From Meloidogyne chitwoodi (lineage: Eukaryota; Nematoda; Chromadorea; Rhabditida; Meloidogynidae): a DNA stretch of 64,000 nucleotides. Within the stretch, counting starts at the first letter, position 1; every line of letters begins with the position of its first letter. The notes under the pieces were generated by a model. The model ran no database searches. It was given only the letters and a program-made list of their open reading frames with translations, and had not been told where the DNA came from. Shown here one piece after another: positions 1-64,000 of the stretch. Where the stretch lies: positions 2,218,477 to 2,282,476 of the forward strand of contig JACZZP010000015.1 in NCBI GenBank assembly GCA_015183035.1. Direction: 5' to 3'. The position numbers were made by a program, and so were the translations under genes.

Positions 1-3000
1 ATTTAAAAAAAATTAAAAGAAGCGCTCAAAATATAAAAACAAAGAAGAATAATGCTAATTTTAAAAATAAAAAAAGGTGCTAAGAGGTGGAATTAAAAAA
101 GTTTTTTTCGTAAATGTAAAAATAATGGTTAAAAGAACCAACGAATATTTTAGAAAAATAAGAATTTTTTTATTGAAAAGTAGGAAAGGTTGTGACGAAA
201 ATTAAATAACGATATAAGATAGAATCTCTAAAAATTATATAAAAATAAATTTAAAATTCTACTTAACATATAAATAATAAATACAATCTTTTTGCTACTC
301 AACTGCATCTATTTTGAAATTTGAGGACAATAAACAAAAATTTACAGCTCGAGGCGCAAAATGAGACGAAAAAGTGTGTGAAGCGGTCATGAAAAAGAGA
401 TAAAATTAAAATATAGTTGGATGAAAAAAAAAAAATTCTCATCAACAGAAGATTCGAAAAGAGAAAATAAAACTACTGACACCATCAGACAGCCATCCTC
501 CTTTTTGCACTTTCTTTACTACTAATTAATTCGGGTAAAGGGTAGTGGTTTCTTTTAATATTTCTTATACTTTCTCAAATCCTTCTCATTTTATATTCCT
601 TCCTTTTCTCCAAACCACTTTAGTTATTTTCCCTAAAGCGGATGACACGGAGCGTTTAACACTAAATTGTCTTTGCTACACTTTTGGATAAAAAAATCCA
701 AAATATTTTCATTATTTTTGAAAAGTTTTGGCAATTTTTTTTTAAATTCTATGTCTCTTTTTAGAATCTTTATGCTCATTAATAAATAAAACTCTAAAAA
801 ATCTTTATTGGCGATATTTATAACCACCTCTTATTAGCCAAAATTTACCTCTCTTTTTTCCTTTTTCACTTTGTATAAACTAAACATTTAATGAAGCGCA
901 GTATGTTCAAAAGGAAAACGAAAACATAAAAAAAAACAAAAAAGCGAAAGATTATCCAAAATCTTTTCTTGGAAAAATTTGTTATTTATTAATAAAAAGA
1001 TCCCCATCATTTTCTTTTTGCATTCAGTATTATAAAAATAATATAAAAGTAAAAGAGTAGGAAAAATCTCAATGGTTGGTTAATAAACAGGTGAAAACAA
1101 ATTTTTAGATAGGTATATGTAAATTGAGAATGAGACACTTAAATATTTTGATTTAATATTTTTTTATTAATTGTCTATTTTTATATATTTTTTTTGTAAA
1201 CATTATGCTTAATGTTACATTTTATTGAGGTAAATTGATTCACCAAACCTTCTACTCTTCGTTTACACTTTTCCTAAACAAATCGCATTCCCTATAGCCC
1301 AATTATTACCTTGGAAATTGCGGTCATTTGCCGCGCGCGAAAATTTATATTAATGGCCAATCCATGCATTCGTATATAATGTTAATTTGTTTTTAATGCA
1401 CATAATGTATAAAATCATAAATGAGAAAAAATCCAAAAAAGGTATCCAATAAATATAAATTTCTAAATTAATAAGGCTATTGATTAATTTTAAATTATTT
1501 TTATATTGCATCTTTTTGCGCATTTTGTTGCACTTTTAAATAATTTTGCTTGCTCCTCTTATTTATAACTATAGAGGCAACGACGTTTCCATCGCTATAC
1601 TATCGCGTCAATTCATGAAATAGGAGAGATAGGCAAGACTCGCTTAGAAAGCTGGGTTTAACACAAAATTAGCCCGGGCATAAAAATTAATTAAGTGTGC
1701 CAAAGGCTACAAATACTATGTCTTTCAGGAAAAGCTGGCTATATTAAAATGTGTAAAAAGAATTTTAAATTTTTGGCCAAAAGCAATAGAAGGGGAGATG
1801 AAAGATATTTAAATGCAAGATAAGAAAAATAAAATATCAGAATATAAAATTAATAGAATTAAATGAACAAATATGAATAAAAAAATAAATAATTAAAATT
1901 CTATAAATCTATTTAACGTTCCAGAAATCTTGAAAATTCTAAATTTAAACAATCATGTATAATTTCGCACTAACTTTTTACTTTTGCCAATAAATTTTTT
2001 TAAAAATCTCTTTCCCTTTTTTCATCAACAAAGTCCTTTAATGCCTTCCTCTTTCTCCTATTCATAATATTTGCGCGACTAAAACAAATTGGCATCTAAA
2101 CTAACATTTAGGGAATAGTATCATGTCACACATATTACTAGGCCATTTACCAAAATGCTTAGATGACACAGACAACCATGGAAACCATATAATCACCAAA
2201 ATATGTATTTATAAGATTGTGCACGAGCCAATCCCTTACTATATTTTGTGTGGAAAATGTTTTCTAAATTAAATGTTTAAAAAAATATTTACGAAAATGT
2301 ACTAAAAATAAACGAAATATAAATGAAGATTAATACATGAAACGAAATTAAGAAATACCTCAAGAGAAAATGAAAGTTAAATAATTTTGCACCATTTTTC
2401 ATTAATTTTGTACTTTTGAAAATGTTTAAAATTTATTAAGCAAAAATATCCCCTGGGCAACCAACTTTCATCCGTCATAGAGCACCAACTTTTTAGACTT
2501 AAATTTAATTTGACACTTTCTTTCAAAAAATACATACAGTTAGATTTGGAGCTAAATAATTATTTGCAATTTTTAGGGATGCTATGCGGTAGCAATCAAT
2601 TTTAAAGGTAATTGAGTTTAGATAGCAAAAGTGGTTTAGCACGCTCTAGAGGAAATAAACGAACGAGCTTTTGGGAGAAAAATGTAAATAGTAATAGAAT
2701 ATATTTTGCTTGGAATAACCCTCAAAAATTTTTGGAGACAACATACATATTCTTACAGTAATAAAATAAAACGATGAATTTTTATAAGCGAAAATGTATA
2801 AAAATATATAATTTTAGCTAAGCTTAAAACCTTTAATTATTCTCAATATGCATTTCTTAGCAATTCACTTAATATATAATTGACAGATCAGATCTTTCTA
2901 ACAATCCTCTCTCAACAACAAAAAAAAAGCAAACGTAAAAAATATGGGAAACGAGAAAAAACTGAAAATTCCCCGAATATACTTAAGTAAAAAATTGTAT

Positions 3001-3035
3001 TAAAAATAAAGAGTTGTTAAAAATCTAAAAAAAAG
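1..3035. other. AT-rich intergenic DNA, no gene seen
   Basis: The stretch is AT-rich with many short A and T runs. The only open frame of any size (633-827, minus, 64 codons) has no recognisable motif, no good splice context and a composition like the surrounding DNA. I see no RNA gene, tandem array or transposon end here. Confidence 0.6.
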
Positions 3036-3317
3036 TCACCTACCAACTAGTGTCAAGAGCATCGGTCTTCCCCATTTTGCCAATTCTCGGCAGTGGATCC
3101 GGCGTTCAGCAAAACATCGACCATCACAACGCGCGATTGTTTCGTTAATAGTTTTTGTGGTTGTTTTTGTTGTCTTCAAGGCTTGTGAGGTTGGTGATTG
3201 AGGAGGAAGCATTTGAGTTTTGTTTAATGTTGTCGTTGTTTCAATTGAAAGTGTACAATTTTTCTGTGAAGTTTCTTTGGTTTTTGAGTCATACTCGGTA
3301 TTTTGAGTACTATACAT
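3036..3317 (-). CDS. Possible lone coding exon, Thr/Ser-rich with a Cys-containing end
   Basis: A 93-codon open frame, Thr/Ser/Lys-rich for about 60 residues, then a less biased end with RCDGRCFAERRIHCREL and KWGRPML. Near the end of the frame is a good 5' splice site (TTG then GTAGGT), so it could be an exon whose next exon lies to the left. No convincing partner exon was found in 1-3000. The family is not recognised. It may be a genuine exon, a broken gene remnant or chance. Confidence 0.25.
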   Translation of the reverse strand: MYSTQNTEYDSKTKETSQKNCTLSIETTTTLNKTQMLPPQSPTSQALKTTKTTTKTINETIARCDGRCFAERRIHCRELAKWGRPMLLTLVGR

Positions 3318-4421
3318 TTGAGTTGAAAATGAAATGAATGAGAAGTGTGTTGTTGTATATCCTGGAGTTAATAAAATTTAAAAAAAAATGGATGAACAAT
3401 CCAATTAAATTTTAATTATATTATTTTAAGAAAATTGTCCATTAAAAAAATTAAGAATATTTACTTGAACTAATAATATTTATTCCCACTTATATTAAAA
3501 AAAAAAGATAAAAATTACAATATACAAAACTTAAAAATTAGAATTTTGTTGGTCGGCCCATTAACGAGTTTTTAGTTAAAATCGTCAATTGTTATCATCG
3601 CGCAGATAGTGAAGTTAGGAATGAAAAATAGAGGCATAGAAATGGAACCAACCTCTAATGACGGAAGGACCAACTAACAAATGAGGGCCCAACCAACGGG
3701 CGGCCCTGACGAATAAGAGGTGTAAAGAAAAAGTAGAGAGGGCCAAGAGGCAGCCGCCGAAGCAACCAACAACGGCAAAGAGGTGCCGTTGGGAGAGTTA
3801 AATGGACCACCAGCCTAACTGGCATCGAAAGTGAGAGGAGTAAATAAGACAAATTGAGGGGCGAGGAAAGTGTATGTAACAAATGTGAGACAAATGCTTA
3901 GGAGAAAGAGTTGAGAAGAAAAGGCTAAGGCCCAGTCAAGAAAAAGGAACCCCCAACCATGTATTAGGGAGCGCCCACAAACAAGTGCAGCGACGGCATT
4001 TTGTTGTAATAATAAGTTTTGTCCTTATTTTACCAAAGCATAGGTCTATCTTCGTCTATTCTGAAGGTATCGAGAAAGCGAATGAGTTTTGGCAAAGGCA
4101 TGTGGGGAAGGATAAGTAGGGCTTCAGTCCAATAACTCCTCCTCATGCACTTTTCATTCCAGTTAATTCACATTTACGTTTTGAGGTGCATACACACAAA
4201 GCATCCCCTAATAAACATTGAAGTTGTCTAGTACTATAATATGGTGCATTGGGATAAAAGCTTTTGGAACCTTTTGCTTTATAAGCTCAATCGTAATAAA
4301 GTTTTAAATTAAAATCAAAAGGTTTAAATTACCATTAATAAGTCAAAAATATGAAAAATATACACTGATGTAAGGAAAATAAAAAATTAAATGTCTATAT
4401 TAAAGGTTGTGTCTTGTACAA
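3318..4421. other. Intergenic DNA with a locally GC-richer, purine-skewed patch
   Basis: Positions of about 3600-4150 are clearly less AT-rich than the rest of the window, with purines concentrated on the plus strand (repeated gaggg, gagag and ggaag words). One 75-codon frame (3655-3882, minus) reflects this skew and has no protein-like features. No RNA gene or transposon end was identified. Confidence 0.5.
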
Positions 4422-6764
4422 TTAAAAAGCGCCTAAATTGATCATTTTTTTATGTTGATAGGTGTACGCAATCTCCTTATATTTTGCACAGAATCCATGA
4501 GAAGTAAATGTAAAACCGAGCACAAAACGATGATAACTAAGACGAAAAAAGTAGTGGAAGTTTCTCTTAATTCCCGCCCCAATTACACAAAATTTCTTAC
4601 CAAGAAATAACAAACGGCTGCAACCAATGTAGTACTGTACGATAGGCAAACAACCACTGAATTGAGTTAGCAACAGCATGACGCCGTTGAAGGCGTAAGA
4701 ATACACCTGCCGTTAACATTGGATGATCGACAGAAACAGTACCACGAACAAGTTGCATTAAAAATATCTTTAAATAAGTTTAGAAAAAATAAGGTAAATT
4801 AAATAAAACCTCAATGAGAGCTAAAGTCCCAGATTTACCGCATCCATCATTGCACATCAAAACTGTTGGTCTCTTAGAGTTGCGAGACCTGAAGATTAAA
4901 TAAAATATTTTACATTAAAATATTAACCGTAAAAGTAAACGAAAAGGCCAGTGAAAATCGGTGTAGTTCTGCCAGTTCCATTGCCAAAGTTGTATCCGTA
5001 GTTTTGCAGATACTATTTACAATTAGTTTTTAATTTGTTCAGTATTTTGGCTTAAAATAGAATATATAACATACCATTTTCTACTTGAGAAGATGATGAT
5101 TCATGCGGTAAGTTATGTTGTTCAATCGTAGTCATCCAAACATCCAAATAAAAAACAGTGAAGAGAGGATCAATAGCCATGTCAATACCAACATTTCGCA
5201 AATGGATACAACCAAAGTTAAGTTCATCATCTTCAAGTCTGATGAAAAAAATACTATTTAAAAATAATTTATAGGAAAACCTTGGCCAAAAGAATGGACA
5301 ATGTGTGAAAGAAAGTTGTTCAAGAAATGTAACATCCGCACCGTTGGGAAGTCCGTTATATTCCAATACTGGATCGATAGTTGCTTCCGATAACATAAAA
5401 ATGAACTCGCTACGCTCTTCCCAAACCTGAAAAAAACAAAGATAAAGATAATTTTTAAGTATTCTCGAAGAAAGATGAAGACAATAAATGTTCTCAAAAA
5501 TCTCGAATACTTTATTAGCTTAAAAATCAAACCATTCTCCAAAAGTCGCTAATCATGTGTTTCCGTGGAACTTGAGCAAGAATAAATGTATTAAGAAGAG
5601 GACCACCCATAACACGACTAGCATTGAGTAAAACATTTTGGCTCGTAGATAAAGAATAAGTCTGGCCAGTGGATAATTCATCAGTAGATAATTCAACCTT
5701 ATCGAAAAAACCTTCCAGCACATCGAATTCGGCGTAAAAATGCTAAATTTTATTTTTTAATTTTTAAATAAAATTTAGAAACAGATAAATCAGTTCGCGG
5801 GCGTCCTGGTTCAATAAGCACTGACCAGGCAACTTTTTGTGTAATTGTAGAAGCTAAATTTTGAATACGCGCTAATATTGCACCAGAAATGTCACTACGT
5901 TTACGAAAACAACCCATCAGATGATCATCACGCATGTTCTGAAAGAAATGTTACAAAACGAAGAATACGAGTATATGTATTCTCTTTAATGCATAAATCA
6001 ACAAACTCACGGCTACAAGTAGTTCATCCACATCAGCTTTGAGTTCTATTTCTAGAAGTGGTGTTTTACTCATAAACTCTATCGATCGCGAAACGGTTAG
6101 CTTAAATGGCATAAAAGAACGTGTTGTATTTTTTGTTTGTTTGTTGATTTTCCCCTGCTGTTCTGTATAAATTGATACCCATTCAGCCATTTTCTGTCTG
6201 TAAAATAATGAGAAAATTTTAGTAAACATCTTATTGGCACACCCATATTTGCGACGAATTTCCATAGCCCAAGGGTCGGCTCCTCGAAGAAGCCGCTTCG
6301 TTTGTTCACAAAGCATATGTCCACTTAATTCCATTTTTGTATGTTCATCAAAGAAGGCGACCAAAACTCTCGCAAAACGCTGAAACAAGTAAAAAATAAA
6401 TACTAGTTACTTTTTTATTGTTATTCTTTAAATAAAATATAAAACTAAAAACCTGAGCAATAAAAGTAAGACGTTCCTCATTGTCGTATTGTGTCTAAAG
6501 AAAAAAATACATAACCACCATTTTGTGCCCGACCATTATGAAATCACAATTTGCAAATGTGGATCTTTATTGGACAAATGTCTTAAATGCAATGACCAAA
6601 TATAGAAAGGAACTAAGGCTTATAATGGTCAAAAACAGAAAAATTTTGAAAGTTAAAATAAAGATCACCAATCGTGCATTTATTGCATGTTCATTCCGCC
6701 ATCGCCAAAACTTGCTCACACAGGACTCAGCAACATGTTCTTCTGTATTGTTATTTTCAATCAT
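4422..6764 (-). CDS. Tyrosine phosphatase-domain protein, probable pseudophosphatase
   Basis: Twelve exons can be joined with consistent phases: 6669-6764, 6453-6494, 6243-6379, 6011-6197, 5783-5938, 5533-5742, 5281-5426, 5075-5238, 4928-5012, 4810-4888, 4601-4767 and 4422-4536, giving about 527 residues. The C-terminal half is a classical PTP fold: SDFWRMVWEERSEFIFML, then CPFFWP, the WPD-loop region, the P-loop and a closing helix with FAYRTVLHWL. Two catalytic elements are changed. The WPD loop reads HWPFR (Phe about 403 instead of Asp). The signature loop reads MCNDGCGKSGT: Cys420 is present, but the preceding His is Met and the invariant Arg is Lys426. Only about 17 residues separate WPF from the Cys, roughly half the usual distance. 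By family knowledge this predicts little or no phosphatase activity, so a phosphotyrosine-binding or scaffold role is the likelier one (inference). The N-terminal 200 residues are not recognised, and no signal peptide or membrane segment is obvious. The last junction (4601 to 4536) has consensus splice sites; without it the protein would end at about 4597. Confidence 0.75.
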
Positions 6765-7318
6765 AATTTCCCAAGTAAAAATAATTCTGAAAAAGATAAT
6801 ATCAAGTATAATTTAATAAAAGCGAATTATTTATGATTGGGAAAAGGTAAAGTAAGCAGATCAGTCAAATAAAATAAAAATTGAGTAAAATTGTACTAAT
6901 AAAGAAAAAAAGTTTTTTGTAAGAGATCACTTAATTTGGACGGTTAATAAAAAGAATTCCGTTCAATAAAAATTCTTAAAATCCTTTCAAAATGTTTTTT
7001 GGGACATGTCCGTTTTGTCGCGACCATTTCTGGGGCTAGTTAATGTTGTATTTATTCATCGAACCTGTATACTTCTTATATGGCGGCTTCGCTTAGCCGC
7101 GTCAGATCGGGCTGTCTCTCTAGAGTATTTTGTACTACTCACAAAATTTTGTATTATTCCTGAATCGAGCTATCGTTTGTCCTTTTTAGTATGCTGTGGA
7201 AGATTTTCTCTAAAAATATTCTTATATAATCATTTGTTAGAAATTTGTCAACTCGTATTTTTATACCCTTCTCTAGTTCTTTTAGCTTTTTGAATACATA
7301 TATTGAAATTAGATAAAA
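6765..7318. promoter_or_regulatory. Divergent promoter region between PTP-like gene and NAC-beta
   Basis: These 554 bp separate two divergently transcribed genes, so both promoters should lie here. The segment 7006-7125 is GC-richer and holds a compact hairpin: GCGGCT, six-base loop, AGCCGC (about 7083-7100). A T-rich tract with TCTAG at about 7265-7280 lies some 45 bp before the NAC-beta ATG and could serve as a trans-splice acceptor, but this is unproven. Confidence 0.4.
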
Positions 7319-8345
7319 ATGAATCCTGAAAAAATTAAGAAGCTTCAACAGAATGCTGAACATGTGCGCACCGGTGGCAAGGTTTTTTATTTTTTATAAA
7401 AGTCAAATAAAAGCATCTATTTATCGTTGAAAATATTAAAAAAATTATTTTAAATTTATCATATTTAAGGGAACTGCCCGACGGAAGAAGAAGGTTGTAC
7501 ATAAAACGACAGCCTTGGATGACAAAAAGCTACAGAGCAACCTTAAGAAACTTTCTGTAACAAACATTCCTGGCATCGAAGAAGTTAATATGATCAAGGA
7601 GGATGGTACTGTTATCCATTTCAATAACCCGAAGGTCCAAGCTTCAGTTCCAGCAAAGTATTATTTTAACGATAATCTATGATCTACATTTTATTTTATA
7701 GTACGTTCTCTATCACTGGGACTGCTGAGAATAAGCGTTCGCTTTACTTAATTTCCCAATAAAAAATTGTCTTCAGGTATAACTGATATGCTGCCTGGTA
7801 TCTTAAATCAACTTGGGGCAGAATCGCTTGCACATTTGAAGGTTTAATTTTTTGAATGATTCACTAGATTTATACTTTTAAGAAATTGGCCAACAACGTG
7901 ACAACTCAATACAAGCCATCAGATGATGATGTTCCAGGTTATATTTTATAAAAATAATGGAGATTAGGGCGGTGAAGATATCTCAAAAGACATTAAAGCC
8001 AGTTTGCTATTAGGTTCTTGTTAGTTTAGTGGTTAGCGTTTTAGAATTTTGTGCATCACAATAGCGTGTCTTTCTATCTGGTCTTGTTCTATGACTCGAT
8101 CATTTTCATGGCACGCAAAATTACGAGGCCGGGTTTTTCGCTAGCACTTGTCTAAAATTTTGACAAGAGTTTGATGGTAATTCCTGATACATTACATTTG
8201 ACCTTTTATTGTTAAGCTATCTATTATAATGTTAATATTGTCTAAACTTTTTTTTCAAGATTTGGTTGGTGATTTCGAAGAGGCGTCAAAGAATGAGACT
8301 AAAGAAGTTCAACCGCATCAGCAGCACATAGAGGGCGAATCATAA
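7319..8345 (+). CDS. icd-1: Nascent polypeptide-associated complex subunit beta (BTF3 family)
   Basis: Six exons (7319-7381, 7470-7657, 7702-7736, 7777-7841, 7883-7937, 8260-8345) join in frame to 163 residues, the normal length for the family. The protein starts [20 protein letters not shown] and has the basic ribosome-binding motif [10 protein letters not shown], followed by the NAC domain core ([45 protein letters not shown]). It ends in the acidic tail typical of NAC-beta. By family knowledge it pairs with NAC-alpha at the ribosome exit tunnel, shields nascent chains and prevents mistargeting to the ER; the C. elegans orthologue is ICD-1. Intron 5 is unusually long (322 bp) and holds a tRNA-like segment. 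The start is chosen because it gives the conserved N terminus and begins the first exon. Confidence 0.95.
8010..8185 (+). other. tRNA-like segment and hairpin inside NAC-beta intron 5
   Basis: The sequence TTAGTTTAGTGGTTAGCG (about 8020-8040) matches a pol III A box of Asp/Glu type. A degraded B-box-like stretch (TTGTTCTATGACTC) follows about 60-70 bases later. No clover-leaf closes: the anticodon and acceptor stems do not pair. Just downstream is CTTGTC-TAAAATTTT-GACAAG, a perfect six-bp hairpin. It could be the remnant of a tRNA-derived SINE or an intronic small RNA. Support is weak. Confidence 0.2.
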
Positions 8346-9006
8346 ATGCTGTCTACATTAGCTATTCCGCCCGTTGTTTTGACATTTTGTTGGAAATTAT
8401 TTGGTTTATTATTTTTATCGACAAATTCTACGCCACATACCGTCTGATTCCATAGCTCAATCAGATCTTATAATTGTCGAATAATTTTTTGAATAAAATT
8501 CAGATTATTTTTTCATTAGTCTAATTAAGTTTGAGAATTAAATTCAACAATAGGTCAATGCAAGCAGAGACATCTCATCTTATTGATATAGAAATGGTAT
8601 AAAGGAGCCTAGTTATTAAATTTGTTTAAAAATATGTGATGACGTAAATTGTTCAAAGTTGAGTGGTTGTAAGTTAATCTACAACCCCACAACATTATCT
8701 ACAAAAGTATTTTTCTATCAGACAAAAAACCAGAAAAGTTTATCGAAAAATTCAATATCAAAGTTATTTGGAATCGATTCAGTATCTTTGTTTACACACT
8801 TGTCCAAATAGAAAAATAATATTTCAAAAGTTTCTTAATTTGGTTGTAACAGTTTGAATTTATAAGAAGTTTATTCCATTATGTAAAATTGAAAAACTTA
8901 AGTAAACTAAGAATTAGTTAGGAAAACGTTAACATGTTACAACCTAATACAAAAAAAATAAGTTTATACGTAAGATATCCGGTCATAAATTGTAATCCAA
9001 AATCTC
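8346..9006. other. Intergenic, between two convergent 3' ends
   Basis: AT-rich spacer between the stop of NAC-beta (plus) and the stop of the next gene (minus). AATAAA-like signals are present for both (for example near 8492 on the plus strand). No gene was seen. Confidence 0.5.
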
Positions 9007-12000
9007 TCAATCTTCAATCCTGTCGACATGCCATGGAATGTTATATCTTGGGCCGCTTACGCTTCTCGCAATCCAAACAGTCAATTGCTGATCCGCACAC
9101 GTTTCATCAAACAATCCCTTGCTGTCAACCACCTAAACATGGCATTTAAATAATGGATAAATGAAATCAAAAATTTACCTTTGCAACAAAATCAGTTTTA
9201 ACTATTGGCTCAAATGTTGACATCCTAGGAAACCACCGTCGTGGAACGTAGGCATTAAGTTTTATCTGAATGTTTTAAAAACAATTTTTAAGAATTAAAA
9301 TTTCGTTATTTCATAATATTTAGGGTTAAATACCTTAACCGTATTTCCGATCGCAACAGTTTCAAATGGGGAAACCTGCTCCACCTCAAAGTCTGTAGGG
9401 TTGATCTTACCATCATTGACACGACTTAAATGTTTTTATTATCAAAATATTAATGTGTAATTAATTAATTACGCGCTGAACTTCACCCAGCTACCAATGG
9501 ATAGATTGCCACACGTAGACGCAGGAACGGAAATCTCACCATCCGAAAATTCAGGCGAATAACTAAGCGAAAGGTAAATATATTAAAATAATAAACATCT
9601 CTAACACAAAAAAGAACAAACATTATGAACTTCCTATCTCGATTGTTGCTTGATGACTTCGCTACGACGACGCCGCTCAAGTTCTTCTTCTCGATTCCGC
9701 CAGGTCGATGGTTGCACTTCTGCAAAAAAGTTTTATCTTGTTGTGAAGAGATGGGTGAAGATCGTCGTCCAATTCCGCCAATATTCTGAGTCCTCTAAAA
9801 AAAGATTTTCCATAAAAAATGTTTCGAAAATAAAATACAGAAGATGGAGCAGGTGAAGTGCGTGGCCGGTTACGTGCACCGCTCTTGCTTTCACCAAATG
9901 ACTCTCTAGTAGTAGTAATTGTCTGTGGTGGTGCCAAATTATTCTCCTTAGATTCATCACTAGTCTTTTTTGAACTAAAATCAGAGTTTAAAGTAATTTC
10001 TAATTAAACTAAATAAATTAGCATTTATACCTGTTCATGTTCCCAGTAAAAGATAAAGGCGGATTCACAGGCATAAAATTATTATGACGTGAACGCCCAA
10101 ATCCGCCATCCCTTTTATTTTCCTGCTTTTCTACATGCAATGTATCACCAAAATCGTTTTTATTTTTCGATGTTGGTGTTGAAAACATATTCATACTTGC
10201 AGAACGTAAAGAATGAGAAAAACCACCGGATGTCGAAAGAGGTGGTGCACGTTCTTCTAGGAGTAAAAATGATAAAATTTAGAAGGGACAATCTAATAAG
10301 AGGACAGAAAGATCACTTTGTATAAATAATAGAAACAATGTTTACTTTTTCCTTGCCCCTATTTATTGTACTAACTACTATAAAATAAAATAGATTAAAT
10401 TATAAAAATGAATACAAAATATAATAATAGAACCTGTTTCCTGATCTCCTACATCGCTTTCCCTAACTTCAACACCTTCCTCATCCACAACCCGAGAATC
10501 ATCATCAGTCACCTCCTTTGCTGGTGTTTCACGAATGGGTGACTTACGCCCATCAAAATCCACAGGTAACCAGTTTTGAGACTGACCAAGTTCAACAGTG
10601 AGTCGAGGAGCAAGTAAACTGTGCGTTTGCCTTTCATTGCGTAGAGAATTAAGAAACTTTCTATTACATTGAATCACACCAAGCCACCCAGGGACGTGGA
10701 GGAAACGAGCAGCCGGGTCCTGATCCAGATTATACAGATTATGCGCAATACGTAACTATAATTAATGTAATTTAAAACTTTTGTAGGACACAACTACTAA
10801 TATTTTATAAAATGAAAATAAAAAACTGATATACTAAACCATCTGCAAAATTTTTCTAACATAAGATTTTCACTCATCTTTATAAATTTTGAAGAAAAAG
10901 GTAACGGTAAATGTCACATAACTTTCGTTACTTATATTGTTAGGAATAGACAATAAATCTATTTCGATTAGAAAAAGACGTCAATTAACACTAGATTGTT
11001 ATCTATTGTTATCATTTATATTTGATTTATTAAAAAAGTACCTTCAATGGGTCACGTCCAATTAAGGCCATTCCTTCTGGCGTCCTTACTCTGAACGGAC
11101 TGATAGCCACCCCCTGCTTAGACCAATCTGCTCTGCAAAAAATCGAAAAAATTCAAAGTATGGTCTGTCTCATCAACTCACGCTGGCATAAAACTGAACC
11201 ATGTTCCAACACGAAAATCAAATCGTGGATTCAAATCTGCATTCTCATTAGACTCTTCATGGCGAAAAGTGCAAATCGAGTGAAGCCATGGTGTCCAAAA
11301 CTAGGTGTAAAAATAACATTCGTTTAATTTATAAAAGAATACCATGACAATCTTAAATTTACGATGCTCCTCTTGATCTTCAACATCATTCGTGAGTCTG
11401 TCGTCCAAATTATCAGGATCGTCCGAAACATCAAAATCGCCATAACTTATCACTATTCCATTGACCAAATTCTCTATAAGACCCAAATTGGCAGCAGATT
11501 GCTAAATGTTTGAATTAAGCATATTGTAGAAATTGAGCTAATAAGTCTGACCATTTCACCAACAGTGAACGTTCCAGTTAGAGATGTAAGCACCCATTGA
11601 ACATTTAAAGTGTTCAACACCTTAGTGAAGTCAGCATTCCGATAAAGACCAAAACTAAAGTTAGTTCAAAAAAGTATAATATTTCGGAATTACAATGCAA
11701 TCCACGCATGATAGAGGCAGTCCATCCTTAGATTTGTTTGCGGTAGAAATGATGCAACACGTCCAAAGCCAGGAGCATAGGCAACAAATTGATTAAAGAT
11801 CCTATCGCCAAAAAAGCAAATGGGAACGTTTACCTAAAGTTTGTAATAAATCATATTAAGTATAACAAAAAATATCCGAATATTAAATATTCATTATAAA
11901 ATTACAAAATTATAATTACATAAATCAAAATCTGTAATATTCCCAATATCTCATAATTATTCTAACAACACCTATTCTTATGTTAGGAATGAAAGGAATT

Positions 12001-12312
12001 TACAAAAAACATAAGACGGATCAATTACTCCAATTTTTTTTTCAAGATTCCGAAAGTTTAGCAAAAATAAATAACCTCAACAACAACATCACGTTCCGGG
12101 GTCTCCCTACAGAAACGAGTTTCATATGGAGGCGCACCTTCTAGCGGTCTGACAATACGATCACTTAAAATGTCATAGAGAAACCATTGACCAAGCTGAT
12201 AGATAGCCAATCCAGTCGGGTAATGCTTTTGCCGACAACTCTTTGGAAACCATAAAAGACCAGTGTCGCCGTTGCTTGCCTTGAAAACCAATACCACCTT
12301 TTCGGTTGTCAT
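9007..12312 (-). CDS. Multi-exon gene of unrecognised family
   Basis: Exon-like blocks run from an ATG at 12312 to a stop at 9007, separated by short introns with good GT...AG signals. Exon 1 (12076-12312) encodes MTTEKVVLVFKASNGDTGLL and onward, with WFPKSCRQKHYPTG and GQWFLYDILSDRIVRPLE. Later blocks include VPICFFGDRIFNQFVAYAPG, LRMDCLYHAWIALYRNADF, WTPWLHSICTFRHEES, a globular stretch LHVPGWLGVIQCNRKFLN, then a long polar part rich in Ser, Arg, Asp and Glu (about 9650-10560). The terminal domain has GNTVKIKLNAYVPRRWFPRM and ends at NIPWHVDRIED. No known domain, signal peptide or membrane segment is recognised. A globular N terminus, a disordered middle and a globular end would suit a scaffold or RNA-granule type protein, but that is speculation. 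Exon boundaries inside 9640-10400 are uncertain because several frames are open there. Confidence 0.6.
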
Positions 12313-15227
12313 ATAAAATAATTATCGATTTCTGAAAACATTAACAATAACATAAAGAATCAAATTCAAAATTTTAACAGCGTGACAAAAATGAAATTTT
12401 GTTTTTTTTTTTATTTATATTTATATACAAAAATTTGGTGGCTGATCAATTCGTCACTGAATCATTCGTCACTAAAACTTTCGTCAAAATTTTTTGTCAT
12501 ACATATTCCAGCTCAGACCTGGATAATATTTGCATCTGCAAAAAAAACAACGGAGTTGGAATTTTCTTTAAATTTTTTTGTCTAGTACCACATGCTTTAT
12601 ACATTCTTAGTTTAATTTGCTTGTAGGAATATTGTAAATAGCGATTAACTAGGGTAAAGGTAAACAGGAGAATCTGTTACGATGTCCTTGACAAAAATAT
12701 AACAAAGAAATGTGTAGATCACGTAGAAGTTGAAGAAAATGAAAAACAACAAATCGGAAACAACTGAGAGTTTTAATGCTTTATATTGTAAAATTAAAAA
12801 TAAATATTAAAAAGGATGAAAGGCTATTTGCAGTCAAGGCCAAATTTGATTGATTCTTTTTGTTTAATGTTTGGTGAATCACGCATAAAAATTATTGTGT
12901 TTTTATGCTTTTCCATCATTAATATAATTTGCGCTCCTCTGACGCAATGGGGCAATTCACCAGAACAATATTATTGGCCTTGGATCAACACATTAACATT
13001 ATAAATAATGAAAGAAAATGAAAATTTTGTATATTTAAATGGCAATGATATCACAGAGCCACAAGTTAACGCATAACAAAAAATAAAAATTTCTCCTTAG
13101 ATATTTAATACCTAATTATATTTAAAAAATGTATTAATGATTATAGGTGAAAGATACTTACAATTTAAAAATTATTTTAAAAAAACTAGATTTTTCAAAT
13201 ATGTAGCAAAAATTTGAAATCACCTAATTTGCTTTTCTATTTGTTCCCTCTTAATCTTTCTGGATGTGATTTTTATTCCTCTAAAAAATATATTCTTCCT
13301 CACATTAAATTCATACACTTTTCCCTTCAACCTTTTTTATTTTCTTAGGAGTGGAAAACAAGTATCGCCTAAGGACTAAACTCCCAACCAACATCATCAT
13401 ATAATTTTCCTATGATTTGCGACCAAATGCTCAATTATCAAAACACGTTTGCTTTCTATCTATTACACCTGCAAATTATTGTGTTCACTTTCTTATCCTC
13501 GTAAATTTAGCAAAATTAATCCCCTATGTTTGTCATCTTCACCTAACTTAATCTATACGTTTTTACTTTTTAATAAAAAATCCTCGGTTGAAATTGTTCA
13601 AATAATACTTTTTTTCTAATCATGATTCTTCATTTTCTTTTCTCACATCAAAATTTTAGCCAGAAATTACGAAAAACCAATTACAACGTCAAAACCAATT
13701 ACTAATATTAATATCCTTTTTGATTCACTTTTACAATTCATTCAAATCTTTACATTCCCTTTTGACAATGAATTTTTTCTTCTATTTACAAAATTAAATA
13801 CCAACGGTCCTTTACATTACAGCGGTCATTTCCTTCTTCCATTACTAAAATTTTTTCTATCAGACAACCGGTAAACATAAACCAACAACAAATTAAAAAG
13901 GACTGGAATGCAACATATACCAGTACAAATGCAATTTTATCTTAAATTGTACTAATATGAAATTTTAACAAACAATATTGCTGCCCAACGTAAACATACT
14001 AAATCACGCAAGCATGACTGCCTAGCGTTAATATAAAAAAACTTTTTCTTCGTCCAACCTTGTCCTATGTGCCCATTTTCTGACCATCTACGCCCCCAAC
14101 TAGTTAAATCCACGCCCACCAACAGACAAATATAAAATTGGAAATGTGAAAGGAAATTGACGCTGCTTAAGCCCAAACAGAAATTGAGACAAATTCAAAA
14201 GCAATATTAATAGTCCTCTAGCTTAATTTCTTAGTGAATTCATAAAAAATGTGCTTCTATTATTAATTTCAAATATTATAAATTATTCTTAACTAAAAAT
14301 AAATTATTTTATAAAATCCATTAATAAACTCTTCCTCATTTTAAAATTAATTGTTACATACACTGTTCCATGCTTTTTGCGATAATTCTTTTATTTTAGT
14401 ATTGTTGATATGTAAGTATACATAGATTTTTAAATATAACAATTTTTAATCACTAAATTTTATTTATTAATATCACTACACTATTTATGTATGTCATAAT
14501 TTCACATCTAACAAAATTCATGCTAACAATTTTAATATCATTTTTTCATGTTTTTCTTCCCTTAACGTCAAAGAGAATTCAATTGTCTAAGCCTCCATTG
14601 TCAAAATCGCATTAAAAAAAATTTCAAAAAGCGGTTCTAACAAAAAGCCTTATTTTTGTAAAGTTAGGAAACAACATTGTGTTTTCTCTAAATATATTTT
14701 GAAAATTGTGAAAAGTGGGATTAGTGGAAGACTCTTCAAGTCATTAAAAATCAACCTTCCTCCCTATGGACATTGTCCACTCGCGGAGATTATTTAGTGT
14801 AATCTGTGTGAATACATTAAATTTAAAAGAAATGTGTATTCTTCTAAATAGAATGTATTTTAAAATTTTATTCGGGTGTAAATTCTATAAAATTTTATTC
14901 AATTTTACATTTTAAAAATACTTCCAAATCCCAATAAAGAAATTTAAAGTCCCTTGCGGCTCTCTTTTCACATATTTTAAAACGTCGAGATTCTGACCGG
15001 TGCAGCTTAAATTTTTTGCCTTGCTAAAGCTGGACGGCCTACTTTACCAAAGCCTCAGAGCCGGATGGCCAGCAATATTTTTATCGGAGAAAATTGGTCG
15101 CGCCATTTGCCTTTCGTTATTGTCCATCTATCACACAACGATTATATTTTTATTGAGAATTTATTATTAGATTGTGTATAATATTTTTTTAGAACTATTT
15201 ATTTTGCTTTATTAAAAAAACTATAAA
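12313..15227. other. Intergenic region, one possible small secreted peptide
   Basis: AT-rich DNA between a gene starting at 12312 (minus) and one starting at 15228 (plus), so promoters for both lie inside. Apart from the candidate at 12816-13004, no coding exon, RNA gene or repeat array was seen. A slightly GC-richer patch at about 14980-15125 lies some 100-250 bp before the DB-module gene and may belong to its promoter. Confidence 0.45.
12816..13004 (+). CDS. Candidate small secreted peptide
   Basis: A single-exon frame of 62 codons. From the internal Met at about residue 20 it reads as a classical signal peptide: a charged start (ESRIK), a hydrophobic core IIVFLCFSIINIICA and a plausible cleavage site after ICA. 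It leaves a mature peptide of about 22 residues rich in Trp, Tyr and Pro (QWGNSPEQYYWPW). There is no Cys pattern, no dibasic processing site and no amidation Gly. The family is not recognised. Chance in AT-rich DNA is a real alternative, since hydrophobic frames arise easily here. Confidence 0.3.
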   Translation: MKGYLQSRPNLIDSFCLMFGESRIKIIVFLCFSIINIICAPLTQWGNSPEQYYWPWINTLTL

Positions 15228-16515
15228 ATGGAGACAAAATCAATTACAACAAAATTTACATACATTGTTCGACTATTTAAACTTTCAATTATGATCCTTT
15301 TAGTAATTAATTTGAACAATCATTGGAGCGATGCTTGTTTTGCATCAGGAATATGTGGAGGCGGAGGTATTTTAAAGAATAAAAAAATAAAAAATTATAA
15401 ATAAAAATATTATGTTCAGTTGGTTGTTTGCCTCCACCACCTCCTCCTTGTATACCGTCACAGTGTGGAGGGGGATATGGCAAGTTTTGATGATATATTA
15501 TCTTATTAATCTCAAATTTAATTATTTTATTTTACTATTTTTCATTTTAAGGTTGTGGGCAGTATGGCTGCTATCGACTCAGAGCGAGAGTTGCATCTTC
15601 TAGAACTTTGAAAATCAACTCTAAAGATTTGGAAGGAATTGGGGTATTATTTAAAATTTTAAACAAAAATTATGAAAAATAATTAATTGAAAAAAGCAGA
15701 AATGTTTTTTAAAATTACAAACAATTTGTTTACTTTTTTTTAAAATTATTTTACATAAGTCTGCACCAATATTAAAATTTTATATCTGCAGGGTGGTGAT
15801 GAAGAACAGGAAAATAGGCCATTAGACAGTCCAGATGCACGCTTCATGGCTTGTTGCCAGGCGCGCCAACTGGTTAGATATAAATTATCTTTTATAAATA
15901 TGTGTTTTGTCAAAATAGCCAGACGCATGTTTAAGCAAATGCTCTTTCGTTGCTTTTACTCGTCAATCGCTTCAGGTAATAGAAATGCATAAAATAAATG
16001 AATTTTTAATTTAGAATATGTACTTCCGTATGGATCAATGTCCAATGCAAGTAAGTAGTTTTTAATTTACTCAATGCAATAATTTTACCAAAAATTAAAT
16101 GTATATTTTATTGTTTAGGCTGCAGCAGACATGCAATTTTGCGCAGCTCAAGGTCGTGATCATCGAGAGGTAGAGATATTATATTTTATGAAATATTTTT
16201 AAAAATACGTCCGCTTTACAGTGTTGTGCACGCAATGGAGTTGCTAACACCATGGCCGGCGAAAAGTTTGTTAAATTTTCACATTATTTTAAATATGTAT
16301 ATTTTTTCCAGATGTTTGACATTTTGCAATCAGATTCCTGGCAATGTAACACAGTTGGATATGACATATTTAAGCTGCTATGATCGTTTTGAAGTAGTTT
16401 TTAAATAACTAAATAATATTTTAAATGTTTTTTTAACCAGAACATGAAAGGATGTTTCTGGCATGATTTAAAACGTCGACTTGAACAACGTTATCATTTA
16501 CAGAAAAATGCATAA
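15228..16515 (+). CDS. Secreted DB-module protein (nematode Cys-rich family)
   Basis: Ten exons (15228-15366, 15420-15479, 15552-15643, 15792-15872, 15919-15975, 16015-16050, 16119-16169, 16222-16265, 16312-16393, 16441-16515) join in frame to 238 residues. An N-terminal signal sequence (LSIMILLVINLNNHWSDA) is followed by a Gly/Pro/Cys-rich linker (CGGGGVGCLPPPPPPCIPSQ). The C-terminal 110 residues carry the DB module Cys pattern: FMACCQARQLPDACLSKCSF, MDQCPMQ, MQFCAAQGRDHRECCARNGV, KCLTFCNQIPGN, LSCYDRF and MKGCFWHDL. The family is nematode-specific, extracellular and of unknown biochemical role; the paired cysteines suggest disulfides. Intron 2 appears to use a GC donor (GCAAGT at 15480), because no GT donor keeps the frame there. 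Confidence 0.88.
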
Positions 16516-19500
16516 ATTTTTTTCTAACTAGGATTATCATTTATTTTTTTACTTATTTAACTTTGCATTTTTATAGCTATTTTATCGTGCCTCTATAAAA
16601 TATTACGCATAATTAATATCATTATAACTTGTGACATTATCAGCTTTATCAATAAATAAATTTTCACTTGAATATTTAAAAACTTAAGAACAGAATCTCG
16701 CCCAGGTTCTAATAATTCAAAAATTGTTAAATAACAAAAATAAAGCCTTGTTGAAAATTTGCATCAGAATAAGGTTCTTTAGTGCGTCAAATGTCAGTTG
16801 TTTCCTTTACATCATTTTTTTCTTAATTTACATCACTTATTTATCCGTGAATTTATCGGATTGTTAGATGGAATGTCCGAGCAATTTAAATAATGAGGAT
16901 TTAAGACGATTTTACACTTAAGCAAATATAAGTATTTATAGTTGAAAATAAATTTTCTTTTAAATTTTAATTTTTCAATTTATCGGTTAAGATTTTTTTG
17001 TATAAATGCCATAATTTGGTCCTTTGCACACGATTGAGGCTAAAACTAGTTTTTTATGTACAAAGTATACATATTATCTACCTAATATATTTCACTCCTT
17101 TTTGGACATAAAATGGAATTTTAAATAATTAAATAATAAATTTAATGCTATACATATATTTATGTACCTATTTTTTGACTATCTAATAACATACAAACAT
17201 GTTTTTATAAATAGGCAGTATTTTTTTTGTAGAATTGGTTTCGGGCATTAAGGCTGACGGCTGGATGTCAATCATTTAACTAATATATTAGGCTCGTTTA
17301 TTAAAGCATCTGCGGTTTAATGGTGTTTTTTATGATAAAAAATGAAAGAAATGGTCCAATTAATTTCATTTTTTTAAAGAATCCTTTTGTATATCTTAAA
17401 AAAATAAATTTAATGTCTGAATTCTGACCATTTAATTATTTAAAATGTGTTTTAACTGGTTAATTTTTTTACCATTTGCTCAATTTTCCACTTTTGAAAA
17501 ACACACATAATACATTATTTTTAAATGTCAACAATATAAGAAGCTAATACAAGCGGATGAACACATAAGTGAAGACGCAAGCATTAATTGTTGTTTTCTT
17601 ATAATTGTTTTTCTCGTATTTTTTAAAAAATTGACAATATTGGCAAATTGAAAACAACTACAATTACACTAAATTAAATGCGCATATTTTAAAGTGCCAA
17701 TTATTACATTGTTGTACTAACTATTAACTCAAGTTTTACACAAATAAAGATCAATTGGCGGAAAAAAACTCGGCATTTTTTCTTCCTTCTTTAATTTTTC
17801 TTCCTTATACCTTCTCAAGTTAAGACTAAGGTTATTATACCCAATGGGCGTGATTTTAATTGTTTATCAAAGAATACATGACCATCTATTAACTTTAATG
17901 TCAGGTGACTTTAAGTGCTGTCAGGCGGTTTTGTTTTTAAAATTAAAATAATGTCAAAAATTTAAATGCTTGTTTATAGTTTTTAAGCTATTTTATTTGT
18001 AAATATCTTATTCTTTTATTATTTTAGTGGCATTAGAAAAAGAAAAACAATTTTTATTAACAAACAAAAATAAAATTTAATTAATATTTAGGATTTACAA
18101 CTGAAACAAAAGAGAAATTTATGTTTTAGTTGGAAAATCTTTTAATTAATAAACTTAGAAATTCCACTAGAATCATTTGACCAGTCTTCGTTGTGCCCAT
18201 TATTTTACAAGCTTATTTATATCTCGTTGTATAAATTTGCATTGTTGTTCTTTGTTTAATGAATTAATAAAATATTACTGCCTGTATTTTCTTATTTTTT
18301 TCTGATATTTTAGCTAAAAATATGTCCTATAAATATTATTTTGTTAAGGCATACTTTATTTCAAATTATTTTTAAACAAAGACAGCCCGTCAAAAAAGAA
18401 AACTATATATAAAATAAATATTAAATTTATTTGTAATATTTCTCCGATCCCTCCAATTTTGATATCATTTTCCGCCTTTAACGTTTATTAATACGGAGTA
18501 TTTTGAATATTTTTACTTTTTAATAATGTATTAATTTTTATTTAGTCATTCTTTGAATATAATGTCGAATTGTTTTAAAATATTGAAAAATATAATGCCT
18601 CAAACTACCTTTTTCATTTTTTAAAGTTTTTCACATTTTTAGCAATTAAATTTTTGAATTCTAAAGGCTGATATTCAACACACATCATGACCGGCCATTT
18701 ACACTTTTTTTATTCACATCTATTCTTTAAATAAATCCTTTAATATAACGAGCGCGCGCCTTCTCGAATTAATGAATATCCGGATGATCGGCAATGGGTT
18801 TTGTTCATTCTTGACTTTTTTCATTCATATTTTCAGAAATGACCACTTATGCAGATTTCTACGTTCATCTCATCAATGTGTCAAATTTCATTACTAAAAA
18901 AGTATTGTTTTTTATAGTTTTAAATTTTCTTATTAATGCCGTCTAATTGTTAATTTCAATACAAAAACTACCATTATTTTTGCCTTATTTTTACTCTCTA
19001 TTTTTTCAAAATTTTTTTTCCAAGAATTGACCTTTTATTCTAATGGTAAAAACTCTAATTTATTTTCTACTCTATAGCAAATTAGATTTAGGTATGAGTT
19101 AACGACTATATCCGAATTAATTATTAAAAGTTGTTTCTGTCCTTTGAATGATGCAAATGTTATAAATGAATGAAAATTGAGTCGCGCCTAAAATAAAATT
19201 GTGATATGTATATTCTATATTTATTAATTTACATTGCCTTTTCATTGCTATATAGCTCGCATACTTTCTTAAATTATGCTGTTGCTTGGTCCTGTCAATC
19301 TTAATTTTGGAAATTGTCACACTCTTTCTTTTTCTTTCAGATTTTTCACACATTTTAGATTATTATTCTAAATACGAAAAGGCTAAGGATAATATTCTGA
19401 AAAAATGTAAAAAGTGCCAATTAGTTGGATGCTTAATAAATATTTATTTAATGCCCTGGATTGCACAAGAACGCTTAAAACGGATTGATGCAATGTCACT

Positions 19501-21475
19501 TTAATAATTTGATGAAACTATATGTTATAAAGCGCGTTATTCTAGGATTAATTCCAAAAATTTTGGGCCTTACTTTTTATAGAATATAAATGAATGGTGG
19601 TATAAAATTTTAATTTAACTCCTATTTGGGTCAAATTTTACATTATAATAACTTTATTTTGTTTTTTTAGCCTTCAAAACTTTTTTCAGAAAATATTCAA
19701 ACAAATTTATTTTATTTATGCGTTTGAAAATTTATTAAGGACCTTTAATATAGAAATAGTTTTAAGAAAGGTTTTGACAAAAAATAATTCTCCCTCTCAA
19801 AAACTCAAATCATCGGTTTAAAATGTTTAATAAGGATACACATTTATTAGAAATTATACTAATTTATTTAACTTTTACTATATGAAATGCTAACTTTTGA
19901 GTTACATCCGGATTCTGGATGACCCGCCCTTAATACTCATGACATATGCAGTCAACCAATTATGCGAAGATGAAAAAAATAAATTGATGTCGGGCGGGCC
20001 CAAATTATTTTCACTTTTTGTCTTATTTGTTAGTACATTTTATTTATTTTACAAGAAGAAATTAATTTTTTTCTTTTTTATAAATAGTAGTTATTTTTAT
20101 AAATCGACTTCCTCCTCTCTTTCCAAAATAGCCTTGAATTTTTAACATTTCTATATATGTTAGCAGTTTACTGACAGTATCCATGTAAGCATTCTTTCCT
20201 TATTCTTATTAATATTAAGTTCTACACGCCTGAGTACGAGATATTTAATTGCAAGTACATATCTGCCAGTCTCAATTAATATATTTTTCATTTTTAAGTG
20301 CCTTTTCTCAAACATGCGCTTATCCTATTTATTTCATATATGTAATAATTAAAGATTTTCTTTTTATAACTATTTTTGTATTTAACAGTTGGGAGCTTAT
20401 AATATTCATTTTAACCCGAAATCTGTCAGTTAATTAGGTTTTAATATATTTTTGAGTTGTAGAAGGTTAAATTATATAGAAAAAAACAAAATTAATTTAG
20501 CCATTAACTGATTTATTAACATTAACAAAAATTTTAAGTAGAAAAGCACAAACCTTTAACAAAAATAAACTTTTACTGAAACACATGGAGACAAAAATGC
20601 AATTACTTTAGCCATTTAATTAGCTTTACTGATTAAAATTTAAAAAGTCATTAAAATTAGTCATCTATAAACACGTTAAATATCTCCGACCATTCAAGTA
20701 CATAAAATGTTGATTTTTGTTAATTGTTTACACGATGCTAAATTATGTGAATTCTCCTTAATTTGTTAATGGACTCATAACAATCCTAATGAAAAATTAT
20801 CAATTTGTGCCCCACTCCTAACTATTTTCTGTGCGCTTACTTATGTTTAATTACGACCTTCAACATCACGCTGATTTGTATGAATGAGCTGACACGTTTT
20901 TCGCCACCCGTACTATAAACGATGTTAAGTTACGATTTGTCGCCACTGTGGTGCAAAAATTTAAAAAGTTAAGAATCCCGAGAGTTTAAATTTTATTTTA
21001 TTTATTTAGGTTTGAGATTTTTATATTTAAAGTATTAGTTAACGATTTGGTCCACAATTAAATATTATTTAAAAAAAATTTCAATTTTATAAACTAACTA
21101 AATATAAGAATAATAAATTAATTCACTTTCCGGTCCAATAGTTAAATAGCATTACTGAATTCATTCTGTAATTGGTATAACATCAAGAAGAAAATTACCT
21201 AAATACTGTTTTTGTTTAATGAAAATTAAAAGAAGCGGGCGGTCTTGTCCATTACCCTAGATAATTCATCAACTTTACCAATTCTTAAGGCAAAATAAAT
21301 ATAGGTGCTGCGTCCTCTTACGAGGGATTGTGGTTATTTAATTAATGGCATGCATCGGAAATGAGCAATACAACAAAATTTTTATTATAGCACATCAAAA
21401 TTTTCACTCACTATACCTAAAATCTTCAGGAATTAGTGTCTTTTCTTAAAATATTGACTCCTTTTTTATAAAAAA
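16516..21475. other. Five-kb gene-poor region upstream of the homeobox gene
   Basis: No convincing exon was found over almost 5 kb, long for this compact window. Since the next gene is a developmental homeobox regulator, distal enhancers could lie here (inference). One frame at about 19335-19504 (plus) follows a good TTTCTTTCAG acceptor and contains KKCKKCQLVGCL and AQERLKRI, faintly like the end of a nuclear-receptor zinc finger, but it is isolated. Other open frames are AT-driven hydrophobic runs. Confidence 0.45.
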
Positions 21476-26078
<4,603 letters not shown>

Positions 26079-26216
26079 TTCGTTTATCTATTATTATATC
26101 ATTTTTATTAAAAAAAACTTACATTTTGGAAATTTCATAATTGTTGTATACTAATGCAGTAAGACGGATTTTCATACATTACCAAGAGAATGATTTATTT
26201 GAATCATAATTAACAA
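26079..26216. other. Short tail-to-tail spacer between HMX and METTL5 genes
   Basis: Only about 138 bp separate the stop codons of two convergent genes, so their 3' untranslated regions probably overlap or abut. Confidence 0.6.
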
Positions 26217-27429
26217 TTAATTTACTTCTAATAAAGAATGTTTGCATTGGCCAAATTTTTCACTTCCATCATCAATGTTCCGCTCAAACTTAAACAAATC
26301 AACAGCGATATCCACACTTTGTTTTTCATGAAACCGGTAACTATGGTTTAAGTTCCATCGCAAGTGTGCCACGCATTCTACAACAATTTCATTGCATTCT
26401 TTTCCTTAAATAAATATTTGTATTTTTATACCACAGGGTTGTTGCGGGTTGAGCCTAAAGTGTCGGATTTTGGGCCGATCTAAATTTTCAGTTGGATTTC
26501 AAGTAACTACGGCATCCTTGATAGTATATAGGTGATATTAATAAAATCTAAGTGATAACCTTTACAAAATCGCCGTTCTAAATATTTGCGCGTAGATGAT
26601 TTGTGCAAGGAATAAACACGACCTCCACTAGGTTTCGCCAATAACAGTGCAGCATTGACGAAATCAACATCTGCTCCTTTAATAAAAAATTAAATATTAG
26701 AAGAATAGTGATAAATCTAAAATATAACTAATACGTTGAACGAATTGGAATCTGACTTACTAAAATAATTACAAAATTTTTGAAAAACTAAAACATATTT
26801 CAAGCTTGAAAAGTTAATCCTTACCACACCTCGAGTAGTTGGCTTTGTGCCAAAAGGTGGATTCATAATGACCAAATCGAAGATGCCATATAGCCTTTTC
26901 GGAATTTGCCGAATAGAACGTAAATCCATTTGAAGTAGATCATAACAAGTGTCAGACAACGTAGAATTTGAAACATTGTCTCGGCATATTTCCAATGTAG
27001 CGAGATCGATATCAATTCCAACAACAAACCTTCAAATTAGATTTTGGAAAGATTTTTGAATTTTCTTTATCGATTTCAACTTCATTCTCCAAATCCGAAC
27101 TAATTTTTGTTATAGACAAACTGCCTGTTTTTGGATTGTTTTAAGTCCTATTATTTATGTACCTGGCCCCAACTAACAGCATACCAACCATCAGTGTTCC
27201 TGAAAAATATCAAATAAACTAAGATAAGAACATTAAAAAGTTTGCCTGTACCACAGCCCAAGTCTGCTACAATACAGTTGTTCAAGTTCTCAACATCGTA
27301 AGTAATATGCTGAATAAGTGATACTGCAATTTCTGGCGGTGTAGAATATTGCTCGAGATCTAACTTAGGTTCGCAAAAATCATTCAAACTTTGCAGGACA
27401 CTGACTAGATGTTTCGGCTTCGGTTTCAT
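26217..27429 (-). CDS. metl-5: METTL5-type 18S rRNA N6-adenosine methyltransferase
   Basis: Five exons (27246-27429, 27163-27199, 26830-27029, 26560-26676, 26217-26404) join to 241 residues, near the family's usual length. The start KPKHLVSVLQSLNDFCEPKL and QYSTPPEIAVSLI are typical METTL5. SAM-binding motif I reads VADLGCGTGTL, motif II GIDID, and the catalytic motif NPPFGTK is intact. LLAKPSGGRVYSLHKSSTRK and SYRFHEKQSVDIAVDLFKFE close the fold. By family knowledge the enzyme, with TRMT112, methylates one adenosine of 18S rRNA and acts in ribosome maturation. Motif I is complete only if intron 1 starts with GC (GCAAAC at 27245-27240); a GT donor six bases upstream also keeps frame but shortens the motif. 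The gene shares a short divergent promoter with the gene at 27635. Confidence 0.93.
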
Positions 27430-27634
27430 TTTTAAATAAATAGTCTTAAATGTATCAATCTATAAGCTTTTTTATATATAGGATCACATTTTTCTTAACA
27501 TTGGGAACTCCCGGTTCCCCGATCATTCCATTTTCAATTTCCCGTTTCCCGGTTACTGTTTTTATATTGACTATTTTTTGCTACATATTTTAGACTTTTT
27601 GTAGATTTTTTAGACCTGAACATTAGACGTCAAC
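27430..27634. promoter_or_regulatory. Compact bidirectional promoter
   Basis: Only 205 bp lie between the ATG of METTL5 (minus) and that of the next gene (plus), so both must be driven from here. The centre (about 27505-27560) is pyrimidine-rich on the plus strand, with repeated CCCGGTT/CCCGTTT words and a small hairpin (GGGAAC, five-base loop, GTTCCC). Confidence 0.5.
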
Positions 27635-29155
27635 ATGGTTTCTATTTCCATTGGGATAGTCAATTCTACTAATGAGGGATTTGATAATAAAAATGATGAA
27701 ATATTAAATAAAGAATTGTTATCTACAAATGAAAGAGAAATAAGCAAAATAACAAAGAAAAATAATCAAAATTCGGCAGTTTGCATTCACAAGAAGAGAA
27801 GACATAAACGACAGCATCGTCAGGATAAAGGCAGATGTTTTACGAAGATTGTTCCACAAGAGCATCAAGAACACTTCACTTTAATAGAAAAAGTTCGCGA
27901 GCGTTATGGTGGTACAAGGAAGGCAAGTTTTTATATATTCTAAGCGTTCTAAATGCAGATCCTCCTTCAATAATGTAACAAATATTTATCCTAGAATTTA
28001 GAAAAGAGATGAACTTAAAGAGGCTATGTTTGACACAATTGCTAAGAGACCGCTGCACCCAGCAAGCTATCAACGAATGATGCAACGCGTTATGGATTCA
28101 CATTTGAATCGTCTATTACAGGTTCATATAAGTAAATTGTAATGTTTGTCATTTTTAAGCCCGAGCCGACAATAAATTTACTATCCAGTAATTTATGCTG
28201 TGCATTATGTTTTCAAAATTCAGAGAAGGGAGAAAATCAATTGGTTTGTTGTTTTTTCAGAAAAATTTGTACGTTTCGATTTACGGTTCGGTTCAAGCTG
28301 GACCAAAACGTAGTGTTGTAGATGTATACTATTCGGCAAAATTGTACTACTCGAAGATCAATATATCGAATAATTTTCTATTTAAGGGTGAGCTGTTTGG
28401 TCCGTATTTTGTGTTTCTTTCTGTAAATTGTCAACCACCTGAACAACTTATGCCGAAGGCACTTCTCTCCCAGGAAAAAAGTCTTCAAAACAAAGTAAGA
28501 GAATTATGAAAATTTAATTACATTAAAACTCATGTCATGTAAAACCTGGTGTGTAGTCACTTTTATATTTTCAAAAATTTACTTTTTGATACAAGGGACG
28601 GTAGGTAACATTGTGCGAATTTGGTATTTTTTAATACCAATTGATAGAGCACCCTCGACTTCTAGGTGAAATGCTAGTTTTTTCTAAAGCTACTCTAGGC
28701 AAAGTTATGATTTTCAAAATTCTATCATGGGACTTTTAGAATTAATCATTGCTTATAACAGGAAACGTCAATAAAATCGCATTTGAGTGGTTCTTTGGAC
28801 GTATGGATACATGGCGAGGTAATTTTTTTATTATAATTTAGGAACTACGCATGCCAATTGTTAATAGTAAAAATACTATTTATAAAATCAACGATTTTAA
28901 ATTACACTTTAATTAAATATAGTGTGCACTAAAGACTCCAGATCTTTTTTTGGTTGGTGGCAAATTTCCAAATCTTCAAATGAATATTTGGCGTTATTGG
29001 AAACAGGTTTTCTTTTATGGTAAATAAGTATTCGTTTTTATACTTAACAGAAATGTACAAGATGTGGTAATATTGGTGCGTCAATTCCGGTAGAGTTGGA
29101 TATGGAACGTAAAAAATACTTTACCATCCTGATTAAAAAAGCCGTAAAACTTTAG
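27635..29155 (+). CDS. Conserved-looking protein of unrecognised family
   Basis: Six exons (27635-27922, 28002-28121, 28261-28494, 28762-28818, 28923-29006, 29051-29155) join with phase 0 throughout to 295 residues. The first exon is polar with a strongly basic patch (HKKRRHKRQHRQDKGR), possibly a nuclear signal or RNA-binding stretch. It is followed by helical, globular-looking sequence (LIEKVRERYGGTRK, RDELKEAMFDTIAKRPLHPA, YQRMMQRVMDSHLNRLLQ), a beta-like segment (KNLYVSIYGSVQAGPKRSV) and, near the end, a CTRCGN knuckle that would need a partner pair to bind zinc. No known domain was recognised. Intron 1 has a textbook GC donor (AAG then GCAAGT at 27923). A further open stretch (29156-29278) follows the stop and could be read only if the last stop were spliced out. 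Confidence 0.65.
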
Positions 29156-29894
29156 AAGAATCAGCTGATAAAATGGCGTCGGCAACAAAAAGAAAGGGAC
29201 AAAGTTTTATGCATTATAAGTGCGCTGCTATTTCGGAGATCATCGAGGAGAATTTTTCTATGGAAAGCAAAGCTGAATAAAGTCTTCTCCGTCAAATGCT
29301 CCACACAATTCTAAAGGTTTGTTCATTTATAGCAAATTCCTGTATCTAAGAAAAATAGGTTAATTAATCTATGGATCGGGGCTATTCTGTTGCTGCTTTA
29401 TAGTGAGAATGAATTAATTTAAAATGTGTAAATTTAATGAAAATTTGGATAAAAAATTTTGTGTTCCAATAAATGTTAATGTTTCAAAGCAAAATGTAAA
29501 TATACAAAGTTAATTTTTCCTGAAATGAAATAAAAATTCAGAACGTCTGCTCATCTTTTTCTACTCCATAGCAATTCCACCATCATTTTCCTCTTATCCC
29601 TCGTCGTCATCTGCGCACGAGGAAATTGAGTAAAATAAAGTGAACAAGGTATTTGCTTCGCTTGAAAACACCGAAATAGCTGTTTGTTATGGAAATTGCC
29701 ACATTATTAGCAGACATTATACTGTGAAAAATATAAAAATTGAAGTTTGGTTGGCTTCAGAATTTTAGGCTGCTTTATAAGAATCCCTGGAAAATTTCCT
29801 TTTTTTTGGCGCACACAGATCTAGTCGCTGTATCAAGGATTACTCTAAATCATTAGATTTCTATAATGGGTCTAGTTTAGCGAATTGCTGACTT
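29156..29894. other. Convergent intergenic region
   Basis: Lies between the stops of the plus-strand unknown gene and the minus-strand kinase gene. It contains a short open tail (to 29278) ending KRKGQSFMHYKCAAISEIIE and so on, which might be an alternative last exon. The rest is AT-rich with no gene. Confidence 0.4.
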
Positions 29895-33805
<3,911 letters not shown>

Positions 33806-34536
33806 TTTCGCAGTACTATATATTATGTATAGCTAGGATGCTGAAAAACAGCACTAAAAAATAAAAAAATAGTGGTGCGACACTCTATTCTACCACTATA
33901 GGTAGGAATATTTTTGGCGTTTATTCTTATTATGGTGATCAGGTATTCATACGGTAAGATGAATTAAGGATATGGGACAAACGGTTCATTGACACTTTTA
34001 CACATAAGTTTAATGCTTGGACGAAGTGGACATAGTTTTTACTTTTTCTATAATCTGCTATCTCGTTTTAGACGTTACACTCGTTTCACTTTTTTATAAT
34101 ATTTTCATGTCTATATAGTAGAGACACGCCAGACTTGTCGTCGGCCGACTTTCCCAACAAGTAGTCTCTAGTTTTCACTTTATCTCTAATTCTCTTTGTT
34201 TAACATAGTATTGCGCGATAAGTGGTCGGCGACAAGTCGGGCTGTACACACATATTGTTTTATTATGGGACACATAAAGGCGGCAGCGATAAACTGACTC
34301 GAGACAAACAGGGTTTGCGACAAATCAGTCTGAGAAAAATTTTCTGTGACAAACAGGGCTGTCCTTTTAATTTGCTAGATAAATAGTAAATTAATGAAAT
34401 TTTCCAATACTGGTGTATATGAGTAAACTAATTCCTTTATCGAATTTGATCGTACTAAAAATGGCGATTCTCTATTTGCTATGTATCACGGAGTAATTTT
34501 TTTAAGATTTTTACACTTAATACAAATAATTTATTA
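33806..34536. promoter_or_regulatory. Divergent region between kinase and isochorismatase genes
   Basis: These 731 bp lie between two divergently transcribed genes and must hold both promoters. A dispersed repeat copy sits inside (about 34126-34250), followed by short repeated words (GACAAACAGGG at about 34304 and 34353). Confidence 0.4.
34126..34250 (+). repeat. MITE-like dispersed repeat, copy 1
   Basis: An imperfect inverted repeat frames this segment: GACTTGTCGTCGG near 34132 pairs with GTCGGCGACAAGTC near 34225-34239. The interior (ACAAGTAGTCTCTA, TTTATCTCTAATTCT, TGTTTAACAT) matches, in reverse orientation, the interior of the segment at 37395-37500, so this is a dispersed family. There is no coding capacity. 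Target duplications were not identified. Confidence 0.55.
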
Positions 34537-35671
34537 ATGACTGCAGTACGACTTCTTAGATTATTACCTTCCGACAGCGCTCTTCTAGTTTGTGATATGC
34601 AGGAAAAATTCAGGTCATAGTAAATAATTAATATATATTCCTTAACTTTTTGGATTTAGGAATCACATTCAATACTTCCCTCAAATTGCAGAAGTTACGC
34701 TACGAATGATCGAGGCAGCGAAATTGTTGGACATGAAGGTTAAGGAAATAATATTAACTAAATTTTGTTTTCTAATAGATTGTTGCGACTGAGCAGAACC
34801 CTAAAGGGCTTGGTCATACAGTAGATGAACTTGAGCTCCAGAGGCATAAAATTCCTATTTTCACAAAAACCAAAGTTATAATTTTTCTTCATATCTTGTT
34901 TTTTTTAAATATTTTTTTTTTTGTAGTAACATTAATATATAGTCGTTAAATTTGTTGTCAAATTTTCAGTTTTCAATGTGTGCTCCAAATCTTCGCAAAG
35001 AACTTGGCGATTGTATCAAATCTGTAATTATATGTGGAATAGAAGCGCACGTTTGTGTTTATCATGTATGTAAATTTAATTTTTGCTGAATGTTGGGTCT
35101 TCATTAAGAAAAGAAGCATGTTGCTCCCGGAATTTTTCTAGTCTGTCCAAATTTTGATATCGGTAGACTCATTTCAGTTATATTATCCAGGAGCACGGTC
35201 TGAGTATATGTTGTGACGGGTCACACATATTAACCCTCATATGAATTATTAATTTAGATTTTGAGAAAAAGAAATAAATTTTCAGACAGCAATCGACTTT
35301 AAAGAACATGGATTTAATGTGCATGTTCTTGTAGATGGATCATCAAGTCGTTCAATGATAGACAGGTTTGTTTAGACCAAACTGTTGCTGTTGTATAGTT
35401 ATAAAAACAGGTTTTCAAATACTTAAACGTTTTGTTAAGCTATAGTTGTTAAAAATGGAAAGAAAATATTTACTTCTTATTTAATAAAAAAATATTTAGA
35501 ATCTACGCGTATAAACAACTGGAGCATGCTGGTATTAATTTAAGTACAAGTGAATGTGCCATACTTGGTCTAGTTGGTGACAGTGCCCACGAAAAGTTTA
35601 AAGATGTTCAGAAACTCATCAAGGAAAGTGCTCCTGACACCGGGCTTTTGGCAAATATTTTACGTGTTTAA
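34537..35671 (+). CDS. Isochorismatase-domain protein (ISOC1/2-like hydrolase)
   Basis: Six exons (34537-34613, 34660-34738, 34779-34874, 34970-35065, 35286-35365, 35500-35671) join to 199 residues, the usual length for eukaryotic ISOC proteins. Family features in order: LLVCDMQEKFR (catalytic Asp), IVATEQNPKGLGHTVDEL, KIPIFTKTKFSM (Lys of the triad), VIICGIEAHVCVYHTAIDF (nucleophile Cys), VHVLVDGSSSR and a C-terminal helix SAHEKFKDVQKLIKE. The Asp/Lys/Cys triad therefore appears intact, predicting a cysteine hydrolase of unknown physiological substrate; animal members are cytosolic or mitochondrial. No targeting signal is evident. Confidence 0.92.
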
Positions 35672-36039
35672 GTTGTAGAAAATATATTGATAATTTAGTT
35701 ACAATTTAACCAAGATTTAGAAAATAAACGTAATTATTGTTATTGAGGAGTAATATAAAAGTATTATTTTAAGTATTACCAATATAGTGGGTGGACATGT
35801 TTTGATTCGAATTGGGGAGTAATAATTTTATTCCATTTTTTAATGCTAACGGGGCAGCAGACAAAGATTAAAAAGATGAAATTTGTTAATGTGTTAGTTT
35901 GTCGTTTCGACCGATTTTAGTCCTGAAATTTTTGAGATTTTTTGGTGCCGTTGATGTATTTTCCCTAAAACCTCGATCATACTACGATGGCGTCGATAAT
36001 TTGGTTTCTTTTTAAAATTATAATTCGGGATGTTATTAT

Positions 36040-36535
36040 ACTATTATAAACTGTTTGGGTACAAGAACATAAAGATTGTCCAGCTCCTTTGCCTGTACTT
36101 GTTATTGTTTTGATTGTAATTGCTGGTATCGTTTCACTTGGATTGTTGTTACTTCTTCTTTGGAAACTCCTTACTGTGCTTTACGATAGGCGCGAGTTTG
36201 CACATTTTGAAAAGGTAATTCCTTGAATATTAATTGAAGCATAGTTGCAAAATTCCAATTGGAGACTAATTTTGTAATGTTGAAATAAGAGATTAAGTCG
36301 GTAAAGTTGAATTAGGTTTGGTTGGAATTCCGATTTTATTTGTAGATATTTTTCTCATTTTCTTAAATTTACAGGATAAGCTGAATGCTCGCTGGGAATT
36401 GGTGAATTTTTTAAATTTCATTTTCAATTGTTAACTTAATGAATAAATTTTTAGAATAACAATCCTCTTTACAAACAAGCAACAACAACTTTCAAAAATC
36501 CTGGATATATGGGTGATGTGGCTAAAAACAAATAA
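36040..36535 (+). pseudogene. Orphan integrin-beta transmembrane and cytoplasmic tail (PAT-3-like)
   Basis: Three exons (about 36040-36214, 36375-36401, 36455-36535) encode the very end of a beta integrin: a short juxtamembrane piece VWVQEHKDCPAPLP, a hydrophobic helix VLVIVLIVIAGIVSLGLLLL, the membrane-proximal WKLLTVLYDRREFAHFEKDK, and both talin/kindlin motifs, NPLY and NPGY, in PLYKQATTTFKNPGYMGD. The reading frame and introns are intact. The roughly 650-residue extracellular part (I-like domain, EGF repeats) is absent: the preceding 370 bp hold only the end of the isochorismatase gene and non-coding DNA, and an in-frame TAA lies just upstream. So this is a fragment, either a duplicated piece without promoter or a tail-only gene using an unseen upstream exon. 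The conserved motifs suggest it is young or under selection. Confidence 0.7.
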
Positions 36536-36872
36536 CAAAATTGCTCATCTGATTAGCTCTCTTTCATTTTACAATTTTTTTAAAATAATGTTGCCTTCTT
36601 ACTAAGCTTGCTTTATGTAGTTGATTAGAATTTGGCGGTTATAATTTATAATATAATTTGGTAAACAGATTTAGAATATTTATTAGGTTTTTTTAGACCA
36701 ATTTAAATGATGATCTGTTTATTAAATTTAAAAGCCCAAAACTAATTTACTTAATCATTTTACCCAAATTAACAAATCCCAGAGTGTTTCTCCAACCATT
36801 ATTTTAACAATTTTTAATATCTTTTAAATGAAGCAATAAATTGCAAAATGTTTTTCAACGGAGTAACAGTTT

Positions 36873-37160
36873 TCAATTTGCTATTTCATTATTTAAATAC
36901 ATAATAAAAGACTGGACTTCTCTTGGGATAGGATTTGACAATCCTAGACCCTTGTAACAAACCAAGACAATCTCTTCTAGCCCAATTAATATGATTTTTA
37001 AAAAATACTCTTCAACTGGAATGTTGTACCTCTTTGAAGTCACATCATCACGTTTCTCTTTTCGAATTGTCACGACTTGTTCAATACTGCTTTTACGAAG
37101 AGCTTCACTATCTTTTCCATCATGTTTGTATTGATATGTTTTTAGGCCTTTTTTAAAGAA
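36873..37160 (-). pseudogene. Orphan importin-alpha IBB-domain fragment
   Basis: On the minus strand the frame reads YQYKHDGKDSEALRKSSIEQ then VVTIRKEKRDDVTSKRYNIP. This is the importin-beta-binding domain of importin alpha: a yK..GKD...LR start and an RK.KR.D...KR basic helix. The frame then continues into unrelated sequence (EYFLKIILIGLEEI and so on) and stops at 36873; no armadillo repeats follow on this strand as far as the gene-free DNA down to 36536. It is therefore a truncated copy. Some expected arginines are replaced (SS for RR/NR), consistent with decay. It lies head-on to the integrin fragment. Confidence 0.55.
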
Positions 37161-37190
37161 AGTTATTTATTGTTGTTGAGTTTTTTGACC

Positions 37191-37265
37191 CTTTATGGTC
37201 GAAAAATTAGCTAAAACAATAGCTAAACCTTTATGGTCGAAAAATTAGCTAAAACAATAGCTAAA
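37191..37265 (+). repeat. Two-copy direct tandem repeat, 38-bp period
   Basis: The word CTTTATGGTCGAAAAATTAG and its continuation CTAAAACAATAGCTAAA occurs twice back to back (37191-37228 and 37229-37265) with no mismatches seen. Recent slippage or a local duplication is likely. Confidence 0.85.
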
Positions 37266-37394
37266 TTTTATTTGGGTAAATTATTATAGGGACCAATTAG
37301 AGTTGTTACAATGGAGGTTTTAAAATAGGTGTAACATTTTGTCGTTTTGACGAAATGTCGTTTTCCACTTTGTTGTTTGCCAGAATATGTAGGC

Positions 37395-37500
37395 GCCATT
37401 TTTTTTATGACAAATAGCATGATAAACACAGAATTAGAGATAAAAAGGAAATTAGAGATTACTTGTGGCTAGTCAACAGTCGTCAGTCGGCGTTTTTCTT
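37395..37500 (-). repeat. MITE-like dispersed repeat, copy 2 (inverted)
   Basis: Read on the minus strand, this contains ACAAGTAATCTCTA, TTATCTCTAATTCT and TGTTTATCAT in the same order and spacing as the copy at 34126-34250, together with CGCCGACTGACGACTG matching its terminal arm. The two copies face opposite ways. Just before it, ACATTTTGTC-GTTTT-GACGAAATGT (about 37334-37358) forms a near-perfect hairpin. Confidence 0.5.
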
Positions 37501-39097
37501 ACGCTCACAGCAAAATCAATATTCCATCTACATATTGCATCTCAAATTTATTTGTCTTGTTTACATTTTACAACCTTTCGCGCATATTTATAATCTACCT
37601 TTTTTGTTTTTTTCGGCTCCCGGAAGATGCGTCAGTGGAAATCTTTTATAATTTATTTAATTTTTTACATAAAATTTTCTTCAATTTTTTAGATATTTTT
37701 TTCCTGCTATTTAAATTTTAAATGATTATTATTTAATTAATAATTTATTAAACTATATTTTTCTGAATTTTTTTTTCAATTCTCTACGGATTATTTCAAT
37801 TTATATGAAGATCTTCAATCTACATGGTCAGGTTTACTTTATGGTGCTTATGTAATTTTCTATTAGTTAATTCATAAGCACCATTTAATTTTTTTTTATT
37901 TTTTAATTAATTATTTTTTTTAAATAATAATATTGCGACAATTCGTCAATCAACAACATCAAAAATGGTCTTTAATAATTAACAACGATTTATTAAATTT
38001 TTATTTTTTAAAACAAATGTTGGAATGTTCATCATTGGAATAATTAAATGCTTATGTTGTAAGGTGGATTTTTTTTATATTTTTTATCTCTTAAATAATT
38101 TTTTTTTAATTTTATACCTAAATTTCGTTCAGTTATATTTTTTTAATATTTTTTCCTTACTTTTTTTCTTTTTACTATTTTTTCAATTAATTTTCCTGAG
38201 AATTTGTTATAATATTTTTTAAAAGTTTTTATATTCCTTTCTTAACATATAAATATTTTAAAAATCTTATATCAAAAAATTTTAAAACATTCTCTTCAAC
38301 CTATGTTAATTAACTTGTATATAATAGGCTTTTCTCAGTGATAATAAATTGCCCATTTATTGATTTCTTTATTTATTTTAAACTAAAATTTATGCAAAAA
38401 CAAATTATATACATATAATGTAAATATATTTTTGACGATTGTATGGCATAATTAAAAACAAGAGTAAAATTGACTTAACAGAATATATGTATATAATAAT
38501 TTTTTACATTAAAAAAGTCACTCGGATACAAAATTTATATAAATTTATACAGTCAAGAATATACACTAAAAATTTTTTTGAATCGTACCAAATGGGAACA
38601 ATGTTTTTGAGTTAAAATTTTTTTATAAATATTTTTTCGATTAATATAATTTTTCAGAAATTATATTATTTACCTATGTTCTTGACTGACAATTTCTACA
38701 TAAATTTGTAATATATAAATGTCAATTTAAAATGGCACAAAAAAGCAATTTAATTCAGAGATGCCAGATAAAAATTTAAGCATTTTCATCAAAAAAAAAA
38801 TATAAATTTGTGGGTAAAAATTCTCAAAGAATACAAATTTTATTTTAATATAAGGTTTTTATTAATTTTCATATTTTTCGCTATTAACAAAAAATTTTAA
38901 TAATTAAAAATTATCATATTGTAAAATTTTGTGAATGAAAATTAATTAACCTTCACTTGGGTTAGTGATTATTTTGCTTTTCACTGCCGCGCGAAAATTT
39001 TGAAATTTAATGATTTAATTGTCAAAAAATTATTTTTCAATAAAATTGTCATATTTTTAAAAATTCTTAAAAAATCCTAAGATCTGGCAGCTCTGGT
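37501..39097. other. Very AT-rich intergenic DNA
   Basis: Long T and A tracts dominate (notably 37700-38250). Open frames here (37463-37651, 38025-38222) are hydrophobic by composition only (Phe/Leu/Ile from T-rich codons) and lack splice or start context. No gene was supported. Confidence 0.5.
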
Positions 39098-41068
39098 TTA
39101 ATTATTAATTTTAAATTCTAAATCTTTTTTTAATTTTTCTATAACCTTATTTTTCCCCTCTAATTCTTCTTTAATTTTTCTTAATATAATTATAAGTATT
39201 TATATTAAATTTTTTTATAAATAAAAACTTACAAATAATTTCCAGTTACTTCGTCATATTCCTTTTTTCTTTCTTCGCAATGTTTGAAAAACAATTTTCT
39301 GTCTTTCTCCATCTTAAATTTTTTTAAAGGAATTTAGAAAAATATTTTTTAATAAAAAAAAATGATTAAAAAGTTTTTTAATTATTTAAATTTTTTTAAT
39401 TCTAACAAACTCTTATTTCCCCAAACTTTACTCAAGTTTATTTAGTGTGAAAAGTAGTTTTTTTAATATATGTATGTATAATAACCTCCTCTTGCATTTT
39501 CATTTTTGAATTTTCTGCTCTCTTCTGTGATGCTTCTGCATCAGCAAGTTGTTGAAGAACACTTTCCATTTCTTTTAATGCACGTTTTCGCTGTTCTTCA
39601 TATTGTTCAATAACATCTTCATCTACTTTCTTTGAATCTTTTAATTGTAAACGAGCAGAATTTAGATCATTCAAAATTTGATGTTTTTCAATTTCTTGGT
39701 TTTCTTGTAATTTCTTAATTTCTATAAAAAAAAGTCAAATATTAATTATTATATTATTTTTAGATATTTATATTTTTTGTTTAACCTTCTTCTTTTTCTT
39801 TAACCAATTTTTCAAGACGCGATTCATTATCTCTGGCCTCAGAAAGCGCCAAGTCAGCCTTTTCCATTGATTCTTTATAGACTTTTGTAAGTCTCTCCCT
39901 TGTACACAATTCAGCTTCTAATTCATTAATTTTACTAGTGTTCTCATAAATAATCTAAATAATAAGTCAAAAATTTAAATTATTTTTACATTCTTCATCT
40001 TTTCCTTCAATTCAGATAACTCGGTTTCTCGATCCTGAAGCGCCTTAGAGATTCTTGTGGCATTGAGTGAGTTATTATTATTTTTTTCAGTTAAAATGGC
40101 AATTTCTCTTTGAAGTTCTGACTTTTCTTTGATCATCTGAATTCTTAACTCGTTCATCTTCTGCTCACGATTGTAGATCTCATCCATATAATCTTTTTTG
40201 CTCGAAAGTAGGATATGTTTTTCCAGGCTCCATTGTTCCTTATCATACTATAGATATAATTAAAAATAATAATATAAATAAATACAAATACAACTAATGC
40301 CGCTTTCTCGAGCTGAAAATCATCTATTTGAGCCTGAAGCTTAATTTTATCAGCTTTTAATGAGTCACATAGGTTCCTAAGCTGTTCATTTTCATCTAAA
40401 ATTTCAACAAAAGAATGTTAATTAATATTGGTATTGAACGTCTATAAAAAATATTAAAAAAACCTTGAATTATTAATAAATTTTCTTTTTTTAATTAATT
40501 ATTTTTTTTAATGTTAATATTATTTTCTTTTTTTCTAAAACAACTTTTTAATTATTTATTTTTTTAATTATCTAAAATGTGGCTCTTATTTTTATTTTTT
40601 TAAATTTATTTAAAACATTTACTCACTAGCCAATTCATTCTTTATTTGAAGGGAAATTTTATCATTCTGCAACTGAGTCTAGAAAAAAAAACGAATTAGA
40701 GTTGAGAATTGTTAACTTTCTCGTTTTCAAGGAAAAATAAGAAAAAATAAAAAAGGTCGCATACAAATCTTACAATTACCTTTTTAATTATTTAAAATTT
40801 TCTAACCAATTTCAAAAAATTAAAAATAACTAACATTATCATTACAAGTATGTTGTTTCGACAAATTAACTTCACAACCATTTTCAAAATTTTTAGAAGT
40901 ACTGGCCATCCCGGTACAAGTCAAAATACTACATTTCCAATAGCAGAGTTCTTTAGTTTCATATTTTTTATAATATTTTTTATTGTCATATAATAATGTT
41001 GGGTTAAAATTTTTGGAATTTTTTATGAAATTTGACATATTTTCTAATGAAAAAGGAAGAAAGTTCAT
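39098..41068 (-). CDS. FLYWCH-like zinc finger fused to long coiled coil
   Basis: Eight exons (40835-41068, 40627-40678, 40292-40395, 39990-40247, 39786-39954, 39486-39721, 39233-39312, 39098-39179) join with matching phases to 404 residues. Residues about 20-76 resemble a FLYWCH-type finger: LLYDNKKYYKKYETKELCYW, KCSILTCTGMAST, then HTC, giving two Cys about five apart and a late His/Cys pair around a YW core. From residue about 79 to the end it is almost pure coiled coil (LQNDKISLQIKNELA, EQWSLEKHILLSSKKDYMDE, LRIQMIKEKSELQREI, RDNESRLEKLVKEKEE, RALKEMESVLQQLADAEASQ), ending KLKKDLEFKINN. FLYWCH fingers bind DNA in known nematode factors; the coiled coil would give dimers. The coiled-coil part resembles no specific family I can name. 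The finger assignment is by pattern and less sure than the coiled coil. Confidence 0.75.
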
Positions 41069-41973
41069 ATTTTTAAATAATTAAAAAAAAATAATTTTGG
41101 ATAATATTGTAATTATTCGTTCTTGGGCTATAAGTATTTTTATTAAAATATTTTTAAATTTAAAATTATATCAATGAAATATTTGTGTTTAAAATATTAT
41201 ATTATTATGCAAATAATTAAATAATATTTAAAATATATGTAATTAATTTTAAACGCGAAAAAAAAGTATTTTTATTATAATAAACAAAAATGAAATTTAT
41301 TTAATTAAAAATTTTTAATTATTAAAGATAACGTTTTTAATTTTTATATAAATATGATCTAAAATTTATTTTAATTAAATTTTAAATATTTTCTAATAAT
41401 TTCAAATTAAATACATATTAAAGTGAAAATATAATAAAAATATAAATAAATATTAAATAATTATTTTTCAATAAAAAAATAATATTAATAGAGGAAGTGG
41501 CGCCATGACATCTCGTCGAAATTTCTTCTAATTTAATTACTTCTGTACAAATCGATGAAACAAAAGGTTTATTTGAGTTAGGGGAATAATTGAAATTTGT
41601 GAAAAGATTCTCCCTCATTAACATCCCTTCCAATTATTTGAGGTAAAGGAAAGGATAGGAGGAGTTTTTAGGGCTCTATATGAAAGGAAGGGTCCCATCC
41701 AATTTTTTCTATATTTCTTAAAAAATGGGTAATTTTTTTATATTTTTTCTCTCTATTTTTGATTTTTGTCTTGAGGCTATAGACGCGAAATGATTAATTT
41801 TTTATATATTTTGAAAGAAAGACGGTTATGTTGAAATTTTGATTTATACCTATATTTTTTTAAAATTTTTATGTAAAAATTGCAATTTTTCTGGAGACTC
41901 TAATGTCCAAAAAATTTAAAAGAATCTTTATTTACCAAACAAATAATCACAGACATAAAATCAATAAAAACAA
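41069..41973. other. AT-rich intergenic DNA
   Basis: Lies between the start of the zinc finger/coiled-coil gene and the stop of RINT1, both on the minus strand. A 72-codon frame (41418-41633, minus) has a somewhat protein-like start (LFTNFNYSPNSNKPFVSS) but no conserved motif and no clear splice partner; an upstream exon of the neighbouring gene is possible. Otherwise nothing was seen. Confidence 0.4.
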
Positions 41974-44900
41974 TCAACTAATTAATTTTTCAATGGCCAC
42001 TAAATCACAACGTTGTTCTAATAATTGTACAACTTTAACCTTTGTCATTCCAATAATATCAAATTGTTCCAATTTTTGATCCAATTGTTGTTCCGGAATA
42101 TTTTTAATTTCATCTTTTAGTAAAATAACTGTTGGGGGAGGTAATGAAAGCAATCTAAGTGTAGAAAGGACATTTACACATTTCTAAAGGAAAAAGGACA
42201 TTAGTCTTAACTTTAATTTTAAAATATAACCTCATTAAATACATCAAAAACACTTGCACCACGCATTTTTCCATAACACTGATTTAATAGAGGAATTAAA
42301 GAATTTGTTATATCATACAAAATTTGAGCTGCTCCGCGATAACTTTAATTGAAAAAAATTATTATAATTAATTCTTTAGAACACAAAAATAAAATTTTTA
42401 ATAGTGACAGGAGGTAAGATAGGAGCCTTAAGGATTCGAATCCTGACAATTTTTAAGGAATAAATTTGGTCAAAATTAATTTAGAAAAAATCGGGAATTA
42501 AAAACTAAAATTATATTGGGACTCTAATAACCAATATTTAAGAAAAATTCAAAATTAAAAAAACTAACTTAAAAGCATTTTGTGTAATAACACAAATATC
42601 AATACAAGACCAAATTTCATGATTTGTCAAATGTTGAAATGTCAAAACAGAATCAGGAGAAATATTTAAATTAATCCATTCAAATAATTCTTTAATTTGA
42701 CGTAAAAAAGGTTCAAATGAAGGAGTAATTTCTGAAGGTTTTGGTGAAGAAGAAAAAGAAAAACCTTCCCAATCATACCATTTTTCAAAAGAATATTTTA
42801 AATTTAATTGTTTTGAAATTAATTCACTAAATGTTTCACATAAATCTTTAACCCATAAACGCCAAACATGTCTATATAATGAAGCACTTTCATCAAAAGT
42901 TCCTCTAGCTAAACAATTTATTAATGAAACAAAAGAAGAAGTATTATTATTATTAATAGTTGTAGAAGAAGAAGTTTGTTCTAAAAAAAATAATATTTAT
43001 TTATATTTTTTAAAATTATTTATTTTCCAGGAAGAGTGTCCACAAATCTTAAAATTATTTACTCAAGTGAAAAGAAAGATCATTGCTAGCATTTAAAACG
43101 CTTAATCAAGAGTATAAGAAATATTAAAAGAGAGATTTAAACAGTTGTATCGGTAGCTCAGTTGGTAGGGCGCCCGACTATGCGCAAGCGAAAGCCTTAG
43201 CGAGCACTTGAGAGGTCGCAAGTTCGAATGAATAAGAATTTTACTTATCGCTTTTTAAATCAACAATTCGTACTTTTTTTCTAAAAAAATTATATAATGC
43301 CGAAATTTTTTTGCAAAAATTATTTTATGTTTTTAAATAAATAAACAAATTTTAAAAATTTGCGGACCCTTACTTTAACCAAAAAAATTAAAGAAAAACC
43401 TTTATTAGATTGTAACTGCTGTAAAAAGAATTGTAGACGTACAAATTCAGGAGAATCACTCCAATCATCTAACAACAAAGTTAAATACCTTAAAAAACAA
43501 AATTTAAAATATTCTATTAAAATAAAATTAAAAAAACCATAAAGCATTTAAAAGTTGTGGAAAAGGTTTAACAAAACAATTGTGTCTATTAGCCTGTCCA
43601 ATTTGTACAATTATACTTCTAAATTCATCAACAATCAAAAGTTGTAATTTAAGAAAACGACATTTAATTTTCATATCGGGAATAGATCGATAACGTTCTG
43701 ACATTGACTGCATTAATATTACAAATGAATCGGCAAAGTTGGGGACCAAATACTTAAATAAATTATATTTATTTTAATTTTTAAATTAATTATTGGCCAG
43801 AATTTGAGGTTTTATAATAATCTCAAATGTCTGTTTTTTCTCAAAATTTTATTTAAAAAATCTCCAAAAAACTTAAAAATTCCCTTAAAATTTAAAAAAA
43901 CCTCTTACAGGATCAACATCAGCCGCTTCCTTATATCTAGGTTCATAAGCATTATCATCAGCCAAAATAGCATCTACCCCCGCAGAAAGAGTATCCCTTT
44001 CCAATCTTATCCAAGACTCCAAAATTTGTTCAAAATTACAAAGAGATGAAATTACATGAATTTCAGAGTCCTCAAAATACCCAAAATTTTCAAACATTTC
44101 TCTTTCGAATAAAACACATTCGTCAATTAAATTGGAAAGATTGCGTCTATCTTGAATTAATTTGCAATTTTTTGACATTTCAAAAACTTTTTCTGAAGCC
44201 AATTTCATTAATCTTTCTAAAAATATTTGTTTGGCATTTTGTTGTTTTGGATAAATATTTGACATCTTTTTTTTTAATTTAAAAAATAAATTTAAAAAAA
44301 ATAAAAAACATCATCAACAAAAGGCTGTAAAAAATGTTCAAAATATTCCAAATTATTTTCTGCCCAACATGAAAGCTGTGAGAAAAACCATTCTGGTTTG
44401 CTAAGTAAATTAGTTTCTTTATCCCCATAAAAGTGATAATTAAATCTTTTGTCAAATTCTCCTAAAACTAGTTCCATAGGTTCTTTTTCAATTTTTAATG
44501 ATAATTTGACATTTTTGGAATTTTTTGAAATTGAAGCTGTTTCGATATTTATCTGGGTCCACCCCTGAAGATCGAAACCCTATAGATCGACACCCTATAG
44601 ATCGACACCCAATAGATCGAATTACCCTATAGATCGAAACCCTTTTGATCGCATTACCCTGTAGATCGAATCCAAAATATCAACACTAATTAATTTTCTC
44701 AATTAAACTATTTAAGTTTTTCAATTTATGTGATTCATAATTTAATTTTATTATCTTTTTTTTAATTTTTTTAGATCAAGCATTACAAATAAAGGCTTTA
44801 TTGCTTAAATCTAAAAGAAATCAGGACATATTTATTTATGAAGGCTTTATTTATGTTAAATGGAAAGATGCTTTTTTGTAATTTTTATGCTCTTTTAAAT

Positions 44901-46172
44901 TTTAGTGTTGATATTTTGGATTCGATCTACAGGGTAATTCGATCAAAAGGGTTTCGATCTATAGGGTAATTCGATCTATTGGGTGTCGATCTATAGGGTG
45001 TCGATCTACAGGGTTTCGATCTTCAGGGGTGATCCCATTTATCTAAAAATAAATTTTAAAGTAATTTTTAAAAAATTTCAAACCAAATTTAGGCACTTCA
45101 AAATCTGAGCAGTTTGAATCAATTTAGGCTTTAACGTATTAAAATCAACAGATTCTTCAAAAGGAAAGTGAATACGTGAATATACCAAAAATAAAGTTGA
45201 ATTCAATTCTAATTGTAAAAATTGGGCTAAAGAGGCTGATTTAACTGTGTAATCTCTAAGGCAGTCTTTTACTATTGCAAACTAAATTTTAAAAAATTTT
45301 TAATTTTTGGGATCAAATGTCTCATTAAAAAAAACCTCAATATTTTCACTCGGTATTTTAAGCAATTTTCTATAATTATCCAACAAAAGTGAATAATTTC
45401 CTTTACGTAAACATCGTCTAATCTCATCACGCAAATTTACAAAATATTTTTGAAAGTTTAAGTAATTTTGTTTTTGCTGTAATTGACGCAATATTTCAAT
45501 TTTTCAGATAATTCTGGAGCTTCCTAAAAAATTATTTTTTTTAATTTAATAAAAAAACCTTTTTTATTCTTTCAGTAGATTTATTAAAATTATTTAATAA
45601 ATTTAATTTTTCATTGGAAACTTTATCTTTTGTTTGATTCCATTTCTTCTTTTAATTTTTTTAAAGAAATAAAAGTTCTTTTAAATATTGCTGACGAACA
45701 ATTGAATCTACCTTTATTTTTTGGATTTAAAAATAAATTTAAATAAATATAAAACCTCAAAATCCTGTCTTTTAGCTTCCAATTCATCACATAATTTACG
45801 CACACCTTGAAAATAATTTCTAAGATCCTTTGAATTTAAAGCAGCAAGGCATTCACGAATTTTAATTGTCTAAAATTTGAATAAAAATAAAAATGTTAAA
45901 AACATAATTTAAAATGAAAATAAAAGTATTTTTTTAATAAATTAAAATTATTGTCCAGCGAACGGATTCGAACCCACAACTAATTGTACAGAAAACTAAG
46001 AACTAATCCACTACACCAAAATACAAAATTGAATTTTTTTGTAAAAAAAATTATAATTTTTTATAGAATATATTTGTAATAGTAAAATAAAATTAAATAA
46101 CCTCGTAAACTTTAAATTGTTTAACATCAGTTGATGAAGTAGAAGACAAATTGTGAACTTGTTTAGTTGGCC
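41974..46172 (-). CDS. RINT1/Tip20 vesicle-tethering subunit, 5' end cut by satellite
   Basis: Exons read: 46102 to about 46160 (start missing), 45756-45869, 45559-45648, 45336-45476, 45084-45281, 44310-44552, 43909-44265, 43538-43752, 43400-43488, 42569-42980, 42231-42342 and 41974-42183. Phases agree across all joins, giving about 726 residues plus the partial first exon (human RINT1 is about 790). The family is recognised from FDKRFNYHFYGDKETNLLSK with PEWFFSQL, from CRFLKLQLLIVDEFRSIIVQ, LNALWYLTLLLDDWSD, and YRGAAQILYDITNSLIPLL near the end. RINT1 works with ZW10 and NAG (Dsl1/NRZ complex) in Golgi-to-ER tethering. Exon 44310-44552 is joined in frame only if the splice acceptor next to the inserted element (44553-44554) is used. 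Exon 45336-45476 uses an acceptor inside a longer open stretch. No in-frame ATG precedes the first exon: an in-frame stop lies in satellite sequence immediately upstream. Confidence 0.85.
43148..43230 (+). pseudogene. tRNA-like pseudogene in RINT1 intron
   Basis: Contains an excellent A box within TAGCTCAGTTGGTAGGGCG, then GCCTTAG...GGTCGC, and a B box AAGTTCGAATG, in the order and spacing of a tRNA with a short intron (reminiscent of tRNA-Tyr). After the B box the sequence departs: neither the T-stem 3' side nor the 3' acceptor strand pairs with the 5' end. It is therefore a truncated tRNA copy or the head of a tRNA-derived SINE, on the strand opposite to RINT1. Confidence 0.55.
44547..44554. 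repeat. Target-site duplication, left copy (carries a 3' splice site)
   Basis: ATTTATCT, identical to 45037-45044. On the minus strand it reads AGATAAAT, where AG is a splice acceptor and ATAAAT the first bases of a RINT1 exon. This copy directly adjoins the rest of the exon. Confidence 0.85.
44555..45036. mobile_element. 482-bp foldback MITE with 135-bp terminal inverted repeats
   Basis: The arms 44555-44689 and about 44902-45036 are inverted copies differing at about four positions. Each arm is built from degenerate repeats of a 12-16-base word ending in GATCGA (for example CCCTATAGATCGA, CCCAATAGATCGA). Outer ends begin GGG and continue ACCCCTGAAGATCG. The 212-bp centre is AT-rich and non-coding. 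An 8-bp duplication, ATTTATCT, flanks it exactly. Eight-bp duplications are typical of hAT-like (also P or Merlin) elements; the ends do not let me choose. No transposase is encoded, so it is non-autonomous. It sits at the intron/exon border of RINT1, antisense and sense being equivalent because of the symmetry. The near-identity of the arms may mean recent insertion or arm gene conversion. Confidence 0.9.
45037..45044. repeat. Target-site duplication, right copy (original 3' splice site context)
   Basis: Second ATTTATCT. On the minus strand it follows the T-rich end of a 41-nt intron (ATTTATTTTTAG). Splicing here would put the element into the mRNA. Confidence 0.85.
45951..46022 (-). pseudogene. 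tRNA-like pseudogene in first visible RINT1 intron
   Basis: On the minus strand: A-box-like GGTGTAGTGGATTAG, then a perfect B box GGTTCGAATCC, about 35 bases apart, ending CGCTGGACA. The 5' end (ATTTTGGT) does not pair with that 3' end, and the T-stem has mismatches, so no functional clover-leaf forms. It is probably a decayed tRNA or tRNA-derived element, on the same strand as RINT1. Confidence 0.5.
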
Positions 46173-49100
46173 AAAATATTTAAATTTTGCCACCTTTTTT
46201 TAAAAAAATAAAAAAAAAATAATTTTTTTTTTTTCAAGTTAATTCTTGATTTTTTTTTTTTAAAAATAGGTTGGACAACTCATGTCCAACCTAAAAAAAA
46301 AATTATTAAAAAAAATTAAATTAAAAAAAGTTATGGCCAAAATATTTAAATTTTGCCACCTTTTTTTAAAAAAATAAAAAAAAAATAATTTTTTTTTTTT
46401 CAAGTTAATTCTTGATTTTTTTTTTTAAAAAATAGGTTGGACAACTCATGTCCAACCTAAAAAAAAAAATTATTAAAAAAAATTAAATTAAAAAAAGTTA
46501 TGGCCAAAATATTTAAATTTTGCCACCTTTTTTTAAAAAAATAAAAAAAAAATAATTTTTTTTTTTCAAGTTAATTCTTGATTTTTTTTTTTAAAAATAG
46601 GTTGGACAACTCATGTCCAACCTAAAAAAAAAATTATTAAAAAAAATTAAATTAAAAAAAGTTATGGCCAAAATATTTAAATTTTGCCACCTTTTTTTAA
46701 AAAAATAAAAAAAAAATAATTTTTTTTTTTCAAGTTAATTCTTGATTTTTTTTTTAAAAAATAGGTTGGACAACTCATGTCCAACCTAAAAAAAAAATTA
46801 TTAAAAAAAATTAAATTAAAAAAAGTTATGGCCAAAATATTTAAATTTTGCCACCTTTTTTTAAAAAAATAAAAAAAAAATAATTTTTTTTTTTCAAGTT
46901 AATTCTTGATTTTTTTTTAAAAAATAGGTTGGACAACTCATGTCCAACCTAAAAAAAAAAATTATTAAAAAAAATTAAATTAAAAAAAGTTATGGCCAAA
47001 ATATTTAAATTTTGCCACCTTTTTTTAAAAAAATAAAAAAAAAATAATTTTTTTTTTTTCAAGTTAATTCTTGATTTTTTTTTTTTAAAAATAGGTTGGA
47101 CAACTCATGTCCAACCTAAAAAAAAAATTATTAAAAAAAATTAAATTAAAAAAAGTTATGGCCAAAATATTTAAATTTTGCCACCTTTTTTTAAAAAAAT
47201 AAAAAAAAAATAATTTTTTTTTTTTCAAGTTAATTCTTGATTTTTTTTTTTTAAAAATAGGTTGGACAACTCATGTCCAACCTAAAAAAAAAATTATTAA
47301 AAAAAATTAAATTAAAAAAAGTTATGGCCAAAATATTTAAATTTTGCCACCTTTTTTTAAAAAAATAAAAAAAAAATAATTTTTTTTTTTTCAAGTTAAT
47401 TCTTGATTTTTTTTTTTTAAAAATAGGTTGGACAACTCATGTCCAACCTAAAAAAAAAATTATTAAAAAAAATTAAATTAAAAAAAGTTATGGCCAAAAT
47501 ATTTAAATTTTGCCACCTTTTTTTAAAAAAATAAAAAAAAAATAATTTTTTTTTTTTCAAGTTAATTCTTGATTTTTTTTTTTAAAAAATAGGTTGGACA
47601 ACTCATGTCCAACCTAAAAAAAAAAATTATTAAAAAAAGTTATGGCCAAAATATTTAAATTTTGCCACCTTTTTTTAAAAAAATAAAAAAAAAATAATTT
47701 TTTTTTTCAAGTTAATTCTTGATTTTTTTTTTTAAAAAATATGTTGGACAACTCATGTCCAACCTAAAAAAAAAATTATTAAAAAAAATTAAATTAAAAA
47801 AAGTTATGGCCAAAATATTTAAATTTTGCCACCTTTTTTTAAAAAAATAAAAAAAAATAATTTTTTTTTTCAAGTTAATTCTTGATTTTTTTTTTAAAAA
47901 ATAGGTCGGACAACTCATGTCCAACCTAAAAAAAAATTATTAAAAAAAATTAAATTAAAAAAAGTTATGGCCAAAATATTTAAATTTTGCCACCTTTTTT
48001 TAAAAAAATAAAAAAAAAATAATTTTTTTTTTTTCAAGTTAATTCTTGATTTTTTTTTTAAAAAATAGGTCGGACAACTCATGTCCAACCTAAAAAAAAA
48101 TTATTAAAAAAAATTAAATTAAAAAAAGTTATGGCCAAAATATTTAAATTTTGCCACCTTTTTTTAAAAAAATAAAAAAAAATAATTTTTTTTTTTTCAA
48201 GTTAATTCTTGATTTTTTTTTTTTAAAAATAGGTTGGACAACTCATGTCCAACCTAAAAAAAAAAATTATTAAAAAAAATTAAATTAAAAAAAGTTATGG
48301 CCAAAATATTTAAATTTTGCCACCTTTTTTTAAAAAAATAAAAAAAAATAATTTTTTTTTTCAAGTTAATTCTTGATTTTTTTTTTAAAAAATAGGTCGG
48401 ACAACTCATGTCCAACCTAAAAAAAAATTATTAAAAAAAATTAAATTAAAAAAAGTTATGGCCAAAATATTTAAATTTTGCCACCTTTTTTTAAAAAAAT
48501 AAAAAAAAAATAATTTTTTTTTTTTCAAGTTAATTCTTGATTTTTTTTTTTAAAAAATAGGTCGGACAACTCATGTCAACCTAAAAAAAAATTATTAAAA
48601 AAAATTAAATTAAAAAAAGTTATGGCCAAAATATTTAAATTTTGCCACCTTTTTTTAAAAAAATAAAAAAAAATAATTTTTTTTTTCAAGTTAATTCTTG
48701 ATTTTTTTTTTAAAAAATAGGTCGGACAACTCATGTCCAACCTAAAAAAAAATTATTAAAAAAAATTAAATTAAAAAAAGTTATGGCCAAAATATTTAAA
48801 TTTTGCCACCTTTTTTTAAAAAAATAAAAAAAAATAATTTTTTTTTTCAAGTTAATTCTTGATTTTTTTTTTAAAAAATAGGTCGGACAACTCATGTCAA
48901 CCTAAAAAAAAATTATTAAAAAAAATTAAATTAAAAAAAGTTATGGCCAAAATATTTAAATTTTGCCACCTTTTTTTAAAAAAATAAAAAAAAATAATTT
49001 TTTTTTTTTCAAGTTAATTCTTGATTTTTTTTTTAAAAAATAGGTTGGACAACTCATGTCCAACCTAAAAAAAAAATTATTAAAAAAAATTAAATTAAAA

Positions 49101-52100
49101 AAAGTTATGGCCAAAATATTTAAAATTTAAAATAATTTTTTTTTTCAAGTTAATTCTTGATTTTTTTTTTAAAAAATATGTTGGACAACTCATGTCCAAC
49201 CTAAAAAAAAAATTATTAAAAAAAATTAAATTAAAAAAAGTTATGGCCAAAATATTTAAAATTTAAAATAATTTTTTTTTTCAAGTTAATTCTTGATTTT
49301 TTTTTTAAAAAATAGGTCGGACAACTCATGTCCAACCTAAAAAAAAATTATTAAAAAAAATTAAATTAAAAAAAGTTATGGCCAAAATATTTAAATTTTG
49401 CCACCTTTTTTTAAAAAAATAAAAAAAAATAATTTTTTTTTTTTCAAGTTAATTCTTGATTTTTTTTTTTAAAAATAGGTTGGACAACTCATGTCCAACC
49501 TAAAAAAAAATTATTAAAAAAAATTAAATAAAAAAAGTTATGGCCAAAATATTTAAATTTTGCCACCTTTTTTTAAAAAAATAAAAAAAAAATAATTTTT
49601 TTTTTCAAGTTAATTCTTGATTTTTTTTTTTAAAAAATAGGTCGGACAACTCATGTCTAACCTAAAAAAAAATTATTAAAAATATTAAATTAAAAAAAGT
49701 TATGGCCAAAATATTTAAATTTTGCCACCTTTTTTTAAAAAAATAAAAAAAAAATAATTTTTTTTTTTTCAAGTAAATTCTTGATTTTTTTTTTAAAAAA
49801 TAGGTCGGACAACTCATGTCCAACCTAAAAAAAAAATTATTAAAAAAAATTAAATTAAAAAAAGTTATGGCCAAAATATTTAAATTTTGCCACCTTTTTT
49901 TAAAAAAATAAAAAAAAATAATTTTTTTTTTTTCAAGTTAATTCTTGATTTTTTTTTTAAAAAATAGGTCGGACAACTCATGTCCAACCTAAAAAAAAAT
50001 TATTAAAAAAATTAAATTAAAAAAAGTTATGGCCAAAATATTTAAATTTTGCCACCTTTTTTTAAAAAAATAAAAAAAAATAATTTTTTTTTTTTCAAGT
50101 TAATTCTTGATTTTTTTTTTAAAAAATAGGTTGGACAACTCATGTCCAACCTAAAAAAAAAATTATTAAAAAAAATTAAATTAAAAAAAGTTATGGCCAA
50201 AATATTTAAAATTTAAAATAATTTTTTTTTTCAAGTTAATTCTTGATTTTTTTTTTAAAAAATATGTTGGACAACTCATGTCCAACCTAAAAAAAAAATT
50301 ATTAAAAAAAATTAAATTAAAAAAAGTTATGGCCAAAATATTTAAAATTTAAAATAATTTTTTTTTTCAAGTTAATTCTTGATTTTTTTTTTTAAAAAAT
50401 AGGTCGGACAACTCATGTCTAACCTAAAAAAAAATTATTAAAAATATTAAATTAAAAAAAGTTATGGCCAAAATATTTAAATTTTGCCACCTTTTTTTAA
50501 AAAAATAAAAAAAAAATAATTTTTTTTTTTTCAAGTAAATTCTTGATTTTTTTTTTAAAAAATAGGTCGGACAACTCATGTCCAACCTAAAAAAAAAATT
50601 ATTAAAAAAAATTAAATTAAAAAAAGTTATGGCCAAAATATTTAAATTTTGCCACCTTTTTTTAAAAAAATAAAAAAAAATAATTTTTTTTTTTTCAAGT
50701 TAATTCTTGATTTTTTTTTTAAAAAATAGGTCGGACAACTCATGTCCAACCTAAAAAAAAATTATTAAAAAAAATTAAATTAAAAAAAGTTATGGCCAAA
50801 ATATTTAAATTTTGCCACCTTTTTTTAAAAAAATAAAAAAAAATAATTTTTTTTTTTTCAAGTTAATTCTTGATTTTTTTTTTAAAAAATAGGTTGGACA
50901 ACTCATGTCCAACCTAAAAAAAAAATTATTAAAAAAAATTAAATTAAAAAAAGTTATGGCCAAAATATTTAAAATTTAAAATAATTTTTTTTTTCAAGTT
51001 AATTCTTGATTTTTTTTTTAAAAAATATGTTGGACAACTCATGTCCAACCTAAAAAAAAAATTATTAAAAAAAATTAAATTAAAAAAAGTTATGGCCAAA
51101 ATATTTAAAATTTAAAATAATTTTTTTTTTCAAGTTAATTCTTGATTTTTTTTTTAAAAAATAGGTCGGACAACTCATGTCCAACCTAAAAAAAAATTAT
51201 TAAAAAAAATTAAATTAAAAAAAGTTATGGCCAAAATATTTAAATTTTGCCACCTTTTTTTAAAAAAATAAAAAAAAATAATTTTTTTTTTTTCAAGTTA
51301 ATTCTTGATTTTTTTTTTAAAAAATAGGTTGGACAACTCATGTCCAACCTAAAAAAAAAATTATTAAAAAAAATTAAATTAAAAAAAGTTATGGCCAAAA
51401 TATTTAAATTTTGCCACCTTTTTTTAAAAAAATAAAAAAAAAATAATTTTTTTTTTCAAGTTAATTCTTGATTTTTTTTTTTAAAAAATAGGTCGGACAA
51501 CTCATGTCTAACCTAAAAAAAAATTATTAAAAAAAATTAAATTAAAAAAAGTTATGGCCAAAATATTTAAATTTTGCCACCTTTTTTTAAAAAAATAAAA
51601 AAAAAATAATTTTTTTTTTCAAGTTAATTCTTGATTTTTTTTTTAAAAAATATGTTGGACAACTCATGTCCAACCTAAAAAAAAAATTATTAAAAAAAAT
51701 TAAATTAAAAAAAGTTATGGCCAAAATATTTAAATTTTGCCACCTTTTTTTAAAAAAATAAAAAAAAATAATTTTTTTTTTTTCAAGTTAATTCTTGATT
51801 TTTTTTTTAAAAAATATGTTGGACAACTCATGTCCAACCTAAAAAAAAAATTATTAAAAAAAATTAAATTAAAAAAAGTTATGGCCAAAATATTTAAATT
51901 TTGCCACCTTTTTTTAAAAAAATAAAAAAAAAATAATTTTTTTTTTTTCAAGTTAATTCTTGATTTTTTTTTTTAAAAAATAGGTCGGACAACTCATGTC
52001 CAACCTAAAAAAAAATTATTAAAAAAAATTAAATTAAAAAAAGTTATGGCCAAAATATTTAAATTTTGCCACCTTTTTTTAAAAAAATAAAAAAAAAATA

Positions 52101-55100
52101 ATTTTTTTTTTTTCAAGTTAATTCTTGATTTTTTTTTTTAAAAAATAGGTCGGACAACTCATGTCCAACCTAAAAAAAAATTATTAAAAAAAATTAAATT
52201 AAAAAAAGTTATGGCCAAAATATTTAAATTTTGCCACCTTTTTTTAAAAAAATAAAAAAAAAATAATTTTTTTTTTCAAGTTAATTCTTGATTTTTTTTT
52301 TAAAAAATATGTTGGACAACTCATGTCCAACCTAAAAAAAAAATTATTAAAAAAAATTAAATTAAAAAAAGTTATGGCCAAAATATTTAAATTTTGCCAC
52401 CTTTTTTTAAAAAAATAAAAAAAAAATAATTTTTTTTTTCAAGTTAATTCTTGATTTTTTTTTTTAAAAAATAGGTTGGACAACTCATGTCCAACCTAAA
52501 AAAAAAATTATTAAAAAAAATTAAATTAAAAAAAGTTATGGCCAAAATATTTAAAATTTAAAATAATTTTTTTTTTCAAGTTAATTCTTGATTTTTTTTT
52601 TAAAAAATATGTTGGACAACTCATGTCCAACCTAAAAAAAAAATTATTAAAAAAAATTAAATTAAAAAAAGTTATGGCCAAAATATTTAAAATTTAAAAT
52701 AATTTTTTTTTTCAAGTTAATTCTTGATTTTTTTTTTAAAAAATAGGTCGGACAACTCATGTCCAACCTAAAAAAAAATTATTAAAAAAAATTAAATTAA
52801 AAAAAGTTATGGCCAAAATATTTAAATTTTGCCACCTTTTTTTAAAAAAATAAAAAAAAATAATTTTTTTTTTTTCAAGTTAATTCTTGATTTTTTTTTT
52901 AAAAAATAGGTTGGACAACTCATGTCCAACCTAAAAAAAAATTATTAAAAAAAATTAAATAAAAAAAGTTATGGCCAAAATATTTAAATTTTGCCACCTT
53001 TTTTTAAAAAAATAAAAAAAAAATAATTTTTTTTTTCAAGTTAATTCTTGATTTTTTTTTTTAAAAAATAGGTCGGACAACTCATGTCTAACCTAAAAAA
53101 AAATTATTAAAAATATTAAATTAAAAAAAGTTATGGCCAAAATATTTAAATTTTGCCACCTTTTTTTAAAAAAATAAAAAAAAAATAATTTTTTTTTTTT
53201 CAAGTAAATTCTTGATTTTTTTTTTAAAAAATAGGTCGGACAACTCATGTCCAACCTAAAAAAAAAATTATTAAAAAAAATTAAATTAAAAAAAGTTATG
53301 GCCAAAATATTTAAATTTTGCCACCTTTTTTTAAAAAAATAAAAAAAAAATAATTTTTTTTTTCAAGTTAATTCTTGATTTTTTTTTTAAAAAATATGTT
53401 GGACAACTCATGTCCAACCTAAAAAAAAAATTATTAAAAAAAATTAAATTAAAAAAAGTTATGGCCAAAATATTTAAATTTTGCCACCTTTTTTTAAAAA
53501 AATAAAAAAAAAATAATTTTTTTTTTCAAGTTAATTCTTGATTTTTTTTTTAAAAAATAGGTCGGACAACTCATGTCCAACCTAAAAAAAAAATTATTAA
53601 AAAAAATTAAATTAAAAAAAGTTATGGCCAAAATATTTAAATTTTGCCACCTTTTTTTAAAAAAATAAAAAAAAAATAATTTTTTTTTTTTCAAGTTAAT
53701 TCTTGATTTTTTTTTTAAAAAATAGGTCGGACAACTCATGTCCAACCTAAAAAAAAAATTATTAAAAAAAATTAAATTAAAAAAAGTTATGGCCAAAATA
53801 TTTAAATTTTGCCACCTTTTTTTAAAAAAATAAAAAAAAAATAATTTTTTTTTTTTCAAGTTAATTCTTGATTTTTTTTTTAAAAAATAGGTTGGACAAC
53901 TCATGTCCAACCTAAAAAAAAATTATTAAAAAAAATTAAATAAAAAAAGTTATGGCCAAAATATTTAAATTTTGCCACCTTTTTTTAAAAAAATAAAAAA
54001 AAAATAATTTTTTTTTTCAAGTTAATTCTTGATTTTTTTTTTTAAAAAATAGGTCGGACAACTCATGTCTAACCTAAAAAAAAAATTATTAAAAAATATT
54101 AAATTAAAAAAAGTTATGGCCAAAATATTTAAATTTTGCCACCTTTTTTTAAAAAAATAAAAAAAAAATAATTTTTTTTTTTCAAGTAAATTCTTGATTT
54201 TTTTTTTAAAAAATAGGTCGGACAACTCATGTCCAACCTAAAAAAAAAATTATTAAAAAAAATTAAATTAAAAAAAGTTATGGCCAAAATATTTAAATTT
54301 TGCCACCTTTTTTTAAAAAAATAAAAAAAAATAATTTTTTTTTTTTCAAGTTAATTCTTGATTTTTTTTTTAAAAAATAGGTCGGACAACTCATGTCCAA
54401 CCTAAAAAAAAAATTATTAAAAAAATTAAATTAAAAAAAGTTATGGCCAAAATATTTAAATTTTGCCACCTTTTTTTAAAAAAATAAAAAAAAAATAATT
54501 TTTTTTTTTTCAAGTAAATTCTTGATTTTTTTTTTAAAAAATAGGTCGGACAACTCATGTCCAACCTAAAAAAAAAATTATTAAAAAAAATTAAATTAAA
54601 AAAAGTTATGGCCAAAATATTTAAATTTTGCCACCTTTTTTTAAAAAAATAAAAAAAAATAATTTTTTTTTTTTCAAGTTAATTCTTGATTTTTTTTTTA
54701 AAAAATAGGTCGGACAACTCATGTCCAACCTAAAAAAAAATTATTAAAAAAATTAAATTAAAAAAAGTTATGGCCAAAATATTTAAATTTTGCCACCTTT
54801 TTTTAAAAAAATAAAAAAAAAATAATTTTTTTTTTTTCAAGTTAATTCTTGATTTTTTTTTTAAAAAATAGGTCGGACAACTCATGTCCAACCTAAAAAA
54901 AAAATTATTAAAAAAAATTAAATTAAAAAAAGTTATGGCCAAAATATTTAAATTTTGCCACCTTTTTTTAAAAAAATAAAAAAAAATAATTTTTTTTTTT
55001 TCAAGTTAATTCTTGATTTTTTTTTTAAAAAATAGGTTGGACAACTCATGTCCAACCTAAAAAAAAATTATTAAAAAAAATTAAATAAAAAAAGTTATGG

Positions 55101-58100
55101 CCAAAATATTTAAATTTTGCCACCTTTTTTTAAAAAAATAAAAAAAAAATAATTTTTTTTTTCAAGTTAATTCTTGATTTTTTTTTTAAAAAATAGGTTG
55201 GACAACTCATGTCCAACCTAAAAAAAAAATTATTAAAAAAAATTAAATTAAAAAAAGTTATGGCCAAAATATTTAAAATTTAAAATAATTTTTTTTTTCA
55301 AGTTAATTCTTGATTTTTTTTTTAAAAAATATGTTGGACAACTCATGTCCAACCTAAAAAAAAAATTATTAAAAAAAATTAAATTAAAAAAAGTTATGGC
55401 CAAAATATTTAAAATTTAAAATAATTTTTTTTTTCAAGTTAATTCTTGATTTTTTTTTTTAAAAAATAGGTCGGACAACTCATGTCTAACCTAAAAAAAA
55501 ATTATTAAAAATATTAAATTAAAAAAAGTTATGGCCAAAATATTTAAATTTTGCCACCTTTTTTTAAAAAAATAAAAAAAAAATAATTTTTTTTTTTTCA
55601 AGTAAATTCTTGATTTTTTTTTTAAAAAATAGGTCGGACAACTCATGTCCAACCTAAAAAAAAAATTATTAAAAAAAATTAAATTAAAAAAAGTTATGGC
55701 CAAAATATTTAAATTTTGCCACCTTTTTTTAAAAAAATAAAAAAAAATAATTTTTTTTTTTTTCAAGTTAATTCTTGATTTTTTTTTTAAAAAATAGGTC
55801 GGACAACTCATGTCCAACCTAAAAAAAAATTATTAAAAAAAATTAAATTAAAAAAAGTTATGGCCAAAATATTTAAATTTTGCCACCTTTTTTTAAAAAA
55901 ATAAAAAAAAATAATTTTTTTTTTTTCAAGTTAATTCTTGATTTTTTTTTTAAAAAATAGGTTGGACAACTCATGTCCAACCTAAAAAAAAAATTATTAA
56001 AAAAAATTAAATTAAAAAAAGTTATGGCCAAAATATTTAAAATTTAAAATAATTTTTTTTTTCAAGTTAATTCTTGATTTTTTTTTTAAAAAATATGTTG
56101 GACAACTCATGTCCAACCTAAAAAAAAAATTATTAAAAAAAATTAAATTAAAAAAAGTTATGGCCAAAATATTTAAAATTTAAAATAATTTTTTTTTTCA
56201 AGTTAATTCTTGATTTTTTTTTTAAAAAATAGGTCGGACAACTCATGTCCAACCTAAAAAAAAATTATTAAAAAAAATTAAATTAAAAAAAGTTATGGCC
56301 AAAATATTTAAATTTTGCCACCTTTTTTTAAAAAAATAAAAAAAAATAATTTTTTTTTTTTCAAGTTAATTCTTGATTTTTTTTTTAAAAAATAGGTTGG
56401 ACAACTCATGTCCAACCTAAAAAAAAAATTATTAAAAAAAATTAAATTAAAAAAAGTTATGGCCAAAATATTTAAATTTTGCCACCTTTTTTTAAAAAAA
56501 TAAAAAAAAAATAATTTTTTTTTTCAAGTTAATTCTTGATTTTTTTTTTTAAAAAATAGGTCGGACAACTCATGTCTAACCTAAAAAAAAATTATTAAAA
56601 AAAATTAAATTAAAAAAAGTTATGGCCAAAATATTTAAATTTTGCCACCTTTTTTTAAAAAAATAAAAAAAAAATAATTTTTTTTTTCAAGTTAATTCTT
56701 GATTTTTTTTTTAAAAAATATGTTGGACAACTCATGTCCAACCTAAAAAAAAAATTATTAAAAAAAATTAAATTAAAAAAAGTTATGGCCAAAATATTTA
56801 AATTTTGCCACCTTTTTTTAAAAAAATAAAAAAAAATAATTTTTTTTTTTTCAAGTTAATTCTTGATTTTTTTTTTAAAAAATATGTTGGACAACTCATG
56901 TCCAACCTAAAAAAAAAATTATTAAAAAAAATTAAATTAAAAAAAGTTATGGCCAAAATATTTAAATTTTGCCACCTTTTTTTAAAAAAATAAAAAAAAA
57001 TAATTTTTTTTTTTTCAAGTTAATTCTTGATTTTTTTTTTAAAAAATAGGTCGGACAACTCATGTCCAACCTAAAAAAAAAATTATTAAAAAAAATTAAA
57101 TTAAAAAAAGTTATGGCCAAAATATTTAAATTTTGCCACCTTTTTTTAAAAAAATAAAAAAAAAATAATTTTTTTTTTTTCAAGTTAATTCTTGATTTTT
57201 TTTTTTAAAAAATAGGTCGGACAACTCATGTCCAACCTAAAAAAAAAATTATTAAAAAAAATTAAATTAAAAAAAGTTATGGCCAAAATATTTAAATTTT
57301 GCCACCTTTTTTTAAAAAAATAAAAAAAAAATAATTTTTTTTTTCAAGTTAATTCTTGATTTTTTTTTTAAAAAATATGTTGGACAACTCATGTCCAACC
57401 TAAAAAAAAAATTATTAAAAAAAATTAAATTAAAAAAAGTTATGGCCAAAATATTTAAATTTTGCCACCTTTTTTTAAAAAAATAAAAAAAAAATAATTT
57501 TTTTTTTCAAGTTAATTCTTGATTTTTTTTTTTAAAAAATAGGTTGGACAACTCATGTCCAACCTAAAAAAAAAATTATTAAAAAAAATTAAATTAAAAA
57601 AAGTTATGGCCAAAATATTTAAAATTTAAAATAATTTTTTTTTTCAAGTTAATTCTTGATTTTTTTTTTAAAAAATAGGTCGGACAACTCATGTCCAACC
57701 TAAAAAAAAATTATTAAAAAAAATTAAATTAAAAAAAGTTATGGCCAAAATATTTAAATTTTGCCACCTTTTTTTAAAAAAATAAAAAAAAATAATTTTT
57801 TTTTTTTCAAGTTAATTCTTGATTTTTTTTTTAAAAAATAGGTTGGACAACTCATGTCCAACCTAAAAAAAAATTATTAAAAAAAATTAAATTAAAAAAA
57901 GTTATGGCCAAAATATTTAAATTTTGCCACCTTTTTTTAAAAAAATAAAAAAAAAATAATTTTTTTTTTCAAGTTAATTCTTGATTTTTTTTTTTAAAAA
58001 ATAGGTCGGACAACTCATGTCTAACCTAAAAAAAAATTATTAAAAAATATTAAATTAAAAAAAGTTATGGCCAAAATATTTAAATTTTGCCACCTTTTTT

Positions 58101-61100
58101 TAAAAAAATAAAAAAAAAATAATTTTTTTTTTTTCAAGTAAATTCTTGATTTTTTTTTTAAAAAATAGGTCGGACAACTCATGTCCAACCTAAAAAAAAA
58201 ATTATTAAAAAAAATTAAATTAAAAAAAGTTATGGCCAAAATATTTAAATTTTGCCACCTTTTTTTAAAAAAATAAAAAAAAATAATTTTTTTTTTTTCA
58301 AGTTAATTCTTGATTTTTTTTTTAAAAAATAGGTCGGACAACTCATGTCCAACCTAAAAAAAAATTATTAAAAAAAATTAAATTAAAAAAAGTTATGGCC
58401 AAAATATTTAAATTTTGCCACCTTTTTTTAAAAAAATAAAAAAAAATAATTTTTTTTTTTTCAAGTTAATTCTTGATTTTTTTTTTAAAAAATAGGTTGG
58501 ACAACTCATGTCCAACCTAAAAAAAAAATTATTAAAAAAAATTAAATTAAAAAAAGTTATGGCCAAAATATTTAAAATTTAAAATAATTTTTTTTTTCAA
58601 GTTAATTCTTGATTTTTTTTTTAAAAAATATGTTGGACAACTCATGTCCAACCTAAAAAAAAAATTATTAAAAAAAATTAAATTAAAAAAAGTTATGGCC
58701 AAAATATTTAAAATTTAAAATAATTTTTTTTTTCAAGTTAATTCTTGATTTTTTTTTTAAAAAATAGGTCGGACAACTCATGTCCAACCTAAAAAAAAAT
58801 TATTAAAAAAAATTAAATTAAAAAAAGTTATGGCCAAAATATTTAAATTTTGCCACCTTTTTTTAAAAAAATAAAAAAAAAATAATTTTTTTTTTTTCAA
58901 GTTAATTCTTGATTTTTTTTTTAAAAAATAGGTTGGACAACTCATGTCCAACCTAAAAAAAAAATTATTAAAAAAAATTAAATTAAAAAAAGTTATGGCC
59001 AAAATATTTAAATTTTGCCACCTTTTTTTAAAAAAATAAAAAAAAAAATAATTTTTTTTTTCAAGTTAATTCTTGATTTTTTTTTTTAAAAAATAGGTCG
59101 GACAACTCATGTCTAACCTAAAAAAAAATTATTAAAAAAAATTAAATTAAAAAAAGTTATGGCCAAAATATTTAAATTTTGCCACCTTTTTTTAAAAAAA
59201 TAAAAAAAAAATAATTTTTTTTTTTCAAGTTAATTCTTGATTTTTTTTTTAAAAAATATGTTGGACAACTCATGTCCAACCTAAAAAAAAAATTATTAAA
59301 AAAAATTAAATTAAAAAAAGTTATGGCCAAAATATTTAAATTTTGCCACCTTTTTTTAAAAAAATAAAAAAAAAATAATTTTTTTTTTTCAAGTTAATTC
59401 TTGATTTTTTTTTTAAAAAATATGTTGGACAACTCATGTCCAACCTAAAAAAAAAATTATTAAAAAAAATTAAATTAAAAAAAGTTATGGCCAAAATATT
59501 TAAATTTTGCCACCTTTTTTTAAAAAAATAAAAAAAAAATAATTTTTTTTTTTCAAGTTAATTCTTGATTTTTTTTTTAAAAAATAGGTCGGACAACTCA
59601 TGTCCAACCTAAAAAAAAAATTATTAAAAAAAATTAAATTAAAAAAAGTTATGGCCAAAATATTTAAATTTTGCCACCTTTTTTTAAAAAAATAAAAAAA
59701 AAATAATTTTTTTTTTTCAAGTTAATTCTTGATTTTTTTTTTTAAAAAATAGGTCGGACAACTCATGTCCAACCTAAAAAAAAATTATTAAAAAAAATTA
59801 AATTAAAAAAAGTTATGGCCAAAATATTTAAATTTTGCCACCTTTTTTTAAAAAAATAAAAAAAAAATAATTTTTTTTTTCAAGTTAATTCTTGATTTTT
59901 TTTTTAAAAAATATGTTGGACAACTCATGTCCAACCTAAAAAAAAAATTATTAAAAAAAATTAAATTAAAAAAAGTTATGGCCAAAATATTTAAATTTTG
60001 CCACCTTTTTTTAAAAAAATAAAAAAAAAATAATTTTTTTTTTTTCAAGTTAATTCTTGATTTTTTTTTTAAAAAATAGGTCGGACAACTCATGTCCAAC
60101 CTAAAAAAAAAATTATTAAAAAAAATTAAATTAAAAAAAGTTATGGCCAAAATATTTAAATTTTGCCACCTTTTTTTAAAAAAATAAAAAAAAAATAATT
60201 TTTTTTTTTCAAGTTAATTCTTGATTTTTTTTTTAAAAAAATATGTTGGACAACTCATGTCCAACCTAAAAAAAAAATTATTAAAAAAAATTAAATTAAA
60301 AAAAGTTATGGCCAAAATATTTAAATTTTGCCACCTTTTTTTAAAAAAATAAAAAAAAAATAATTTTTTTTTTTCAAGTTAATTCTTGATTTTTTTTTTA
60401 AAAAATAGGTCGGACAACTCATGTCCAACCTAAAAAAAAAATTAAATTAAAAAAAGTTATGGCCAAAATATTTAAATTTTGCCACCTTTTTTTAAAAAAA
60501 TAAAAAAAAAATAATTTTTTTTTTCAAGTTAATTCTTGATTTTTTTTTTTAAAAAATATGTTGGACAACTCATGTCCAACCTAAAAAAAAAATTATTAAA
60601 AAAAATTAAATTAAAAAAAGTTATGGCCAAAATATTTAAATTTTGCCACCTTTTTTTAAAAAAATAAAAAAAAATAATTTTTTTTTTTTCAAGTTAATTC
60701 TTGATTTTTTTTTTAAAAAATAGGTTGGACAACTCATGTCCAACCTAAAAAAAAAATTATTAAAAAAAATTAAATTAAAAAAAGTTATGGCCAAAATATT
60801 TAAAATTTAAAATAATTTTTTTTTTCAAGTTAATTCTTGATTTTTTTTTTAAAAAATATGTTGGACAACTCATGTCCAACCTAAAAAAAAAATTATTAAA
60901 AAAAATTAAATTAAAAAAAGTTATGGCCAAAATATTTAAAATTTAAAATAATTTTTTTTTTCAAGTTAATTCTTGATTTTTTTTTTAAAAAATAGGTCGG
61001 ACAACTCATGTCCAACCTAAAAAAAAATTATTAAAAAAAATTAAATTAAAAAAAGTTATGGCCAAAATATTTAAATTTTGCCACCTTTTTTTAAAAAAAT

Positions 61101-64000
61101 AAAAAAAAATAATTTTTTTTTTTTCAAGTTAATTCTTGATTTTTTTTTTAAAAAATAGGTTGGACAACTCATGTCCAACCTAAAAAAAAATTATTAAAAA
61201 AAATTAAATAAAAAAAGTTATGGCCAAAATATTTAAATTTTGCCACCTTTTTTTAAAAAAATAAAAAAAAAATAATTTTTTTTTTCAAGTTAATTCTTGA
61301 TTTTTTTTTTTAAAAAATAGGTCGGACAACTCATGTCTAACCTAAAAAAAAATTATTAAAAAATATTAAATTAAAAAAAGTTATGGCCAAAATATTTAAA
61401 TTTTGCCACCTTTTTTTAAAAAAATAAAAAAAAAATAATTTTTTTTTTTTCAAGTAAATTCTTGATTTTTTTTTTAAAAAATAGGTCGGACAACTCATGT
61501 CCAACCTAAAAAAAAAATTATTAAAAAAAATTAAATTAAAAAAAGTTATGGCCAAAATATTTAAATTTTGCCACCTTTTTTTAAAAAAATAAAAAAAAAA
61601 TAATTTTTTTTTTTTCAAGTTAATTCTTGATTTTTTTTTTAAAAAATAGGTCGGACAACTCATGTCCAACCTAAAAAAAAAATTATTAAAAAAAATTAAA
61701 TTAAAAAAAGTTATGGCCAAAATATTTAAATTTTGCCACCTTTTTTTAAAAAAATAAAAAAAAAATAATTTTTTTTTTTTCAAGTTAATTCTTGATTTTT
61801 TTTTTAAAAAATATGTTGGACAACTCATGTCCAACCTAAAAAAAAAATTATTAAAAAAAATTAAATTAAAAAAAGTTATGGCCAAAATATTTAAATTTTG
61901 CCACCTTTTTTTAAAAAAATAAAAAAAAAATAATTTTTTTTTTTTCAAGTTAATTCTTGATTTTTTTTTTTAAAAAATAGGTCGGACAACTCATGTCCAA
62001 CCTAAAAAAAAAATTATTAAAAAAAATTAAATTAAAAAAAGTTATGGCCAAAATATTTAAATTTTGCCACCTTTTTTTAAAAAAATAAAAAAAAATAATT
62101 TTTTTTTTTTCAAGTTAATTCTTGATTTTTTTTTTAAAAAATAGGTCGGACAACTCATGTCCAACCTAAAAAAAAAATTATTAAAAAAAATTAAATTAAA
62201 AAAAGTTATGGCCAAAATATTTAAATTTTGCCACCTTTTTTTAAAAAAATAAAAAAAAAATAATTTTTTTTTTTTCAAGTTAATTCTTGATTTTTTTTTT
62301 AAAAAATATGTTGGACAACTCATGTCCAACCTAAAAAAAAAATTATTAAAAAAAATTAAATTAAAAAAAGTTATGGCCAAAATATTTAAATTTTGCCACC
62401 TTTTTTTAAAAAAATAAAAAAAAAATAATTTTTTTTTTTCAAGTTAATTCTTGATTTTTTTTTTAAAAAATATGTTGGACAACTCATGTCCAACCTAAAA
62501 AAAAAATTATTAAAAAAAATTAAATTAAAAAAAGTTATGGCCAAAATATTTAAATTTTGCCACCTTTTTTTAAAAAAATAAAAAAAAATAATTTTTTTTT
62601 TTTCAAGTTAATTCTTGATTTTTTTTTTAAAAAATATGTTGGACAACTCATGTCCAACCTAAAAAAAAAATTATTAAAAAAAATTAAATTAAAAAAAGTT
62701 ATGGCCAAAATATTTAAATTTTGCCACCTTTTTTTAAAAAAATAAAAAAAAATAATTTTTTTTTTTTCAAGTTAATTCTTGATTTTTTTTTTTAAAAAAT
62801 AGGTCGGACAACTCATGTCCAACCTAAAAAAAAATTATTAAAAAAAATTAAATTAAAAAAAGTTATGGCCAAAATATTTAAATTTTGCCACCTTTTTTTA
62901 AAAAAATAAAAAAAAAATAATTTTTTTTTTTCAAGTTAATTCTTGATTTTTTTTTTTAAAAAATAGGTCGGACAACTCATGTCCAACCTAAAAAAAAAAT
63001 TATTAAAAAAAATTAAATTAAAAAAAGTTATGGCCAAAATATTTAAATTTTGCCACCTTTTTTTAAAAAAATAAAAAAAAAATAATTTTTTTTTTTCAAG
63101 TTAATTCTTGATTTTTTTTTTAAAAAATATGTTGGACAACTCATGTCCAACCTAAAAAAAAAATTATTAAAAAAAATTAAATTAAAAAAAGTTATGGCCA
63201 AAATATTTAAATTTTGCCACCTTTTTTTAAAAAAATAAAAAAAAAATAATTTTTTTTTTTCAAGTTAATTCTTGATTTTTTTTTTAAAAAATAGGTTGGA
63301 CAACTCATGTCCAACCTAAAAAAAAAATTATTAAAAAAAATTAAATTAAAAAAAGTTATGGCCAAAATATTTAAATTTTGCCACCTTTTTTTAAAAAAAT
63401 AAAAAAAAAATAATTTTTTTTTTTCAAGTTAATTCTTGATTTTTTTTTTAAAAAATATGTTGGACAACTCATGTCCAACCTAAAAAAAAAATTATTAAAA
63501 AAAATTAAATTAAAAAAAGTTATGGCCAAAATATTTAAATTTTGCCACCTTTTTTTAAAAAAATAAAAAAAAAATAATTTTTTTTTTTCAAGTTAATTCT
63601 TGATTTTTTTTTTAAAAAATAGGTCGGACAACTCATGTCCAACCTAAAAAAAAATTATTAAAAAAAATTAAATTAAAAAAAGTTATGGCCAAAATATTTA
63701 AATTTTGCCACCTTTTTTTAAAAAAATAAAAAAAAAATAATTTTTTTTTTCAAGTTAATTCTTGATTTTTTTTTTAAAAAATATGTTGGACAACTCATGT
63801 CCAACCTAAAAAAAAAATTATTAAAAAAAATTAAATTAAAAAAAGTTATGGCCAAAATATTTAAATTTTGCCACCTTTTTTTAAAAAAATAAAAAAAAAA
63901 TAATTTTTTTTTTTTCAAGTTAATTCTTGATTTTTTTTTTAAAAAATAGGTTGGACAACTCATGTCCAACCTAAAAAAAAAATTATTAAAAAAAATTAAA
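46169..64000. repeat. Satellite array, unit about 165 bp, roughly 110 copies, continues past window
   Basis: Units repeat head to tail for 17.8 kb without interruption. Each unit, in order: GTTATGGCCAAAATATTTAA, ATTTTGCCACC, a T run and an A run, a long T run, TCAAGTTAATTCTTGA, another T run, an A run, then AGGTTGGACA-ACTCA-TGTCCAACCT, and A-rich sequence back to the start. Three potential hairpins occur per unit: the 10-bp stem of the last element, the TCAAG/CTTGA stem, and GGC(C)AAAAT/ATTTTGCC. Unit types differ at the hairpin (AGGTTGG, AGGTCGG, ATGTTGG) and by a deletion form lacking GCCACC and its runs (about 135-140 bp, often in adjacent pairs, e.g. 49110-49290). Multi-unit blocks recur, showing higher-order repeats. 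Open frames inside are repeat translations, not genes. Centromeric, subtelomeric or simple heterochromatic identity cannot be told here. Confidence 0.97.

Follow-up and report, generated by a model that had tools for sequence, protein, structure and literature searches.

A foldback MITE inserted across a splice acceptor in a partial RINT1 duplicate of Meloidogyne chitwoodi

When a transposon integrates across the border of an intron and an exon, its target-site duplication can carry a second copy of the splice acceptor, and the question is then whether the insertion can be spliced out of a transcript or has simply come to rest in the gene. Such a locus occurs in the nematode Meloidogyne chitwoodi, within a stretch of 64,000 nucleotides (the window; GC content 25.5%) that forms the terminal 64 kb of contig C7 (positions 2218477-2282476) in a genome of 47,477,280 bases and 30 contigs. 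The original prediction, made from the letters of the window, was that the element could be removed by splicing, in the manner invoked for introners. A more prosaic account is highly probable, namely that a cut-and-paste foldback MITE with an 8-bp target landed across the intron 5/exon 6 border of a partial, dead duplicate of RINT1 and copied the acceptor by chance. The locus is accordingly rated here as an ordinary pseudogene insertion by an element whose kind is already known.

The element and its immediate borders are as follows, in window coordinates:

44555-45036, no strand assigned: foldback MITE of 482 bp with ends GGGTCCACCCC and GGGATCACCCC, delimited by its arms, its exact ends and the family alignment
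44555-44689, plus strand: left arm, composite, of ~15-bp units (ACCCTATAGATCGAC), from an inverted-repeat search
44902-45036, minus strand: right arm, from an inverted-repeat search
44547-44554, no strand assigned: target-site duplication copy ATTTATCT, which reads AGATAAAT on the minus strand with its AG at 44554-44553; the empty site on contig C3 has it once
45037-45044, no strand assigned: target-site duplication copy ATTTATCT, with the native acceptor as its minus-strand AG (45044-45043), from the letters and the acceptor scores

Measured at 44554-44689 and 44902-45037, so that each outer end takes in one base of the target, the arms are 136 nt long, 97% complementary and spaced by 212 nt. 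RNA folding of the locus returns a long stem (z -29.3), and none of 100 shuffled sequences folded equally low. Terminal inverted repeats, a target-site duplication, dispersed copies, small size and an empty site are all present, as in a MITE. Much of the original prediction was borne out at this level. The coordinates and letters of the 482-bp element between its two copies of ATTTATCT are exact, and each minus-strand copy holds, to the base, the acceptor AG plus the first six bases of the exon. The T-rich 41-nt intron lies upstream at 45043-45083 as described, and the 243-nt exon at 44310-44552 is open, in frame and in phase 0.

That the 8-bp word is a product of insertion can be judged within the same genome, since the gene carrying the element has a second copy. 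Used as a query, the exon at 45084-45281 was found in two places genome-wide, both at 100% identity: the window itself and C3:140063-140260. The C3 locus holds a single ATTTATCT and no element, and its sequence runs uninterrupted across the site, so that the word in the window is a true target-site duplication; the empty site that the original prediction proposed to seek in a relative was thus found on the second gene copy. Most simply, the element would have inserted after the C7 and C3 copies had separated. A hand-built model of the C3 copy, in which open frames and GT-AG guided the placing of the exon borders, has 12 exons and runs from a start through 798 codons that no stop interrupts; its product matches RINT1_TIP1 (E 3.3e-62). 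A search of the genome with the whole protein gave 19 matches, which fall at two loci, one on C3 and one on C7. Between the 64-kb window and C3:95001-165000, matches longer than 300 nt are confined to 41811-44554 and 45037-46168. The two gene copies were also considered as haplotypes, which was judged unlikely: what the window and these 70 kb of C3 have in common amounts, by matches of that length, to 4.36 kb.

The state of the copy that received the element can be read from the following features of the window:

41811-46168, minus strand: partial RINT1 duplicate, read as a 5'-truncated pseudogene from homology and frame comparison; the intact copy lies at C3:141195-137457
45084-45281, minus strand: exon 5 of the RINT1 copy, 198 nt, identical to C3 by genome match
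45043-45083, minus strand: intron 5 in its pre-insertion form, 41 nt, GTTTGAAA...TTTATTTTTAG, with the same borders in the C3 model
44310-44552, minus strand: exon 6 of the RINT1 copy, 243 nt, by comparison with C3
45505-45671, minus strand: stretch in which the frame is broken three times relative to the intact copy, near 45671, 45637 and 45505, by comparison with C3
46168-49128, no strand assigned: 164-bp tandem array of 18.1 copies in place of the 5' part of exon 1, from a repeat search

Similarity to C3 breaks off inside exon 1 at 46168, exactly where the 164-bp array begins, and the window copy has no exon 1 start codon. The frame carried from exon 1 terminates in exon 3. Two of the three lesions are single-base length changes and the third is not a simple length change; in addition, the last base of exon 6, before the donor GT, is T where C3 has G. 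With this truncation, these frame lesions and an intact parent on C3, the window RINT1 copy is, as judged by comparison of the two, a pseudogene. Exact removal of the element could therefore not restore RINT1, because the start is missing and the frame is broken elsewhere, and the C3 gene, which has no insert, needs no rescue. An assembly error could explain the two single-base lesions, and would less easily explain the truncation and the third lesion.

How often such an element would be expected to copy an acceptor depends on the size of its family. Allowing at most one mismatch, 118 end motifs were counted genome-wide (59 per strand; a control pattern, 0), which indicates at least 59 insertions. 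Given the ~11,000 genes listed for the M. chitwoodi Race 1 genome in a conference abstract (PMC9871597), 11 introns per gene (RINT1 standing for all genes) and seven placements of an 8-bp target that take in a given AG, a random insertion would copy an acceptor in roughly 1.8% of cases, so that about one such event is expected in a family of this size. This is a rough estimate. Among 15 insertion sites examined, both ends were found at 14 and one end at C25:1817143; the 14 comprise 11 exact 8-bp duplications, one of 9 bp (on C12) and two imperfect ones (on C29 and at C3:724691). Near-full copies of the 482-bp type number 11 in the genome (482-533 bp), and seven of them lie in one cluster on contig C23 with identical 14 flanking bases on each side. 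Four longer copies (~775-813 bp) and more distant relatives have ends in common with this type. Identity between the window copy and the other ten is 97.5-98.5%, and seven of 480 aligned positions are private to the window copy (against four representatives), so the insertion is fairly recent.

It is conceivable that the copied acceptor is nonetheless used, so that the element leaves the transcript along with intron 5 and the insertion has no effect on the gene, as the original prediction held; this is very improbable. The exact copying of the AG and six exon bases, with the phase kept, would suit such removal, and the very stable hairpin of the arms would bring the two AGs close together. Set against this, the host copy cannot make RINT1 with either acceptor, lacking a start and carrying three lesions and an early stop, and the native AG and its tract are intact and would be encountered first. 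The acceptor scores point the same way. A weight matrix built from the 11 acceptors of the hand-built C3 gene was applied to the 26 minus-strand AGs in 44500-45100; the native upstream AG (45043) scored 8.1, the highest of the 26, though the native intron 5 acceptor is itself among the 11 training acceptors, and the copied downstream AG (44553, AGGGGTGGACCCAG) scored -21.0, the lowest. The training acceptors, left out singly, scored 0.8 to 8.8. With the native acceptor left out of training it fell to rank 2, behind an AG at 44804 inside the element, with all four pseudocounts, and the downstream AG came last in 8 of 8 settings (native acceptor in or out, four pseudocounts), at -28.9 to -6.7. 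By this matrix, for which 11 introns of one gene are a small base, the copied downstream acceptor is predicted to be too weak to splice the element out, and the claim of a usefully removable insertion did not survive. The working-gene alternative, in which the window copy is a second functional RINT1 that uses another start, its lesions being errors of assembly, is highly unlikely. By approximate counts its exons differ from C3 at 37 of 2352 bases, less than its introns do (118 of 1301), and exon 5 is identical, which favours this reading. However, exon 1 runs into the tandem array and has no start codon, one lesion goes beyond a simple change in length, and 22 of the 33 ungapped codon differences between the copies change the amino acid, leaving 11 silent. 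Against approximately 1929 amino-acid-changing and 468 silent sites, counted on an earlier exon model with a different exon 10 end, the 22:11 split is roughly as expected if one copy were constrained and the other freed.

Least likely of all, and extremely so, is that the element belongs to an introner-like family that spreads by making or extending introns. Its copies would then favour genes, and splice signals would be frequent in their duplications. Some published introner families do have duplications and terminal inverted repeats, the accessible text of that survey giving target duplications in 49 of 130 families and terminal inverted repeats in 72 of 177 (PMC9860276). In the present family, however, the 12 duplications counted (including that of the window and leaving out C29, C3:724691 and C25:1817143) show no excess of AG or GT, which occur on either strand in 5 of 12 and 4 of 12, respectively, versus 45% and 44% of window 8-mers. 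Nor did any of 20 flanking ORFs pass the Pfam cut-off, these having been picked by eye at 9 of the 12 other sites from 67 listed; as gene models were lacking, this is a weak test. Three of them gave matches below the cut-off, the nearest being Vac14_Fab1_bd with 21.4 versus 22.1 bits. The clustering of seven of the 11 near-full copies at identical flanks also speaks against this reading, and the parallel with introners drawn in the original prediction is consequently weak.

Under the preferred account of a chance insertion into a dead duplicate, a non-autonomous foldback DNA transposon would have inserted with an 8-bp staggered target at the intron 5/exon 6 border, and the host duplicate may have been dead already at that time or may have died only later. 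In any transcript of the window copy, the native upstream AG would probably be used for the most part, because the T-rich tract is kept there, whereas the GC-rich element end stands before the downstream AG. The element would then be exonic, with a predicted stop after 27 codons, and the AG at 44804 inside it would be the second candidate acceptor. Use of the upstream AG had been expected to add about 28 codons before a stop; the stop does fall inside the element, and the count is 27 codons followed by TAG. The insertion would have persisted because the host copy was not needed. More generally, the locus underscores that even a correctly read insertion site can mislead if the condition of its host gene is ignored, as the junction here is in frame within a gene copy that is dead elsewhere.

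A stem of 136 bp could place the downstream AG near the branch point, and a hairpin can alter the choice of acceptor. If the window copy is transcribed, the stem might hide the element and adjoin the two AGs such that some transcripts splice to the poor acceptor at 44553. This is decidedly improbable; if true, the locus would show in nature how a hairpin drives the choice between two copied acceptors, and the C3 empty site would be the control. In any event, one genome holds both the filled site on C7 and its empty counterpart on C3, a clean control for the use of a duplicated acceptor beside a strong hairpin.

Among known elements, the closest in build is Tm1, a Mutator/Foldback family of root-knot nematodes that includes a MITE-like class (PMC3169594). 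According to the accessible text of that description, Tm1 resembles the present element in having composite inverted arms of ~14-15-bp tandem units, asymmetric 7-bp ends (GGGTCCA and GGGATCA here) and MITE-like members typically below 0.5 kb, and it occurs in the same nematode genus (PMC3169594). Both produce duplications of 8-10 bp without a consensus, although 9 bp is commonest in Tm1 and 8 bp predominates here (PMC3169594). By eye, the motifs differ, the Tm1 ends being CGGTTAA (CGGATAA in M. hapla) and CCTACCC, with the unit CGATTCAGTATCCGC (PMC3169594, accessible text). With the same build and different motif letters, the element is best described as Tm1-like in architecture and is not called a Tm1 member. 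The foldback family may be unnamed; no description of it was recognised in the literature on splice-site-copying insertions or on Meloidogyne MITEs, within coverage that took in little from subscription journals.

As in introners derived from DNA transposons, at least in the accessible text of the survey, a splice-site dinucleotide is supplied by the target duplication (PMC9860276). Unlike them, the element has duplicated an existing acceptor at a pre-existing intron, its host is a pseudogene, and the family's 12 duplications show no sign of a bias toward splice sites. Other transposons are reported to leave pre-mRNA by splicing, among them Tc1 in C. elegans (Rushforth and Anderson 1996) and Ds in maize (Giroux et al. 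1994). Like these, the present element lies within or next to an exon and is flanked by possible splice sites; unlike them, any splicing around it is a prediction from genomic letters.

A source of transposase was sought among 27 loci scanned within 1.5 kb for the element ends, with one mismatch allowed (five Merlin, 10 hAT and 12 MULE), the genome holding 16 matches to Merlin (PF12762), 76 to hAT (PF05699) and 26 to MULE (PF10551). A facing pair of ends was found at none of the 27. Single end-like matches occurred at five: four of the 12 scanned MULE loci (L053, L054, L056 and L057), each with one mismatch, and one of the five scanned Merlin loci (L035), where the match lies outside its Merlin element. 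No end-like match was found within 1.5 kb of the 10 hAT loci scanned, out of the 76 matches in the genome. Four near-identical Merlin elements (three of them shown) end in GGWAAAACTTGTTCATAG, unlike the window element.

A further contrast concerns the 3' end of the two gene copies, where three introns differ by 13-17% and exons 10-12 by ~2.5%, all approximate. This conservation of exons 10-12 exceeds what would be expected of a copy that has been dead since the duplication. The contrast between introns and exons may reflect tract-wise gene conversion or fast-changing tRNA-like repeats, which occur in two of those introns. ARAGORN found no tRNA genes in the window, and across 41800-46300 there was no Rfam match at E 0.1. 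By eye, stretches in the introns are tRNA-like, and one of them matches 14 places, including both gene copies.

Alignment by the interior showed that the two differing ends of the window element (44555-45036), GGGTCCA and GGGATCA, are swapped relative to the other copies, as if recombination between its arms had inverted the interior. Elsewhere in the genome, ~11 kb of contig C23 (742826-753938; loci L018 and L019) holds seven copies of the element, and because the 8-bp duplication and the flanking bases are identical across all seven, a larger unit was probably amplified in place.

Among the loci with MULE transposase matches, a sequence resembling the window element's ends, either GGGTTAACCCCT or GGGATTAACCCT, occurs once in each of L053, L054, L056 and L057 and differs from the end pattern by a single mismatch; scanning within 1.5 kb found no paired ends at these four loci. 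Four near-identical Merlin-type elements of 2.2 kb (L032-L035) were also found:

C3:1620650, Merlin-type element
C8:904351, Merlin-type element
C25:357310, Merlin-type element
C28:976984, Merlin-type element

These are 99.7-99.9% alike with inverted ends of ~170 bp, and they may have been recently active.

Other features lie within or beside the RINT1 duplicate:

42400-42480, tRNA-like stretch in a RINT1 intron, judged by eye
43140-43340, tRNA-like stretch in a RINT1 intron, judged by eye
46168-49128, tandem array of ~18 copies of a 164-bp unit, adjoining truncated exon 1

Neither ARAGORN (whole window) nor Rfam (41800-46300, E 0.1) returned a match for the tRNA-like stretches. The stretch at 43140-43340 has 14 matching places, and it diverges by ~20% between the two RINT1 copies, with the adjacent exons almost the same.
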